Below are positions 1-59,971 of a stretch of DNA of 59,971 nucleotides, in pieces (position 1 is the stretch's first letter; every line of letters begins with the position of its first letter). Below the pieces are notes generated by a model. It was not told the origin of the DNA. It was given only the letters and a program-made list of their open reading frames with translations, and did not search any database. The position numbers and the translations under genes are program-made. The stretch comes from Pedosphaera parvula Ellin514 (GTDB lineage: Bacteria > Verrucomicrobiota > Verrucomicrobiia > Limisphaerales > Pedosphaeraceae). The stretch lies in contig NZ_ABOX02000046.1 in the NCBI RefSeq assembly GCF_000172555.1, positions 1 through 59,971 of the forward strand, read 5' to 3'.

Positions 1-239
1 TAGTCCTTGATTATCGGTCATTCTCCTGACCACGATCATTTCCTCTCCTTTCGCATCCGCGTTTAAAACCTCCCCATTCGAAATCCAAACTTTCCTTTGA
101 CTCACCCGCCCTCTTTCCCCTATACAATCGCCCCTTGAAATTTTAGACATCACAACAACTGACCCCACCGCAAGCTCCCTCTGCCGTACGCGCCTCACCT
201 GCAAAAAAATGGTGCCCGTCCGGAAGGACCGCACCATTC

Positions 240-1064
240 ATGAAGAACCTGACCCGTTACACCCAAACTCTCCTGCGAGTTCTATCCGTTTTGCTCCTCT
301 GCCTGGCCATCAACCCCGCCTCCGCCCAACCCGGTCCACCACCGCTGCCCACCGTCCTCGGCAGCCCGCTTACCTTTTGGCGCTTTGACGACACCAACTG
401 GCTTTCCACCGCCTCCTTTCCGCCGCTGGTCTGGACCAACCTCGATTGCGTCCCTTCCTGGGATGGCAACGCCCTGCAAGTGGACAGCCCCAATCCGGCC
501 GGCATCAACTACAAGTTGATTGAGAGCAACGGCCGCACCAATCTTACATTGGAATCCGGCACCCTCTGCCTCTGGTTCAAGCCCAACTGGACCAGCACCA
601 ACCTCGATGGCACCGGCCCCGGCGACTTTGGCCGACTGATCGATGTCGGCCTCTACACCACCAATGCCGCCTACGGCTGGTGGTCGCTTAACCTTGATCC
701 CGCCGGCACCTACCTTTCCTTCTCCGCCCAGACCAACGGCGCCCAAGCCACCTACCTTTGCGCGCCCATCGCTTGGACCGCCGATGCCTGGCATCTCATC
801 ACGCTTGCCTACTCCTCCAGCAACTCCGCCCTCTACCTCGATGGCCAGCTCGCCACCAATGGCCCCGGCGTCACCTATTGGCCCGGCCCCGGCGTCCTCA
901 CCAACGGCTTTTACCTCGGCAGCGACTACACCGGCTGGCAACAAGCCCACGGCCAGTTTGAAAACCTCAAAACCTGGAATTACCCGCTCGATGCAACGCC
1001 ATCAGCTACTACTACACCGTTTACGCCTCCCACATTCCAAACCTCTTTCCCGACCTTGGGTTGA
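240..1064 (+). CDS. Secreted LamG-domain protein: N-terminal segment of a frameshifted giant gene
   Basis: The protein starts with a signal peptide (MKNLTRYTQTLLRVLSVLLL, cleavage near ASAQ, residue 30). A LamG/concanavalin-like fold follows over residues 45-250, with the typical TLCLWFKPNW and SALYLDGQLA strands. A purine-rich AAGGA lies at 223-227, upstream of the ATG. Homology does not stop at residue 274: near 995-1000 the coherent reading moves to the next frame (SYYYTVYASHIPNLFPDLG), as if one base had been lost in the string acgcc. Nearly every codon here ends in C, unlike the DNA after 1590. LamG domains usually bind carbohydrate or mediate adhesion. The substrate is unknown. Confidence 0.7.
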   Translation: MKNLTRYTQTLLRVLSVLLLCLAINPASAQPGPPPLPTVLGSPLTFWRFDDTNWLSTASFPPLVWTNLDCVPSWDGNALQVDSPNPAGINYKLIESNGRTNLTLESGTLCLWFKPNWTSTNLDGTGPGDFGRLIDVGLYTTNAAYGWWSLNLDPAGTYLSFSAQTNGAQATYLCAPIAWTADAWHLITLAYSSSNSALYLDGQLATNGPGVTYWPGPGVLTNGFYLGSDYTGWQQAHGQFENLKTWNYPLDATPSATTTPFTPPTFQTSFPTLG

Positions 1065-1633
1065 GCCTCAATCCCGGCATCGATGCCCTCGCCGAATCCG
1101 GCCCGCCTTCCCCCGGCGACACCAACAATCCCCCAACCCAAAACAGCCTCACCAATTCCTATTCCGGCATCGTCTACGGCACGAACGATTTCTGGCTGGA
1201 AATCCTTCCCTACGGCACCAACAGCATCACCCAAGACACCAACTCCATCGCCCTCAAACTGCACGGCACCACCTCCGACATTGCCTACCAAATCTTAAGC
1301 AAACAAACCCTCACCGACGCCGTCTGGACCGTGGAACAAAACCTCCTCGGTGCCGTCGATCAGAACTGGACCCCTGCCACCGTCTCGATGACCAATCGCC
1401 CAACCCTCTTCCTCAAAGCCCTTGCCTACACCCTTGACACCGATGGCGACGGCCTCCCCGACTGGTGGGAAATCCAATACGGCCTCGACCCCAACAACCC
1501 CGACACCGGCAACACCGGAACTCCGGACGGCTACAAACAGGATACCGCCGGTGATGGCTGGACCAATTTGCAAAAGTATCAAATGGCATCGCTCCCAACG
1601 TGTTCACGATGCCTCCGGCCCCACAAGGCTTGA
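1001..1633 (+). CDS. Middle segment of the frameshifted giant gene (thrombospondin-type-3-like calcium motif)
   Basis: This frame continues the 240 gene and has no plausible start of its own. The first ATG-like codon, at 1061, lies inside conserved sequence. It carries a short β-rich stretch (residues on either side of FWLEILPYGTNS), then the Asp-rich motif DTDGDGLPDWWEIQYG at about 1438-1485, the calcium-binding thrombospondin type 3 signature common in secreted Verrucomicrobiota proteins. The real coding sense leaves this frame near 1581-1584. Adding one A to the aaa run gives TNLQKYQNGIAPNVFTMPPAP, which joins the 1600 ORF without a gap. The last 17 or so residues of this frame are therefore not real protein. 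Confidence 0.6.
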   Translation: MSYYYTVYASHIPNLFPDLGLSLNPGIDALAESGPPSPGDTNNPPTQNSLTNSYSGIVYGTNDFWLEILPYGTNSITQDTNSIALKLHGTTSDIAYQILSKQTLTDAVWTVEQNLLGAVDQNWTPATVSMTNRPTLFLKALAYTLDTDGDGLPDWWEIQYGLDPNNPDTGNTGTPDGYKQDTAGDGWTNLQKYQMASLPTCSRCLRPHKA

Positions 1634-4600
1634 ATGTGGTTCTCAGCACAAATGGAAACAGTGCAACGATAAGTTGGGTAATGTCACCAGGAAATGTGAC
1701 GGGTTACTTAATTTACCGGCAAGACCATCCATGGAGCGGTTTTGAAGTTCTTACAAATGTGTCTCCAAATCAAACCTCCTTCGTTGACCTGAATCTCCCA
1801 GACGGTTCGGAATTTAAATACCTGATGCAAGCACAATACGGGGGAGGCAATTCGGCATTGAGTCCAGATTATGATGCTAACACTCAGTCGGATTATACCA
1901 CAGATGCTTGGATCGTACGGGAAGCGCAGGGACGGCCTTGCTTGGTGGTTTCGAACATACCGCGAAACGTATCCGCACTTCGCGTTCAGTGGTCATCTTC
2001 TCCGCTTGATAGCGGAATGGTTTATCCAATTTTCGGATACGACATTAACGAGGAGGACTTGCAGACAATCAACTCTTCTCCAGAGGGATCAATAGTAATT
2101 CCCATCACATCATTGACAAATGGAGTTTATACATTCAATGCATCTGAACTTCCGCTCTACGAGAAATACGATTTTCAAATCCAAGCCTTAGGAACTGATG
2201 GCAAGCCGGGAAGAGCGATAAACCCCTACCCTTATGGAGGCCCAAGTTATCGTGGAGAACCATATATCGAAAATGCGAATATTCCCTTCTTGAATGGTTC
2301 GACGCAAATTGTAGAAAACGTCAAATTCCTGCTCCGCGTTGCTCAGACTAATAATCCTTTTTTTATCTGGAACATCTCGCATTGGCCGGACAATTTAAAT
2401 CCTGGACAACGGGATTACGTTTTTGCGGGTTTTCATTACCGGCAGAGTCCGTTATTTGCCCCGCCTTCCATGTCGATTAACGAATTTCAGCCGTTTGAAG
2501 AAAATGCTTTCTACAGAAATTTTTGTTTCGACATTAACCTGATCGACAATCTTGGCTTTCTGAGTTCGGGTGTCGGTAGTTATGTCCAAAGCGACATAGA
2601 TCCACTTACCAGTTTTCTGGATCCCTCGACAGAGCGGATCGGCTATGGCTTTTCGAGCGTGCTGAGCCTGACCTATCGTTTCAACACCGCCCAATACGTC
2701 AGCCACACCAATACATCACCGACTGCCTCGCTACTATCAGATTCTGCTTCCCAATGGATCTATTCAGATGACGATGCTATTGGCTGGAACGGTTTCGCAG
2801 GAACAATTAGCGGCACCAATACTGCCCTCATACTGCAGAGCAACGTTCGTAATATTTATGGCCTAAAGATACTCTCCGTCAAATGGCCAAGTCGCCAAAG
2901 AACTTTTCCCACAATCACGCCGGGCACAGTTATAGAAGATAACCTAAACGGAAGCTATTTCGCAGAAATCGAACAACCCACTTTGCAAACCGTCGGTTAT
3001 TTCTTCGGTCGGCTAGGTATTGATCCCGTCCCCGGAGATCCGACATTCAACGTTACCAATTCAACCCCTTCGCCGATAATTATTCCTGTTGGAAAACCGT
3101 TTTCTCTCACGGCTTGGGCCAAGAAGGCAATTTCGAATGGCTATACCAACAAATTCGCCTACGCGGAACAATACTTCGACAAAGCCTACAAAATCGATGC
3201 CAACGGCAACGTCACCACCAACGAAACCGGCATCCTCTCCCCCTATGGCGAATTCTTCCCCACCGAACCCGGCAAAGTCGCCCTCGTCACCATGCCCGAC
3301 ATCGACAATACCAACCAATGCGGCACCGGCGTCGTCAACGTCATCAAACTCCAACTCGACGTCAACCACGACGGCGTCATGGACCAATCCTTCGCCGGCC
3401 CAGACAACACCTCCGCCGACCGACCTTTTCGATTCTGGGCCAATAATGACTATGATCGATTGCATGACGTGGATTGTTCCTTTGGGAGTTGTGATCACGT
3501 TGAGGATGATTTAGATCCAGGAACTGACGGTTTTCCTTTGAACAGCCTTCCTGACAGCCAGTTCACCGATCCGCGCACGGGACGGCCAGCCATTCCCAGC
3601 TTGCGTGATTTGGAGGACTACACCAGGCTTTGGGCGTCTGGGTTGTCGAATGTGATGGCTATAATGCCAACGAACTATACAGTAAAGCTGGTTCTGACAG
3701 GCGACGCCCAATTGAGAATATTCCGCGCCTACGAAAACGATGGTGGCACGAATTATTTGTTCGACGCAGCCACCGCCTCAAGCCAAGTTGCTCAGTCGGC
3801 TTCACTTTATCTTGGGCTGCTGACCTCCGATTCATCGATCACCCTTAGCGGAGGAACAAATCTCGGAGAGCACTTCATTTTCTGCGGCGCACAAACGGGC
3901 AGCGCAGAGGTAGATTTGCAGATACTCGATGGCAATCAAAACTTTGTTGCTGATGCCCCCTTTTACATTGAAATCAAGGACATCAAGCAGATGTACGAAC
4001 GGTGGACAGTGGGAGACGAGCCATTGGTAAAACCAGCAATTACGGCAACCAGTGCAAAGGAGGGTGTTGTGTTACCATTCCAATATCTGCCTCCAACAGA
4101 CAACAACACGCCTTACATTCTCTTGGTTCACGGCTGGAACATGAAAAAATGGGAAAAAGATCGTTTCGCCGAGGCGGCATTCAAACGGCTATATTGGCAG
4201 GGGTATCAGGGACGGTTTGGCATCTTTCGATGGCCGACCGGCAATGGAATTACGGATACACTCAGCGCCGTTCTTCATGCCCGCAACTATGACAATAGCG
4301 AGTTTACCGCTTGGACATCGGCAACAGGATTGCTTAACAAATTAACTGAACTCAATATGGAGTATCCGGGTAACGTTTACCTCATGGCTCATAGCATGGG
4401 TAACGTAGTGGCTGGGGAAGCATTGCGCCTGGCAGGAACAAACCATGTGGTCAACACCTACGTGGCCATGCAAGCCGCAGTGTCAGCACATGCCTATGAT
4501 CCCGGCACACCTACATGGACAAGCGGCAGCACTCCGGATATTTATGCCAACTATTGGACCAATGGAGCGCCCTGTTACTTTAACGGAGTAAGCGGCACGG

Positions 4601-5043
4601 GGAGTCGTGCAGATTTTTACAATACGAATGATTTCGCTCTAAACGCCTGGCTTACGGACCAATATTGGAAACCCGATCATGGAATAAGTAGCTATCCAGG
4701 TTATTGGTACTCCACACCGGGGACGACGCATCCGTCGGGTTTTTACAAAATTTTTGGGTCAGGCGCGAACGATTTCAGCAATCTATACTTCCCAACCGAC
4801 AGTTATGTGATTTTGGCTTACTGTGTTCAATCTCGCTCCTATTGCCTGGGAGCAACGGCGAGCGCGTCTGGATTCACTCCGCAAGATTTAAGTAGCGTGT
4901 GGCCGGGAGATACCCATCCTGAACTACATGGCCCCTACAGCGCTCACTTTTGGCACAGCGCGGAATTCCGAGCCAACAATATGGAGCAGAATGCTTATTG
5001 GAACCAGCTTTTACAGACTTACAAATTGATAAACCCACAATGA
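1600..5043 (+). CDS. Giant secreted protein, C-terminal segment: fibronectin-III-like repeat(s) and α/β-hydrolase
   Basis: This is the main part of the gene (1147 aa here, about 1600 aa if both frameshifts are repaired). It opens with a fibronectin type III-like module (APQGLNVVLSTNGNSATISW...VTGYLIYR). A long β-rich region follows, then a cysteine-containing segment. The C-terminal 320 residues look like an α/β-hydrolase: an oxyanion strand ILLVHGWNMKKWEKD (from about residue 840) and a nucleophile elbow LMAHSMGN with Ser at residue 932. The closest enzyme type would be a lipase or esterase. The activity is not established. The start shown (GTG) is where this frame opens and is probably not a true start. 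Its stop overlaps the next ATG (ATGA). Confidence 0.75.
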   Translation: MFTMPPAPQGLNVVLSTNGNSATISWVMSPGNVTGYLIYRQDHPWSGFEVLTNVSPNQTSFVDLNLPDGSEFKYLMQAQYGGGNSALSPDYDANTQSDYTTDAWIVREAQGRPCLVVSNIPRNVSALRVQWSSSPLDSGMVYPIFGYDINEEDLQTINSSPEGSIVIPITSLTNGVYTFNASELPLYEKYDFQIQALGTDGKPGRAINPYPYGGPSYRGEPYIENANIPFLNGSTQIVENVKFLLRVAQTNNPFFIWNISHWPDNLNPGQRDYVFAGFHYRQSPLFAPPSMSINEFQPFEENAFYRNFCFDINLIDNLGFLSSGVGSYVQSDIDPLTSFLDPSTERIGYGFSSVLSLTYRFNTAQYVSHTNTSPTASLLSDSASQWIYSDDDAIGWNGFAGTISGTNTALILQSNVRNIYGLKILSVKWPSRQRTFPTITPGTVIEDNLNGSYFAEIEQPTLQTVGYFFGRLGIDPVPGDPTFNVTNSTPSPIIIPVGKPFSLTAWAKKAISNGYTNKFAYAEQYFDKAYKIDANGNVTTNETGILSPYGEFFPTEPGKVALVTMPDIDNTNQCGTGVVNVIKLQLDVNHDGVMDQSFAGPDNTSADRPFRFWANNDYDRLHDVDCSFGSCDHVEDDLDPGTDGFPLNSLPDSQFTDPRTGRPAIPSLRDLEDYTRLWASGLSNVMAIMPTNYTVKLVLTGDAQLRIFRAYENDGGTNYLFDAATASSQVAQSASLYLGLLTSDSSITLSGGTNLGEHFIFCGAQTGSAEVDLQILDGNQNFVADAPFYIEIKDIKQMYERWTVGDEPLVKPAITATSAKEGVVLPFQYLPPTDNNTPYILLVHGWNMKKWEKDRFAEAAFKRLYWQGYQGRFGIFRWPTGNGITDTLSAVLHARNYDNSEFTAWTSATGLLNKLTELNMEYPGNVYLMAHSMGNVVAGEALRLAGTNHVVNTYVAMQAAVSAHAYDPGTPTWTSGSTPDIYANYWTNGAPCYFNGVSGTGSRADFYNTNDFALNAWLTDQYWKPDHGISSYPGYWYSTPGTTHPSGFYKIFGSGANDFSNLYFPTDSYVILAYCVQSRSYCLGATASASGFTPQDLSSVWPGDTHPELHGPYSAHFWHSAEFRANNMEQNAYWNQLLQTYKLINPQ

Positions 5044-6128
5044 AAAAGACTATGTACTATTTAACCGGTTTAGCCGCCGTAATTTTGTTCAGTACAGTTT
5101 GGTGGTTTAAGACTCCAACCGCGCCAAGCCCAGCAGCAATGCCAGCAACACATCAACCGATAACGTCAAGTGAGGCCAAAGTGGTCATATCAGCCACGAC
5201 AAATGTTGTTGCAAAAAATGAAGCCTCCTCCATCAAAAAAGGTTCCAATTCAGGGGCTGCAACGAGTCTTGCTTCCCTCCGCGACGCTTATGATAAGGGC
5301 TCGATAAGCAAAGGAGAGGCGATTCAGTCATCATTGATGGAGGAGAACAAAAAAACTCTCGACCTCTACGGACTGGTTGTTGATCAAAATGGTGAGCCTG
5401 TTGTGGGAGCGAAAGTTCGAGGGAGTATCGGCTTAAACGTCAACATGGTGCAAAGTGGCGGGGAGCTTCATTATACGGAAACCGATTCACAAGGGCGTTT
5501 CAACTTTCTTGGAATACATGGCGTTGGAATCGGGCTTTGGCCTCAGAAGGAAGGGTATTTTTACGATTTGAAGCTACCGTCACATCGTCCCGACAATTAT
5601 CAGCCAGCCCCAAACAACCCCATTGTTTTGACCATGTGGAAGCTCAAAGGAGCGGAGTCGATGATACATGACAGTAAATTTTATGGAATCACACCTGACG
5701 CCCGTCCTTACACGATTGATTTGATAGAAAGGAAAAAAACTGAAGGCCAGAACGCCGGTGGTGATTTAGTGATTCAAATCCAGCGTCCGGCTCAAATCTC
5801 GCCGGGACAAAAGTTTGACTGGTCATTCGCAATGTCCGTGATTGATGGTGGATTGATCGAAGTTACAAACAAGACTTATCTCAATGAAGCTCCGGAGAAT
5901 GGCTACGAGCAAAAACACGAAATAAAATCATCTGCATCTGACCCGCAATGGCAGTCTCAGATTGAAGAGACTTTTTTCTTAAAGAGCCGTAGCGGGCAGG
6001 CTTATGGTCATTTCCATATAACAGTAATCCCTCTTTATAGGGATACCGCCGTGTTCAAAATCGACTCTTACATCAATCCATCAGGTTCAAGGAATCTCGA
6101 ATTTGATCCTGCGAAGCAAATCCGATGA
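5040..6128 (+). CDS. Membrane-anchored protein with carboxypeptidase-regulatory-like domain
   Basis: The 362-aa protein begins MKKTMYYLTGLAAVILFSTV, one N-terminal membrane anchor or uncleaved signal. A low-complexity linker follows (about residues 30-90), then a carboxypeptidase regulatory-like β-sandwich around residues 113-165 (LYGLVVDQNGEPVVGAKV...TDSQGRFNFLGI). The remainder is β-rich and not recognised. The ATG overlaps the stop of the hydrolase gene as ATGA, so the two are probably translationally coupled. An earlier in-frame ATG at 4950 lies deep inside the upstream gene and is unlikely. Base use resembles the 3' part of the upstream gene. Confidence 0.75.
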   Translation: MKKTMYYLTGLAAVILFSTVWWFKTPTAPSPAAMPATHQPITSSEAKVVISATTNVVAKNEASSIKKGSNSGAATSLASLRDAYDKGSISKGEAIQSSLMEENKKTLDLYGLVVDQNGEPVVGAKVRGSIGLNVNMVQSGGELHYTETDSQGRFNFLGIHGVGIGLWPQKEGYFYDLKLPSHRPDNYQPAPNNPIVLTMWKLKGAESMIHDSKFYGITPDARPYTIDLIERKKTEGQNAGGDLVIQIQRPAQISPGQKFDWSFAMSVIDGGLIEVTNKTYLNEAPENGYEQKHEIKSSASDPQWQSQIEETFFLKSRSGQAYGHFHITVIPLYRDTAVFKIDSYINPSGSRNLEFDPAKQIR

Positions 6129-6706
6129 GAAACAAACAAAATTTCGGTTTGGCAATCAGTTTCATTTTGTTATGCATGACTTCTTCTTGCAGTTTGATCC
6201 GCTTCTATTCGGGGCCACAAGGGGACGGATCTGGGCAATCCACTCCAATCAGTGCTCGCCATGCAGAGGAAAAATACACCGAATGGTGCAATTTCCCAGG
6301 GTACATCATTCCAAGAATTTGCGCCTACTACCAGTTGCACCCTGAGCGATTCAAACCCATTGGGCACGGCGAAGAAATCGAAATCGAGGGATTTGCCGCC
6401 TTTGTGCAAAATGACGACTACTTCAAAATGGGACACCGCTCTTCTTCTTGGGCAGGAAAACTTAAGGACCCGTGGGGCGATCCTGTTCACTTCGTTCAAG
6501 ACCTAAACATGGACGGAATCATCGAAGCGGGCGGAGTACGCAGGCCAGTGTGGAACGAGGACGTAAATGGGAAAGTGGAGTTTACAAATCAAGATCATCA
6601 CTTCGGCATTTTGAAGCAAAGCCCATTCAAAGTCCCTTATGGCATTCCAGAGGAAAGAATATTTGCTGTGACCTTCCACGATGCACGACCTCAAAAGGCT
6701 CCGTGA
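6125..6706 (+). CDS. Predicted lipoprotein with a GspG-like C-terminal segment
   Basis: This 193-aa protein has a lipoprotein signal: a hydrophobic run followed by LCMTSSC, with the lipidated Cys at residue 22. The middle contains KLKDPWGDPVHFVQDLNMDG, which resembles the aspartate-rich end of type II pseudopilins (GspG). No FTLxE leader is present, so it is not itself a pilin. Its ATG overlaps the upstream stop as ATGA, the second coupled junction in this cluster. It probably sits in the outer or inner membrane facing the periplasm. Its role is unknown. An accessory or immunity partner of the hydrolase is one possibility. Confidence 0.65.
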   Translation: MRNKQNFGLAISFILLCMTSSCSLIRFYSGPQGDGSGQSTPISARHAEEKYTEWCNFPGYIIPRICAYYQLHPERFKPIGHGEEIEIEGFAAFVQNDDYFKMGHRSSSWAGKLKDPWGDPVHFVQDLNMDGIIEAGGVRRPVWNEDVNGKVEFTNQDHHFGILKQSPFKVPYGIPEERIFAVTFHDARPQKAP

Positions 6707-6806
6707 ATCGTTGCGTTGGCCGGCAATCTCAATAGCTCTAGTGGCGGTGCTGTTCAGCTATTTCTACAACCGTAGCAGGCCAGAATGGCACTTACTTAAG
6801 GATTAA
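6681..6806 (+). CDS. Small single-span membrane protein (41 aa)
   Basis: The ATG at 6681 opens a 41-aa frame, MHDLKRLRESLRWPAISIAL..., ending in TAA at 6804-6806. It has a positively charged N-terminus, one hydrophobic segment (residues 13-29), and a charged tail. It overlaps the end of the lipoprotein gene by 26 bases, as expected of a coupled last gene in the cluster. No family was recognised. It could be chance, but its topology is coherent. Confidence 0.4.
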   Translation: MHDLKRLRESLRWPAISIALVAVLFSYFYNRSRPEWHLLKD

Positions 6807-6895
6807 CCAGTTTGCATTCCGTGGTCATACCGCCATTGCCATGGCCAAGTGTATGATTGAACTACGGCGCGGAATCCGCCTATTCTGTTCGTTTT

Positions 6896-7231
6896 ATGAG
6901 CAAACCTGCCTGCCCGATGTGCGAAATGACTGATGTTTTGGAACACCCTGAACGCTGGGAATGCGTGACGTGCGGTCACGAGTGGGAGCGCACGCCCGAA
7001 CCAGAAGCACCCGCAGGCCAGCGCGTCGTCAAGGATGCCCACGGCAATGTACTCGCCGACGGCGACCTGGTGATGCTGATCAAAGACTTGCCATTGAAGG
7101 GCTCGTCACAGGTGCTCAAAGGCGGAACAAAGTCGAAACCCATTCGTTTGGTGGATGGCGATCACGAAATCACCTGCAAGCTGAACGGAATTTCCATCGG
7201 CTTAAAAGCTTGCTTCGTAAAGAAGGTCTGA
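6896..7231 (+). CDS. yjdM: YjdM/PhnA-family zinc-ribbon protein
   Basis: The 111-aa protein has the two-part structure of the YjdM (formerly PhnA) family. An N-terminal zinc ribbon has CPMC (residues 5-8) and CVTC (about 24-27). The C-terminal domain is SH3-like, with VKDAHGNVLADGDLVMLIKDLPLKGSS and KGGTKSKPIRL. I chose the ATG at 6896 because family members begin at MSxxPxCPxC. The frame also allows an ATG at 6857. Despite the old name, the family is not shown to act in phosphonate breakdown, and its role is unclear. Confidence 0.9.
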   Translation: MSKPACPMCEMTDVLEHPERWECVTCGHEWERTPEPEAPAGQRVVKDAHGNVLADGDLVMLIKDLPLKGSSQVLKGGTKSKPIRLVDGDHEITCKLNGISIGLKACFVKKV

Positions 7232-7473
7232 AGCCGGCATTTCCGCTTTCATCAGACTTGTCTCCCCTTTCATTCCGGTTCCTTTTCCCATTTCGGAAAT
7301 ATCTTTCGGCATTCGGTATAGAACTACGACCGCGAAAACCAACTCATCCGCGCCATCGTCGCCAACCACTGCAAGAAGCGCAGGAAGAACCTCAGCCCCT
7401 TCCGCATGCCTCAAACTCATTGCCTCACGATCCCAAAACAAAAGACCCCAGATTCAAACTTGGCGGCAATAGC
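7232..7473. other. Intergenic region with a dispersed repeat and a possible coding remnant
   Basis: This gap holds the 75-bp repeat listed at 7246-7320. Just after it, the frame from 7322 reads NYDRENQLIRAIVANHCKKR, which looks like the end of a real protein but has no start. It may be debris from an older gene. Nothing else is supported. Confidence 0.35.
7246..7320 (-). repeat. Dispersed ~75-bp repeat, copy 1
   Basis: Read on the minus strand this begins TATACCGAATGCCGAAAG and continues ATTTCCGAAATGGGAAAAGG. It aligns over its full length, at roughly 80% identity by eye, with 22179-22254, and over its first 45 or so bases with 22032-22078. All three copies are intergenic. The shared TATRCCGAATGC end and the small size suggest a REP- or MITE-like element. 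Confidence 0.6.
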
Positions 7474-7511
7474 AAAAAAAGAGGCCTTCAGTTATGAAGG
7501 CCTCTTTGTTG
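7474..7511 (-). terminator. Rho-independent terminator of the autotransporter-strand gene
   Basis: A perfect 10-bp stem (GAGGCCTTCA at 7481-7490, loop GTTA, TGAAGGCCTC at 7495-7504) is followed on the minus strand by seven T's. It lies 23 bases past the stop of the minus-strand gene. A weaker T run on the plus side could make it bidirectional. Confidence 0.9.
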
Positions 7512-7533
7512 AATATATAAGAGTTAGGATACC

Positions 7534-8781
7534 TTAACGATCATAGGCCGGATATGCCGGAGTAGGGTGCGGCTGCTTATTAATAGGCTTAACGCTGTGG
7601 GTGGGCGTTGGCGTGGAAGGCGAAGTAGTCGTGGCAACCGGCGGCGTGGAAGGTGACGTAGAAGGCGGCGTGGCAAGAGGCGCGCTCGAAGCAGCCCCTG
7701 GAGTGACCATACCGTTCGCATCAATCTGGCCGCGAGCATTGCCAATGTCTGCAAAGACAATGGCACTTAATTGTGCCCTGGTGAGGCCGGTGCCATCCGT
7801 GCCGAACTGAAGAGAACTGGAACCAATAGCGAAATTGACGATTATGAGATTAAACCCGGTCCAATCAAAGTCTTTGCTGTCCGCGAAAGAAACCTTGCCG
7901 GATCCGTTAGCCATATCGATCGTAAGGGTACCTTGCAATTCCAATGTGCCTATGTTCTGGTCCAACCCTCCAGTTGCAAAAGTTGACGTACCAGCGACCT
8001 TTAAAGCATTACCGGATCCCAAGGCATTTATCTTCCCGGCAGTTATTGTGCCCTCTTGAATGACATTCCTTCCAATGAATGTGTTTGGAGCTGTGCCACC
8101 AAGGAAAAGCTTGCCCACCCCGGTTTTGATCAATCCGGAAAAAGTGCCAGTGTTGGTATTCACAATCTGTCCGGGACCTTTCGTTCCGACGGAGATCGTG
8201 CTCCCAGGTCCTGTTTTCATTGTGAGGGCGGCTGCTCCATTCAGATTGATAGTCCAAGGCGCAGCCGGAGCGTTATTATTACCATTAAACACGAAATCGC
8301 CCGCCTCTGCGTTAAAGGTCATCGCTGCCAATGGACCAGGCATGCCGTTATTGCCGGCGAGCTTGATTGGCACGTTAAATGTCTGGGTGCTATCATCCTT
8401 ATTCACCAAACCGTTCACCTTGCCGCCTGCTCGGATGAAAAAACCAGAAACAGAACCATCTATGCCACTAAAAGTATAACCAGAGCCGCCGGGAGAAAAG
8501 TCAAAGCGCCCACCGACTTCCATACGTCCGGTCGGACCACCAAGATCCAACTTTTGAATCGCGGCGTCACCCGGGTAGATGGCACATGCTGCTGGTGCCG
8601 GCGGGGCGAATCCTGTGCTCCAGTTTCCGTTTTCCGCCCAACTATTATTAACAGTTCCCTGCCAGGATGTATCCGCGAATGAAGCAGGCACGACCGCCAG
8701 GTAAAATGCTGCAGCAAATGCGACGGAACTGATCGACAGATTCAAAGACCTTGGCAATGGCGGACTTAGTTTCATTTTCAT
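7534..8781 (-). CDS. Secreted autotransporter-associated β-strand repeat protein with Pro/Thr/Ser tail
   Basis: The start MKMKLSPPLPRSLNLS leads into a signal peptide ending near ASFADTSW. The mature part begins WQGTVNNSWAENGNWSTG, typical of secreted β-helix proteins in this phylum. One clear autotransporter-associated β-strand (PATR-like) motif is present: FSGLIKTGVGKLFLGGTAPN...EGTITAGKINALGSG. The last 60 residues are a low-complexity APxTPPSTSPSTPP tail. No C-terminal β-barrel and no PEP-CTERM anchor are visible. The frame extends upstream to a GTG at 8805. ATG 8781 is preferred because it starts the signal peptide cleanly. Function unknown, probably cell surface. Confidence 0.75.
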   Translation of the reverse strand: MKMKLSPPLPRSLNLSISSVAFAAAFYLAVVPASFADTSWQGTVNNSWAENGNWSTGFAPPAPAACAIYPGDAAIQKLDLGGPTGRMEVGGRFDFSPGGSGYTFSGIDGSVSGFFIRAGGKVNGLVNKDDSTQTFNVPIKLAGNNGMPGPLAAMTFNAEAGDFVFNGNNNAPAAPWTINLNGAAALTMKTGPGSTISVGTKGPGQIVNTNTGTFSGLIKTGVGKLFLGGTAPNTFIGRNVIQEGTITAGKINALGSGNALKVAGTSTFATGGLDQNIGTLELQGTLTIDMANGSGKVSFADSKDFDWTGFNLIIVNFAIGSSSLQFGTDGTGLTRAQLSAIVFADIGNARGQIDANGMVTPGAASSAPLATPPSTSPSTPPVATTTSPSTPTPTHSVKPINKQPHPTPAYPAYDR

Positions 8782-8819
8782 TTCTTTTGTTTCGGAACGA
8801 CTCACACCCTATTCCTGCT

Positions 8820-8998
8820 CCGCTAACTGCTTAGCGGGAATTAGGCCAACAAAAATACACTAACTACAATTACATGTTCGTGTAATGCGGCCCTGCAATT
8901 GTCCGGCTAAGTTCGCAGAAAGTTATAGTTTTATATACGGGTTTTTTGTTTTAACACTAATCGCAATCCGTCCTGCATGGCAAGGCAATTACATGTTC
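8820..8998. promoter_or_regulatory. Upstream region with hairpin and 13-bp direct repeats
   Basis: The 383-bp gap 8782-9164 between divergent genes contains a 7-bp stem-loop (CCGCTAA 8820-8826, TTAGCGG 8831-8837) and an exact direct repeat CAATTACATGTTC at 8867-8879 and 8986-8998. The first copy also sits in a small palindrome, TTACATGTTCGTGTAA. These could be operator sites. No protein partner can be named. Confidence 0.3.
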
Positions 8999-9164
8999 AA
9001 TATCCGCGAGCCACCTATTACACACACCCTATCAAATCCCATCCCTCCTGCCCATTTCACCGGGCAACGCCTACTTTCCCCCCCCCTCAACCTGCAGTTT
9101 AGCCCCACGTTGACAACCTCGAGTCGCAGTGGAAGTTTCTTTCCATTCGAATTCAAGAACTTGA

Positions 9165-9623
9165 ATGATCGAGGCCAATACAATTTTATTACTTGAGCAT
9201 CAGGACAACCGTCAGTCTAATATTAAAACGGACCTGGAATCAAGGTTGGAAAACCCTGTCATCGTCATCAGGAATGTTCGCCATTTGACCGACTACCTGG
9301 AGGGTGCTGGTGAGTTCGCCAACCGCCAAAATAATCCTTTCCCTATTCTTGTGTTGCTGGACCTTCAAATGCCCGACGAGCAAGGCTTTAGTGTTCTGGA
9401 ATGGCGTCGCAACCATCGCATCAAGGAAATTAGGCGATTACCCTTCGCCCTCATCACCCAACTCAAAGATATCGGAACAGTAAACCGTGCCTACGCCTTG
9501 GGTGCAGATACTTTTTTTGCGCGTCCGTTCAACTTCATTGATTTTCAAAACTGGATCACCCACTTCAATTGGCTCCAGATGAAAAATCGACGCATCGTTC
9601 CCGCCGTCGGCTCCGGCGTCTGA
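9165..9623 (+). CDS. Stand-alone receiver-domain protein with altered active site
   Basis: The 152-aa protein is a single response-regulator receiver domain with no output domain. The phospho-acceptor Asp66 (LVLLDLQMPDEQGF) and the switch Thr98 (FALITQ) are present. The conserved Lys of the KP motif is replaced by Arg120 (FFARPF). The usual acidic pair is reduced to Glu11 in LLLEHQDN. No histidine kinase lies nearby. It may act as a phosphate relay or as a phosphorylation-independent adaptor. The fold assignment is firm and the role is not. Confidence 0.8.
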   Translation: MIEANTILLLEHQDNRQSNIKTDLESRLENPVIVIRNVRHLTDYLEGAGEFANRQNNPFPILVLLDLQMPDEQGFSVLEWRRNHRIKEIRRLPFALITQLKDIGTVNRAYALGADTFFARPFNFIDFQNWITHFNWLQMKNRRIVPAVGSGV

Positions 9624-9768
9624 AACACTGGTGATGCAGGCTCTTCAGCACGTAAAACTTTTACGTTTGCAGCCAAAATGCTGGTTTTGCAACGGACCAC
9701 GGACCAAATAATCGATTCAGCTTTCATGTTGGACTGAAAAAAGAGTATATTGCGCTCAGCGATTTCCA

Positions 9769-11019
9769 ATGGCGACCAAACCGCGCCTGGCAACGCCAAC
9801 TGTTTACAAAATTATGGAACCATCTTTGCCCACTGTTTTACTTCGTCCCGGAGAAGCCGACCGTATCGTCGCCGGTCATCCCTGGATTTATGGCGGGTCC
9901 GTCCTTCGCCTCACTCAACCAGCTGAAGACGGTGCTTTGGTTCAGGTAAAAGACCATCGTCAACGCCTTCTGGGCGTCGGGCTTTACAATTCAAAGTCAA
10001 AAATTAGCGTTCGCGTTCTTGCGCCGGACCGTGTCACTTTGAACGAAGCCTTTTTTGAAGAGCGCATTCGAGCCGCCCTGGCAGTCCGCAAAAAACATCT
10101 CCCCGGAGCATCCTCGTTCCGCGTCGTGAACGCCGAAAGCGATTTCCTCAGCGGTCTGGTAGTCGACAAATATGAAGATGTCTTGGTGGTGCAGACCTCC
10201 GCCCTGGGCATGGACCAGCGCAAATCTTTAATCGTTGACGCATTACAAAAGATTTTCTCACCTCGTTGCATCCTGGAACGCAACGACACGGCTTACCGTA
10301 AATTCGAAGGCTTGGCCGATGCCAACGGCATTCTGATCGGGGAGCTTACTGGTCCGGTGACCATCAACCTCAATGGCCTCTCCTTTGAAGTGGATATCCT
10401 CGGTGGCCATAAAACCGGTCTTTATCTGGATCAACAGGCGAATTATCAAGCCGTGGCCGAATTGACGAAAGGCGGGCAGGTCCTCGATTGTTTCAGTTTT
10501 CTGGGTGGCTTCGGTTTGCACGCCGCCCGTGCCGGCGCAGCGCACGTTCACATGCTGGATCAAAGCGCAGACGCCATCGCCGCATCCTCCCGCAATGCTG
10601 CCGCCAATGGTCTGGCTGAAAAATGTTCAACCGAGACCATAAATGTTTTCGACTGGATGAAGGCTCAAACCGCAGTTCAGCCTCACGAAAAGGTGGTTCC
10701 AAAATTCGACGTCATCATTCTCGACCCGCCTTCCTTCACCCGGAGTCGCGCAACGGTACCGGATGCTCTGCGCGGCTATAAGGAAATCCATCTGCGCGCT
10801 CTGAAGCTAATCAAGGCTGGTGGTACTTTGGCCACTTTCTGCTGCTCGCATCATGTCGATGCAGTCACGTTTCAGGACGTGATTCTTTCTGCAGCATATG
10901 ATGCCCGTCGGATTCTCCGGCGTGTTGCGACTTACAGCCAATCGCCGGATCATCCCATCATTCCTTCCATTCCTGAGACAGAATACCTGAAAGGTTTCGC
11001 CTACGAAGTGGTAAGGTAA
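9769..11019 (+). CDS. rlmI: 23S rRNA (cytosine-C5) methyltransferase, RlmI family
   Basis: A SAM-dependent methyltransferase of the RlmI/YccW type (416 aa). The N-terminal PUA-like part (LLRPGEADRIVAGHPWIYGG) binds RNA. The Rossmann domain has the SAM loop VLDCFSFLGGFGLHAA, the catalytic motif IILDPPSFTRSR and the late SHH motif FCCSHHVD. RlmI methylates C1962 of 23S rRNA in E. coli. The start is uncertain: ATG 9769 or ATG 9814 (MEPSLPTVLLRPGE), and the latter fits the usual family length better. It converges on the RNase D gene with only three bases between stops. Confidence 0.9.
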   Translation: MATKPRLATPTVYKIMEPSLPTVLLRPGEADRIVAGHPWIYGGSVLRLTQPAEDGALVQVKDHRQRLLGVGLYNSKSKISVRVLAPDRVTLNEAFFEERIRAALAVRKKHLPGASSFRVVNAESDFLSGLVVDKYEDVLVVQTSALGMDQRKSLIVDALQKIFSPRCILERNDTAYRKFEGLADANGILIGELTGPVTINLNGLSFEVDILGGHKTGLYLDQQANYQAVAELTKGGQVLDCFSFLGGFGLHAARAGAAHVHMLDQSADAIAASSRNAAANGLAEKCSTETINVFDWMKAQTAVQPHEKVVPKFDVIILDPPSFTRSRATVPDALRGYKEIHLRALKLIKAGGTLATFCCSHHVDAVTFQDVILSAAYDARRILRRVATYSQSPDHPIIPSIPETEYLKGFAYEVVR

Positions 11020-11022
11020 ACC

Positions 11023-12141
11023 TCAAACACTGGCGGCTTGGGTCATTAACTCCCGCTGCCAGTTCATCAGATCCGGCGCATGACGGTCCCAATCCTCCGC
11101 CAGATCCAGCAACGTGGCGCGACTGGCAATTAAGGTCGGATCAATGCCCAACTCGGTTGCCCGGGCATCACGACGTTTTTGCAACTCCTCAACTCGGCGA
11201 CGGTCTGCTTCGCTCAACCGCCTCGCTTCATGTCTCAACGGTTCCGGCTGTTGTTCGTGGGGAACTGACAGCCCACGCTTGATCGCTTCACTCAAAGTGG
11301 CGCGCCTCCGGTCAGAAAACTTTTGCGGCAACAACGGCTGCACGGGATGACCGCTGGCGGCGGCCGCGGATAAATCAATCAACGTTTCATGTCTTAATAC
11401 AAAATAGGGTGGGCGGTTTGCGACTATCGCCTCTGCTTCCCGCCAGCGCCAAACTTCCCTTAAGACTGCAAGTGCCGGCCGGTACAAACGATTGCTCCCT
11501 TTGATTCGCCACACCAGGTCAGGATCGGGCTCGGGATTTTGTGAACATTCGATGATCAATCGGGCACACAATTCCTGATGCCAGCCCAGCCGGCCTTTGA
11601 CTTCCAGGTCCGACTTCAGCCTGTCAGCCAAATGTTTTAAGTAGTGGGTATCGTTCCGCGCGTATGCCTCCATTCGTGGAGTCAGTGGTCTCTTCGCCCA
11701 ATCCGCCTTCTGTGAGCCCTTTTCCAAGGTCACCCCCAGGTAATGCGCCACCAGATGCACCAATCCGAATTGTGTGTGCCCCAATAGCCGGCTTGCGAGC
11801 ATCGTATCGAAAATCGCCTTGGGCACGAACGCATGATGCTTCCGCAGAAGACGCAGATCGTAGTCAGAACCATGCATGATCAATTCATGCCCCCCAAAAG
11901 TATCCAGCAGCGGGTCCAGATTGATTCCCGATAGGGGATCAATCAATTCGTCTCCCAATGGGGTGGTAATCTGCAGAAGACAAACTTTTTCCGGGTAGGC
12001 ATGCAGGCTATCCGCTTCGGTATCCAAGGCAACCCAGGGAGTGCTGCTAAGCCGCCCCAGTAAATTTTTCAACGTTACGTCGCTATCAATCACTTTTTTT
12101 AATCTAAAGCCATTTGCCCAAGGTGGAAATGAGAAAAACAT
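11023..12141 (-). CDS. rnd: Ribonuclease D (3'-5' exoribonuclease with HRDC domain)
   Basis: This 372-aa protein has the DEDDy exonuclease core of RNase D. Asp40 and Glu42 occur in ALDTEADS, the second metal Asp in HGSDYDLRLL, and Asp164/Tyr167 in YARNDTHYL. An HRDC RNA-binding domain follows (around residues 215-290, NRLYRPALAVLREVWRWRE). RNase D trims tRNA and other stable RNA 3' ends. It is divergent from the acyl-CoA ligase gene, with 69 bases between starts. Confidence 0.93.
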   Translation of the reverse strand: MFFSFPPWANGFRLKKVIDSDVTLKNLLGRLSSTPWVALDTEADSLHAYPEKVCLLQITTPLGDELIDPLSGINLDPLLDTFGGHELIMHGSDYDLRLLRKHHAFVPKAIFDTMLASRLLGHTQFGLVHLVAHYLGVTLEKGSQKADWAKRPLTPRMEAYARNDTHYLKHLADRLKSDLEVKGRLGWHQELCARLIIECSQNPEPDPDLVWRIKGSNRLYRPALAVLREVWRWREAEAIVANRPPYFVLRHETLIDLSAAAASGHPVQPLLPQKFSDRRRATLSEAIKRGLSVPHEQQPEPLRHEARRLSEADRRRVEELQKRRDARATELGIDPTLIASRATLLDLAEDWDRHAPDLMNWQRELMTQAASV

Positions 12142-12210
12142 TTACTGACATTCCATTCGAGTGACTTATGGCTTGGCGTAATGGGCTAATCCCGCATATC
12201 TTCTTAGAAA

Positions 12211-13710
12211 ATGAATCTGTCCAGTGCTTTTGCCAGATCAGCCGGAAAAAATCCCCAAAAAGTGGCTCTTTATTGGGGTGAACAGGAATATACTTTCGCC
12301 ACGCTTTGGGATCAGAGTGAACACGTTGCCAGTTATTTGCAAACCAGGCTCAATGCTAAACCGGGTGCACGCGTTGCCCTTTGGTTGAAAAATTGTCCCG
12401 AATTTATCCCCGCGCTCTTCGGCATTCTTCACGCTGGTTGCGTCGTGGTCCCCGTCAATAATTTCTTAAAACCTGCCGAGGTTAATTACATCCTTCAGGA
12501 CGCAGGCGCCGATATCATGATCACCGATTCCGCCATGGCGGAACATCTGCCTGCACTCCAGGCCAGCCGTCCCAATTTACACATCATCCAGGTCGAACAA
12601 TTCGGCCCCGATGTCCTGAACACTGCGAAAGTTCCAGCTCCCGTTGAGACTGAGAAGGATCTGGCCGTCATCATCTACACCTCAGGCACAACCGGGCGTC
12701 CCAAGGGAGCCATGCTTTCTCATGGCAACCTGCTTCACAATGTCGAGAGCTGCCGTCTGGTGCTGCAAACGGTGGAACAGGACCGCATGGCAGTCCTGTT
12801 GCCGATGTTTCACAGTTTCATGCTCACGGTGGGTGTCTTTCTGCCCTTAATCGTTGGAGCCTCAATTGTTCTCATCCGCTCGCTTCACCCGCCGCGCAAC
12901 GTTCTGCAGGAAATCATCCAACGTCAGGCTTCGGTTCTGCCGGCGATCCCTCAATTTTTCCGCAGCATGGTTAGTGTGCCTGCAAATATTCAATTGCCCC
13001 TCCGTATGTGCATCAGCGGCGCAGCCCCCCTGCCCGTCCAGATCTTGAAGGAATTCGGCGAGAAGTTTCCCTTCCCACTGATTGAGGGCTACGGCTTGAG
13101 CGAAGCCAGTCCGGTGGTTACCAAAAATCCGCTGAATGGCGTCCGCAAGCCAGGCTCGATCGGCCTCCCAATTCCTCACGTGGAAGTGACCATTCAAAAC
13201 GATGCCGGACAGGTGTTGCCCCCCGGCGAAGTGGGCGAGCTTTGTGTGCGCGGTGGAAATGTCATGATGGGTTATTGGAACCAGCCGGCCGAAACTGCCA
13301 ATGTCATGCGAGGCGAATGGCTGCTTACCGGCGACATCGGTTACAAGGACAGCGACGGTTACATCTACATCACGGATCGCAAAAAAGACATGCTTCTGGT
13401 CAACGGCATCAATGTTTATCCCCGTGAAGTGGAAGAAATCATTTACCAATTTCCAGGAGTCCGCGAAGCCTCCGTCATTGGAATTCCAGATCCGCGCAAA
13501 GGAGAACAACCTCTCGCTTTTATCTCCGCCAATGAAGGTGCGACTGTCGATGAAAAAGCCCTGTTGCAGTTCGTGCGTTCCAAATTGGCAGACTATAAAG
13601 TGCCAAAGAAGGTGGTTTGTTTGCCCGCCCTCCCTCGCAACGCAACCGGAAAGGTTTTAAAAACCACCCTTCGCGAGATGGCTGGCACACCTGATACTCC
13701 CTCTCAGTAA
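12211..13710 (+). CDS. Long-chain acyl-CoA synthetase-like AMP-binding enzyme
   Basis: This 499-aa ANL-superfamily enzyme adenylates a carboxylic acid and transfers it to CoA. The P-loop YTSGTTGRPKG begins at residue 156. The GYGLSEASPV motif, the LLTGDIGYKDSDGYIYITDRKKD hinge (read in two parts) and the C-terminal catalytic Lys in LPRNATGKVLK are all present. The length and motifs fit a fatty-acid (FadD-like) ligase. Acid chain length cannot be read from sequence. No β-oxidation genes are adjacent, so a role in lipid recycling is only inferred. Confidence 0.85.
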   Translation: MNLSSAFARSAGKNPQKVALYWGEQEYTFATLWDQSEHVASYLQTRLNAKPGARVALWLKNCPEFIPALFGILHAGCVVVPVNNFLKPAEVNYILQDAGADIMITDSAMAEHLPALQASRPNLHIIQVEQFGPDVLNTAKVPAPVETEKDLAVIIYTSGTTGRPKGAMLSHGNLLHNVESCRLVLQTVEQDRMAVLLPMFHSFMLTVGVFLPLIVGASIVLIRSLHPPRNVLQEIIQRQASVLPAIPQFFRSMVSVPANIQLPLRMCISGAAPLPVQILKEFGEKFPFPLIEGYGLSEASPVVTKNPLNGVRKPGSIGLPIPHVEVTIQNDAGQVLPPGEVGELCVRGGNVMMGYWNQPAETANVMRGEWLLTGDIGYKDSDGYIYITDRKKDMLLVNGINVYPREVEEIIYQFPGVREASVIGIPDPRKGEQPLAFISANEGATVDEKALLQFVRSKLADYKVPKKVVCLPALPRNATGKVLKTTLREMAGTPDTPSQ

Positions 13711-13882
13711 CCGGACTAATACAGAGCTGTTATCCACCCATGTGCTTGTAGCAGAATATCTTACAACTCTAGACTTCCTAAACTCCCATAGTTCTGTTTA
13801 CCAGTTGACGCTTTGGATAGGCGAACCTTAAGCTACTTGTATCACCGTTTGGGTGCATGATGTGCTCATCGGGTAATTTTCT

Positions 13883-14080
13883 ATGCCTGAAGGATATTGC
13901 GTTAAATGCAAAGCCAAGAAGGAAATCGTCGAAGCAGTGGAAGAAACCATGAAGAACGGTCGCAAAGCCATTAAGGGGAAATGCCCCACATGTGGCACCG
14001 TTATGTTTAAGATATTGGGCGGCAAGGCTGTAAATACGCCTGCCACTCCTGCTCCAGCCAAGACGAGCCCTGCAAACTGA
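13883..14080 (+). CDS. DUF5679 small zinc-ribbon protein
   Basis: The 65-aa protein has paired cysteine motifs YCVKCKAK (residues 5-12) and CPTCGTVMFK (about 35-44), separated by a basic stretch containing NGRKAIKG. This matches the DUF5679 pattern. An Ala/Pro/Thr tail follows. It lies seven bases before the NDK-like gene and is likely co-transcribed with it. The 172-bp gap upstream shows nothing definite. Function unknown. Nucleic-acid binding is possible. Confidence 0.8.
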   Translation: MPEGYCVKCKAKKEIVEAVEETMKNGRKAIKGKCPTCGTVMFKILGGKAVNTPATPAPAKTSPAN

Positions 14081-14087
14081 TATATAT

Positions 14088-15263
14088 ATGCCTCAAGAAC
14101 TCGCTTACGTAATTATAACTCCGTATTCACTCCACAAGTCCAGAACTGGCGGCATTTTGAGCCGCTTAATCACCCGCACCGGCCTTGACCTCGTTGCCGC
14201 CCGCATGTTTGCCCCAAGTGCGGAATTGGTTAATAAGTATTCTGAAGCAATCGTTTCCGCTAATGATCCCCAGGATCGTCGCATTCAGGAGCTCATCTAC
14301 CACTATATTATTGAAAACCTTGCTCCTGATGCCAAGACAGGGCGTCGCCGCCGGGTAATGATGCTCCTCTTCAAAGGTGAAGATGCCGTACGCAAAACCC
14401 GTTCTGTCATCGGTAATATCAGCACTGAACGTCGCGGTGGCGAAACCATTCGCGATACCTATGGCGACCTGATCATCGACGAAAACAATCAGGTCAAATA
14501 TTTTGAGCCTGCTGTTCTTGCCGCGCCCAACATGGAGGAAGCCGAACTCAAAGCAAAGCTCTGGGCCAAATATTCTGCTGCGGATGGCGGCATTGTCGAG
14601 AATACCATCGCTTATCCACCGGGCGAAAAAACTCAACGCACCTTGGTCCTGATCAAGCCTGACAATTTCCGTTTCCCCACGGGTCGTCCGGGTAACGTTA
14701 TCGATTTCTTCTCCCGCACTGGTCTCTATATCGTTGGCATCAAGGTGCTGCGCATGAGCGTCGCGGATGCCTCGGAATTCTATGGACCTGTGAAGGACGT
14801 TTTGCGGACCCGCCTGAAAGACATGGTCGCTTCGAAGGCCAAAGCCGCCATTGAAAAAGAGATGGGCTTCCGGATATCTCCAAACGAAGAAAAGCAGCTG
14901 GGAGACATCCTTGGACCTGCGTTCGGTGACAACCAGTTCGAAAATATTGTTAAGTTCATGTCCGGCCGGGCACCTTCCGAATGCGATGCTGCCCAGATGG
15001 TCCAACCGGGCACTGAAAAATGTATCGCTCTCGTTTACGAAGGTGTCGAAGCAGTTCGCAAAATTCGCGACGTGCTCGGGCCAACCGATCCTTCGAAGGC
15101 GCCTCCCGGCTCCATCCGCCGCGAGTTCGGCCAAACCATCATGGTTAATGCGGCGCACGCCAGCGACTCAGAGGAAAGCGCTCAACGTGAATTGGGCATC
15201 GTCAAAGTGGGAGAAAACCATTTTACCGCAGTGGTTGAAGAACTGTACGGAAAGATCTCCTAA
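14088..15263 (+). CDS. Double nucleoside-diphosphate-kinase-fold protein
   Basis: The 391-aa protein looks like two NDK domains in tandem. The first (residues 1-170, LAYVIITPYSLHKSRTGGILSRL) lacks the catalytic histidine motif. At that point it reads RDTYGDLIIDENN. The second (about 183-391, RTLVLIKPDNFRFP) keeps NAAHASDS with the phospho-acceptor His357. It also carries an internal insertion after residue 235, charged and helical, so it is longer than the usual 140 aa. It probably transfers phosphate between nucleotides, with the first half structural or regulatory. A terminator follows at once. Confidence 0.8.
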   Translation: MPQELAYVIITPYSLHKSRTGGILSRLITRTGLDLVAARMFAPSAELVNKYSEAIVSANDPQDRRIQELIYHYIIENLAPDAKTGRRRRVMMLLFKGEDAVRKTRSVIGNISTERRGGETIRDTYGDLIIDENNQVKYFEPAVLAAPNMEEAELKAKLWAKYSAADGGIVENTIAYPPGEKTQRTLVLIKPDNFRFPTGRPGNVIDFFSRTGLYIVGIKVLRMSVADASEFYGPVKDVLRTRLKDMVASKAKAAIEKEMGFRISPNEEKQLGDILGPAFGDNQFENIVKFMSGRAPSECDAAQMVQPGTEKCIALVYEGVEAVRKIRDVLGPTDPSKAPPGSIRREFGQTIMVNAAHASDSEESAQRELGIVKVGENHFTAVVEELYGKIS

Positions 15264-15283
15264 ACTGCTTTCAAACCAGCAAG

Positions 15284-15308
15284 CCTCCGGCCAAACCGGA
15301 GGTTTTTT
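15284..15308 (+). terminator. Rho-independent terminator after the NDK-like gene
   Basis: A stem of CCTCCGG (15284-15290) and CCGGAGG (15296-15302) is followed directly by six T's. It lies 20 bases past the stop codon at 15263. Confidence 0.92.
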
Positions 15309-15354
15309 CTTTTTGCCCTACACCCCATAAGTAGGATCGGGAACGGACACCGGT

Positions 15355-15834
15355 TTAACGCCACAGTTCGGCACCGGTAAAGAGCTTCGTCAGCAAACGC
15401 TCGTCGGCTGCGGGAAACGCATATTGCTTTAACTGGTTTGGTCCGACCCACGCGAAATTCTGGCAGGCCAGTGCCTGGGGCTCATTTCGCAGCCACTTGC
15501 ACTTGAAAAATTTTAAATGCACGCGTTTCCCGGGATAGTCATGGGTGATGTCATCAACAAGATCCCTGACTTCCACTTCAATTCCCAGTTCTTCCATTAA
15601 TTCCCGCTTGAGGCATGCCTCAAAGGACTCCTCTGCCGACCGTTTGCCGCCGGGAAATTCCCATAGATTCTCCAGATGATCCCCAGCCCGGCGCTGGGTG
15701 ATCAGCAAAAGACCATTCCGAAAAACAAGACCCGCGGAAACCTCAATGCTCTTAAGGAGTTCAATTTCTGAATCTGGTTTTGACGAACTAACCGAATCCG
15801 GAGTGGTGTTCTCATTCGTCATTGGAAAATTCAA
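15355..15834 (-). CDS. mutT: NUDIX hydrolase, MutT/8-oxo-dGTP diphosphatase type
   Basis: The Nudix box is complete at residues 63-85 (GKRSAEES...RELMEELGI). Short length (159 aa) and WEFPGGK just before the box fit MutT-like (A/G-repair associated) enzymes that remove oxidised dGTP. The first 25 or so residues are low complexity. The true start may be the second Met (15822). It starts eight bases after the UDP-glucose dehydrogenase stop and is probably the last gene of that transcript. Confidence 0.88.
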   Translation of the reverse strand: MNFPMTNENTTPDSVSSSKPDSEIELLKSIEVSAGLVFRNGLLLITQRRAGDHLENLWEFPGGKRSAEESFEACLKRELMEELGIEVEVRDLVDDITHDYPGKRVHLKFFKCKWLRNEPQALACQNFAWVGPNQLKQYAFPAADERLLTKLFTGAELWR

Positions 15835-15842
15835 GTCGCAGG

Positions 15843-17135
15843 TTACGGTCGCCCAATGCTCTTGTAAATAAAGCCGAGGCTCTCCATCTCTTTTGCATCG
15901 AACAGGTTTCGGCCATCGAAGAGAATGGGGTGAGTCAGTGACTTTCGGACACGCTCAAGGTCAAGTTTCTTAAACTCCGGCCACTCCGTGGCAATTACCA
16001 GGGCGTCACAGCCTTCGGCCACCTCGTCCATGTCGTCAACATAGGTCACGTTATGCAACACAGCTTTTGCCTTCTCCATGGCCTTGGGATCATGCACGCG
16101 GAGCTTGGCTCCTTCCTTCTGAAGATGCAGGCAGAGGTCAATGGCCGGGGACATCCGGATATCATCAGTGTTCTGCTTAAAAGCCAGTCCAAGGACGCCA
16201 ATTTTCTTGTCTTTCAAAACCCACAGTGTATCTAGGATTTTCTTAACAAAGCGATTCATCTGATCATGATTGATACGCTGCACTTCTTTCAGAAGCGCGA
16301 AATCATAACCAAGTTGCTCGGAAATTTTGATGAAGGCACTCAGGTCCTTTGGAAAACAACTGCCTCCAAAGCCCAGCGAGGCATCCAAAAACCGTCTACC
16401 AATACGGCCATCCATCCCCATGCCGTTGGCAACTTCCTGAACGTTGGCCCCGGTTGCTTCGCAGATGACGGAAACGGCATTAATGTAGGAGATCTTCAAA
16501 GCCAGAAAGGAATTGGCCGCGTGCTTGATCAACTCTGCTGAGTTGATATCAGTCACAATGATCGGCGCTTCAAAAGGTGCATAAATCTCTTTCAAAGCCT
16601 GCACTGGTCGTTGGGTCTTTACGCCAATTACAACGCGATCAGGATGCATGAGATCATCCACCGCGAATCCCTCCCGGAGGAACTCCGGATTGCTGGCCAC
16701 GTCAAATTCAACTTTGGCTTTGCAGTAACGCTTGATCGTCTCCGAAACCTTGTCTCCTGTTTTTACCGGCACGGTGCTTTTATCTACAATGATCTTGTAG
16801 CTGGTCATGGCTCCGGCAATCTCCCGGGCCACACTCTCGATAAAACTCAAGTCCACCGAACCATCCGGCATCGGTGGCGTGGGAACAGCTATGAAAATGA
16901 CATCGGATTTTTCCACACCTTCCTTGGTGCAGGTGGAAAAGCTAAGTCGTCCGGCATCTACATTCTTTTTTACCAATTCCTCCAACCCCGGTTCGTAAAT
17001 CGGCATTCCCCCCGAGTTCAACAACTTGATTTTATCTTCATCCCTGTCGACACAAATGACCTGGTGCCCAACCTCGGCGAAACAGGTTCCGGTGACGAGC
17101 CCTACATACCCTGTTCCGATAATTGTTAATTTCAT
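15843..17135 (-). CDS. ugd: UDP-glucose 6-dehydrogenase
   Basis: This 430-aa enzyme oxidises UDP-glucose to UDP-glucuronate for envelope or capsule polysaccharides. The N-terminal NAD-binding motif IGTGYVGLVTGTCFAE, the catalytic cysteine in GFGGSCFPKD and the C-terminal UDP-binding domain (GVLGLAFKQNTDDIRMSP) are all intact. Length is typical of the family. No glycosyltransferases sit beside it in this window. Confidence 0.95.
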   Translation of the reverse strand: MKLTIIGTGYVGLVTGTCFAEVGHQVICVDRDEDKIKLLNSGGMPIYEPGLEELVKKNVDAGRLSFSTCTKEGVEKSDVIFIAVPTPPMPDGSVDLSFIESVAREIAGAMTSYKIIVDKSTVPVKTGDKVSETIKRYCKAKVEFDVASNPEFLREGFAVDDLMHPDRVVIGVKTQRPVQALKEIYAPFEAPIIVTDINSAELIKHAANSFLALKISYINAVSVICEATGANVQEVANGMGMDGRIGRRFLDASLGFGGSCFPKDLSAFIKISEQLGYDFALLKEVQRINHDQMNRFVKKILDTLWVLKDKKIGVLGLAFKQNTDDIRMSPAIDLCLHLQKEGAKLRVHDPKAMEKAKAVLHNVTYVDDMDEVAEGCDALVIATEWPEFKKLDLERVRKSLTHPILFDGRNLFDAKEMESLGFIYKSIGRP

Positions 17136-17207
17136 TTAGGCTGTTATTTGATTGTCCAAACGGATTTCCTTGTATCGAAATCCGCGCAATTCTGGTTCTG
17201 CCAAGCG

Positions 17208-17894
17208 TCAGCTCGCAGTTTGTTTGTCTTCTTTTATCAGAAAACGACCGTATATCAATCCGGCCAATACCCCACCAATCAGCGGTCCGACCCAGTAAAC
17301 GTAATGATTAGCCCAATGCCCGGAAGCCACTGCCGGCCCAAAGGTGCGCGCCGGATTCATGCTTGCCCCCGTAAGTGGACCTCCAAATAAAATATCCAAT
17401 GCCACCGTAAGACCAATGGCCAACCCACCGATTTTCGGGGCACGCGCATCCACCGCCGAACCATAAACCACAAAGACCAGGAAGAAAGTCAGCACGATCT
17501 CAATGGCAATCGCAGTTATCGGCAAAACACCCTGGCCGATGTCCGGAGTTCCATGCGCCACGATTTCCTTGCCCTTATCTCCAAACATTGCAACCAACAC
17601 AAAGCCCGCCGCTACACCACCCGCCAGTTGCGATATCCAGTAGGCAATAACATCAGAAAACTTGATCTTGCCTCCCACAAACAAGCCCAGAGTCACAGCA
17701 GGATTCAGGTGCCCTCCGGAAATGCCTCCTGTTGCTGATACCATACAGGCAATGGCCAAACCATGGGCGAGAGCAACTGCCAGCAAACCAATATGTTGAA
17801 CGCTGTCGTTATAGATGGCTCCAACTCCGATGAAGATAAGCGTAAAGGTGCCGATGAATTCAGCCAGACATTTCTTGGACAGGTTCTGATTCAT
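17208..17894 (-). CDS. MIP-family aquaporin
   Basis: The 228-aa protein has six predicted membrane spans and both pore half-helices: SGGHLNPAVT (first NPA) and GASMNPARTFGPA (second NPA). The aromatic/Arg filter Arg follows the second NPA. This arrangement favours water channels over glycerol facilitators. It starts two bases after the stop of the upstream TPR-like gene and is likely translated from the same message. Confidence 0.9.
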   Translation of the reverse strand: MNQNLSKKCLAEFIGTFTLIFIGVGAIYNDSVQHIGLLAVALAHGLAIACMVSATGGISGGHLNPAVTLGLFVGGKIKFSDVIAYWISQLAGGVAAGFVLVAMFGDKGKEIVAHGTPDIGQGVLPITAIAIEIVLTFFLVFVVYGSAVDARAPKIGGLAIGLTVALDILFGGPLTGASMNPARTFGPAVASGHWANHYVYWVGPLIGGVLAGLIYGRFLIKEDKQTAS

Positions 17895-17896
17895 GG

Positions 17897-18661
17897 TTAG
17901 GGCTTGTTGGTTGTGTTGTTCGCAGGTTTGGCGAAATTTGTCGAAACCGGCAATGATTTAGGAATCATCGGTGATGTGGGAGCAACCGGCGCTACCGGTC
18001 TCAACTCCGGATGTTTCGCCAACAACTCCTCGATTTGAATGCCCGCTTCTGCTGACCACGAATCATTGTTGCCCTGCTTTGTGAGCTCTTGATAAAGCCT
18101 CAGGGCATCTGCATATTTTCCTTGCTTCTCGTATAAACGAGCCAGGGCACTTTTGGCCTGCGGAATAACAGAGTCATTTGGCTGGCTGCTGATCAGCGCC
18201 TGATATTTCGCCGCAGCTTGGGCGTCCTCTCCCTGGGCTTCAAGACTCGCCGCCACTCCGATCCGCGCTTGCGATGCCAGTGCACTGTCGCCGTGCTCAC
18301 CTAGGAAACGATCAAACTGCGCTTGTGCCTCCTTAAATTTGCCAGCTTCAAATAGTGCCCCTCCGGCCAGCAACAGAGCCTGCCCTCCGGCGCTGGTGCC
18401 AGGATGCTCGTTCGCCACCTTGAGATAGGCGTCAGGCGGTACTGACGGTGCCTGGGTCCCTGGTGTGGCTCTTGACGGCCTCAATTCCGAAAGCGCCTCG
18501 CCTGCCTTAACCTCTTGTCGGTTCTTGTTCGCGACATAGAAAGCTATGCCGCCACCAATCACCGCGATGGCCAGCACGAAACCGATCAGCTGTTTTTGGT
18601 TTTTGTGCAGCCAGTCAACCAGTTTAATTAAATCCGTAGATTGCGTTGCTTCAGAATCCAT
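17897..18661 (-). CDS. Single-span membrane protein with TPR-like repeats
   Basis: The 254-aa protein has a short cytoplasmic N-terminus, one membrane helix (QKQLIGFVLAIAVIGGGIAFYV, residues 18-39) and about three to four TPR-like repeats to residue 215 (KFKEAQAQFDRFLGEH, KYADALRLYQELTKQG). A Pro/Thr-rich tail follows. It resembles YfgM/YbgF-type periplasmic scaffolds. It may serve as an interaction platform in the envelope. Its link to the aquaporin is only positional. Confidence 0.75.
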   Translation of the reverse strand: MDSEATQSTDLIKLVDWLHKNQKQLIGFVLAIAVIGGGIAFYVANKNRQEVKAGEALSELRPSRATPGTQAPSVPPDAYLKVANEHPGTSAGGQALLLAGGALFEAGKFKEAQAQFDRFLGEHGDSALASQARIGVAASLEAQGEDAQAAAKYQALISSQPNDSVIPQAKSALARLYEKQGKYADALRLYQELTKQGNNDSWSAEAGIQIEELLAKHPELRPVAPVAPTSPMIPKSLPVSTNFAKPANNTTNKP

Positions 18662-18953
18662 ATATTAGGGGGTGGAATCTTCCGTCCAGCCAGCAAAAAC
18701 GCAAGCCGAAAGATTCAAGGATGTCGAAATTGAATGACGCAGGCATTAGTCGAATACCCATCAACGAAGCCTTTTGTCTGCATTCCTGGCGGACCCGATC
18801 CAGTGCCACTCGTCCAAACATAGTCATCATCCCAAGACTCTGCCAATCATCATCTTCAACCTGCTTTCCTCCGCTTGCAACTTCCCCATGCATAAAATCC
18901 TGTTGACACCATTACACCCTTATATCAAACTATCCGCATTCGTTGATAACAAC
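18662..18953. other. Divergent promoter region
   Basis: This gap between divergent genes ends in the riboswitch. A TTGACA hexamer at 18903-18908 sits about 45 bases before the aptamer and could be the -35 box. No convincing -10 is found at the ideal spacing. No gene is seen. Confidence 0.3.
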
Positions 18954-19075
18954 GATCTCATGAAGAGTGGTTGAGGGACTGGCCCTACGAAACCACGGCA
19001 ACCGGCTGGGACGCGATTTCCAGTGCAGGTGCCAAGTCCAGCTCGAGCACCATTAGCTCGGGGAAAAATGAGAAG
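18954..19075 (+). promoter_or_regulatory. SAM-I (S-box) riboswitch aptamer
   Basis: The stretch has the core of the SAM-I family in order. The P1 5' strand TCTCAT is at 18956-18961. The GAAGAGTGG...GAGGGACTGGCCC block of P2 with its kink-turn starts near 18961. ACGAAACCACGGCAACC lies around 18987-19003. GGTGCCAAGTCC (P3/P4 side) is at about 19028-19039. The P1 3' strand ATGAGA is at 19068-19073. SAM binding stabilises P1. The riboswitch class is known to repress methionine, cysteine and SAM genes. It lies 80 bases upstream of the ThrC-like gene. Confidence 0.9.
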
Positions 19076-19095
19076 AGCAGTCGCGATTTTGTCTC

Positions 19096-19125
19096 CTCTT
19101 CTCTCCACATGGGAAGGGGTTTTTT
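19096..19125 (+). terminator. Riboswitch expression platform (conditional terminator)
   Basis: CTTCTCTCC (19098-19106) can pair, with G-U pairs and one mismatch, with GGGAAGGGG (19111-19119), and six T's follow. The competing antiterminator is GAGAAGAG (19070-19077), which contains the 3' side of P1, pairing with CTCTTCTC (19096-19103). With SAM bound, P1 holds the GAGAAG strand and the terminator forms. Confidence 0.7.
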
Positions 19126-19156
19126 ATTCCCCACAAACAAACGCGATCAGAAGATT

Positions 19157-20418
19157 ATGGACAAACACGATGGTTTCATGAAGGCACTCAAGTGCCGCGA
19201 GTGCGGACGCGAATACCCCCTCACCGCCACTCACGTCTGCGAATTTGATTTCGGCCCGCTCGAAGTCGCCTACGACTATGACCGCATCAAAAAATCCCTC
19301 ACCAAATCCGCAATCGCCTCCCGCCCTCAATCCATGTGGCGTTACCGCGAGTGCTCCCCGTCGCCAGTGACCCCACAGTTGGTGTCAAGGTTGGCTTCAC
19401 GCCATTGATCAAGGCCGATCGTCTCGCCAAGCGCCTCGGCATCCGTGAACTCTGGATCAAGAACGATACCGTCAACTATCCCACTCTCTCTTTCAAGGAC
19501 CGCGTGGTCAGTGTTGCTCTCAGTCGCGCTCGCGAACTCGGTTTCACTACTGTCGCCTGTGCCTCCACCGGCAATCTCGCCAATTCCGTCGCCGCCAATG
19601 CCGCCTCGGCCGGCCTCAAGTCCTACGTCTTCATTCCCTCCGACCTTGAACAGGGCAAGATCGTCAACTCCCTTGTCTACGGTGCAAATGTTATCGCCAT
19701 CAAGGGCCACTACGATGAGGTCAATCGTCTCTGCGCCGAAATCGCCGGCAAATTCGGCTGGGCCTTCGTCAACGTCAATATGCGCCCGTACTACGCTGAA
19801 GGTTCCAAGAGCATGGGCTACGAAATCGCTGAACAATTGGGCTGGCAAATCCCGCAACATACCGTCGTCCCCATGGCCTCGGGTTCACTGCTCACCAAGA
19901 TTCACAAGAGCTTTCAGGAACTCACCAAGCTCGGCCTCGTCTCCGAATCCGCTTACAAGGTTCATGGCGCCCAAGCCACCGGTTGCTCGCCCATTTCTGT
20001 CGCGCAAAAAGCCGGCCTCGACTTCTTCAAGCCGGTCAAGCCAAACACCATCGCCAAGTCGCTATCCATCGGCACTCCTGCCGACGGCTTCTACGCCCTC
20101 CGCGTCATGAAGGAAACCGGCGCTGCTTGCGATGATGTCACCGATGACGAAATCCGCGAAGGCATCAAACTCCTCGCCGAATACGAAGGAATCTTCACCG
20201 AAACCGCTGGTGGTGTCACCGTTGGTGTCGCAAAAAAACTCATCGCCGCCGGCAAAATTCCGGCCAACGACTCCGCTGTACTCTGTATTACCGGCAATGG
20301 TCTCAAGACCCTCGACGCCGTCGTCGGCCATGTCGGCAACACGCGCGAAATCAAGCCGAGCCTGCGCGAATTTGAAACCTTGCTTGCCAATGAAAATTTG
20401 TCCACTGTAACCACATAA
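19157..20418 (+). CDS. thrC: Threonine-synthase-family PLP enzyme (frameshifted), SAM-riboswitch controlled
   Basis: The protein, about 420 aa if repaired, is a fold-type II PLP enzyme of the ThrC family. An N-terminal zinc-ribbon-like part has Cys13, Cys16 and Cys28. The PLP lysine lies in LSFKDRVVSV (Lys114 in the repaired protein) and the phosphate loop in GSLLTKIHKS. The first 65 codons are in another frame from the rest. Restoring one C before 19352 turns YREC into YRELLPVASD and joins them. Family members usually convert O-phosphohomoserine to threonine. The SAM riboswitch and the sulfur-carrier partner suggest homocysteine formation instead. The next gene starts four bases later. Confidence 0.85.
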
Positions 20419-20422
20419 GCTT

Positions 20423-20698
20423 ATGGCTAAAAAAGTTCGCATCCCCACTCCTTTGCGCAAGCTGACCAACAACGAGGAACTCGTTGAAGTCGACGCTGCC
20501 ACCATCGGTGCCGCGTTCGCTGAATTGCAGACCAAATTTCCTGGCATCAAGGAACGCTTGATTGATGAAAGTGGCGAAGTCCGTCGCTTCGTCAACGTCT
20601 ACGTCAACGAGGAAGATATCCGCTTCCTTCAAAACCAGCAAACCCCGCTCAAAGATGGCGATGAGATCAGCATCATCCCCGCCATCGCCGGAGGCTAG
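20423..20698 (+). CDS. MoaD/ThiS-family sulfur-carrier protein
   Basis: This 91-aa β-grasp protein ends in IIPAIAGG, the exposed Gly-Gly that is thiocarboxylated in sulfur carriers. The N-terminus VRIPTPLRKLTNN and the middle KDGDEISIIPA match MoaD-like carriers such as CysO. It is tightly packed with the ThrC-like gene (4 bases) and the NIL gene (17 bases). No activating E1 (MoeB/ThiF) or JAMM protease is in the window, so these would have to come from elsewhere. Likely role: sulfide donor to the neighbouring PLP enzyme. Confidence 0.9.
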   Translation: MAKKVRIPTPLRKLTNNEELVEVDAATIGAAFAELQTKFPGIKERLIDESGEVRRFVNVYVNEEDIRFLQNQQTPLKDGDEISIIPAIAGG

Positions 20699-20715
20699 CT
20701 CAACCTTTCTATTCC

Positions 20716-21012
20716 ATGGCAGCCAAAACCAAAAAGACAGCGCCCGTCAAAGCTTCTCCTGGCAACGGTCAGGACCAGACTCGCTTGTGGCTCATGTACC
20801 CGCCCAAGCTCATCAAGGAACCGCTCATCTGGCAGCTCAGCCAAAAGTTTCCGGTCGTCACCAACATTCGTCAGTGCAGCGTCACTGATGAAATTGGCAT
20901 CGTCAGCCTCGAACTGAGCGGCCAACGCGCCGATATCAAAGCTGCCATCAAGTGGCTCGAAAAAATCGGTGTCAGTGTCGAACCCGTCGAAATCAACGTC
21001 ATCGAAAGCTAA
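20716..21012 (+). CDS. NIL-domain protein
   Basis: The 98-aa protein has a basic, disordered first 20 residues and then a NIL domain, the ferredoxin-like fold otherwise found at the C-terminus of the methionine importer ATPase MetN (RLWLMYPPKLIKEPLIWQL...VSLELSGQRADIKAAIKWLEKIGV). In MetN this domain binds methionine. Related NIL proteins occur with homocysteine synthesis genes in methanogens. As last gene of the riboswitch operon it may sense methionine or help sulfur transfer. Confidence 0.85.
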   Translation: MAAKTKKTAPVKASPGNGQDQTRLWLMYPPKLIKEPLIWQLSQKFPVVTNIRQCSVTDEIGIVSLELSGQRADIKAAIKWLEKIGVSVEPVEINVIES

Positions 21013-21056
21013 ATTTTTGCGCGGCTGAAGATTTCATTTTCAGCAAAATTTCCCAC

Positions 21057-21085
21057 AGAGACGGCTTACCACCGTCTCTTCTTCA
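21057..21085 (+). terminator. Terminator of the riboswitch operon
   Basis: An 8-bp stem AGAGACGG (21057-21064) and CCGTCTCT (21072-21079) with a 7-base loop is followed by TCTTCATTT. The remainder of the 347-bp gap to 21359 shows no gene. Confidence 0.75.
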
Positions 21086-21359
21086 TTTAACATCCTCCCA
21101 CGGCTCAGACATCTCAGCCTCTTACGTCACGTACGCGACCCGCGGCTGCTTCTGATTCGATTCCCAATTCTGGACACGTGTCCCGCCTCACTCATCCCCT
21201 CTCCACCGTCTCTTTGCAAAATGCCATCCTGCTATTTCAGCAATCTTGCAAAACTCCCGCCCAAGCCACTCTAAATACTGTTCCAATCCTCCTCTTACCG
21301 ATATTTGGGCTGGCACGTCCCTTGCATACCAATCTTCTCGATTGTTGAACTGGAACCTT

Positions 21360-21920
21360 ATGAAATTAATCAAACCTTTGGCCATAGCCCTGACAAGCAT
21401 CCTCATCGCCTCAACCAGCGTCTTTGCCGGTGACCATGAAAAAGGAGAACACGGCGAGCATTCCCAGGATGGCAACTCCCGACATCACGATGAAGATGGC
21501 GATCATGACCGCGGGCACGACCATAAGCGGGATCACGACAAATCCAAATGCGAAATCACTGCCAGGGAAAAAGAGGCAATCCAGACCTGGTACGTGTCCC
21601 GCCCCTACAGCAGCTCCGAATCAAGGAAGCACAAACATCTTCCGCCCGGACTCGCCAAAAAAGTCGACCGTGGTGAGAACCTCCCTCCCGGTTGGCAGGA
21701 TAAAATGGTGAAAGGCCAACCAGTCCCCGCGGAAATTTACGAACACTGCGAGCCTCTGCCAAAGGAGGTTGCCATCAAGCTACCCGTCCCGCCGGTGGGC
21801 ACCGTTGTGGTCACCGTTGAAGGCAAGGTTGCTCGCATCCTTGAAGCCACCCACGAAATCCTCGACGTCTTCGACGTCATTCCCAAACCCACTTTCCCCA
21901 AGGGAATTCCCAGACCTTGA
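21360..21920 (+). CDS. Secreted CigR/RcnB-like protein with His/Asp-rich segment
   Basis: The start at 21360 gives MKLIKPLAIALTSILIASTSVFA, a good signal peptide cleaved before GDHEKG. The earlier in-frame ATG is not needed. Residues 23-62 are very rich in His, Asp, Glu and Lys (HHDEDGDHDRGHDHKRDHDK) and could bind divalent metal. The C-terminal half, LPPGLAKKVDRGENLPPGWQ and a final strand VEGKVARILEATHEILDVF, matches the RcnB/CigR pattern. The protein is probably periplasmic. It is flanked by two terminators with the same stem. Confidence 0.75.
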   Translation: MKLIKPLAIALTSILIASTSVFAGDHEKGEHGEHSQDGNSRHHDEDGDHDRGHDHKRDHDKSKCEITAREKEAIQTWYVSRPYSSSESRKHKHLPPGLAKKVDRGENLPPGWQDKMVKGQPVPAEIYEHCEPLPKEVAIKLPVPPVGTVVVTVEGKVARILEATHEILDVFDVIPKPTFPKGIPRP

Positions 21921-21997
21921 TGTGATTGTGTGAGGTTTGTGCGCTCATTTCCATAATCGAACACACAAGCTTTCAACTCGCATTAAATTCCGCTTTT

Positions 21998-22028
21998 AGA
22001 GACGGCTCCTCCAGCCGTCTCTTTTTTC
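21998..22028 (+). terminator. Rho-independent terminator after the CigR/RcnB-like gene
   Basis: A perfect 10-bp stem, AGAGACGGCT (21998-22007) and AGCCGTCTCT (22013-22022), is followed by six T's. Its stem core is the same as the terminator at 21057-21085. Confidence 0.92.
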
Positions 22029-22031
22029 ATC

Positions 22032-22078
22032 TATGCCGAATGCTGAAAGAAGTTTCCAAATGGCAGGAGGAATTTTGG
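22032..22078 (+). repeat. Dispersed repeat, partial copy 2
   Basis: The sequence begins TATGCCGAATGCTGAAAGA and matches the minus-strand reading of the copies at 7246-7320 and 22179-22254 over about 45 bases. With the next copy it forms an inverted pair around about 100 bp of non-coding DNA. Confidence 0.55.
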
Positions 22079-22178
22079 TTTGAGGCAAGGCCGACAATGC
22101 CGCCTCGAATCGAATGCACCCTGCTCTCAACGACTAACGAATCACCTCATCCCCCGGTTCACGACTTTTCAGTCTCCA

Positions 22179-22254
22179 CTTTTATCAGGCTTATTGACTC
22201 CTTTCATTCCAGTTCTTTTTCCCATTTCGGAAATTAATTTTGGCATTCGGTATA
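22179..22254 (-). repeat. Dispersed ~75-bp repeat, copy 3
   Basis: Read on the minus strand it starts TATACCGAATGCC and continues ATTTCCGAAATGGGAAAAAG. It is the closest relative of copy 1. It faces copy 2, so the segment 22032-22254 has terminal inverted repeats like a small non-autonomous element. The remainder of the gap up to 22309 shows no gene. Confidence 0.6.
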
Positions 22255-22309
22255 CGCCCTTGACGCATCTGATCGCTTCCTCAAACTCTAGGCATCCGCA
22301 CATACCATC

Positions 22310-22822
22310 ATGTTCCTCTCCTTGCCCCAGCCAAAATACACCGATGCCTTCAAACGTCTCGTGGCAGAATATCGGCTCGCAGGTGAAACGGAACGCGTCA
22401 CCAAATACGCCGCTGGTGAAACTGATTTCTCTGCTTATCTCGAATTCCTCGCTTCAGTTGCCGAAGGCCGGACCCTGCCTGAGAATTGCGCTCCCTACCA
22501 CACCTTTTGGATGATACAGGATGAGGACATACTCGGCGTTGCGAGAGTGCGACCAAAGCTGGATCTCGAAGGCGAGAGATATCACGGGCACATAGGCTAC
22601 GACGTTCTACCCTCCCAACGAAACAAAGGCTATGGCACTGCCCTTCTCCGCATGACCTTGCTTGAAGCTCGCCACCTTGGCCTGAATCGCGTTGTCCTCA
22701 CCTGTCAGGAAACCAATCTTCCATCCCGACGCGTCCTTTTAAAGTGCGGAGCTCAGCTCATCGAAGTAATTCCCGACCTCGAAACTTCATTTCCCCTCTG
22801 TCGATTCGAAATCGAACTATAG
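22310..22822 (+). CDS. GNAT-family N-acetyltransferase
   Basis: The 170-aa protein has the acetyl-CoA-binding loop in YDVLPSQRNKGYGTALLRMTL (read as VLPSQRNKGYGTALL, about residues 98-112). The preceding β4 strand is HGHIGY and the late motif is TCQETNLPSRRVLLKCG. It resembles the YitI/YkkB-type GNATs. The acceptor is unknown. It stands alone between the repeat pair and the next gene. Confidence 0.88.
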   Translation: MFLSLPQPKYTDAFKRLVAEYRLAGETERVTKYAAGETDFSAYLEFLASVAEGRTLPENCAPYHTFWMIQDEDILGVARVRPKLDLEGERYHGHIGYDVLPSQRNKGYGTALLRMTLLEARHLGLNRVVLTCQETNLPSRRVLLKCGAQLIEVIPDLETSFPLCRFEIEL

Positions 22823-22898
22823 CGTTTTAGGCCATCCTTGCTTTTCCCGGCAATCTCCTGCTTACTAGTCCAACACGGAGTCACTGAAGGGAAATTTC

Positions 22899-24359
22899 AT
22901 GGCCAAAAAGACGCAACTTTTACTCATCATCTTGATTGTCGCGGCCTTCGTTTTATGGCTGGCCTTTGGCATTCCCCACCATCCCGTCGCCATCCTTAAG
23001 GTGATTGATGCTGCAGGCAACCCCGTCGCCGGGGCCATCATCACACCCGACGGCCTTCGACCAAAAAAGAATGGCGGCCATTACATGTGGACCGATGAGG
23101 CTCCCGTAAAACCTCTCCCGGTTAAGACGGATGCCAAAGGCATTGCTCGAGTTTCATATCCTCACTATGTCGTCGAGCGACTCGAAACCGGCGAAATCAG
23201 CTTCCGTGTGGACCACCCTGATTTCTGCCCTGATCGTCCCTTCCGCACCGTCTCCGCCTCGCCCCCGGCCAATGCCACCCTGCTCAAAAAGGCCCAATTT
23301 TTTCTCGCGGTAATAACCAGGCATATCGTGACTCATCCCGACCCTGTTGTTTTGAAGCGCGGCGGCATCCTCAAACTCGCCGGCTATATCAGTTCCAAAG
23401 AGAACCGCATTACCAACTTTCATCCCCAGGTCACCACCTGGATGCTTCATGGTGAAAAAGAATGGCTGCCGACCAGCGATGGATTCCTTATGACTCGACG
23501 CATCCTGGAAGGATCGAACGTCGTCCGGCTCATTTATCTTCCAACAAACAGCCCGCCCTGGTTCAGCGATCTTCAACCTTTTAATGCGTCTTCCGGACAA
23601 ACCAATGCTTTTCTTCTCGAGCTCAAACCCGGCCTCCGATTGAACGGTTGTCTCGCTGACTCCGTCCCACGCCCTGTCGCGAATGGCCGCGTCCAATTGG
23701 AAATCTATTCCGATATCATCAACTCCAACCATGACTACCTTCAATGGGTCTCATGGCGTCCCGTGAATGCTGATGGCACCTTCACTTTCGAATCTTTGCC
23801 GGCCGGCCATGGTGAAATTATCGCGCTCTGCGATGGTTTTATCTCCACCAATGGCCCAAACAGGCGAACCTCCATTCGCATTCCTCAGCCGTTTAAATTG
23901 TCCAACGGCGAAACCCAATTAGTCATCGGCATGCAACCAACCGCGACCTGCAACATCACCCTGCTCGACGAAGCCGGACACCCCTTGCCCTCTGCCAAAG
24001 TCACCTTCTGGCCGAATGTCATTTGGAACGATTGGGGCTCCACAGTTTTCATGGATCGCCTGTTCAAATCGGAGGACCTGTTGCGGCAGCAGGAAATCAA
24101 CTGGGCCGAACTTTCAAGAAATACTCCTCCAATGTTTCGCGGCCTGACCGATAAAAATGGTGTCGTTGTGGTGAGCAATCTTCCTCCTTTCAATCAACCA
24201 TTCATGGCCGAGTCCACCAACTACGAAATGCCCGTTATCACCAACTCATGGAACGATGGCGAAAGATCCGTTCAAGTCCAGTTGACGCCCGGCCAAACCA
24301 CCTCCGCCACCGTGAAAATGCAGAAAAAAGGCACCGACTTCATCCACCATCGTCAGTAA
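22899..24359 (+). CDS. Membrane-anchored protein with carboxypeptidase-regulatory/Ig-like domains
   Basis: The 486-aa protein has an N-terminal membrane helix (LLLIILIVAAFVLWLAFGI, residues 6-24) and then extracytoplasmic β-sandwich domains. Carboxypeptidase-regulatory-like signatures are visible at about residues 30-85 (VAILKVIDAAGNPVAGAIIT), 240-320 (RLNGCLADSVPRPVANGRV) and 350-430 (CNITLLDEAGHPLPSAKV). No catalytic motif was found. It may be a structural envelope protein. It resembles the 5040-6128 protein in architecture only. Confidence 0.7.
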   Translation: MAKKTQLLLIILIVAAFVLWLAFGIPHHPVAILKVIDAAGNPVAGAIITPDGLRPKKNGGHYMWTDEAPVKPLPVKTDAKGIARVSYPHYVVERLETGEISFRVDHPDFCPDRPFRTVSASPPANATLLKKAQFFLAVITRHIVTHPDPVVLKRGGILKLAGYISSKENRITNFHPQVTTWMLHGEKEWLPTSDGFLMTRRILEGSNVVRLIYLPTNSPPWFSDLQPFNASSGQTNAFLLELKPGLRLNGCLADSVPRPVANGRVQLEIYSDIINSNHDYLQWVSWRPVNADGTFTFESLPAGHGEIIALCDGFISTNGPNRRTSIRIPQPFKLSNGETQLVIGMQPTATCNITLLDEAGHPLPSAKVTFWPNVIWNDWGSTVFMDRLFKSEDLLRQQEINWAELSRNTPPMFRGLTDKNGVVVVSNLPPFNQPFMAESTNYEMPVITNSWNDGERSVQVQLTPGQTTSATVKMQKKGTDFIHHRQ

Positions 24360-24401
24360 ATAAAATCCTGCATCGCATCGTTCTACGTGCTATAAATACT
24401 T

Positions 24402-25196
24402 ATGGCTCAACCCATCAAGGTCACATCCAAAATCCGTCTCAGTAACTTCAAACCCGACTATCGCGCCGGCATGAGCAAGGAAGAAGCCCGGGAACAAACC
24501 ACCAAACTCTGCTTCCGCATCGCCGAACTCCAGCAACTGCTCTACGCTAACAGCAATCATTCCCTCATCATCCTGTTGCAAGGAATGGATACCAGCGGCA
24601 AGGACGGCGCCGGCAAACGTGTTTTGGAATTCGTTCCACCCTCTGGCGTTGAAACCACCAGCTTTAAAGTCCCCTCCTCCGAGGAACTTGCCCATGACTA
24701 CCTCTGGCGCGCCCATAAAGCTGTTCCTCGCTACGGCCACTTCGGCGTTTTCAACCGCTCCTATTACGAGGATGTCCTCGTCGTTCGCGTCATGGACCTG
24801 GTTCCCAAGCCGGTTTGGAAAGCGCGTTACGAACAAATCAATTCTTTCGAGAAGCTACTCTCCGACAACAATTACATCGTGCTAAAATTCTTTCTCCACA
24901 TCAGCAAGGAGGAACAGGCCGCACGCCTCCGGGCTCGCATTGAAGACCCCACCAAGAACTGGAAGTTTGAAGAAAGCGACCTCGAGATGCGTAAACATTG
25001 GGACGACTTTCAGGAGGCCTACGAAGATGCCATCAATAAGTGCAGCACCAATTATGCCCCCTGGCACATCATTCCCGCCGATCACAAATGGTTCCGCGAT
25101 TACGCCATCGCCGGAGTGGTCGTGGATGCCCTGCAAAAACTTAAAATGAAATGGCCCAAACCCAAAATCGACCTCTCCAAAGTTAAAATCAAATAA
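24402..25196 (+). CDS. ppk2: Polyphosphate kinase 2 family protein
   Basis: This single-domain PPK2 (264 aa) has a Walker A motif GMDTSGKDG (residues 61-69) and a Walker B/lid motif FNRSYYEDVLV (117-127). The DHKWFRDYA segment near the C-terminus is typical. PPK2 enzymes use polyphosphate to phosphorylate nucleoside mono- or diphosphates, or run in reverse. The subclass cannot be fixed from sequence alone. Confidence 0.93.
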   Translation: MAQPIKVTSKIRLSNFKPDYRAGMSKEEAREQTTKLCFRIAELQQLLYANSNHSLIILLQGMDTSGKDGAGKRVLEFVPPSGVETTSFKVPSSEELAHDYLWRAHKAVPRYGHFGVFNRSYYEDVLVVRVMDLVPKPVWKARYEQINSFEKLLSDNNYIVLKFFLHISKEEQAARLRARIEDPTKNWKFEESDLEMRKHWDDFQEAYEDAINKCSTNYAPWHIIPADHKWFRDYAIAGVVVDALQKLKMKWPKPKIDLSKVKIK

Positions 25197-25210
25197 CTAA
25201 TCCGTCGCCA

Positions 25211-25357
25211 TCAACGCATTGGAGCCGGACATAAGTCCTGTTTAGGCTCTTCGCACTGTTTAGCATCGAAGACACGAGGCAGACATTGGCCATCCTTCAA
25301 CTTGCTCGCATACTCGATTCGTAACACTCTCTTTTGGCGACCTTGCCACGCAGCCAT
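25211..25357 (-). CDS. Possible small Cys-containing protein (48 aa)
   Basis: A 48-codon frame starts MAAWQGRQKRVLRIEY and contains three cysteines (positions 25, 35 and 43). GAAGGG lies just before the ATG. It is the only sensible frame in the 363-bp gap 25197-25559. No family was recognised, and it could be chance. Confidence 0.25.
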   Translation of the reverse strand: MAAWQGRQKRVLRIEYASKLKDGQCLPRVFDAKQCEEPKQDLCPAPMR

Positions 25358-25559
25358 CACCCTTCAGTAAATGCGCCTCCCCTTCGACAAGTCATCCTAT
25401 TAATTACTTCGCGTGGTTCTCAACCACCAAGTTTTTCAACGTTCGCGCCATGGGGTATGCACCCCAGTATTCTTGTTTGGGAAATCTGCTTAAATGAAAA
25501 GAACCGGAGAGTCACCGGTTAGTATAACTGAAAGCGCACAACTTGGTTAAAAGCAGAAA

Positions 25560-26354
25560 ATGCCCCGACAATTTTTCTTTATGGGCAATAAACGATCCGG
25601 CACCAGCCTGCTCGTTCGATTGCTGAATTTGCATCCTGAGATGTTTGCCAGTCACGAGTCTGATATCCTCTGGATTCTTTATCAGGCCAGAAATGAATGG
25701 CCCCGGAGATATCAGTGCTATCCGTGGGACGGTCCGCTGGGCATGAACAAAACGCTTCAGGATTGTGCTCACATATTCAACTCCTCTCCCTCACTCGCAA
25801 ACGACGGAAAAGCCATTTTTAATACGTTCTGTCGCGTTGAAGAACATTTGCGAAGACTTGCTGCCCCCACTCCTCCCGCGAGCAGCATCAAATGGGTTGG
25901 CGATAAAAAACCCGTCCAGCAAAGCGATCCTGAACTTAGACCTTTCATTGAGGAACATTTTCCCGATGCTCGTTACCTTCATATTGTTCGCCATCCCCGC
26001 GCAGTGATCGCCAGCAAGCTCGAAGCCGTTAAAACCTGGCCTGTCGTCCCCGAATTTTGGAAGAAACGTCCTGAGTTCGTTCTGGACCGCTGGGCTCTCC
26101 ATGAAGATTGGGTCCTGCAGGCGAAGGCCACGATGAAATCACCCATCCACACGCTTCGTTTCGAGGACTTATGCAGTAAACCCATCGAAACCATGGAAGG
26201 AGTATTTGCCTTCTTTGGCCTCAATCTGCCAGGTGAAGCCGCCAATTTCCTTGTCCGTGACGTCAAGCCGGACCCGAATAAAAAATACGATTCCTTTCTG
26301 CTGCCACATTCCAATCACGCCCGCCGAATCATGGAACTCTACCAATATTCCTAA
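25560..26354 (+). CDS. Sulfotransferase-family protein
   Basis: The 264-aa protein has the 5'-phosphosulfate loop FFMGNKRSGTSLLVRLL (residues 5-21) and the 3'-phosphate motif LHIVRHPRAVIASKL (about 140-154), so it should bind PAPS. It resembles bacterial aryl/tyrosyl-type sulfotransferases of the Sulfotransfer_3 group. Its acceptor, perhaps a glycan or a secreted peptide, is not known. It is cytosolic by sequence and shows no signal peptide. Confidence 0.85.
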   Translation: MPRQFFFMGNKRSGTSLLVRLLNLHPEMFASHESDILWILYQARNEWPRRYQCYPWDGPLGMNKTLQDCAHIFNSSPSLANDGKAIFNTFCRVEEHLRRLAAPTPPASSIKWVGDKKPVQQSDPELRPFIEEHFPDARYLHIVRHPRAVIASKLEAVKTWPVVPEFWKKRPEFVLDRWALHEDWVLQAKATMKSPIHTLRFEDLCSKPIETMEGVFAFFGLNLPGEAANFLVRDVKPDPNKKYDSFLLPHSNHARRIMELYQYS

Positions 26355-26610
26355 AGTCACCACTGCTTCTCGCAGGTTGGAGTTTCATGAACTCCGCGTG
26401 CGAGAACTTTATTTTCAGGAAAAACTTTTGAGTTATTAGCTGATAACAAAAGCCTATTATTCCAGCGTGGGCTGTCAGATGCAGATCAGGACCTCATAAA
26501 GATAATATCCAAAACTTCGCTAATCAGCTTCACATCGGGCATTTCCTGCACGTGTGTAGCAAAGTTCACTCGGAACAGATTTCATAAAATACCCTTGCAC
26601 ATGGTAGACA
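26355..26610. other. Intergenic region, no supported gene
   Basis: A minus-strand frame around 26490-26575 reads VNFATHVQEMPDVKLISEVLD but has no start codon in place. Nothing else is seen before the ATP synthase terminator. Confidence 0.3.
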
Positions 26611-26640
26611 AAAAAGGCGCTACTTTCGTAGCGCCTTTGA
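26611..26640 (-). terminator. Terminator of the ATP synthase operon
   Basis: A perfect stem AAGGCGCTAC / GTAGCGCCTT with a TTTC loop lies 17 bases past the atpC stop. It is followed by six T's on the minus strand. Confidence 0.93.
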
Positions 26641-26656
26641 AATGTTTAGGAAGCTC

Positions 26657-27067
26657 TTATCCGTGATGACGACGCTTGACCTTCAACTGGGCAATCGAAT
26701 GCGCCAGTGAAGCGCTTACCATCGCGGCCTGTTCATCATCCAGCTTCTCAGCCAGACGGGCTTCAGCACGACGTTTAGCCTCCTCAGCCTTGGCCTCATC
26801 GATATTCTCCGCCTTGATTGCCATGTCCGTCAGGATCGCCACGCGAGTACCGGTAATCTCGGCAAACCCTTCACCCACGGCCAGAAAGTAATCCCGCCCG
26901 TCCTTCCGGACACCGATTTCACCCGGCACGATCTGCGTCATCAACGGAACGTGATTTGGGAAAATTCCCATCTCCCCTTCCGCCCCGGGCAACGTGACCA
27001 TATCGACATCTTCAGAATAGGTCTTCGCCTCTGGAGTGACGATCTCGAGTTTTAAAGTGTTGGCCAT
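26657..27067 (-). CDS. atpC: F1 ATP synthase ε subunit
   Basis: This 136-aa protein matches the ε subunit. The N-terminal β-sandwich (LKLEIVTPEAKTYSEDVDMVTLPGAEGEMGIFPNH) and the two-helix C-terminal hairpin (EAKRRAEARLAEKLDD) are both complete. It is the last gene of the operon. A basic KVKRRHHG tail is present. The gap to atpD is 66 bases, wider than the others. It regulates and couples rotation in the central stalk. Confidence 0.95.
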   Translation of the reverse strand: MANTLKLEIVTPEAKTYSEDVDMVTLPGAEGEMGIFPNHVPLMTQIVPGEIGVRKDGRDYFLAVGEGFAEITGTRVAILTDMAIKAENIDEAKAEEAKRRAEARLAEKLDDEQAAMVSASLAHSIAQLKVKRRHHG

Positions 27068-27133
27068 GTTCGCGATTTAAGTTTTGAACTTCAGGTTTCG
27101 AATTCAAATTCGAAACCCGAGGTTCGTAATTGT

Positions 27134-29475
<2,342 letters not shown>

Positions 29476-29481
29476 GATCGT

Positions 29482-31014
29482 TTACTTGTATGTTTGCTTG
29501 AACTCGGTCACCGCTGCCTTTAACTCGGCAATAAGCGGGTCAGAAAGTGCTTTTTCTTTCAGAATCTTGCCCATCAGCTCGGACTTCCGGGTAGTCAAAT
29601 ATTCGGTAAGTTTTTTCTGGAAATCTTTGATCTTGTCCACGGCCACGTCATCCATGAAACCATTCTGCACCGTCCACAAAGTCGCAGCCTGAACTTCCAC
29701 GGCAATTGGATTGTACTGCGGCTGCTTGAACACTTCCACGATGCGCTTGCCACGTTCAAGCTGGGCCTGCGTCCTGGCATCCAGATCGGAACCGAACTGC
29801 GCGAACGCAGCCAATTCGCGGAACTGGGCGAGGTCACCTTTGATACGGCCTGCCACCTGCTTCATCGCTTTGATCTGCGCCGCCGAACCCACGCGGGAGA
29901 CCGAGAGACCGACAGAAATAGCCGGACGAACACCTTGATAGAACAAGTCTGTTTCAAGGTAAATCTGGCCGTCCGTAATCGAAATCACGTTGGTCGGAAT
30001 ATACGCCGAAACGTCACCGGCTTGCGTTTCAATGATCGGAAGCGCGGTCAATGAACCATTGCCGTACTTCTCGCTCACACGAGCCGAACGTTCCAACAAG
30101 CGGCTGTGCAAATAGAATACGTCACCAGGATAAGCTTCGCGGCCTGACGGGCGCTTCAACACCAGTGACACCTGGCGATAAGCAACTGCGTGCTTGGAAA
30201 GATCATCATAAATGATCAAGGCGTCCATGCCGTTATCCATGAACCATTCGCCCATCGCCGCACCGGCGAACGGTGCAAGATACTGGTTCGTGGCTGAATC
30301 AGAAGCGGCCGCCACCACAATGATGGTGTAAGGCATCGCACCGGCCTCCTCCAACACATTAATCACGCGCGCAATGTTCGACTGCTTCTGGCCGATCGCT
30401 ACATAAATGTTGTAGATGGGACGAAAACTCTTGTCCCCGGCAGCTTCTGCTGCCTTGTTGATGCGGGCTTGATTGATCATCGTGTCCACGCCAATGGTCG
30501 TCTTGCCAGTGGAACGGTCACCAATGATCAATTCGCGCTGGCCACGGCCAATTGGAATCATCGCGTCAACCGCCATGATACCAGTTTGCACTGGCTGACT
30601 GACCGACCGGCGTTTGATGATGCCCGGAGCAATTTTCTCAACAGGATAGCTGACATCGCTCGTGATCGGTCCCTTGCCATCGACGGGCTGGCCCAGTGAG
30701 TTCACCACGCGGCCAAGCAGGCCTTTGCCCACTGGCACCTGCAACAACTTGCCGGTGGTGCGCACTTCCTGGCCTTCGCGAATGCTGGTATATTCACCAA
30801 GAATAATCGCGCCAACTTCGTTTTCTTCCAGGTTCAACGCGAGGCCGACGATTCCGTTGCCGAAATCAAGCATCTCGTTAAGCATCGCATCAGTCAGACC
30901 TTCAATCTTGGCTACGCCGTCACCGATTTCGCGCACAATGCCAACATTCTGCTTCGCTACGCTGGTCTTGACACCCGAAATTTGGGCTTCGATTTCTTGT
31001 AATAAATTACTCAT
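29482..31014 (-). CDS. atpA: F1 ATP synthase α subunit
   Basis: The 510-aa non-catalytic subunit has the P-loop GDRSTGKT at residues 165-172, where most homologues have Gln at the Ser168 position. The [11 protein letters not shown] motif with the arginine finger is present. The N-terminal amphipathic helix that contacts δ is also recognisable. It follows atpH by 28 bases. Confidence 0.97.
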
Positions 31015-31042
31015 AGGCTCTCTTTAAAATCAGATCTAAAAA

Positions 31043-31435
31043 TTACAGGGACTCTTCCAAACTTTGCAGCCGTGCACGCACACTGCCATCATACACATCG
31101 CTACCCACCTGGATTCGCAATCCACCGAGCAATGCTGGATTTTGCGCAAAGGTGATGTTCAAACCCTGCCCATACTTGCTGGTCAGGTTATTTTTTACCG
31201 ATGCCTGCATCTCCGGGGTTAATGCCGTGGCACTCTCCACCTTCGCGGCACGACGATCCAAGTCAAGCTTCACCAATTTTTGAAACTGGCTCAGGATCGC
31301 AAAATATCCGCGCGGCTTCTGGGCCAACACGGCGCTGACGGCCTGCCGGACGCGGTTCTCATCCAACACTCCGTTGGCCACACAACTGCGGAAGAGTTGC
31401 TTGGCTTCGCGGCGATCTTGTTTGGAGATTTTCAT
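31043..31435 (-). CDS. atpH: ATP synthase δ subunit, short form
   Basis: At 130 aa it is about 45 residues shorter than the common δ subunit. The C-terminal β-strand region (PALLGGLRIQVGSDVYDGSVRARLQSL, read in parts) is well conserved. The shortened part is the N-terminal helical bundle that binds α. Position between atpF and atpA is decisive. The frame was checked for an upstream extension and none fits: atpF ends 10 bases before it. Confidence 0.9.
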   Translation of the reverse strand: MKISKQDRREAKQLFRSCVANGVLDENRVRQAVSAVLAQKPRGYFAILSQFQKLVKLDLDRRAAKVESATALTPEMQASVKNNLTSKYGQGLNITFAQNPALLGGLRIQVGSDVYDGSVRARLQSLEESL

Positions 31436-31445
31436 TTAAAAACTC

Positions 31446-31988
31446 TTAGGCTGCCAATTGCTTGTTCGTATCATCCACCAGGCGCTTCTGGTCTTCCGGT
31501 GTAAGAATCTTGCCGGTAACCTGCGCCGTAGTGCGAACCACCAGTTGTCCCACTTCCCGGCGCAATTTGGCCATTTCGGCCGCACGTTCAGCCACAGTGG
31601 CTTCACGGGCTTTGGCAATGATCTGCGCCGCTTCACCAATCGCCTTCTGCGTTTCGGTCTCGCGAACCTTGTTCGCTGCAGCACGCGCCTCTTCAATCAA
31701 CTTGTTGGCCTGCGTATTTGCCTTTGCCAGGATCTCCTGACGGGCGACTTCGGTGCTGGCGACTTCCGCCTTGATCTTCTCGGCATTCGCCAGGCTCTCC
31801 TCGATGCGTTTGCGGCGCTCATCTAGGATTTTCAAGATTGGCTGATAGGCAAACTTGTAGAGCAATCCTGCAACGATCAGGAAGCTGATCACCTGCGCGA
31901 TAAACGAAGGCCAATTGAAACCGAATTGCTTCGCGATATCCTCAAACGGATTCCCTTGAGCGGCTGCAAGAATTAACAAATGATTCAT
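31446..31988 (-). CDS. atpF: ATP synthase b subunit
   Basis: The 180-aa protein has one N-terminal membrane helix (WPSFIAQVISFLIVAGLLYKF, about 27-47, shown in part) and a long right-handed coiled coil rich in Ala, Glu, Lys and Arg. It is the peripheral stalk. Only one b gene is present, with no b'. Confidence 0.95.
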   Translation of the reverse strand: MNHLLILAAAQGNPFEDIAKQFGFNWPSFIAQVISFLIVAGLLYKFAYQPILKILDERRKRIEESLANAEKIKAEVASTEVARQEILAKANTQANKLIEEARAAANKVRETETQKAIGEAAQIIAKAREATVAERAAEMAKLRREVGQLVVRTTAQVTGKILTPEDQKRLVDDTNKQLAA

Positions 31989-32041
31989 ATTTAAATTCCA
32001 AGGAAAATACAGGCGCGGATTTAACTCCGCGCCTGAGGGTC

Positions 32042-32260
32042 TTATTGACCCCTTGCCAGGTAGATGGCGAAGAACACGATACCTTCAGCGAAGGCCGTGC
32101 TCAAAATGGCTTGAACGAGAATCGGAGTTGCAGCGCCGGGATTGCGTCCCACTGCTTCCGAAGCCTTCATACCAATGATTCCTACACCGATAGCTGCTCC
32201 GAGAGCTGCCAAACCGATGTGCAGGTTACCCGTGATTTCTGCCAATAAGGGCATTAACAT
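32042..32260 (-). CDS. atpE: ATP synthase c subunit
   Basis: This 72-aa hairpin has GAAIGVGIIG in helix 1, the polar loop RNPGA and the carboxylate Glu in STAFAEGIVFF. The Na+-binding set (Gln in helix 1, ES/ET in helix 2) is absent, so the ring probably carries protons. It follows atpB by 63 bases. Confidence 0.96.
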   Translation of the reverse strand: MLMPLLAEITGNLHIGLAALGAAIGVGIIGMKASEAVGRNPGAATPILVQAILSTAFAEGIVFFAIYLARGQ

Positions 32261-32323
32261 GTTTTTTCCTTTTGTTGCTCAATGGCTCCCGCGATTGAAC
32301 ACGGTCAAGCCATTGAAAGTGTT

Positions 32324-33301
32324 TTAGTGGTGTGGATGTGCCGCATCGTGATCATCCGCGTGTGAGGCTATCAACAGCGTGAACACCGCCGTCAACAACA
32401 TGAACACAAGCGCCTGTACTAACCCAACCAAAAGCTCCATGAAGTAGAACGGAATGGGTATCAACCAGCCGAGCTTGGGAACGATGTGTGACATCGCTTC
32501 CAACATGCTCTCACCGGCATACACGTTACCGAAGAGACGGAAACTGAGTGAAACCGGGCGAAAGAGGATGGAAATCACTTCCAGGATACCAACGCAGAAG
32601 AAAACAATGACCATCAACACCTTCATGAAACCAGCGGTGTTACCTTTGACACCAAAGATGTGCCCCAGAAAGCCACCCACGCCATTGGAAGTAATCGCCC
32701 AGTAAAGCCAGCAGGCGAAGAAAACCATCGACATCGCAAAGGTCATATTCAAGTCGGCGTTAGCACCACGGAATAGCGGTTGGTCAACAACAAACCCTCC
32801 ATCCGGAGCCTTATGTCCATAGCCTATCGTGCCAACTCCAGGAATAAGCCCAAACCAGTTACATGCCAGAATTAAAATGAAGATCGTTGCAAAGAACCAG
32901 AAGGTCCGCCGAACCAGATCACTGCCAATCAGGTCCCGAAGAAAGTTATAAAGGCTCTCAACCAACCATTCCCAAAAATTTTGGGCTCCCATAGGCACTT
33001 CCTTGATGTTGCGAGTAGCGATGCGGGCGAACACGATGATCACAATCGCCACAATCCAGGTGACCAACATGGAGTTCGTGATGGGAAGCTTTCCGATGTG
33101 CCAGATCTCAATAGGTTTGAGCGAAACCCCTTCTTCCTTTTCAGGTCCCGCCTTGGCTTCACCAGCATGTTCCTGCGCTGCAGCCACCACCGCATGAGTG
33201 GAGTCTGCTGCGGGGGCTTCGACCTTATCAGCACAACGGGCGATCATTGGCATCCCCGCCATTAAAGCCACCGCCAGAATCAATCTTATGAAACGCATCA
33301 C
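32324..33301 (-). CDS. atpB: ATP synthase a subunit with N-terminal signal-like extension
   Basis: The 325-aa membrane protein holds the essential Arg in helix 5 (SLSFRLFGNVYAGE) and the last-helix motif VQALVFMLLT. It has an unusual N-terminus: a signal-peptide-like stretch (RLILAVALMAGMPMIARCA) and a 50-residue Ala/Glu-rich segment before the first conserved helix. It is the first gene of the operon. No atpI lies upstream. Confidence 0.95.
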   Translation of the reverse strand: MMRFIRLILAVALMAGMPMIARCADKVEAPAADSTHAVVAAAQEHAGEAKAGPEKEEGVSLKPIEIWHIGKLPITNSMLVTWIVAIVIIVFARIATRNIKEVPMGAQNFWEWLVESLYNFLRDLIGSDLVRRTFWFFATIFILILACNWFGLIPGVGTIGYGHKAPDGGFVVDQPLFRGANADLNMTFAMSMVFFACWLYWAITSNGVGGFLGHIFGVKGNTAGFMKVLMVIVFFCVGILEVISILFRPVSLSFRLFGNVYAGESMLEAMSHIVPKLGWLIPIPFYFMELLVGLVQALVFMLLTAVFTLLIASHADDHDAAHPHH

Positions 33302-33690
33302 AAAAATTCTAAATCGTTATTTTTTGGGGACACTTTTTCCCCAGTTGACCGACACTCCGTCGAGAGCGGGTGAAAAATTGCCTCATCGTGAAATTTTTCA
33401 CAAGCTTTTTTTAAAGAAATTAACGAACACTTTTCCGGGCTAATACCAAGCTTGGGAACAGGTTGCTAAATACCTGATAACAAAGGGTTTTTACGAGGAC
33501 ACCGCAACACGCAAATCAATACGCATACAGCCTATTTCAATCTTCAATCCACCCGCAGAGGACGAATTCAGCATTAACTCCCCTTACCAGATTCGTGATC
33601 CCATTCTTACGAAAATTAATTCAGAAGCAACTAAAGGCAAGCACTTTAGTTGCTCTAATGATTTGAATTGAAGTGTTGTCTAATCCGCAC
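33302..33690. other. Promoter region of the ATP synthase operon, with an inverted repeat
   Basis: This gap upstream of atpB holds an inverted repeat, GTGAAAAATT (33370-33379) and AATTTTTCAC (33392-33401), about 70 bases before the start. It could be an operator or RNA hairpin. No gene or atpI remnant is seen in the remaining sequence. Confidence 0.4.
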
Positions 33691-34578
33691 CTACCTGTTC
33701 TGTTCCGCCTTGGCACTCACAGGCTCGCGACCGGCACCACACTCTTCTGGATCACAGGGCTTTTTGCGAAAGGCTGCAAAAATTCCGACGAGCAACAAAG
33801 ACGCTCCCAAGACACAAACGATTGCCGCACCGGTTGGCAAATCCATTTTGTAGGACCCATAAAGCCCTACGACACTCGAAACCGTCGCTACGGTCCAACC
33901 AATTAAAAGCAACCAGCGCAATTTGTTCGCCAGAAAGTTGGCGCAAACCGCCGGCACAATCAAAAACGAGAACACGAGCAACACACCACCGATCTGCACG
34001 AAGCTTGTGACCACCAATCCGAACAGCACGTAAAAAAGAAAGTCCCACCATTTAACCCGAATCCCCTCGGCTTCCGCCCGTTCAGGTTCGAATGAAATGG
34101 CGTGAAACTGCTTACGGAAAATAAAATGAACCACCCCGACCCCAACATAAAGCCCAAAAGTCTTCATCACTTGTTTCGGATCGACCAGCAGCACGTCCCC
34201 AATCAAGGTGCGGCGCAACTCTTCATTGCCTTCTGCACTTCGACTCAATAACAAAATCCCCAGGGCCGCCGCCACCACATACACAATTCCAATCAATGCC
34301 TCCTGCGGCACATGTTGGTGTCCTTTGTTGCGCGTGACGGTAAAAATGATTGCGCCGATGAACGTGAAGGCAAGGGATAAGAGGTAAGCCTGGGTCGAGT
34401 TCGGTTCATAATGCATCAGGATGGCCACACATGTTCCCAGCGTCGCCACCTGCGCTAGCGAAAGATCCACGAAAATAATCTCTCGCCGCACAATGTGCAG
34501 TCCCAAATAAACCAGGAACCCGGGCAACAATAGGCACGCAATCAGCGGCCACTTCATTACGGACAATATTTCACTCAT
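33691..34578 (-). CDS. Zinc/manganese-type ABC transporter permease
   Basis: The 295-aa protein has about eight membrane spans and matches the ABC-3 (ZnuB/MntB) permease family, including VVTSFVQIGGVLLVFSFLIVPA and the LVDPKQVMKTF coupling region. The C-terminus is a short Cys- and charge-rich tail (CDPEECGAGREP). It follows the binding protein by 69 bases. No ATPase gene lies in or beside the locus. Confidence 0.88.
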   Translation of the reverse strand: MSEILSVMKWPLIACLLLPGFLVYLGLHIVRREIIFVDLSLAQVATLGTCVAILMHYEPNSTQAYLLSLAFTFIGAIIFTVTRNKGHQHVPQEALIGIVYVVAAALGILLLSRSAEGNEELRRTLIGDVLLVDPKQVMKTFGLYVGVGVVHFIFRKQFHAISFEPERAEAEGIRVKWWDFLFYVLFGLVVTSFVQIGGVLLVFSFLIVPAVCANFLANKLRWLLLIGWTVATVSSVVGLYGSYKMDLPTGAAIVCVLGASLLLVGIFAAFRKKPCDPEECGAGREPVSAKAEQNR

Positions 34579-34647
34579 ATCTTTACCGCGGTTATCGCGG
34601 CAATCGCCTGCGCTTCACGCTGACAATTGCCGCGCATGAACTCATCA

Positions 34648-35562
34648 TCACTTCTTTTCGCCCAACGCGGTGGCAATCGATTTTACCAAATAATCCATCA
34701 TCTGAATGTAACCACCTTCCGTCCCTTTCACACCGCCGGGGAACTGGGTCACCTGCACGACAGTCGCATCGGTGTTGCGGGCAACCGTATCTGCGGTTTT
34801 ACGATTCTGATAGGGATCAACAATGATAACATGATCTTTGTTCTGCTTCATTTTTATGATGACTTCCGCCAGATGTGAAGGCGTGGGTGGGATACCCGGT
34901 TTTGGTTCGAGAAACATATCGATGTTCAGACCGAACCGCTTCGCGAAGTAAGGCCACGAATCGTGATATGCTATAACCTCCTGCCCCTTATAAGGTGCCA
35001 GCAACTTATCCCACTCGCCCATCTTGGCATCCAATTCACCGGTAAACTTTTTTAAGTTGGCCTTGTAGGTCTCACTCGACTTCGGGTCCAGTGCCGAAAA
35101 CGAATCCGCAATATGCTGCGCCACGATTTTCCCGTTCATGGGGTCCGTCATGAAGTGCGGATTACCTGCTGCATGAATATCCCCCTTGGAACGATCCAGG
35201 GTCGCCGGCACTTCCAACAACTGGATTCCCTGGCTCGCGGAAATGTGTGCTGGTGCGCCGGGCTCCAGCTTATTGTTGCGCGCGTCATCCAGCAGGCGCG
35301 GCAGCCAGCCAATCTCCAACTCCGCCCCGCCTTCCACCAACGCATCCGCGCGATTCAGCTTCACAATGAAGCTCGGCTTCGCATCGACGAAATGCGGATC
35401 TTCCGTCGGACGCGCCAACGTGGTCACTTCCACTTTGTCTCCACCGATCGCTTCGGCGATTGAACCCAAATCAGGGGTCGTGGCTATCACCTTCATCTTG
35501 GCTTGCGCCATCAACGGCAACAGCGCCGCAAGGAGTACAAAACTTAATTTAAACTTTTTCAT
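34648..35562 (-). CDS. znuA: Zinc-type ABC transporter substrate-binding protein
   Basis: The 304-aa periplasmic protein has a signal peptide ending at AQA-KMK and belongs to the cluster A-I metal-binding family. Likely ligands are His57 (EDPHFVD), His136 (GNPHFMTDP), His200 (AYHDSWPYF) and Asp249 (VDPYQN). Three histidines favour zinc over manganese, where a Glu usually replaces the third. There is no His-rich loop. It lies 18 bases downstream of the porin-like gene. Confidence 0.85.
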   Translation of the reverse strand: MKKFKLSFVLLAALLPLMAQAKMKVIATTPDLGSIAEAIGGDKVEVTTLARPTEDPHFVDAKPSFIVKLNRADALVEGGAELEIGWLPRLLDDARNNKLEPGAPAHISASQGIQLLEVPATLDRSKGDIHAAGNPHFMTDPMNGKIVAQHIADSFSALDPKSSETYKANLKKFTGELDAKMGEWDKLLAPYKGQEVIAYHDSWPYFAKRFGLNIDMFLEPKPGIPPTPSHLAEVIIKMKQNKDHVIIVDPYQNRKTADTVARNTDATVVQVTQFPGGVKGTEGGYIQMMDYLVKSIATALGEKK

Positions 35563-35580
35563 AACTTGTTTTCTTTCTTT

Positions 35581-37158
35581 TTAAAATTTATGTGCACCAT
35601 GAGCACCCAGCAGGAATTCCACCTGCATCCATACTGAATGTTGTTGGCCGATGAACTCGCCGTTATCGAAATTATATTGTAGACGTATTTTGGAAAACTC
35701 GCTCGGGAACCACGTCATGTTCGGAGACACGCGTGTCCGTTCCCCACGAAATGGATCAAATGGATCGAAAGCCCCGGCATCACCATTCACATACTCGCCG
35801 CGCAGTCCGGCCACCCAATGCGGTTTAAAACCCCAGAGCACCTGGGAATACATTCCCCAATCGTGCAGGTTCTCCGCCGGCAATGGTCCCGGCAACGTCG
35901 CGGTCGGATCTGCTCCCGCTCCGTATCGTATGAACAATCCTTCTGTCTGGAAGGAAACGAAGGGGAAACCTTCATTCGCATTGAGTGATTTCCACTTCCA
36001 GTACGCATCCACTCCATACACCTCAGACCGGCTGTGCGGCCCCGTTTCATTCGATCCAAAAGCGCCTGAAGCTCCCAGCACCAACGTTTGTTGCTCTGTC
36101 ACCTCAAACGAAGAAGCCAACCGCGGAACATAAACCAAATCCTGCGGACCGCGCAGTGAGCGGTCAAATGTCGCGCGGCCTCGAAAACGGGACACACCGG
36201 TAACATCAGGATCGCCCGGATTACGAAAGCTGAACGACGTCCCACCCTGCCCATCCAGCACTCCCAGGAACGCTTCGGTATAAAATGGGAGCGGCAGCAA
36301 ATAGGATAGCTGCGTCCCAATACTCCGTAATCCATCCGGACCGAAAGCGCGCGTCAGAATGATCGGATCGTCCACAAACGCCCACTGATGCGGGTGCTGC
36401 GGATTCTGTCGTCCAAAAGCTGCAAAAAACTGTCCCGCCTTTAATTGCAAGTTATGTGGCAATGAGGTGGTCACCAGGTACGCCTCTTCCAACTCAACAC
36501 TGGTTTGGTTGTTTTGATCCAACTTGAGAACAATATTCCCGAACCCTTTGAAGTAAGGGTCCACAGCTCCGTCCACCGCCAGTTCAGCATTGCGCAGGGA
36601 GAATCCGCGTTTGATGGGATCGTGATCGCCGAGTTGAAGTTGAGCGGATGGATCACGCGCCGTTGACCAGCCAAAATCCATCAACGTATCAAAGCTGATG
36701 TTCATATAGGCTGAGCCTGCCCTGGCAATCGTTAGTGGCTGCGACAGATCAATCGACTTGCCCGCAGCAGTCGCTGATTTGGCCGGAGCGGGTTCGGCAT
36801 TGGCTGCCAGATCCTTTGCCAGTTGTTCCTCCAACTTCGCTTTCTCAGCTGCGGTAGCCTGATCGTTGGTCGGCGGAGTACTAGCTGAAGGTTGGTTTGT
36901 TGACGCCGATGGACTGGTCGCGAGCATCGGCTGCTGCTGGGCATTGGTTATTTGACCCTGTGATTGCGAGAGGGCATCCAACCGCTTGTTTAACGAATCA
37001 ATGATTTGACGCTGCTCTCTGACGACTTTGTCGAAGTTTTCCGTGGCATCCTTAAGTTGACGCCGCAAAAGCTCCACTTCATTTGTCTCCTGGGCCCGAA
37101 GCAGGGTTGCACTCAGGCAAAGGGCAGAAGACCACCCAATAATTTTATAAATTTTCAT
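35581..37158 (-). CDS. Outer-membrane porin-like protein with coiled-coil N-terminus (metal-uptake linked)
   Basis: The start is placed at ATG 37158, preceded by AGAAGAAGAAA. It gives a signal peptide (MKIYKIIGWSSALCLSATLL) and 525 aa. Residues 25-65 form a coiled coil (ELLRRQLKDATENFDKVVRE), then comes a low-complexity linker and a 350-residue β-barrel that ends in Phe (HGAHKF), as outer-membrane proteins do. It starts the cluster with ZnuA and the permease, so it is probably a channel for zinc or another metal. The frame also extends to a Met at 37209. Confidence 0.75.
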   Translation of the reverse strand: MKIYKIIGWSSALCLSATLLRAQETNEVELLRRQLKDATENFDKVVREQRQIIDSLNKRLDALSQSQGQITNAQQQPMLATSPSASTNQPSASTPPTNDQATAAEKAKLEEQLAKDLAANAEPAPAKSATAAGKSIDLSQPLTIARAGSAYMNISFDTLMDFGWSTARDPSAQLQLGDHDPIKRGFSLRNAELAVDGAVDPYFKGFGNIVLKLDQNNQTSVELEEAYLVTTSLPHNLQLKAGQFFAAFGRQNPQHPHQWAFVDDPIILTRAFGPDGLRSIGTQLSYLLPLPFYTEAFLGVLDGQGGTSFSFRNPGDPDVTGVSRFRGRATFDRSLRGPQDLVYVPRLASSFEVTEQQTLVLGASGAFGSNETGPHSRSEVYGVDAYWKWKSLNANEGFPFVSFQTEGLFIRYGAGADPTATLPGPLPAENLHDWGMYSQVLWGFKPHWVAGLRGEYVNGDAGAFDPFDPFRGERTRVSPNMTWFPSEFSKIRLQYNFDNGEFIGQQHSVWMQVEFLLGAHGAHKF

Positions 37159-37240
37159 TTTTCTTCTTCTATCAACGGGCACATAAACGACGGCATTCAA
37201 GCCGCACATTTATGGTATTGGAATTAAAGGGACGAACTGA

Positions 37241-37684
37241 CTACCAGGCGTGAGAAGAAGAAACAGAGGGCGGCCCCCGGCTGGGAGCGAATCGATAATC
37301 AAACTGAAGAAAAGCTGCCGCCCTGGCAACCTCTACCAGAAGCAAGAGGGCGAAAACGAAAACAGCAGCGATTGAAATGATCGCAACCGAATTTGCCTGC
37401 CCTTGTGCCAGCAGGCAAACAACGCAGGACTGGCTGTCCGGCGCTGAATCGGAATGGATCAGTTGATGGAGCGTCGGACTCGCGGCCAGCGTGGAGAAGC
37501 AGAGCAACAGGATGGCCAGCAAACCAGCAAGGGCTGGTTTCGCAACGAAATGGAATTTTCTTTCCAGTTGCAAATCAACTGCACTGAACCAAAACCCAGC
37601 CCGCCCTGCAAGCCTATTTAACAAGCGCTTACTTGCCGCAGCATTGCTTATATTTCTTGCCGCTCTTGCATGGACAAGGGTCAT
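37241..37684 (-). CDS. Small membrane protein with His/Cys metal-like motif
   Basis: The frame can code 147 aa, but the first 37 overlap the end of secA and are probably not used. A TTG at 37573 is one alternative start. The conserved part has a hydrophobic segment (ALAGLLAILLLCFSTL), then SPTLHQLIHSDSAPDSQSCVVC with two His and a CxxC, and a second membrane helix. The H-C arrangement recalls DUF2946-type proteins and could bind metal. It sits 82 bases upstream of the porin-like gene and may belong to that operon. Confidence 0.55.
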   Translation of the reverse strand: MTLVHARAARNISNAAASKRLLNRLAGRAGFWFSAVDLQLERKFHFVAKPALAGLLAILLLCFSTLAASPTLHQLIHSDSAPDSQSCVVCLLAQGQANSVAIISIAAVFVFALLLLVEVARAAAFLQFDYRFAPSRGPPSVSSSHAW

Positions 37685-40600
37685 TGCGACCTACTTTCGG
37701 GCCGGTGCGTACCGGTTTGGCCTTCTCAATCGCTTCACTGGCTTCAGTCACCATGTCACTGGCATTGCCGCCAGTCTGGGCTGCCGCTCCGCCAAACGCG
37801 TTGGTGTCCTGATGCTCGGTCACCTTCGGCACATTGCGCAGAAAGTTCTCGAACGCCATCAAGCTGGAGGCGCTACGGAAAATGTTGTGACAAATCTCCG
37901 ACTTGATGTTCACCATCAACTCTTCGAAAATCTTGAATGCCTCGGCTTTGTATTCGATCAACGGATCGCGCTGGCCATGCGCTCGCAAACCGATGCTGTA
38001 ACGCAGGCTGTCCATCTCATAGAGGTGCTCCTGCCACAACTTGTCGATGGCGCTCAAAATCGTGTAACGCTCAATCGATTTCAATGCTTCCGGATTTTCG
38101 AAATCCACCTTCAGCTTGTAAGCATCATGCACCTTGTCCGAAATAAAGTTGCACAGTGCAAACTGGGCCGGATTCAATCCATCATAAATCGAACCAGCCA
38201 CCGGCTCTTCATTGCCAGCCTTGGCAGCCTTTTCAAATTGCTCTTCTGGAATACCCAGAGGGAAATTCAGATTTACCCAGTCGGACAGACCGCGCAATCG
38301 CCATTCCGTCATATCGGCATCGGAAGCCGTGAACTGTTCCACCTTCTGGATCACGACTTCTTCCATGATATCCATCAGGCGGTCACGCACATCGTCGGAA
38401 TTGATGATCTCGTTGCGGAAGCCGTAAATGACTTCGCGCTGCTTGTTCATCACATCGTCATATTCGAGCGTGCGTTTGCGAATCTGGAAATTGTGCTGCT
38501 CCACCCGCTTCTGGGCCTGCTCGATGGAACGATTCAACAACGGATGCTCCAGTTCCTGGCCCTCTTCCAATCCCATCTTCTCCATGTATTTGACGATCCG
38601 GTCTGAGCCGAATAAACGCATCAAATCATCCTCAAGCGAAATGAAAAAGTGTGAGGAACCAGGATCGCCTTGGCGTGCACAACGACCGCGCAATTGGCGG
38701 TCGATACGACGGGATTCGTGACGTTCAGTGCCGATGACGTGCAAGCCGCCGAGGTCAGCAATCCCCGGGCCGAGCTTGATGTCCGTTCCACGACCAGCCA
38801 TGTTCGTGGCAATCGTCACGCCGCTTCTTTGGCCGGCACGTGAAACAATTTCCGCTTCCTGCTCATGGTACTTGGCGTTCAACACCGAGTGAATAATGCC
38901 GGCCTTTTTTAGTAGTCGCGAAAGTATTTCACTCACTTCCACCGAGATGGTGCCAACTAGAATGGGTCGCCCTTGCTGGTGGATGGTTTGGATCTCCTTT
39001 AAAACGGCGTTGTATTTCTCACGCCTCGTTTTATAGACAGAATCGTTGGCATCCTTGCGCTGAACCGGACGATTCGTGGGGATCACCGCCACACCAAGCT
39101 TGTAGATGTCGTGAAACTCGCCAGCTTCGGTTTCAGCCGTACCGGTCATACCTGCCAGCTTTTCATAAAGACGAAAGTAGTTCTGGATGGTAATCGTTGC
39201 CAGGGTTTGAGTCTCACGTTCAATTTCCACGCCTTCCTTCGCTTCCACTGCCTGGTGCAAACCGTCGCTCCAACGACGGCCCGTCATTGGCCGGCCCGTG
39301 TTTTCATCGACAATGATAACCTTGTTGTCCTGAACGATATATTGGACTTCCTTTTGGTAAAGGCTGTAAGCCTTGAGCAGCTGGGAAATGGAATGGATGC
39401 GTTGTGCCCTGGTTTCAAATTCTGATTGAACCTTCGCTTTGGCTTCCACGCGCTTGCGAGGATCAGTCTCAGCACCGTTATCAATTTCATGCAATGCCGT
39501 ACTAATGTCCGGCAACATGAACGCGTCGGCATCTTTGGGACTTAAGTATTCACGACCTTTTTCAGTCAAATCCGCCTCGTGGCTCTTCTCATCAATCGCG
39601 AAAAACAACTCTTCCTTCTGGGCGTAAAGATCCTTCTTGGATTGATCGCCATGCAATTCCAATTCCGCCTTATTCATCATGCGGAGGACAGTTGGGTCTT
39701 CCAGCAGCTTCATCAATTCCTCTGATCTAGGCTGGCCGACCTTCACACGGTAGAGCAACAATCCCACTTCCTTCTCCAGTGCTTCCGGACTTTTAGGATT
39801 GGAACCATCCTCTGGTTTCAACTTTTTCAAAAGCTCTTCTGCCTCCCGTATATACCGGCTGCATAGCTTGCCTTGGGCTTGAATCAACGATTCCACCGCC
39901 GGCTTGAACTCGCCGTATTGGTTGTCCACGTTGACAACGGCTGGCCCACTGATGATCAACGGCGTTCTCGCCTCGTCCACGAGGATGGAATCCACTTCGT
40001 CCACAATCGCGAAATAATGACCGCGTTGCACCTGCTCCTCTTTGCGGGAAGCCATGCCGTTGTCGCGAAGATAATCAAAACCAAACTCCGCATTGGTGCC
40101 GTAGGTAATGTCGCAACCATATTGTTCGCGACGGACTTGCGGCGGTTGATCATGCAAAATACAACCCACAGTCAGGCCTAAAAATTTATAAAGAGCACCC
40201 ATCCACTCGCTATCGCGTGCCGCCAGGTAATCATTGACGGTAACCACGTGCACGCCGCGACCGGTCAAAGCATTCAAATACACCGGCAAAGTTCCCACCA
40301 ACGTCTTGCCTTCACCCGTCGCCATTTCCGCAATCTTGCCATTATGCAGTCCGATACCACCGATCAACTGCACGTCGAAATGTACCATCTCCCATTTTAA
40401 AGGATGCCCGCGCACGATGATTTCCTGCCCGCACAAACGGCGCGCAGCACTCTTCACCACCGCAAAAGCCTCCGGCAAAATCTCATTCAAGGTCGAGGCC
40501 AGTTCCAGCTTGTCTTCTATCTTTGCAAAACGCGCCTTCCACTCCGCCGTTTTTTGACGCAGCGCGTCATCCGGGAGCTTTTGCAACTCCAGCTCCAGCT

Positions 40601-40688
40601 CGTTGATCTTCACGGCCGTGGGGCGAAGCTTCTTGACCTCACGGTCGTTTCTCGAACCAATAAATTTTTTGACAATAAATCCGATCAT
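37629..40688 (-). CDS. secA: Protein translocase ATPase SecA
   Basis: The 1019-aa preprotein translocase motor has Walker A MATGEGKT at 122-129, the DEAD-like motif VDEVDSILVDEARTPLIISG (read as VDEVDSILVDEARTPL), the second helicase domain (TNMAGRGTDI) and the C-terminal SEC-C zinc motif CPCKSGKKYKQCCGK. It is longer than E. coli SecA (901 aa). The extra length lies mainly in an insertion around residues 290-410 near the first nucleotide-binding domain. Confidence 0.98.
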   Translation of the reverse strand: MIGFIVKKFIGSRNDREVKKLRPTAVKINELELELQKLPDDALRQKTAEWKARFAKIEDKLELASTLNEILPEAFAVVKSAARRLCGQEIIVRGHPLKWEMVHFDVQLIGGIGLHNGKIAEMATGEGKTLVGTLPVYLNALTGRGVHVVTVNDYLAARDSEWMGALYKFLGLTVGCILHDQPPQVRREQYGCDITYGTNAEFGFDYLRDNGMASRKEEQVQRGHYFAIVDEVDSILVDEARTPLIISGPAVVNVDNQYGEFKPAVESLIQAQGKLCSRYIREAEELLKKLKPEDGSNPKSPEALEKEVGLLLYRVKVGQPRSEELMKLLEDPTVLRMMNKAELELHGDQSKKDLYAQKEELFFAIDEKSHEADLTEKGREYLSPKDADAFMLPDISTALHEIDNGAETDPRKRVEAKAKVQSEFETRAQRIHSISQLLKAYSLYQKEVQYIVQDNKVIIVDENTGRPMTGRRWSDGLHQAVEAKEGVEIERETQTLATITIQNYFRLYEKLAGMTGTAETEAGEFHDIYKLGVAVIPTNRPVQRKDANDSVYKTRREKYNAVLKEIQTIHQQGRPILVGTISVEVSEILSRLLKKAGIIHSVLNAKYHEQEAEIVSRAGQRSGVTIATNMAGRGTDIKLGPGIADLGGLHVIGTERHESRRIDRQLRGRCARQGDPGSSHFFISLEDDLMRLFGSDRIVKYMEKMGLEEGQELEHPLLNRSIEQAQKRVEQHNFQIRKRTLEYDDVMNKQREVIYGFRNEIINSDDVRDRLMDIMEEVVIQKVEQFTASDADMTEWRLRGLSDWVNLNFPLGIPEEQFEKAAKAGNEEPVAGSIYDGLNPAQFALCNFISDKVHDAYKLKVDFENPEALKSIERYTILSAIDKLWQEHLYEMDSLRYSIGLRAHGQRDPLIEYKAEAFKIFEELMVNIKSEICHNIFRSASSLMAFENFLRNVPKVTEHQDTNAFGGAAAQTGGNASDMVTEASEAIEKAKPVRTGPKVGRNDPCPCKSGKKYKQCCGK

Positions 40689-40727
40689 GTAAACCTTTGA
40701 GAATTAGCGATAGAACGGTAAGGTAAG

Positions 40728-40749
40728 AAGGCTTTGACGTCAAAGCCTT
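40728..40749. terminator. Perfect palindrome between ccsA and secA
   Basis: A 22-bp perfect palindrome AAGGCTTTGAC/GTCAAAGCCTT lies between the ccsA stop and the secA start. On the minus strand it is followed by CTTACCTT, a weak U-tract. It may end the cytochrome operon or be an operator for secA. Confidence 0.5.
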
Positions 40750-40779
40750 TAACAGCACCAAAACTGGGCGAAATCCTGA

Positions 40780-42705
40780 TTAAGAAGTAGCGGAAGCCAT
40801 CTCCTTTTTACGCTTGCCAGACGTCGGTGGCGCACCACTATTTTCTTCTTCTCTGAAACTCTTCCACATCTGCCTGGGCAACAGCCCTAAGCCTATCAAC
40901 ACCAACTGGCTGAATACAAATGTCATCAACCAGCGGAAGGCTGCATCAGTAAATCCATACGAGTGGAGCCCAATTCCCAGCATGTTCACTCCGAACCATG
41001 ACCAACTCGTCACAATATTACCTACCAAGGCCATATTCGCCAGTCCCCGTTCCTTAACCATTCCACCCCAGCGAGCGTGAAGAATTAACGCGTTCCAAAG
41101 GACAATAATCAACGCGCCATTCTCCTTCGGATCCCAGCCCCAGAAACGTCCCCACGATTGATCGGCCCAGATGCCACCAAGCACCGTCCCCACGAAACTG
41201 AATAGTGCTGCAAAGCAAATGATTCCATAAATCATGCGGTTCAAGGACTTTCGCATATCGGCGTTTAACACTTTCGTAAACACGCCCAACACGATGTAGA
41301 TGATCGCCAGAAAACCGGCCACGAAAGTTGAGGCATATCCCAGCGTCACCACCACCACATGCGTCGCCAGCCAGAAATTAGTATCCAAAACCGCACGCAT
41401 CATCTCCATGGTGTCGCCACCAAAGCTCAAATGATGCGCGATGATCAAAGTCAGAAATCCGATGATCGCTGAAACGGCCACGCCGATGGAGTTCCGCCAA
41501 AAACGCTCCAGCACCAGTCCCAAAATGGTTGCTCCCCAGCCGATGAAGATGGCGGAGGAATATAAATTTGTTACAGGCGGACGTCCTTGCAGCACGATGC
41601 GGAAAATAAGTCCCGAGGTGTGCACCACCAACGCCAGCAGAACCACCGCAACCGCGGTCTTGCGCAAATAATCCCACTGTTTTGGCTTGAACCAATAACC
41701 CAGTACAAAAAGAAATGCACACACATCCAAAACCATGGCCTTATAAAACGGCTCAATCGTGTTGAATAACTGTTCCGAGCGAGCCTCCTTCAAGGCAGGC
41801 GTAAAATTCTCCACCAATTTGGTCTGATATTCATTAACCGCCGCATTGAATTCGCCAGCATTCCCCGCACGATAAGCCCTGGCCATCCTATTATATTCTT
41901 GAATGGAAAAGTCCACGGGCGAATTGGAATTACTTGTTTCGATAACGCTTTGAAGCACCCGCTTCCATTGCAAGTCTTTCGCGCCCGATGCATTTGCCAT
42001 TGGCACGATCAGCGGCGTCTCCGTTTGATCCACGAGCCAGTCGAGGGCGGCCTCGTCAAAAGCCCTTTTTTCTGTTTGCGCGAAGTAGGCAGTCCGTCCT
42101 GCCTCCACATTATCCTGGTAAGGTTTAAGCGCATTATCCAGGTCTCCTCTGCCGGCAGGGCCAAGCGCCACCTTCAAATGCCTGTAAACTTGTTGGCCAT
42201 TCCAAAGCTTGAGTAATGCTTGATCATATGGCTGACGCTTGCTCGGATCGACTTTTGATGCTCGAGTGGCCTCGCGCCGCAAGTCCGCAAGCTTGGGCTG
42301 AATCTGCGCCCATGAATAATGCTTTCCATCCGACTTCTTGACTGGCTCGGGGTCTGCCGGCAGCGACAGCAGGCTTTTCACATCGGGATTATCAATGCGG
42401 AATACCGGCCATTGATCCGCCTCTTCCGATTTCATCATCACTCCCAAAACCCATTCACTCGCCGAAATAATCTTCGGCTTGTCGTACCACTCTTTCCAAG
42501 GCTCCAAATTCGCAGTCTGCTTCTCACGTAACTGCAAAAGGCTGTTTCGTGCCAGCGAATCAAAAGGCTGGGTGCGACCGCCCGTTACCACAGGCAAACG
42601 GCCAAACTGATGGTAGGCCCAATCCCTGTCCTGAGGCATGCGGAGGGAACCACCTACCCAAACCGCAAATATGGCAACGACAATCCAAGGCATCCACTTC
42701 CTCAT
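40780..42705 (-). CDS. ccsA: Cytochrome c maturation protein CcsA (system II) with large N-terminal domain
   Basis: The ATG at 42705 overlaps the resB stop (ATGA). The 641-aa protein has one N-terminal span, a 300-residue extracytoplasmic domain, and then the multi-span CcsA core. That core has the tryptophan-rich haem-handling loop WGRFWGWDPKENG and conserved His in HHLSFGG and LATHVVVV. With ResB it delivers haem to apocytochromes c outside the membrane. The long N-terminal domain is a feature of the Bacteroidetes/Verrucomicrobiota type. Confidence 0.9.
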   Translation of the reverse strand: MRKWMPWIVVAIFAVWVGGSLRMPQDRDWAYHQFGRLPVVTGGRTQPFDSLARNSLLQLREKQTANLEPWKEWYDKPKIISASEWVLGVMMKSEEADQWPVFRIDNPDVKSLLSLPADPEPVKKSDGKHYSWAQIQPKLADLRREATRASKVDPSKRQPYDQALLKLWNGQQVYRHLKVALGPAGRGDLDNALKPYQDNVEAGRTAYFAQTEKRAFDEAALDWLVDQTETPLIVPMANASGAKDLQWKRVLQSVIETSNSNSPVDFSIQEYNRMARAYRAGNAGEFNAAVNEYQTKLVENFTPALKEARSEQLFNTIEPFYKAMVLDVCAFLFVLGYWFKPKQWDYLRKTAVAVVLLALVVHTSGLIFRIVLQGRPPVTNLYSSAIFIGWGATILGLVLERFWRNSIGVAVSAIIGFLTLIIAHHLSFGGDTMEMMRAVLDTNFWLATHVVVVTLGYASTFVAGFLAIIYIVLGVFTKVLNADMRKSLNRMIYGIICFAALFSFVGTVLGGIWADQSWGRFWGWDPKENGALIIVLWNALILHARWGGMVKERGLANMALVGNIVTSWSWFGVNMLGIGLHSYGFTDAAFRWLMTFVFSQLVLIGLGLLPRQMWKSFREEENSGAPPTSGKRKKEMASATS

Positions 42706-43865
42706 GCGGTCCTCCGTTTCGAAATAAAGCCAACCAGATGCATCAAAAATTGAATCGCCATTCCTCCACCCACCAGCAGGCAACCCACATAAGGTGTCAG
42801 CCAGCTCGGATTCCTTACTACCTGAAGATTGCTCGCGCGGTTTAGATCGTATTCAGCAGGCCCCATTTGATACTGATAAAAGGTTTGGCCCTCATAACGA
42901 AGCGGATTGTTCATATAGATGTCCACCTCACGATTTTCTCCTCTGCCCGGATTTTCAATCCGGACGCGACTCTGAAAATTCTTCGGAATATCCGTACCGG
43001 CATAAACGTCATGAGTAGTCCTCAAAAGTTGCACTGTGTAAGGAAGATAATGTCGCTCACCTCGCAAGGCAACCCGCCAGGTTTTGTTGCCAACTTCAAT
43101 TTCTTGCTGGTCCATAAACCAGGGGGAAACCAACCAGGTGCCCAATACTCCTTTACTGTCTGACACTTCAATTACGGCAGCGGGAAGATTGCGCTTATCC
43201 GACTCCTTTGTTTCGGGCTCCGGGAGGACAGTGTGATGATTGCCCAATCCCTGAGTAGCTGGAGGAGGACCGGTATCGACCATCGGGGCGCGAAGTCTAA
43301 TTTCACAATTTTCAACATACTCCTTCAGCCGTATCGTAAAAGGCAATTTGTCATGGTGGATTACCTTCTTTTCCTTCAGCAATGAAACCGGAATTGAAAC
43401 AACCTCATCCTCACCAGCAGTTGCAGAGTCAGTCAGGAAAACCAATTCATTCCTCATGACATTCTCGGAATACTTTTTGGTTTCTCCCTCCGCAAAACTC
43501 ATTTGCGTTTCACGGGAAAGGAGATCCGTCGCCAACTGTCCTGCCAAAAGCAAAATGATGCCGAAATGAGTTACATTGATGCCCAGCTTCTTCCAACTAA
43601 GCTGAAAGCGCTTTATGTGCGCCGCAAATAGATTAAGCAACAACACGCAACCAATCAGGTAACCACCGGGAAAAACAGGTATTTGCCATCCTCCGCCTTG
43701 AGGTCCCCACCAAACAAAAAAACTACGGAACCAACGGCTTTGCGCCAGATACAACCCTTCATTCACCTGCGCCAAAGTCCCAAGGAAAACCAGTACGACA
43801 CCGACTCCCAGACAAAACACTGTCAGCCGGAGCGAAGTAAAAAATTTAACGATACGGTCGATCAT
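42702..43865 (-). CDS. resB: Cytochrome c biogenesis protein ResB
   Basis: The 387-aa protein has the ResB arrangement: three N-terminal membrane spans (LTVFCLGVGVVLVFLGTLAQV and two more), a large extracytoplasmic domain (FYQYQMGPAEYDLNRASNLQVVRNPS) and a final span. It starts one base after the stop of the lipoprotein gene and overlaps ccsA, so the three form one unit. Confidence 0.9.
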   Translation of the reverse strand: MIDRIVKFFTSLRLTVFCLGVGVVLVFLGTLAQVNEGLYLAQSRWFRSFFVWWGPQGGGWQIPVFPGGYLIGCVLLLNLFAAHIKRFQLSWKKLGINVTHFGIILLLAGQLATDLLSRETQMSFAEGETKKYSENVMRNELVFLTDSATAGEDEVVSIPVSLLKEKKVIHHDKLPFTIRLKEYVENCEIRLRAPMVDTGPPPATQGLGNHHTVLPEPETKESDKRNLPAAVIEVSDSKGVLGTWLVSPWFMDQQEIEVGNKTWRVALRGERHYLPYTVQLLRTTHDVYAGTDIPKNFQSRVRIENPGRGENREVDIYMNNPLRYEGQTFYQYQMGPAEYDLNRASNLQVVRNPSWLTPYVGCLLVGGGMAIQFLMHLVGFISKRRTA

Positions 43866-43866
43866 G

Positions 43867-44946
43867 TCAGGGATTCGATTTTGCGAACGCTACAAAGTTT
43901 TCCTTCTCCGAACTTACCACCTCGGCGTCACCGAGCAGCTTGTAAAACCAATATTGTCCATTACGCGGCATGATCGCCCCTATCATTCGCCGGCCTTGAT
44001 TCGTCATATCAACCAGTATGGATTGCGGATTGGATTCATCCAGTGGTGACACCAGTTTTGCCAGTTGATTCTCATCCGTCTCTTCCAGCCCTAGTTGCCT
44101 TCTCCACCGATTTACATTCGCCAGCGCCCCGCCTGTGTCGCTCGGAAACACACTGACAAACACCTCTGCTTTGCTGTTGTCTTTTCCTGAAACCGCAAAC
44201 CGCGCGACTTGCATTTGTCCCGCAGCCTCCGTCTTCCAGCTCTTGGGAACATTCCAATTAAAATTACCGGCCACTTTTTCTGGCTCCGTAGCAGGCGTCT
44301 CTTTAGTTTCCTTGATTTGAACTGATTTTAGAAATTCCAGAAAAACAGGCTTCTGTTGTTCCACCAATGTGGGATCACCTGCCAACCGATAGAACCAGGT
44401 CCCATCCGGATGATGCACAAAAACCGTAACCACGCTCACAACTTGACTTTGACTGTTTGTCCCGGATGCCGATTCAGCATCTCTTTTGCCGGAAATCTCA
44501 AAAAGCTTTCCAGTTTCCGTTCCGAGACTCACCGGTTTAAGCTCCTTCGCCGCTTCTTCGTCAGAAAGTTCTTTCATCCCCAAATTTACCCGAAACATGT
44601 TCACGAGAAGTGCGTCCTTGCCCTGTAAATTGCCAAGCTGTGTAACACTCACTCCAGCCTGCTTTCCATCATCCCCAACAATGTCAAAATCCACCACGCT
44701 CATCCTGCCGGGCCCGGTTACCTTCCAACCTTTGGGTAAGGTATAGGTGACCTGCGGGACTGCCCGGTGCTCATGCGGAGATAATTCAGGCTCTTGCGCC
44801 GCCATCGCCGCAGGCGCAGCCACATCCTTGGGCGCAGTGTAAACTTTGATCTCCTCCTTTTGGCAGCCCACCAATCCTAAAACAAAAGCAGACAGAACCG
44901 CCCATCGGACGGAATATAAACCCTTTTTGACTGTTGTAATGAACAT
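43867..44946 (-). CDS. Lipoprotein with two tandem repeats of one domain, cytochrome maturation operon
   Basis: Start ATG 44946 (MFITTVKKGLYSVRWAVLSA) gives a lipoprotein signal with lipobox GLVGC. The remainder is the same ~130-residue domain twice: GWKVTGPGRMSVVDFDIVG at about residue 75 and SWKTEAAGQMQVARFAVSG at about 235, each followed by an LGxExxxDE helix region. No known function. Its place directly in front of resB suggests a role in cytochrome c assembly or haem delivery. Confidence 0.75.
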   Translation of the reverse strand: MFITTVKKGLYSVRWAVLSAFVLGLVGCQKEEIKVYTAPKDVAAPAAMAAQEPELSPHEHRAVPQVTYTLPKGWKVTGPGRMSVVDFDIVGDDGKQAGVSVTQLGNLQGKDALLVNMFRVNLGMKELSDEEAAKELKPVSLGTETGKLFEISGKRDAESASGTNSQSQVVSVVTVFVHHPDGTWFYRLAGDPTLVEQQKPVFLEFLKSVQIKETKETPATEPEKVAGNFNWNVPKSWKTEAAGQMQVARFAVSGKDNSKAEVFVSVFPSDTGGALANVNRWRRQLGLEETDENQLAKLVSPLDESNPQSILVDMTNQGRRMIGAIMPRNGQYWFYKLLGDAEVVSSEKENFVAFAKSNP

Positions 44947-45047
44947 CACTCTATTGATTTCGAATCTAAACCTGGCTGTTTCCGACGTTATTAGACGCAT
45001 TTATATGCCGCTTTGTTCAGAGAAAAGCAATCCCAGCAAAAGAAATA

Positions 45048-45084
45048 TGGCGAATCTGGAAAATCATGACTTCCAGATTCGCCA
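45048..45084. terminator. 14-bp perfect stem-loop after rho
   Basis: TGGCGAATCTGGAA (45048-45061) pairs perfectly with TTCCAGATTCGCCA (45071-45084) around a 9-base loop. It lies 20 bases past the rho stop. The T-tract on the minus strand is weak (ATATTTCTTTT), so it may block RNA decay rather than terminate. Confidence 0.6.
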
Positions 45085-45104
45085 CCATTAAAACGTGAAT
45101 CAGT

Positions 45105-46670
45105 TTAGCTAATTCCCATCCCCAGCAGGAACTCAATGTTACTCCGGGTCTTCTTAAGCTTGTTCAGCATCAATTCCATCGATTCGACCGGCGGCACACC
45201 CGTAAGCGCGCGGCGCAATACAACCACCTTGTTGTACTCCTCGGGATGATACAGCAACTCTTCCTTACGCGTGCCGGAAAGTTCGATGTTGATCGAAGGA
45301 AATATGCGGCGATCGACCAGATGGCGGTCCAGGTGAACTTCCATATTGCCGGTGCCTTTGAATTCTTCGAAAATGACTTCGTCCATGCGGGAACCGGTAT
45401 CAACCAGCGCCGTCGCAATAATCGTCAGCGAGCCACCCTCCTCAATGTTACGGGCAGCGCCGAAAAACCTCTTGGGTTTGTGCAACGCATTCGCATCGAC
45501 ACCACCAGAAAGAATCTTTCCAGAATGTGGCTGGACGGTGTTATAAGCACGGGCCAGACGCGTGATTGAATCGAGCAGGATTACCACATCGCGCTTGTGT
45601 TCTACCATGCGCTTGGCCTTCTCAATCACCATTTCAGCCACTTGCACATGCCGTTCAGGTGGTTCATCGAAGGTGGAGCTGATCACTTCCGCCGGACGGC
45701 AGCTGCGTTCCATGTCCGTCACTTCTTCAGGACGTTCGTCAATCAGCAAGATGAAGCAATAAGCCTCTGGATTATTCTTCAAAACCGCATTTGCCAGTTT
45801 CTGCATCAAAACGGTTTTACCCGTGCGCGGCGGGGCGACGATCAACCCACGCGTTCCTTTGCCAATTGGGCAGACCAGGTCCAGCACTCGTGTGGACAGT
45901 TCGTCATGAGCGGTTTCCAAAAGGAAACGCTTGTTCGGAAACAGCGGCGTGAGGTTGTCAAAATGCGTCTTGTCCTTCGCCTTGTCCGGTTCTTCGTTAT
46001 CGACACCTTCAACCTTGAGCAGCGCGAAGAATCGCTCCTTGTCTTTCGGCGGACGAATCTGGCCGGCAATCAAGTTACCGGTCTGCAGATCGAAACGACG
46101 AATCTGAGAGGGCGAAACATAAATGTCTTCCGGGCACGGCAAGTAATTAAAACTCTGCGAGCGCAGAAAGCCGAAACCTTCCGGCAACACTTCCAGCACG
46201 CCTTCGGAAAAAAGAACACCACTGCGTTCTGCATTTTTCTGGAGGATGTGGAAAATAACCTCATGCTTCCGCATGGTGCCGAAGTTCTCCACCCCAAGGT
46301 CCTTGGCCATCTGGTTTAGCTCAGTCATCGACATCGCCTGCAATTTGGCAATGTTCAATGAGTTGACGACGACATCCTTGCTGTCCTTGTCCTTCTTGTC
46401 CTTGGGAGCGGGACGCTCTTCCAGATCTTCATCCTGCGATTCAACAGGTTTTGTTGGCGGCTCAAGTTCCATCTGTCGCTGAGCCGGTGCGGGAGCTGGC
46501 GCTGCTGCACGGATTGGGACAGGTGCCGGTGCGGGAGCCGAAGCAGGAACTCCAGTCACGACATTTACATTATCTTCTGCTGCAATCTCCACCGCTTCAC
46601 GGGGCGCAGCCTTGACTGCTTTTTTCGCAGCCTTCGGTTTGATGGTCTTTTTGGTACTAACTCTGGGCAT
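45105..46670 (-). CDS. rho: Transcription termination factor Rho with N-terminal extension
   Basis: The 521-aa hexameric RNA helicase has the Rho N-domain (from about residue 108), the RNA-binding GFGFLR (165-170), the P-loop PPRTGKT (280-286) and the Q-loop region. Ahead of it is a ~100-residue extension, first Lys-rich, then Ala/Pro-rich, then acidic/basic ([18 protein letters not shown]). Such extensions in other phyla modulate RNA binding or aggregation. Confidence 0.97.
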
Positions 46671-46832
46671 AAACTAAGGTGTGATTATAAATTTTTTAAT
46701 TCGTCGCGGGGGATGCAGACTTTCTGCTGATTGAACCCTGGCGACAGGCGCGGGTTGGAAGGTCAAAATTCGATCGATTAAATCGGAATGGTTACCAGCA
46801 ACCAGGAGCACCCTAAGGATTGTTCACAAAAC

Positions 46833-49004
46833 TCAATACGGCAAGGGAAATCTTGCAGTCAATTCACGGACACGATGGCGCACCTCCGCTACGGTGTCAA
46901 GATTCTTGATGTCCATCAAAACCTCGCTGATCATGTCCGCAATCGCCGCCATCTCAGTTTCTTTCATCCCTCGTGTTGTTACCGCAGGCGTGCCCAGTCG
47001 GATACCGCTGGCTTGGAATGGGGAGCGTGTCTCGAAAGGAATGGTGTTTTTATTTACGGTTATACCTGCTTCATCCAATATGATTTGGCAATCCTTGCCA
47101 GTCAAGCCTTTGGCCCCCACATCCACCAACATCAAGTGGTTGTCAGTTCCTCCACTCACCAGCCGATAGCCATTCCGTTTCATGCCATCAGCCAGTGCTT
47201 TGGCATTCTTTATAATCTGCTGTTGGTAGCTTTTAAAACCCGGCTGCAGGGCTTCGTGAAAGCAAACTGCTTTCGCTGCAATCACATGCATTAAAGGCCC
47301 GCCCTGGATGCCTGGAAATGCCTGGGAATCTATTTCCTTGGCATAACGCTCCTTACACATGATCAATCCCCCGCGCGGTCCGCGCAATGTCTTGTGCGTC
47401 GTCGTGGTTACAAAATCTGCATGTTCAATCGGACTGGGATGCAACCCCGTAGCTACCAGACCCGCAATATGCGCTATGTCCGCCAGCAGCAATGCCCCAA
47501 CTTCACGCGCAATTTCCCCCATTCGAGCGAAGTTGATGGTTCGCGAGTAAGCACTCGCTCCGACAGTAATCATCTTGGGCCGATGTTCACGCGCCATCTT
47601 GGCAAGCTGATCATAATCAATCAGCTCATCTTCTTTGCGGACACCGTAATGAACGATCTCGAAAAACTTGCCTGAAAAATTTGCCTTATTCCCGTGCGTC
47701 AAATGCCCGCCATGGGTCAGGTCCATGGTCAACATCTTGTCCCCGGGCTTCAGAAACGCAAAATAAACCGCCATGTTGGCGCCGCTGCCGGAATGCGGCT
47801 GCACGTTCGCATGTTCGGCACCAAATAATTTGCGGGCCCGCGCAATTGCAAGTTGTTCGACCGTATCGACGTTCTCACACCCCCCATACCAACGTTTCTT
47901 GGGGTAACCTTCCGCGTATTTGTTGGTCAGCACGGAACCTTGTGCCTCCATCACGGCCAGACTGGTAAAGTTTTCGCTGGCGATTAATTCGATATTTTCC
48001 TGTTGGCGTTGCCGTTCGTGAGAAATGGCAGTGGCAATTTCAGGGTCGACGGTCTTAAGCTTCGATTCAAATGAGGAGGCAATATTTTCCATTTTAATTA
48101 CGCGCCGTTCATGACGACCGCCTTCAAAGTGCGCGTTAAGGAAGGCGTCCACAATCTTTTTGGCCAGTTCTGGAGCTGTGATTTTTGCTCCCAGACAAAT
48201 TACATTGGCATCATTGTGCCGTCGGGCGAGGGCTGCCATTTGCTCATCAAACACCAACGCAGCGCGAACCCCAGGCACCTTGTTCGCCGCCATGCACATG
48301 CCCACACCGGTTGTGCAGATCAGCAACCCCAACTCTGCCCGATGACTGATTACATTTTGTGAAACCGTCTGGGCAAAGTCCGGATAGTCAGTGGATTCCT
48401 CGGAATGCGTCCCGAGATCTGTCACACTCACACCATTGCTCGTCAAATGACGCTTGAGGACTTCCTTTAATTCAAAGCCCCCATGATCAGAACCCAGGGC
48501 AAAGGTAACCGCCGGCCCACTCTCCTGTTCCGCACCGCCTCCTGTGTCCCCTTGATCAACAAATCGTAACAACGAAGCTATGCCTTGTTCGATCTGATCG
48601 CGGCAGTTCTCATAAACCTCATAGGAACCCCCAATGGGATCACTGATGTCCTTTTCAAAAACGTCGAGCGTTTCGTCAAATTCGCGGAGCAGAAACGTCT
48701 TCTCAGCCGCTTGCGGATAAAGCAGATATACACTGTCCACATGACTGTGGGTCATCCCAAAAATGTAGTCCGCCTGCTGGACCAGTTCTGAAGTGAGCAT
48801 CCGGCTGCGCTGCTTGGAGATATCAATTCCAAGCTCCTTTACTGCCTGAACCGCATAATGGCTGGGTGCCTGGCCCTCAATCGCGCCAATCCCGGCGGAC
48901 ATTACCTGGAAATCTCTCCTCCCTTTCATGATGTGACGGAATATCCCCTCAGCCATTGGGCTGCGGCAAACATTTCCAGTGCAGACAAAAAGGATGGTCT
49001 TCAT
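46833..49004 (-). CDS. glyA: Trifunctional fusion: LMW phosphatase - ribose-5-phosphate isomerase B - serine hydroxymethyltransferase
   Basis: The 723-aa single frame joins three complete domains. Residues 1-150 are a low-molecular-weight phosphatase with CTGNVCRS (Cys8, Arg14) and Asp122 (SDPIGG). Residues 165-290 are RpiB with [10 protein letters not shown] (Asp173, His174) and [14 protein letters not shown] (Cys230). Residues 305-723 are GlyA, with the PLP lysine in [14 protein letters not shown] (Lys538). An internal Met305 could allow a separate GlyA start, but no clear ribosome site precedes it. RpiB makes ribose 5-phosphate and GlyA makes glycine and methylene-THF, both inputs for the purD/purM pathway encoded upstream. 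Confidence 0.95.
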
Positions 49005-49058
49005 GAGCGCGTCAACTGTGTCAACTTGAGGCGGGTGAGTTAAATCGTCAACCGCTAA

Positions 49059-50150
49059 TCAGGAGGGCCGGAATTGCTTTATTGCCGCAATCCCTTTAAT
49101 CAAATCCAGCGCCCGTCCCAAAACCGGATCCCGCACGACCGGCTTTTCAGTATCCGCCGACTGGGCGGGGGTGGAAGAAGGCACCACACTATCCAAATCC
49201 CTCAGTCCTTCCTTCCGTTCACGCATCAACTCGGCCTCGTTCAGCCGGCGAAACGTCCGATTGGTCGTAGCTGCCCCATTTGTACCGGAATTTCCTGTCG
49301 TCGCCAACAAATTTGATGGTGTGATGATTTCCTTGAAAGGATCGGCCACGTAGGACCTTTCATCCTCCGGACTCACCGCTACTTGGATATCCGGCTTGAT
49401 CCCTTGTGCCGGCAGTGGGTTTCCGTCCCCTAACCTGATTTCCGAAGTCGCAATTCTTAGTGTTTGGCCATTTTTTAACGGATACAGTTTGTCGATGCTG
49501 GCTTCGCCCGCAGTATTGGTTCCAATGATCATGGCTCTGTCTGTTGAGCGCAAAACGGCTGCCAAAGCCTCCGCCGCCGCCGCCGTCTTCTGATTTACCA
49601 AAATGGCGACCGGCAACGAAATTGCATCGGGATTCTCCTTTGACTTGACGACCCCGTTTCCCATATCCAGAAGTGGCTGCTCCTTGCTGAGAAACAAGTC
49701 CGCCACCGACGCAGCCGCACCATAATCACGTCCATCAGCAAAACGTAAATCAAGTATCACACCTTTCAACTTGTTGGTGCCATCCAGTTGCTTGTAGGCA
49801 TTCTTGAGTTGGTCTGCCAATCCCTCCTTGACCTGGCCAATTTGGAAGTATGCGATCGGCCCGTCGAATAATGCTGATTTGGCCAGTATCGGCGCCTGGG
49901 ACTGTCCTTGCGCATTGGTCCCAGTGCTTTCAGAAGTCAGCGAAACTCTCGAATGCAATTGCGAGATAAGTCCTTGCACTGCCGCCCGATCCAGGGCCGC
50001 CGGAGTTTCTCCTGACAAATGTTCCTTGAGCAGGCTATAAACTTCGCTGAAATCAGGCAGATCGTTCGTTGCTTCAGCCCTCACCGACCCCGCTCCCGTT
50101 AGGAAAGCAAGGATACCAGCACCCCAAATAATTCGTCCCAAAAACTTCAT
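49059..50150 (-). CDS. S41 (C-terminal processing) peptidase homologue lacking catalytic residues
   Basis: The 363-aa exported protein (signal peptide ending near VRAEA) has the S41 peptidase core from about residue 95 to 275, including KGVILDLRFADG and LPVAILVNQKTAAAAE. In active Ctp/Prc enzymes this last motif reads TASASE, with the first Ser as nucleophile. Here it is TAAAAE (Ala191). The Lys 25 residues later is Glu216 (TAGEASI for SFGKG). A PDZ domain is not seen. It is probably a binding protein rather than a protease. It lies between purD (36 bases) and the fusion gene. Confidence 0.85.
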   Translation of the reverse strand: MKFLGRIIWGAGILAFLTGAGSVRAEATNDLPDFSEVYSLLKEHLSGETPAALDRAAVQGLISQLHSRVSLTSESTGTNAQGQSQAPILAKSALFDGPIAYFQIGQVKEGLADQLKNAYKQLDGTNKLKGVILDLRFADGRDYGAAASVADLFLSKEQPLLDMGNGVVKSKENPDAISLPVAILVNQKTAAAAEALAAVLRSTDRAMIIGTNTAGEASIDKLYPLKNGQTLRIATSEIRLGDGNPLPAQGIKPDIQVAVSPEDERSYVADPFKEIITPSNLLATTGNSGTNGAATTNRTFRRLNEAELMRERKEGLRDLDSVVPSSTPAQSADTEKPVVRDPVLGRALDLIKGIAAIKQFRPS

Positions 50151-50186
50151 ATATATTTAATTAGTAGGCTGATGGAGTAAATCCGC

Positions 50187-51479
50187 TTACCCCAGCGCTT
50201 TGGCCGCAATATCGCGTCGAAACTGCGCGCCGTCGAATGCAATTTTTTCCACTGCCAGGTAGGCCGCGGCTTTCGCGGCTGACAAATCTTTCGCCCAGGC
50301 TGTCACCCCGAGCACACGTCCCCCGTTGGTCACTACTTCTTCCCCTGCCATTGTAGTGCCAGCATGAAAAACCTTGGTATGGGGCAATTGCCCCGCTTCC
50401 GTCAAGCCCGCGATTATTTTTCCCTTGGCATAACTGCCGGGATATCCGCCTGATGCCATCACCACGCAGACCGAGCTCATCAGACTCCACTTCAGCTCTA
50501 TCCTGTCCAAATTCCCGCTCGCACTGGCGTCCAGCAATTCTACCAGGTCATTCTCCAACCGCGTCAAATAGACCTGCGCCTCCGGATCACCGAACCGCGC
50601 GTTAAACTCCAAAACCTTCGGTCCGTTTTTCGTCAACATCACCCCGGGATATAAAATTCCGTGAAAATCAATTCCCTCCGCCGCACACCCTTTCAGCCAT
50701 GGATCAAGAATGCTTTTTCCTACTGCTCCTAACTCTGCATCGCTCAGGAACGGTGCTGGTGAATAAGTGCCCATGCCGCCAGTGTTCAATCCTTGGTCAC
50801 CATCCAGGGCACGCTTATGATCCTGCGCTGTAGGAAACAGCTTCGCGGTCTTCCCATCGCACAAAGCGTGCAATGAAATTTCCGGCCCTTCCAAAAATTC
50901 CTGAATTACCACCTTCGCCCCCGCAATGCCAAAGGCTTTATTTACCAAAATCTCATCAATCGCCCGGTTCGCCTCCGCTGTGCTGCTGCAAATCAAAACT
51001 CCCTTACCCAGCGCCAAACCGTCCGCCTTGACTGCGCAACGTCCGCCCAGCGATTCCGCAAACCCCTTCGCCATCGCCACATTGGAAAACGTCCCTGCTT
51101 TCGCAGTCGGAATTCCATACTTCTCCATGAAATCCTGCGAAAAAACCTTCGACGCCTCGAACTGCGCCGCTTTCTGGTTTGGTCCCCAAATCTTCAAGCC
51201 ATGCTTCTGGAACAAATCCACAATTCCCAACGCCAGCGGATTGTCCGGCCCAACCACCGTCAAATCAATTTTCTTCTCCTTCGCAAAATCCAGCAGCTTC
51301 GGGAAATCTTCCGCCCCGATGTTCACGCATTCCATAGTCGACTGGTTTTTCGCCAGTCTTTCCTGTGCAATTCCCGCATTCCCCGGCGCACACCACATCT
51401 GCGTGACATGCGGCGACTGCGCCAGCTTCCACACCAGCGCATGCTCACGTCCACCTGAACCGATGACCAAAAGTTTCAT
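50187..51479 (-). CDS. purD: Phosphoribosylamine-glycine ligase
   Basis: This 430-aa ATP-grasp enzyme joins glycine to phosphoribosylamine in purine synthesis. The N-terminal SGGREHALVWKL, the ATP-grasp strands (GTFSNVAMAKGFAESL) and the C-terminal LEFNARFGDPEAQ are typical. Its ATG overlaps the stop of a tiny upstream frame (TAATG). Confidence 0.98.
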   Translation of the reverse strand: MKLLVIGSGGREHALVWKLAQSPHVTQMWCAPGNAGIAQERLAKNQSTMECVNIGAEDFPKLLDFAKEKKIDLTVVGPDNPLALGIVDLFQKHGLKIWGPNQKAAQFEASKVFSQDFMEKYGIPTAKAGTFSNVAMAKGFAESLGGRCAVKADGLALGKGVLICSSTAEANRAIDEILVNKAFGIAGAKVVIQEFLEGPEISLHALCDGKTAKLFPTAQDHKRALDGDQGLNTGGMGTYSPAPFLSDAELGAVGKSILDPWLKGCAAEGIDFHGILYPGVMLTKNGPKVLEFNARFGDPEAQVYLTRLENDLVELLDASASGNLDRIELKWSLMSSVCVVMASGGYPGSYAKGKIIAGLTEAGQLPHTKVFHAGTTMAGEEVVTNGGRVLGVTAWAKDLSAAKAAAYLAVEKIAFDGAQFRRDIAAKALG

Positions 51480-51636
51480 TAATGATTTTGAAGCTGTCGC
51501 GACTTCTCTCTTAACTCACGCAAAACTTCTTTAGAGAGCGACACGTCAGACTCCCGCGCTCCACTTGGCGAATGCGTTGATTAATAATTTCAAGCCATTC
51601 AGAATTCTGCCGATGAGTTTTGCTGGACAATTTCAT
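51479..51636 (-). pseudogene. Frameshifted small antitoxin-like (addiction-module component) ORF
   Basis: Starting at ATG 51636, the sequence reads MKLSSKTHRQNSEWLEII, then NQRIRQVERG. Restoring one base in the CCC run at 51552-51554 continues as ESDVSLSKEVLRELREK and stops in TAA, which overlaps the purD start. The pattern W-x2-E-I-x2-R-x3-E-x3-G followed by V-L-x-E-L-R fits the C-terminal half of the putative addiction-module component family (PF09720). As sequenced it would end early (41 aa). No toxin gene is next to it. Confidence 0.55.
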
Positions 51637-51642
51637 TTAGAA

Positions 51643-52695
51643 TTACACCACCCTCGCCTCGCCCTTGCCCTTCACCACTTCACCAATCACCCACGCCTTT
51701 TGCTTCGCCGCAAAAATCTCCTTCAACACCGCCTCGGCTTTCTCCGCAGCCACGATGATCGTCATCCCAATGCCCATATTGAACACCTGGTAAAGCTCGT
51801 CCTCAGGTACGCCACCCTTCGCCTGGATGATCTTGAAGATCGGCAACATTTCCCACGATCCCTTCTTAATCACCACATCGCAATTCTTCGGCAGCACGCG
51901 TGGAATGTTATCAACAAATCCGCCGCCGGTAATATGCGCCAATCCCTTGATGATTTTCGCTCCACCCTTCGCATCAAATTTCTTCAACAATTTCTGTACC
52001 AACGGGCCGTAACTCACGTGCACCTTCAAAAGCTCAGCACCAATCGTGTTCTTCAATTCCGGCACGCGCGTCGTAGGCTTCATCTTCAATTTCTCGAAGA
52101 AAATCTGCCGCGCCAGCGAATAACCGTTCGTATGCAATCCGCTCGAAGCCAGCCCGATCACCACGTCCCCTTTCTTGATCGTGCGACCAGTGAGCATCTT
52201 CGACTTCTCCACCACGCCCACAATCGTCCCGCTCACGTCATACTCACCCGGTTGATAAAATCCCGGCATCTGCGCCGTCTCGCCGCCGATCAACGCACAA
52301 TTACTTTTCGCACAACCACGCGCAAAACCCTCGATCAATTCCTTGAACACATGCGGTTTCAGTTTTCCTGTTCCAATATAATCCAAAAAGAACAACGGCT
52401 CCGCTCCCAGCACCGCAATATCATCCACGCAATGATTCACCAGGTCCTCGCCAATCGTGTCGTGCTTGTCCATCGCGAACGCCAGCTTCAACTTCGTCCC
52501 TACGCCGTCCGTGCTCGAGACCAACACCGGTTGCTTGTATTTTTTGACGTCTAAAGCGAAGAGCCCACCGAATCCGCCCACCTTTCCCAGCACCTCGGGG
52601 CGATGTGTGGAGGCGAGCAATTGTGGCAACGTGGCCTTCACGCGATTTCCCAAATCGATATCCACACCCGCTTTGGCGTAAGCTTTTTGTTTCAT
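51643..52695 (-). CDS. purM: Phosphoribosylformylglycinamidine cyclo-ligase (AIR synthetase)
   Basis: The 350-aa enzyme closes the imidazole ring in purine synthesis. Signatures include YAKAGVDIDLGNRV, DGVGTKLKLA and HITGGGFVDNIPRVLP. Length and motifs are typical. It is the first gene of the purine-linked cluster. Confidence 0.98.
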   Translation of the reverse strand: MKQKAYAKAGVDIDLGNRVKATLPQLLASTHRPEVLGKVGGFGGLFALDVKKYKQPVLVSSTDGVGTKLKLAFAMDKHDTIGEDLVNHCVDDIAVLGAEPLFFLDYIGTGKLKPHVFKELIEGFARGCAKSNCALIGGETAQMPGFYQPGEYDVSGTIVGVVEKSKMLTGRTIKKGDVVIGLASSGLHTNGYSLARQIFFEKLKMKPTTRVPELKNTIGAELLKVHVSYGPLVQKLLKKFDAKGGAKIIKGLAHITGGGFVDNIPRVLPKNCDVVIKKGSWEMLPIFKIIQAKGGVPEDELYQVFNMGIGMTIIVAAEKAEAVLKEIFAAKQKAWVIGEVVKGKGEARVV

Positions 52696-52970
52696 TGCAA
52701 AATCTAAAGGATCGCTGATTCACTAAAATGTTCTGGCAGCCGTTCGGTGGCAACCCCGTCATCAAGGACGGAGCACCATACGAAAAGATTTAACCCGCCT
52801 CCGGTCAATACATTTCTTACTCCAACTCGGAGCATTTCACTAATCCTCATCATAATCTCTCTTGCACATCCTGTATTCCCAAAACCTGTGTTCTCAAATT
52901 CCACTCCATCCTCAAGCATCGAGTTGGCGCACCTGCAACCAACCCCGACTCTCTCTTGCATAATTTCAAC
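52696..52970. other. Non-coding region upstream of purM
   Basis: This begins the long gene-poor stretch 52696-53918. It would hold the purM promoter. No conserved operator or riboswitch was recognised, and the small frames here have no coding character. Confidence 0.3.
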
Positions 52971-53020
52971 CTTCCGATACCTTCCGATACCTTCCGTTGG
53001 CTACCGATACCTACCGAATC
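52971..53020. repeat. 10-bp tandem repeat, five units
   Basis: Five consecutive 10-base units: CTTCCGATAC twice, then CTTCCGTTGG, CTACCGATAC and CTACCGAATC. Each follows CTNCCGNNNN. Confidence 0.7.
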
Positions 53021-53110
53021 CTGAACGGCGCATCCATATTTTCGGCTTGGGTTCCAATTGCTCACCACCGATCACGGAGGACTGACAATTCAGATTTTTT
53101 AACCCAATTT

Positions 53111-53190
53111 AAGGCGAGATAACACGAGATAGCCCGAGTTAACCAAAGATAATCCGACTTGGCTCGAGCAAGCATAAGATGCCGACTTCG
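53111..53190. repeat. 10-bp-phased degenerate repeat, about eight units
   Basis: Successive 10-base units read AAGGCGAGAT, AACACGAGAT, AGCCCGAGTT, AACCAAAGAT, AATCCGACTT, GGCTCGAGCA, AGCATAAGAT and GCCGACTTCG. The block shares the same period as 52971-53020 but a different sequence (consensus near AANNCGAGAT). Confidence 0.65.
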
Positions 53191-53773
53191 GGGCAATCCC
53201 GCCCCCTCCGTCTCATCCCTCCTTTCCAACAGATCCTCATTTGCAGTCGCCTGTTTCATCAAACACCATTCTCTCTCCCACATCGTTTCTGGTCAAAGCC
53301 AATTCGTTATCTAAAACCGACATTTCATATCTGGGACGGACATTTTGCCACCTGCCCACACCACCCTCGACTCCATTCCTCTACCTCAATCGGCTCGGCT
53401 TGATAACGAAAGGGGTTGACCTGTTTCAAATTTCTAACTGATCCAGCGGCCGGAGGCTCGTGTCCATTCGTCCAGATTGCTAATTCGGTCAGCAGATACC
53501 GGAGCGCTGGTTTCCAAACCGGCTTAAGATGGGGAATCAGCAAAGGCGCCCAGGGTCTCCTCTGCCATCCAGATAAAACTCGTTTGTGCATCGGTTTTCC
53601 AGTAGGCCAATTCATTCCCAAACGGGACATTAGCGTCTCGACCACACTGCAACCGCGCATTCCTCCAAAGGCTCAACGGGCCACCCCAACCGATTGCTAA
53701 TCTTCCCGCCCACACACCCAAACCAAAAGCTCATCCGACCCACATCCACCCGTGCTATGACACAACCCGCGAC
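53191..53773. other. Non-coding, repeat-like stretch
   Basis: No gene is supported. A palindrome GCTGGTTTCCAAACCGGC lies near 53504-53522, inside sequence whose short frames (for example the minus reading GRDANVPFGNELAYWKTD) look like decayed dispersed repeats rather than genes. Confidence 0.35.
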
Positions 53774-53858
53774 CTCTTAAGCTCCGTATGGAGCGGCATG
53801 TTTATAGAAGAGAACGCAAAAAAAGAACCCGCTTCGGCCAACGATTTAAAACAGTTCA
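53774..53858. repeat. Dispersed 85-bp repeat, copy A
   Basis: It begins CTCTTAAGCTCCGTATGGAG, contains a palindrome GCTCCGTATGGAGC and the motif GGCATGTTTATAG, and ends in a 34-base block that is identical in copy B at 56136-56220. It looks like a REP element. Confidence 0.7.
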
Positions 53859-53918
53859 AACAATGCCACCTTTGACCACTTCGACAACAAACCCAGCTCA
53901 GTCGCTGGGCCGAACGCC

Positions 53919-54128
53919 ATGTCAGACGAGATTCTGGCAGGGCTCAAGGCTGGCGAAGGCAAAGAGTTCAGGATGTTGGACGATGACAAGAACCTGATGG
54001 CATCGGGCCGATACATCGGGCCGGACGATGAGACGGAGTTCCGGCCATTGGACGACTTCGGCATGGCAAACTGGGGCTGCACGATGATTCAATACCGCAA
54101 CAAAGAAGGAATGTTCGAGACGATATAG
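53919..54128 (+). CDS. Hypothetical small acidic protein (69 aa)
   Basis: The frame MSDEILAGLKAGEGKEFRML continues with GRYIGPDDETEFRPLDDFGM and GCTMIQYRNKEGMFE. Acidic composition and good third-position bias make it look like a real gene, of the kind found in phages and gene cassettes. No function is known. Its GC content is higher than the flanking repeats. Confidence 0.5.
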   Translation: MSDEILAGLKAGEGKEFRMLDDDKNLMASGRYIGPDDETEFRPLDDFGMANWGCTMIQYRNKEGMFETI

Positions 54129-54157
54129 TCAGCCCACTCACCGGCCAATCACGCAGG

Positions 54158-54189
54158 GAGTTTTCACACAGGCTCGCGATTTGTTAGGC
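54158..54189. repeat. Cassette-end repeat with GTTAGGC core, copy 1
   Basis: GAGTTTTCACAC, AGG, CTCGCGATTT and then GTTAGGC (54183-54189). The 32-base unit recurs at 55220-55251 with 4 mismatches. GTTAGGC is the R' type core of integron attC sites. Read on the minus strand it follows the stop of the 54212-54967 gene by about 20 bases. Confidence 0.6.
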
Positions 54190-54211
54190 GGCTGGTTGTA
54201 GTTTTGAGCAA

Positions 54212-54967
54212 TCAATCCCCGCTCCATTGATAATCGTATCCCTCTGGCGGATTATAGGCCATGGAAAACGAATTCGTATCCCCATCCCAATACATTTTTG
54301 TGTAACTGACATGCCCGTCCACAAAGCCAACCATATCCATTGCGTTGTTAAAATAGCAAGTTTGGGGATTTGCGATTGGACGTTTCGGCTGATGCCAGGA
54401 GTAAGGGATAATAGCGGGGCCTTCTGAGATCATTATGGTTTTGGCCGGGTGTTTTATGGAGCTCAATTTCATACCGGCAATCCCACGCACGGCTGGGCCA
54501 TGAAATGGAGCGGGCAAATTGGTGAATTCGTTGCCGTTAAAAGTGTAGCTGGAGAACGAGGAAAAAGCTTGATCGTGCTGGCTTTGACGAGTGTAGCCAC
54601 TGCCAAAGATAGGCTCAGGGCCGTAGTAAAACGTGTCAGAAGGGCAGCTAAATAATTTAGAATGCTGCGAGGATGCAGGCGTGAGACCAAGCTCGTTTAG
54701 CACAAATGTTTTGTAACTATACAATATGGCATTCGTCATGTGGGCGCCCGAAGATGGAGAAGGAAGGGCGTCACGCGAGTCATCCGAATACATGCGAATC
54801 CCCAAATCGATTTGCCGCAGGTTGTTCAAACAGGTTGCCCGGCTCGCCCTCTCCTTTGCGGCGCTTAACGCCGACAAAAGTAATGCCGCCAGGATGGCGA
54901 TGATGGCAATGACGACCAATAATTCAATCAGGGTGAACCCTCTTACGCTCTTGAACTCGTTCCTCAT
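54212..54967 (-). CDS. Pseudopilin-like protein (N-terminal methylation motif), paralogue 1
   Basis: The 251-aa protein has a leader peptide ending in RG and then [20 protein letters not shown], the classic type IV pilin/pseudopilin processing site with Glu5. A helix continues to the H/CLNNLRQ motif. A β-rich domain ends with [13 protein letters not shown] and [14 protein letters not shown]. Such proteins are abundant in Planctomycetes and Verrucomicrobiota. Their role, surface assembly or sugar uptake, is not settled. The gene lies inside an attC-like bracket. Confidence 0.85.
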
Positions 54968-55004
54968 GCCAGTGTAAACAATGTAAAGAGTGGTAATTCG
55001 CGCC

Positions 55005-55251
55005 GCCTAACGACCCAAGTTCAGCGACCCGGCGCACGGGACGCAACGACTGCAACTGCGACGCTCCCGCCGGGTTCGCTGCAGCGAGAGGCTGTGTGAA
55101 AACTCCTCCACAGGGCGAGAGTTCAAGAAGTCGGCTCTCACATTTGAGTTATAGGACATTTTCACAACAGGGTGAAGGTGTTTTGAACCTCTTTTTCGTC
55201 TTTCAAAATGAACTTTTTTGAGTTTTCACACGAACTCGCGATTTATTAGGC
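55005..55251. other. attC-like recombination site, interrupted
   Basis: It begins GCCTAAC (55005-55011). An arm AGCGACCCGGCG (55023-55034) pairs with CGCCGGGTTCGCT (55068-55080), with one unpaired A, the extrahelical base typical of attC. The far end is ATTAGGC (55245-55251). Between the hairpin and that end is a 140-bp insert (see 55094-55231), so the site is longer than usual. Known attC sites are 60-140 bp. Confidence 0.55.
55094..55231. mobile_element. MITE-like insert with 12-bp terminal inverted repeats
   Basis: GTGTGAAAACTC at 55094-55105 and GAGTTTTCACAC at 55220-55231 are perfect inverted repeats around non-coding DNA. A third copy of the same terminus is at 54158-54169. No transposase is encoded. 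It may have moved by an enzyme elsewhere in the genome. It is equally possible that these are parts of the recombination sites themselves. Confidence 0.45.
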
Positions 55252-55605
55252 ATCATTTGATGAAATGACTTTAGGGGCGAAAGGCTTCCTCACCCAAAGC
55301 TCTCTCTCGGTGAAGGTAAATCGAAACTCCACCTTGTCCTTGTCAACGATACGCATCCAATTCCGACCTGTGCGGCCTGTCGATGGCATGAGCGAGACAA
55401 AATGGATGGACTCGCCGTCGTATCCAACATCGTAAATGACAAACTCCTCACCATCCTCTGGGTCGATGCCAGTAACGCGAAACTGCTCTTCAACAACGGA
55501 GATCGTATACTGAGTCCGGGGTGGGTCGCAGGAATCATCCGGACACAACGCAATCCAAGTGCCGCAGAGCGGATGGTCTGGAGTGACTGGATTTGCGTAT
55601 GACAT
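55246..55605 (-). CDS. Hypothetical protein in cassette-like context (119 aa)
   Basis: The protein MSYANPVTPDHPLCGTWIAL is β-rich (YTISVVEEQFRVTGIDPEDG, FRFTFTERELWVRK) and resembles a small lipocalin- or β-barrel-like fold, but no family is recognised. Its start lies 9 bases inside the GTTAGGC core at 55614-55620 (minus strand) and its stop codon overlaps the next core (GCCTAAT). This tight fit between two core sites is what an integron gene cassette looks like. Confidence 0.6.
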   Translation of the reverse strand: MSYANPVTPDHPLCGTWIALCPDDSCDPPRTQYTISVVEEQFRVTGIDPEDGEEFVIYDVGYDGESIHFVSLMPSTGRTGRNWMRIVDKDKVEFRFTFTERELWVRKPFAPKVISSNDA

Positions 55606-55613
55606 GGGATGAT

Positions 55614-55752
55614 GCCTAACAGTTAAAATATGCGACTGGCGGTTTGTATATCGAACCGTTTAATTTAACGGTTTGCGACAATCGGAAGTGGTTTATAATC
55701 AATAACACTTTGCTCCCAATATACGAACCAGCGGCGGATAACAAGGCATAAA
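55614..55752. other. attC-like site upstream of the 55246-55605 gene
   Basis: GCCTAAC at 55614-55620, an inner stem AACCGTT/AACGGTT, an imperfect outer pair (CGGTTTGTATAT with ATATACGAACC) and a final GATAACAAGGC near 55742-55752. Size (139 bp) and layout are attC-like, though the far core is poor. Confidence 0.4.
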
Positions 55753-55821
55753 ATTCGCAGGATTGATTGCGCTGGCACATCAGCCTGAAACTAAAAATTA
55801 AATAACAACACAAGTTAACCG

Positions 55822-55855
55822 AGCCGCTGTGCCTAAAGCATGGCGGCTTTTTTAT
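55822..55855 (+). terminator. Orphan terminator-like hairpin
   Basis: AGCCGC (55822-55827) and GCGGCT (55843-55848) form a 6-bp stem followed by a T-rich TTTTTATT. No plus-strand gene ends just before it. The sequence from here to 56485 holds repeats only. Confidence 0.5.
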
Positions 55856-55952
55856 TACCATGAAACAAGCAAGAAGCGGCATCGCATTAGAGAACATCGA
55901 AGAAGTCCTGGCAGCGGAGACATCGCCCGAGTGGGAAACGCTGGCCGGACAC

Positions 55953-56058
55953 CCGAAGCGGAACCCAGCAGTGCAAATCAAGCGCAGTTCAGAAAATCCC
56001 CACTTGGATGAGACAAGTCCAGACTTTCGCCGTGTTTTGAACTACAGCATCCAACTCC
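55953..56058. repeat. 106-bp direct duplication, copy A
   Basis: The segment from CCGAAGCGGAACC to CATCCAACTCC recurs at 56231-56336 with about 7 mismatches in 106 bases and no gap. The copies are 278 bases apart, with the REP-like repeat between them. Confidence 0.8.
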
Positions 56059-56135
56059 TAACCTTTCTCGTTCACACGCAAACCAAAAGATCCTCTGCCA
56101 CAAACACACCCGCACCACGTTACATAACCCTTGAT

Positions 56136-56220
56136 CTCTTAAGCCCCGTATGGGTCGGCACGTTTATAGTAATTGATCCCAACAAGGAACCCGCTTCGGC
56201 CAACGATTTAAAACAGTTCA
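56136..56220. repeat. Dispersed 85-bp repeat, copy B
   Basis: It matches 53774-53858 over its whole length, including GGCACGTTTATAG and an identical 34-base 3' block. The palindrome is imperfect here (GCCCCGTATGGGTC). Confidence 0.75.
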
Positions 56221-56230
56221 GCCATGCAAT

Positions 56231-56336
56231 CCGAAGCGGAACGTAGCAGCGCAAATCAAGCGCAGTTCAGAAAATTCCCACTTGGATGAGACAAATGCAG
56301 ACTTTCGCCGTATTTTGAACTACAGCATCCAACTCC
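56231..56336. repeat. 106-bp direct duplication, copy B
   Basis: The second copy of 55953-56058. The segment between the copies plus one copy forms a 278-bp tandem-like unit, probably made by unequal recombination. Confidence 0.8.
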
Positions 56337-56485
56337 AACAAGGTAGAAACGCCCTCAATTTTTGAAGCCTGACCGCGAGGAGGATACCTGGCACACAAAC
56401 ATTTTGCCTTTAACGCAGTGCATCTTGTGTATTGGCATGGAATATGCACACCGCTAACGAGTCATTGGCATTACGTAAACATCGT

Positions 56486-57235
56486 ATGGCGATCTCAAAA
56501 CCTAACGCTAAGATTGGAAACGGCTCGGCCTTCAGCTTGACGGAGCTTATGGTCGTTATCGCCATCATCGGAATCCTCGCCGCGCTGCTGCTGCCAACAC
56601 TTTCTCAAGCCAAGGGCAGAGCGCAACGAGCTCAATGCGTGAGCAATTTGCATCAACTTGGAGTCGGCTTGCAGACTTTCCTCGCCGACCATCATGCTTA
56701 CCCGGTACTGATTCTGAGCACAAACGCCGCAGATCCTGGCCGGACTTGGGGAGGTCAATTAGACCAGGAAGGCCTTGGGCATCCTCCGACAACAAATTAC
56801 TTTCAAAATGGCGTATGGCATTGCCCATCTGCGAAATGGGAAGGCGGCCTTCCCGGAGGCAATTCTGTATGGGTTTCTTACGGATACAACGACGACTATG
56901 CCTTAAGGGATCCAACCAACCAATTTGGCCTTCAAGGTCACTGGAATGTCGTCACGCACTCTTTCCAGCCGATTGCCGAGTCAGAAGTGGCTGTTCCGAG
57001 TGACATGATGGCTATCGGAGAAGGCCACGACGGTGTCTTCATGCGAAGAAGCCTGGGTAATTTTGAGCGTTTTGGAAACGTTGTTACCCGCCATCAAGGT
57101 AAAGCCAACGTGCTGTTTTGCGACGGCCACGTCGAATCGCCGACGGTAAAGTTTCTGTTTGAAGACACCAGCGACGCCGCTTTGAGCCGGTGGAATCGCG
57201 ACCACCTCCCGCACGGTGACGAAATCTATCGTTGA
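56486..57235 (+). CDS. Pseudopilin-like protein, paralogue 2 (divergent type)
   Basis: Start ATG 56486 (MAISKPNAKIGNGSAFSL) gives a short basic leader, AFSLTELMVVIAIIGILAAL with Glu5, and 249 aa. Ala rather than Gly precedes the Phe. The C-terminal part has the DGHVESPTVKF motif typical of H-X9-DG proteins but lacks the GYDYxWSGD tail. A start at 56444 is possible. It is on the plus strand and faces paralogue 3 tail to tail, with 41 bases between their stops. Confidence 0.85.
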   Translation: MAISKPNAKIGNGSAFSLTELMVVIAIIGILAALLLPTLSQAKGRAQRAQCVSNLHQLGVGLQTFLADHHAYPVLILSTNAADPGRTWGGQLDQEGLGHPPTTNYFQNGVWHCPSAKWEGGLPGGNSVWVSYGYNDDYALRDPTNQFGLQGHWNVVTHSFQPIAESEVAVPSDMMAIGEGHDGVFMRRSLGNFERFGNVVTRHQGKANVLFCDGHVESPTVKFLFEDTSDAALSRWNRDHLPHGDEIYR

Positions 57236-57276
57236 AACAATTTCCCTTCAATGAAACTTCGGTTGCGGTCAGCAGG

Positions 57277-57990
57277 TTAATCCCCGCTCCATTTGTAATC
57301 ATATCCAGCTGGAGGATTGTATTGGAGCGCAAACCCATTAGGCGAATTATTGTTCCAATGAATTTTGATGTAGCTGACGTGGCCATCTACGAAAGAAACC
57401 ATGTTCCTGGCGTCATTAAAGAGTGGCAGCCCTGGTTCCGGTTGATGCCAGGACCATGGAAAATAAGCCGGCAACTCCGCGACGAGCACCGTTTTGATCG
57501 GGTCTTTTATAGACCCAAGTTTTCGACCTGCGATGCCAAATGTGTTGGTCCCAAAAATGGTCATTTGCCCACCATTAAATCCATAACTCGAATTATCTGA
57601 ACGCGATTGTGCATGCAGGCTCTGCGCCAAATATCCTCCTCCTGCATTGGTGCCATAATTGTAGAAAAACGTGTCCGCGGGGCAGCTGAACAAATTCGAC
57701 ATGGAGTGACTTTCCAGAACTCGTTTGAAACCAGTCTGTCCATCCAGATACATCGCTGGCGAGTTGCTGGTCCACGGAGTCTTGGGAGCTGTATCGCCTG
57801 AGTCATCGCAATACATATGAACGCCGAGATTGATCTGGCGCAGGTTGTTCAAGCAGCTCGTTCTCCTCGCTTTGCCCTTAGCGCTCCCGAGAACTGGAAA
57901 CAACAAAGCAGCAAGTATCGCGATGATAGCACCCACCACCAACAACTCGGTGAGCGTAAATGCCGTTTGTAATTTAGCCGACACTCTCAT
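57277..57990 (-). CDS. Pseudopilin-like protein, paralogue 3
   Basis: The 237-aa protein has [66 protein letters not shown] and a [14 protein letters not shown] end. It is clearly related to paralogues 1 and 4. The residue before the cleaved Phe is Ala instead of the common Gly. Signal processing would be by a type IV prepilin peptidase, which is not in the window. Confidence 0.88.
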
Positions 57991-58008
57991 TTGCTATTCA
58001 GTTGGAAC

Positions 58009-58165
58009 ACCACGAATACACACAAATCCACATGAACTGCAGAGAAAACAAACCGAATGGCACGGTGGAAAGGACCCAGTGTTTGGCGTCCCATCGCAGG
58101 CCACAATTCCAACCTCGCTTCAAGCCAAGCCTCTATTCGTGTTTATTGGTGTCCATTCGTGGTTG
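58009..58165. repeat. Inverted short repeat pair (CACGAATxxxCAC type)
   Basis: The left end reads CACCACGAATACACACAAAT (58008-58027 region) and the right end ATTCGTGTTTATTGGTGTCC then ATTCGTGGTTG (58134-58165). They are imperfect inverted copies of a repeat common in many environmental bacterial genomes. No gene lies between. Confidence 0.55.
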
Positions 58166-58182
58166 AACCGGATCTCTCAAGC

Positions 58183-58887
58183 CTAGTCCCCACTCCACTT
58201 GTAATCGTAACCAGTCGGCGGATTGTAATGCCACGCTTCCGCGTAACCATTCGTCACGATGTTCGCATTCCAGTACATTTTGATGCAGCTGACATGACCA
58301 TCCCCAAAACCGATCATGTCCTTTGAGTCGTTGTGATGAGCCTCTCCCACCAGGTCATGCCAGGAATACGGCAGGAGCGCAGGGAATTCTTCAACGAGAA
58401 CGGTTTTGACCGGGTCCTTGATCATATTCATCTTCCAGCCCGCAACTCCGGGCCATGGATGGATTGGTGGCTCACCCGGGAGAACATTCCCCGCGTTGAA
58501 TGCATAGCTCGAATACTTGTAAAGCGATTGTCTGTGCAGACTCTGAGAGAGACGTTCCGTATAATTATAATAAAAAGTGTCAGCGGGACAAGCGAACAAC
58601 GCGTCTTCTGGGGAGGGAGCACCATTCAAGCCCACATAGCTTCTCATCAAAACCAAAGGATCCGCAAAATTCGGCGCCGACGAGCGCCCAACAGGGAGCG
58701 TGTTGTTGTGATCTTCGGCATATAAATGCACCCCTACATTGATTTGCTTCAGATTATTGAGGCACGTCGTCCGCCGCGCCCTCCCTTTGGCGCCGCTAAG
58801 CACGGGAAATAACAAGCCCACGAGAATGACAATGATGGCAACCACCACCAGCAATTCAACCAAAGTGAATGCATGTCTCGGTTTCAT
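58183..58887 (-). CDS. Pseudopilin-like protein, paralogue 4
   Basis: The 234-aa protein has a five-residue basic leader and [63 protein letters not shown] and [14 protein letters not shown] follow. It is closest to paralogue 3 in these motifs. It lies in the same orientation as paralogue 3, separated by the inverted repeat pair. Confidence 0.88.
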
Positions 58888-58999
58888 ACTTTCTTATTGC
58901 GGCGTCATGTGTTTTCATCACCCTGAATGGAGGAATGCAAGAAGCGGCAAAAGGTTCACTTTGTAGTCACCTTTTGTCTCATATCTAGCGCTTGCGCTC

Positions 59000-59743
59000 C
59001 TACTGCCCGGCAAAGATCATGTCGTGAAACCTCCATTCGTTGCCGATTTTCCTTAATACAAATTTGCGCGCCTTGCCTTCCCCTGCGAACGAAAGATTGA
59101 TGCGGGCCTCATCGGGAGAAGGCATTTGTTGGTCGATAATGCGAAACCCGGAGGCGCTGGACATGAACGCCTCCCCCATCGCCTTCATCTCCGCCGCGCG
59201 CTCTGTTTCAGATTTCCCATGTTTGTCCCACGCCTTCTCCATTTTGGCGATGGCTTCCGGCGTGCAACTCGCCCGCCATGAACTCAAGTCTCCGGTTTTC
59301 ATCGCCCAGAGCATGCTTTTCATGGCTGATTCCGGATCGCCATATCCCGCGAACGTAAGCTGATCCTTGGACCAATAATTCGGTGCGGCCTGTTCCGCTG
59401 CCAACAGTTTCTCAGCCTCCGCAACCGAAGTCTTGAGTTGCTCATTCTTTGCCGCCAAAGGTCCTTTCTCGGCGCCTGCCCGCCGGAGTTGCCCAACCTG
59501 CCCGCGCAGCTTTAACAATTCCCTGAGCTGTTCTTTGGAAAGTGGTTGGGAATTTTTCATCCGCTCCACAACGTTGGAAAGCCTCACGTTCTCCGTCAAC
59601 AGATTGGCAAGCGTTTCGCTATTCTCATGCTGAGAATAGCTCCCTTCGCGCAACCGCGCGTTGGCGCGTTCATGAATCATCAACGATGCGATGATCCCCG
59701 TCACCAAGATTACGCTCACGAAGCCAAGTTTGAACTTTGTCAT
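59000..59743 (-). CDS. Single-span membrane protein with coiled coil and SnoaL/NTF2-like C-terminal part
   Basis: ATG 59743 (MTKFKLGFVSVILVTGIIAS) gives 247 aa: one membrane helix, a coiled coil around residues 45-115 (LLTENVRLSNVVERMK, QLRELLKLRGQVGQLRRAG) and a compact C-terminal domain (about 125-247, AGYGDPESAMKSMLWAMKTGDLSSW) that resembles small nuclear-transport-factor-2-like folds. The family is common in this phylum, and its function is unknown. It starts 16 bases after the stop of the next gene upstream. Confidence 0.75.
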   Translation of the reverse strand: MTKFKLGFVSVILVTGIIASLMIHERANARLREGSYSQHENSETLANLLTENVRLSNVVERMKNSQPLSKEQLRELLKLRGQVGQLRRAGAEKGPLAAKNEQLKTSVAEAEKLLAAEQAAPNYWSKDQLTFAGYGDPESAMKSMLWAMKTGDLSSWRASCTPEAIAKMEKAWDKHGKSETERAAEMKAMGEAFMSSASGFRIIDQQMPSPDEARINLSFAGEGKARKFVLRKIGNEWRFHDMIFAGQ

Positions 59744-59759
59744 GGATTGAAGCTCCTGT

Positions 59760-59971
59760 TTATTGAGTGCTCGAAGCAATCACGTGCTGCTTTTCATACT
59801 CCTCGAAATTATTCTCCGGTTCCTGGTGAAGACGGACACTGCCGTCAGCGTAACCATAATACTTCATCCACTTTCCTTTTGGATCCGGCGTTGCGCCCGT
59901 TTGCCACGCGTCTCTTTCACGAAGGACAATTACGTCCGCTGGATTCGTCAACGAGCGAAGCGAACCCTGAT
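59760..59971 (-). CDS. C-terminal part of a protein running off the window (pseudopilin-type)
   Basis: The frame is open to the right edge. It reads GSLRSLTNPADVIVLRERDAWQ (shown in part), then KGKWMKYYGYADGSVRLHQE and FEEYEKQHVIAS. The GYADGSV core matches the DGH/DGS region seen near the end of pseudopilin-like proteins, so this is likely the tail of a fifth such gene. The start is outside the window. Confidence 0.65.
   Translation of the reverse strand, partial: QGSLRSLTNPADVIVLRERDAWQTGATPDPKGKWMKYYGYADGSVRLHQEPENNFEEYEKQHVIASSTQ

Follow-up and report, generated by a model that had tools for sequence, protein, structure and literature searches.

The locus raises the question of what a threonine-synthase-like gene is doing between a SAM-I riboswitch and a gene for a sulfur carrier. 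An earlier note on this DNA (59,971 nucleotides in all, the window hereafter) had described a riboswitch with a terminator, a ThrC-like gene, a Gly-Gly carrier and a NIL-domain gene, and had proposed a distinct route in which the enzyme would combine O-phosphohomoserine with carrier-bound sulfur to give homocysteine. The layout itself was confirmed by an RF00162 match of 75.2 bits and by Pfam matches. As far as sequence can tell, the proposed pathway also appears largely right: homocysteine synthesis is the best reading, with support from gene order, phylogeny, a shared sequence signature and the complementary distribution of MetX. It is not a distinct route, however, since it matches MetM/MetO of Streptomyces.

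The aptamer (18955..19074, plus strand) matched the SAM-I (S-box) family Rfam RF00162 over its full length (model positions 1-108 of 108) in a covariance-model search, well above the gathering score of 44.4 bits (E 7.7e-16), and this was the only RF00162 site in its genome. Covariation was seen across the aptamer family in an alignment of 29 of the 33 aptamers, with L222, L230, L233 and L201 omitted; the RNA-family search omitted, among others, L065, L067-L072, L226 and L227, loci L091-L169 were searched with model R1 only, and the L170 aptamer belonged to the RNA model used in one search. Downstream, a terminator-like hairpin with a 9-pair stem and a TTTTTT tail (19095..19119, plus strand) occupies the place of an expression platform. 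The count of such sites alone is not significant, because a consensus scan found 4 in the window against 3.3 expected in shuffles; a simple hairpin of this kind was present in 22 of 33 leaders scanned (without shuffle control). In the minimum-energy fold of 19040-19160 the terminator is replaced by the helix GAGAAGAG/CTCTTCTC, in which 19070-19077 pairs with 19096-19103 (z -1.9). This helix overlaps both aptamer P1 and the terminator and is placed as an antiterminator would be. The enzyme start codon at 19157 follows 82 bases 3' of the aptamer, and a further terminator-like hairpin 3' of the NIL gene (21057..21079, plus strand; consensus scan only) possibly marks the end of the operon.

A gene-neighbourhood survey, as suggested in the earlier note, found riboswitch, enzyme, carrier and NIL gene together in all 27 genomes that carry this ThrC type among 40 relatives. 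Genomes G009 and G039 were rejected as exceptions, as their contigs end inside the carrier gene, behind which the NIL gene lies. A second set of loci, the best 80 of at least 578 relatives, overlaps these 40 genomes (L091 and G005:C189, for example, have contigs of the same length, 106825 bases), which means that they do not count as independent samples.

The NIL gene is what is possibly new in this operon; no paper joining NIL with MetM was found in the open-licence literature, a scope outside which the original MetM paper lies. The gene (20716..21012, plus strand) was correctly named in the earlier note, its product matching Pfam PF09383 at 43.2 bits against a cut-off of 24, and it was the only NIL match found in its genome. 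Its closest solved structures are the regulatory domains of MetN (3tuz_H: Z 12.3, rmsd 1.9 over 74 residues), and its Asn50, conserved in all 26 aligned rows, aligns with MetN Asn295. This likeness to a methionine-binding domain, together with the kept key Asn, suggests a methionine-sensing subunit. That it is a free-standing sensor subunit of a carrier-dependent homocysteine synthase, giving the operon two end-product controls, is a tentative proposal with somewhat less than an even chance of being correct. If true, SAM would act on the RNA and methionine on the enzyme of one operon, and the role of a biosynthetic feedback subunit would fall to a ligand domain otherwise familiar from a transporter.

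The NIL protein could instead have a catalytic part, in sulfur transfer or in release, along the lines suggested for the DUF39 pathway, but this is unlikely. Passages of PMC5764234 describe a homocysteine route in Desulfovibrio and methanogens, comprising DUF39, NIL/ferredoxin and COG2122 proteins, in which the NIL/ferredoxin proteins are needed, and of 36 genomes with the enzyme, 33 do have the NIL gene as well. The protein described here, however, has neither a ferredoxin domain nor a conserved Cys by Pfam scan and alignment, resembles MetN regulatory domains most closely with the ligand Asn kept, and was found neither in nine loci with more than 2 kb of sequence behind the carrier nor at an actinomycete (Nonomuraea) locus. 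By eye, no recurrent third gene replaced it in 12 NIL-less loci, apart from L124/L127 and L231/L232, two close pairs that each have a third gene in common. A link to the methanogen pathway, drawn in the earlier note, is not supported by a single MetN-like domain that lacks ferredoxin and conserved Cys and is missing at some loci.

The enzyme gene (19157..20418, plus strand) matches Pfam PALP and TIGR00260, in line with its first description as ThrC-like, which had overlooked a frame break near 19352: the gene is split into 19157-19351 and 19354-20418 and is net one base short relative to the frame of its relatives. Decay into a pseudogene would account for such a break, and among 26 other relatives the frame is broken in three (in-frame stops in the G001 and G024 copies, a broken frame in that of G033) and intact in 23. 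Decay is nevertheless improbable for the window copy, as the enzyme body is 87-91% identical to those of seven genus and family relatives (79-91% across 25 relatives), and riboswitch, carrier and NIL are all intact. Moreover, the thrC located between apparent hom and lysC genes is split into three frames in the same assembly, which points to base-level errors. The break is probably an assembly error. Structure prediction of the enzyme by AlphaFold gave a model of poor quality (pLDDT 70), which was left unused.

Proteins of other homocysteine routes were sought with models for MetX, MetA, DUF39 and PF01053, and full-length matches were mostly lacking where this operon occurs. Among the 40 relatives, full-length MetX was found in 0/27 enzyme-bearing genomes versus 7/13 others (Fisher 9e-5, kinship ignored), and in a phylum draw of 194 genomes in 0/10 versus 171/184 (7e-11, kinship ignored). 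Here, full length was defined by my own thresholds of 349 bits or more for the relatives and E 1e-60 for the phylum draw; no match in any genome or control reached the curated cut-off of 500 bits, and MetX presence therefore rests on the former. Partial MetX matches of 105-109 bits occurred in five operon-bearing genomes (G002, G003, G006, G007 and G026). A MetX role was rejected for these, the frames of G002, G003 and G026 starting with signal-like hydrophobic N-termini and looking, by eye, like exported alpha/beta hydrolases. MetA-type PF04204 was not found in any of 49 genomes, nor DUF39/HcyBio PF01837 in any of 40. On these thresholds the operon stands in for the acyl-homoserine route, and 4 of the 40 relatives show neither of the two routes. 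PF01053 was full length in only two of the 27 enzyme-bearing genomes, the window's own included. There, the single full-length gene is of the PRK08249 family and adjoins sulfatase-like and TPR-protein-like genes, not methionine genes (neighbours named by eye). In the other 25, PF01053 gave only partial matches, none above 41 bits though some over the Pfam cut-off of 27, and these are taken to be other PLP enzymes.

The carrier gene (20423..20698, plus strand; Pfam ThiS 68 bits) starts 4 bases 3' of the enzyme gene and encodes a MoaD/ThiS/CysO-like protein ending in AIAGG, both as reported earlier, and all 19 aligned rows keep the terminal GG. Its best solved match is 3dwg_C, the M. tuberculosis antigen cfp10A (E 1.1e-25), which I take to be CysO, a carrier that feeds a PLP enzyme. 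Two partner proteins had been anticipated in the earlier note. A candidate for the E1-type activating protein is a ThiF-rhodanese protein encoded in the same genome; a Mec+-type JAMM protease was not found there, the sole PF14464 match being RadC and below the cut-off; by score alone, 11 of the 40 relatives have a PF14464 match above it. It is very unlikely that the enzyme uses O-phosphohomoserine and free sulfide, leaving the carrier to another process. Among the best 80 of at least 578 relatives, 5 of 79 loci have no carrier within the flank, and none by profile either; in two of them the sequence stops some 600 bases or less past the enzyme gene, and three (L114, L115 and L141) continue for more than 3 kb without one, as free sulfide would allow. 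Against this, every one of the 27 relatives, and Nonomuraea too, has the carrier 3' of the enzyme, and its likeness to CysO argues for the feeding of a PLP enzyme.

A tree placed 29 of the enzymes and the Nonomuraea protein in one clade (support 100/100), separate from three other ThrC types B, C and D; Nonomuraea sits on a long branch, and E. coli-type ThrC was not among the tips. The Nonomuraea protein stands in for Streptomyces MetM here and in the identity comparisons. Its locus carries a SAM riboswitch, an enzyme 55% identical and a carrier 52% identical to those of the window. The clade, Nonomuraea included, has the signature STGNL, NxRP(Y/F)YAEGSK and A(S/G)GS, whereas type B has NSINPVRIEGQK and VGNAGN. 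An alignment of the relatives' enzymes comprised 23 of 25, omitting L035 and L050 for in-frame stops, and did not include the window enzyme. The canonical threonine synthase motifs NSxNPxRxEGQK and PVGNAGN, whose residues presumably bind the substrate phosphate, do not occur in the enzyme.

These altered active-site positions make it highly improbable that the enzyme is a SAM-regulated threonine synthase that shares O-phosphohomoserine between branches, even though it scores 270 bits against the thrC equivalog cut-off of 167. Another place above that cut-off exists in 24 of the 27 enzyme-bearing genomes, with G005, G025 and G033 as the exceptions that would suit such a role. The second thrC that the earlier note had looked to was found in the window's own genome, between the apparent hom and lysC genes (neighbours named by eye). 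Furthermore, in neither genome set was the enzyme found alongside full-length MetX, and its carrier partner is conserved. Caution comes from Microcystis ThrC, which according to passages of PMC12172450 is 51.6% identical to S. albulus MetM and yet mainly a threonine synthase, was not fully MetM-like in the cell, and with sulfide gave only an unidentified peak near methionine; such identity does not prove function. Finally, cysteine synthesis from O-phosphoserine and the carrier, in the manner of CysM/CysO, has the carrier's best solved match in its favour and is extremely improbable given a ThrC-family enzyme rather than CysM, a SAM riboswitch upstream, complementarity with MetX, and a JAB-like match that is RadC.

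The layout in 27 of 27 genomes, the clade with Nonomuraea, and the lack of full-length MetX, MetA and DUF39 make the MetM/MetO route the most likely one, and the operon very probably makes homocysteine from O-phosphohomoserine and carrier-bound sulfur. By analogy with the SAM-I family, the leader would form the antiterminator at low SAM and let the operon be transcribed, and SAM binding would favour the terminator; the RNA parts are visible in the sequence. The C-terminal Gly-Gly of the carrier would be converted to a thiocarboxylate, plausibly by the ThiF-rhodanese protein, whose gene lies elsewhere in the genome. Following MetM/MetO, the PLP enzyme would take O-phosphohomoserine from the threonine pathway and eliminate phosphate, and the carrier thiocarboxylate would add at the gamma carbon to yield homocysteine. 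Threonine would come from another ThrC, in this genome that of the apparent hom-thrC-lysC operon. In the least certain step, NIL would have an accessory role, most likely as an allosteric subunit that binds methionine and adds a second, protein-level feedback.

This would offer a possible explanation of methionine synthesis in a large, mostly uncultured group that has no full-length MetX, no MetA and, in most members, no PF01053 gamma-synthase at all. Family models label the key enzyme threonine synthase, so these organisms could be mistaken for methionine auxotrophs. On independent genomic evidence, a pathway described in 2024 would also extend into another phylum, and stand-alone NIL proteins would gain a testable role.

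Several known systems share parts of this arrangement. M. tuberculosis CysM/CysO likewise pairs a PLP enzyme with a carrier thiocarboxylate, and CysO is the closest solved relative of the window's carrier, but PLP family and product differ, and no Mec+-type protease was detected in the window's genome. The NIL protein has the fold of the regulatory (C2/NIL) domain of MetN, from the methionine ABC importer, and keeps the Asn required there for L-Met binding; unlike MetN, it is unfused to an ATPase and located in a biosynthetic operon. The Wolinella succinogenes route uses a PF01053-family MetY, a full-length version of which is missing from 25 of 27 enzyme-bearing relatives. What it shares with the present operon is a protein thiocarboxylate that supplies sulfur for homocysteine, a methionine route reported by Krishnamoorthy and Begley (2011), as cited in PMC5764234. 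The DUF39 route also involves a NIL domain, but DUF39 was found in none of the 40 genomes, and NIL here stands alone, without ferredoxin. The closest parallel is MetM/MetO of Streptomyces albulus, which passages of PMC12172450 describe as a ThrC-like homocysteine synthase with a SAM riboswitch and the carrier gene metO (Hasebe et al. 2024, Appl Environ Microbiol 90:e01247-24). In both systems a ThrC-like enzyme is governed by a SAM riboswitch and accompanied by a sulfur-carrier gene, and the Nonomuraea locus of such layout clusters with the window enzyme; the verrucomicrobial operons differ in that they mostly add a NIL gene, and in that the window enzyme is only about 55% identical to its Nonomuraea counterpart.

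Covariance-model searching of the window matched 18955-19074 in full to the SAM riboswitch family RF00162 (75.2 bits), with no second match elsewhere in the 7.41-Mb genome. A hairpin scan placed a terminator-like stem and T run at 19095-19119, and the minimum-energy fold of 19040-19160 contained an alternative helix overlapping both this stem and aptamer P1. The aptamer ends 82 bases before the threonine-synthase-like enzyme gene (19157-20418, forward strand), which is followed after 4 bases by the carrier gene (20423-20698) and after another 17 bases by the NIL gene (20716-21012); the earlier note's account of aptamer, terminator, genes and spacings was thus borne out. Across 29 aligned aptamers, 12 pairs had changed on both sides and 98.7% of cells were paired, which exceeded all 500 shuffles, the structure itself having come from that alignment. 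Of 33 leaders, 22 had a simple terminator-like hairpin, a raw count without shuffle control.

The neighbourhood was surveyed in 40 genomes (the window's own, one of the same genus, six of the same family, and 32 of the same order). The enzyme type was present in 27 of these, 26 recovered by genome-wide search and G033 recognised by its locus, and riboswitch, carrier and NIL accompanied it in all 27. Two further genomes (G009, G039) had a carrier fragment and NIL at a contig end. Among the best 80 of at least 578 relatives, with titles naming Verrucomicrobiota or unassigned bacterial bins, the riboswitch was detected at 74 loci using a model built from the family itself; of the other six, four start close to or at the edge of a contig, the exceptions being L106 and L142. 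Seventy-nine of these best 80 loci (L091-L169) yielded a carrier in 74 and NIL in 63. Profile searches found no NIL at the remaining 16, nine of which extend more than 2 kb behind the carrier (L120, L124, L127, L133, L139, L150, L151, L154, L158), the carrier itself being split over frames in L120, L133 and L139; in the same set, L114, L115 and L141 lacked a carrier despite more than 3 kb behind the enzyme. Six metagenome contigs of this set titled Akkermansia muciniphila (L098, L102, L107, L120, L133, L151) carry the operon, and these labels look doubtful because the operon is one found in the window's order. Two 0.9-Mb genomes (G096, locus L231; G075, locus L232) have enzyme and carrier near an RNase P RNA, with SAM riboswitch and NIL not found at the locus. 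Acido-Lenti-1 RNA matches lay near ThrC-type loci of two relatives (L036, 2727-2772 and 2874-2918; L060, 596-641).

In a tree of 43 proteins, 23 order-level and six more distant enzymes grouped with an actinomycete protein from Nonomuraea (support 100/100), set apart from types B, C and D of ThrC; the exact placement of the Nonomuraea protein is unsure because its branch is long. Every aligned enzyme row differed from type B in reading STGNL instead of STGNT, N-M/L/I-RP-Y/F-YAEGSK instead of NSINPVRIEGQK, and A-S/G-GS instead of GNAG, while retaining the PLP lysine motif SFKDR. By alignment, these differences fall on Ser155, Arg160 and Asn188 of Thermus ThrC, residues that bind the substrate phosphate. 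Solved structures gave six matches, none of this enzyme type; the best was an ordinary threonine synthase (195 bits).

Overlooked in the earlier note, the window's enzyme gene reads in two frames and is net one base short of its relatives near 19352. Frame faults occur in four of the 27 enzyme-bearing genomes: the window's own, G001 and G024 (in-frame stops), and G033 (broken frame). Decay of the window's gene is less likely than an assembly error, because the same assembly splits another thrC (L033, 1523-2505, between apparent hom and lysC genes named by eye) into three frames, which suggests base-level errors.

Full-length MetX (TIGR01392) was called at 349 bits or more, the curated cut-off of 500 bits being reached by no genome or control, and was found in seven of the 40 genomes and none of the 27 with the enzyme; 12 further genomes gave weaker matches (five at 105-109 bits, seven at 20-31 bits). 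An even phylum draw of 194 genomes contained the enzyme in 10 (>660 bits; next best 262) and MetX in 171 (E <=1e-60), with zero overlap, G160 being scored MetX-negative because it was absent from the listed positives. Fisher tests of enzyme against MetX gave 9e-5 (40 genomes) and 7e-11 (phylum draw), counting genomes as if unrelated. MetA-type PF04204 was found in none of 49 genomes and DUF39 in none of 40. Full-length PF01053 proteins were confined to the seven MetX genomes, the window's own genome and G017, the latter two being the only enzyme-bearing ones. The own-genome protein belongs to the PRK08249 family (700 bits; L076, 1495-2673 on contig C1), a member of the cystathionine gamma-synthase family, although its genome yielded neither a full-length MetX nor any MetA; a PRK08197 member is also present (593 bits). 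Neither route was seen in four relatives: G010 (82% complete), G011 (91%), G023 (75%) and G036 (96%). The second thrC that the earlier note had wanted sought was found, as another place above the cut-off, in 24 of the 27 enzyme-bearing genomes including the window's own, with none listed in G005, G025 and G033.

The carrier profile best matched 3dwg_C (M. tuberculosis antigen cfp10A, E 1e-25), presumably CysO, and the ThiS/MoaD protein 4n6e_B. In four relatives the usual carrier is preceded by an extra one, which follows the enzyme, also ends in Gly-Gly and is 50-62% identical to the window's (L043, 5131-5403; L044, 5150-5419; L050, 5106-5378; L054, 3611-3883). Of the loading and processing partners proposed earlier, an E1 has candidates: ThiF-family proteins occur in 39 of the 40 genomes regardless of operon (none found in G025), and the strongest in the window's genome bears a rhodanese domain, a second ThiF match lying on contig C6. 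For a JAMM protease, JAB matches above cut-off occurred in 11 of the 40, and the own-genome JAB-like match is RadC.

NIL (PF09383) was found in 33 of 36 enzyme-bearing and two of 13 enzyme-less genomes (Fisher 8e-7, genomes counted as if unrelated), both of the latter being the contig-edge cases G009 and G039. In both sequence (E 2.6e-7) and modelled structure (pLDDT 82), the window's NIL comes closest to the MetN regulatory domain; the structural match has Z 12.3 and rmsd 1.9 across 74 residues, and the best folds outside the MetN family reach Z about 9. The alignment contained no conserved cysteine; Asn50 is invariant in 26 of 26 sequences and corresponds in the alignment to E. coli MetN Asn295; an N295A variant of MetN is reported to lack L-Met binding at the regulatory domain (PMC12357092). 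The most economical reading is that NIL would be a methionine-sensing subunit, as predicted from sequence and modelled fold; any action on the enzyme is guesswork based on their sharing an operon. Outside the operon, G007 encodes a further NIL protein, standing alone and 82 aa long (L243, 3148-3396, contig C586), with 45% identity to the window's NIL in the aligned part.

The Nonomuraea locus lies on an 11.85-Mb record filed as a plasmid. It combines a SAM riboswitch (68.7 bits) with an enzyme 55% identical to the window's and a carrier 52% identical that ends AGG; NIL was not found there. MetO is presumably thiocarboxylated. As cited in PMC12172450, Hasebe et al. 2024 identified MetM, a Streptomyces albulus homocysteine synthase that converts O-phosphohomoserine to homocysteine and has a SAM riboswitch upstream. 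The chemistry proposed in the earlier note, in which a ThrC-fold enzyme would make homocysteine from O-phosphohomoserine with a sulfur carrier, is well supported as a prediction; its claim to be a distinct route fell with the 2024 publication of MetM. What the present analysis adds is complementarity with MetX across Verrucomicrobiota and a conserved NIL accessory. PMC12172450 also describes MetM homologues in cyanobacteria and a Microcystis thrC whose neighbour, annotated as a sulfur carrier, resembles S. albulus metO; its product, 51.6% identical to MetM, is reported there to work mainly as a threonine synthase, which is the main caution against reading the window's enzyme as MetM. The Microcystis locus has no riboswitch, whereas the window and S. 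albulus share one; the window's operon is therefore nearer in layout to S. albulus than to Microcystis, and is placed, as a prediction, with the MetM/MetO kind.
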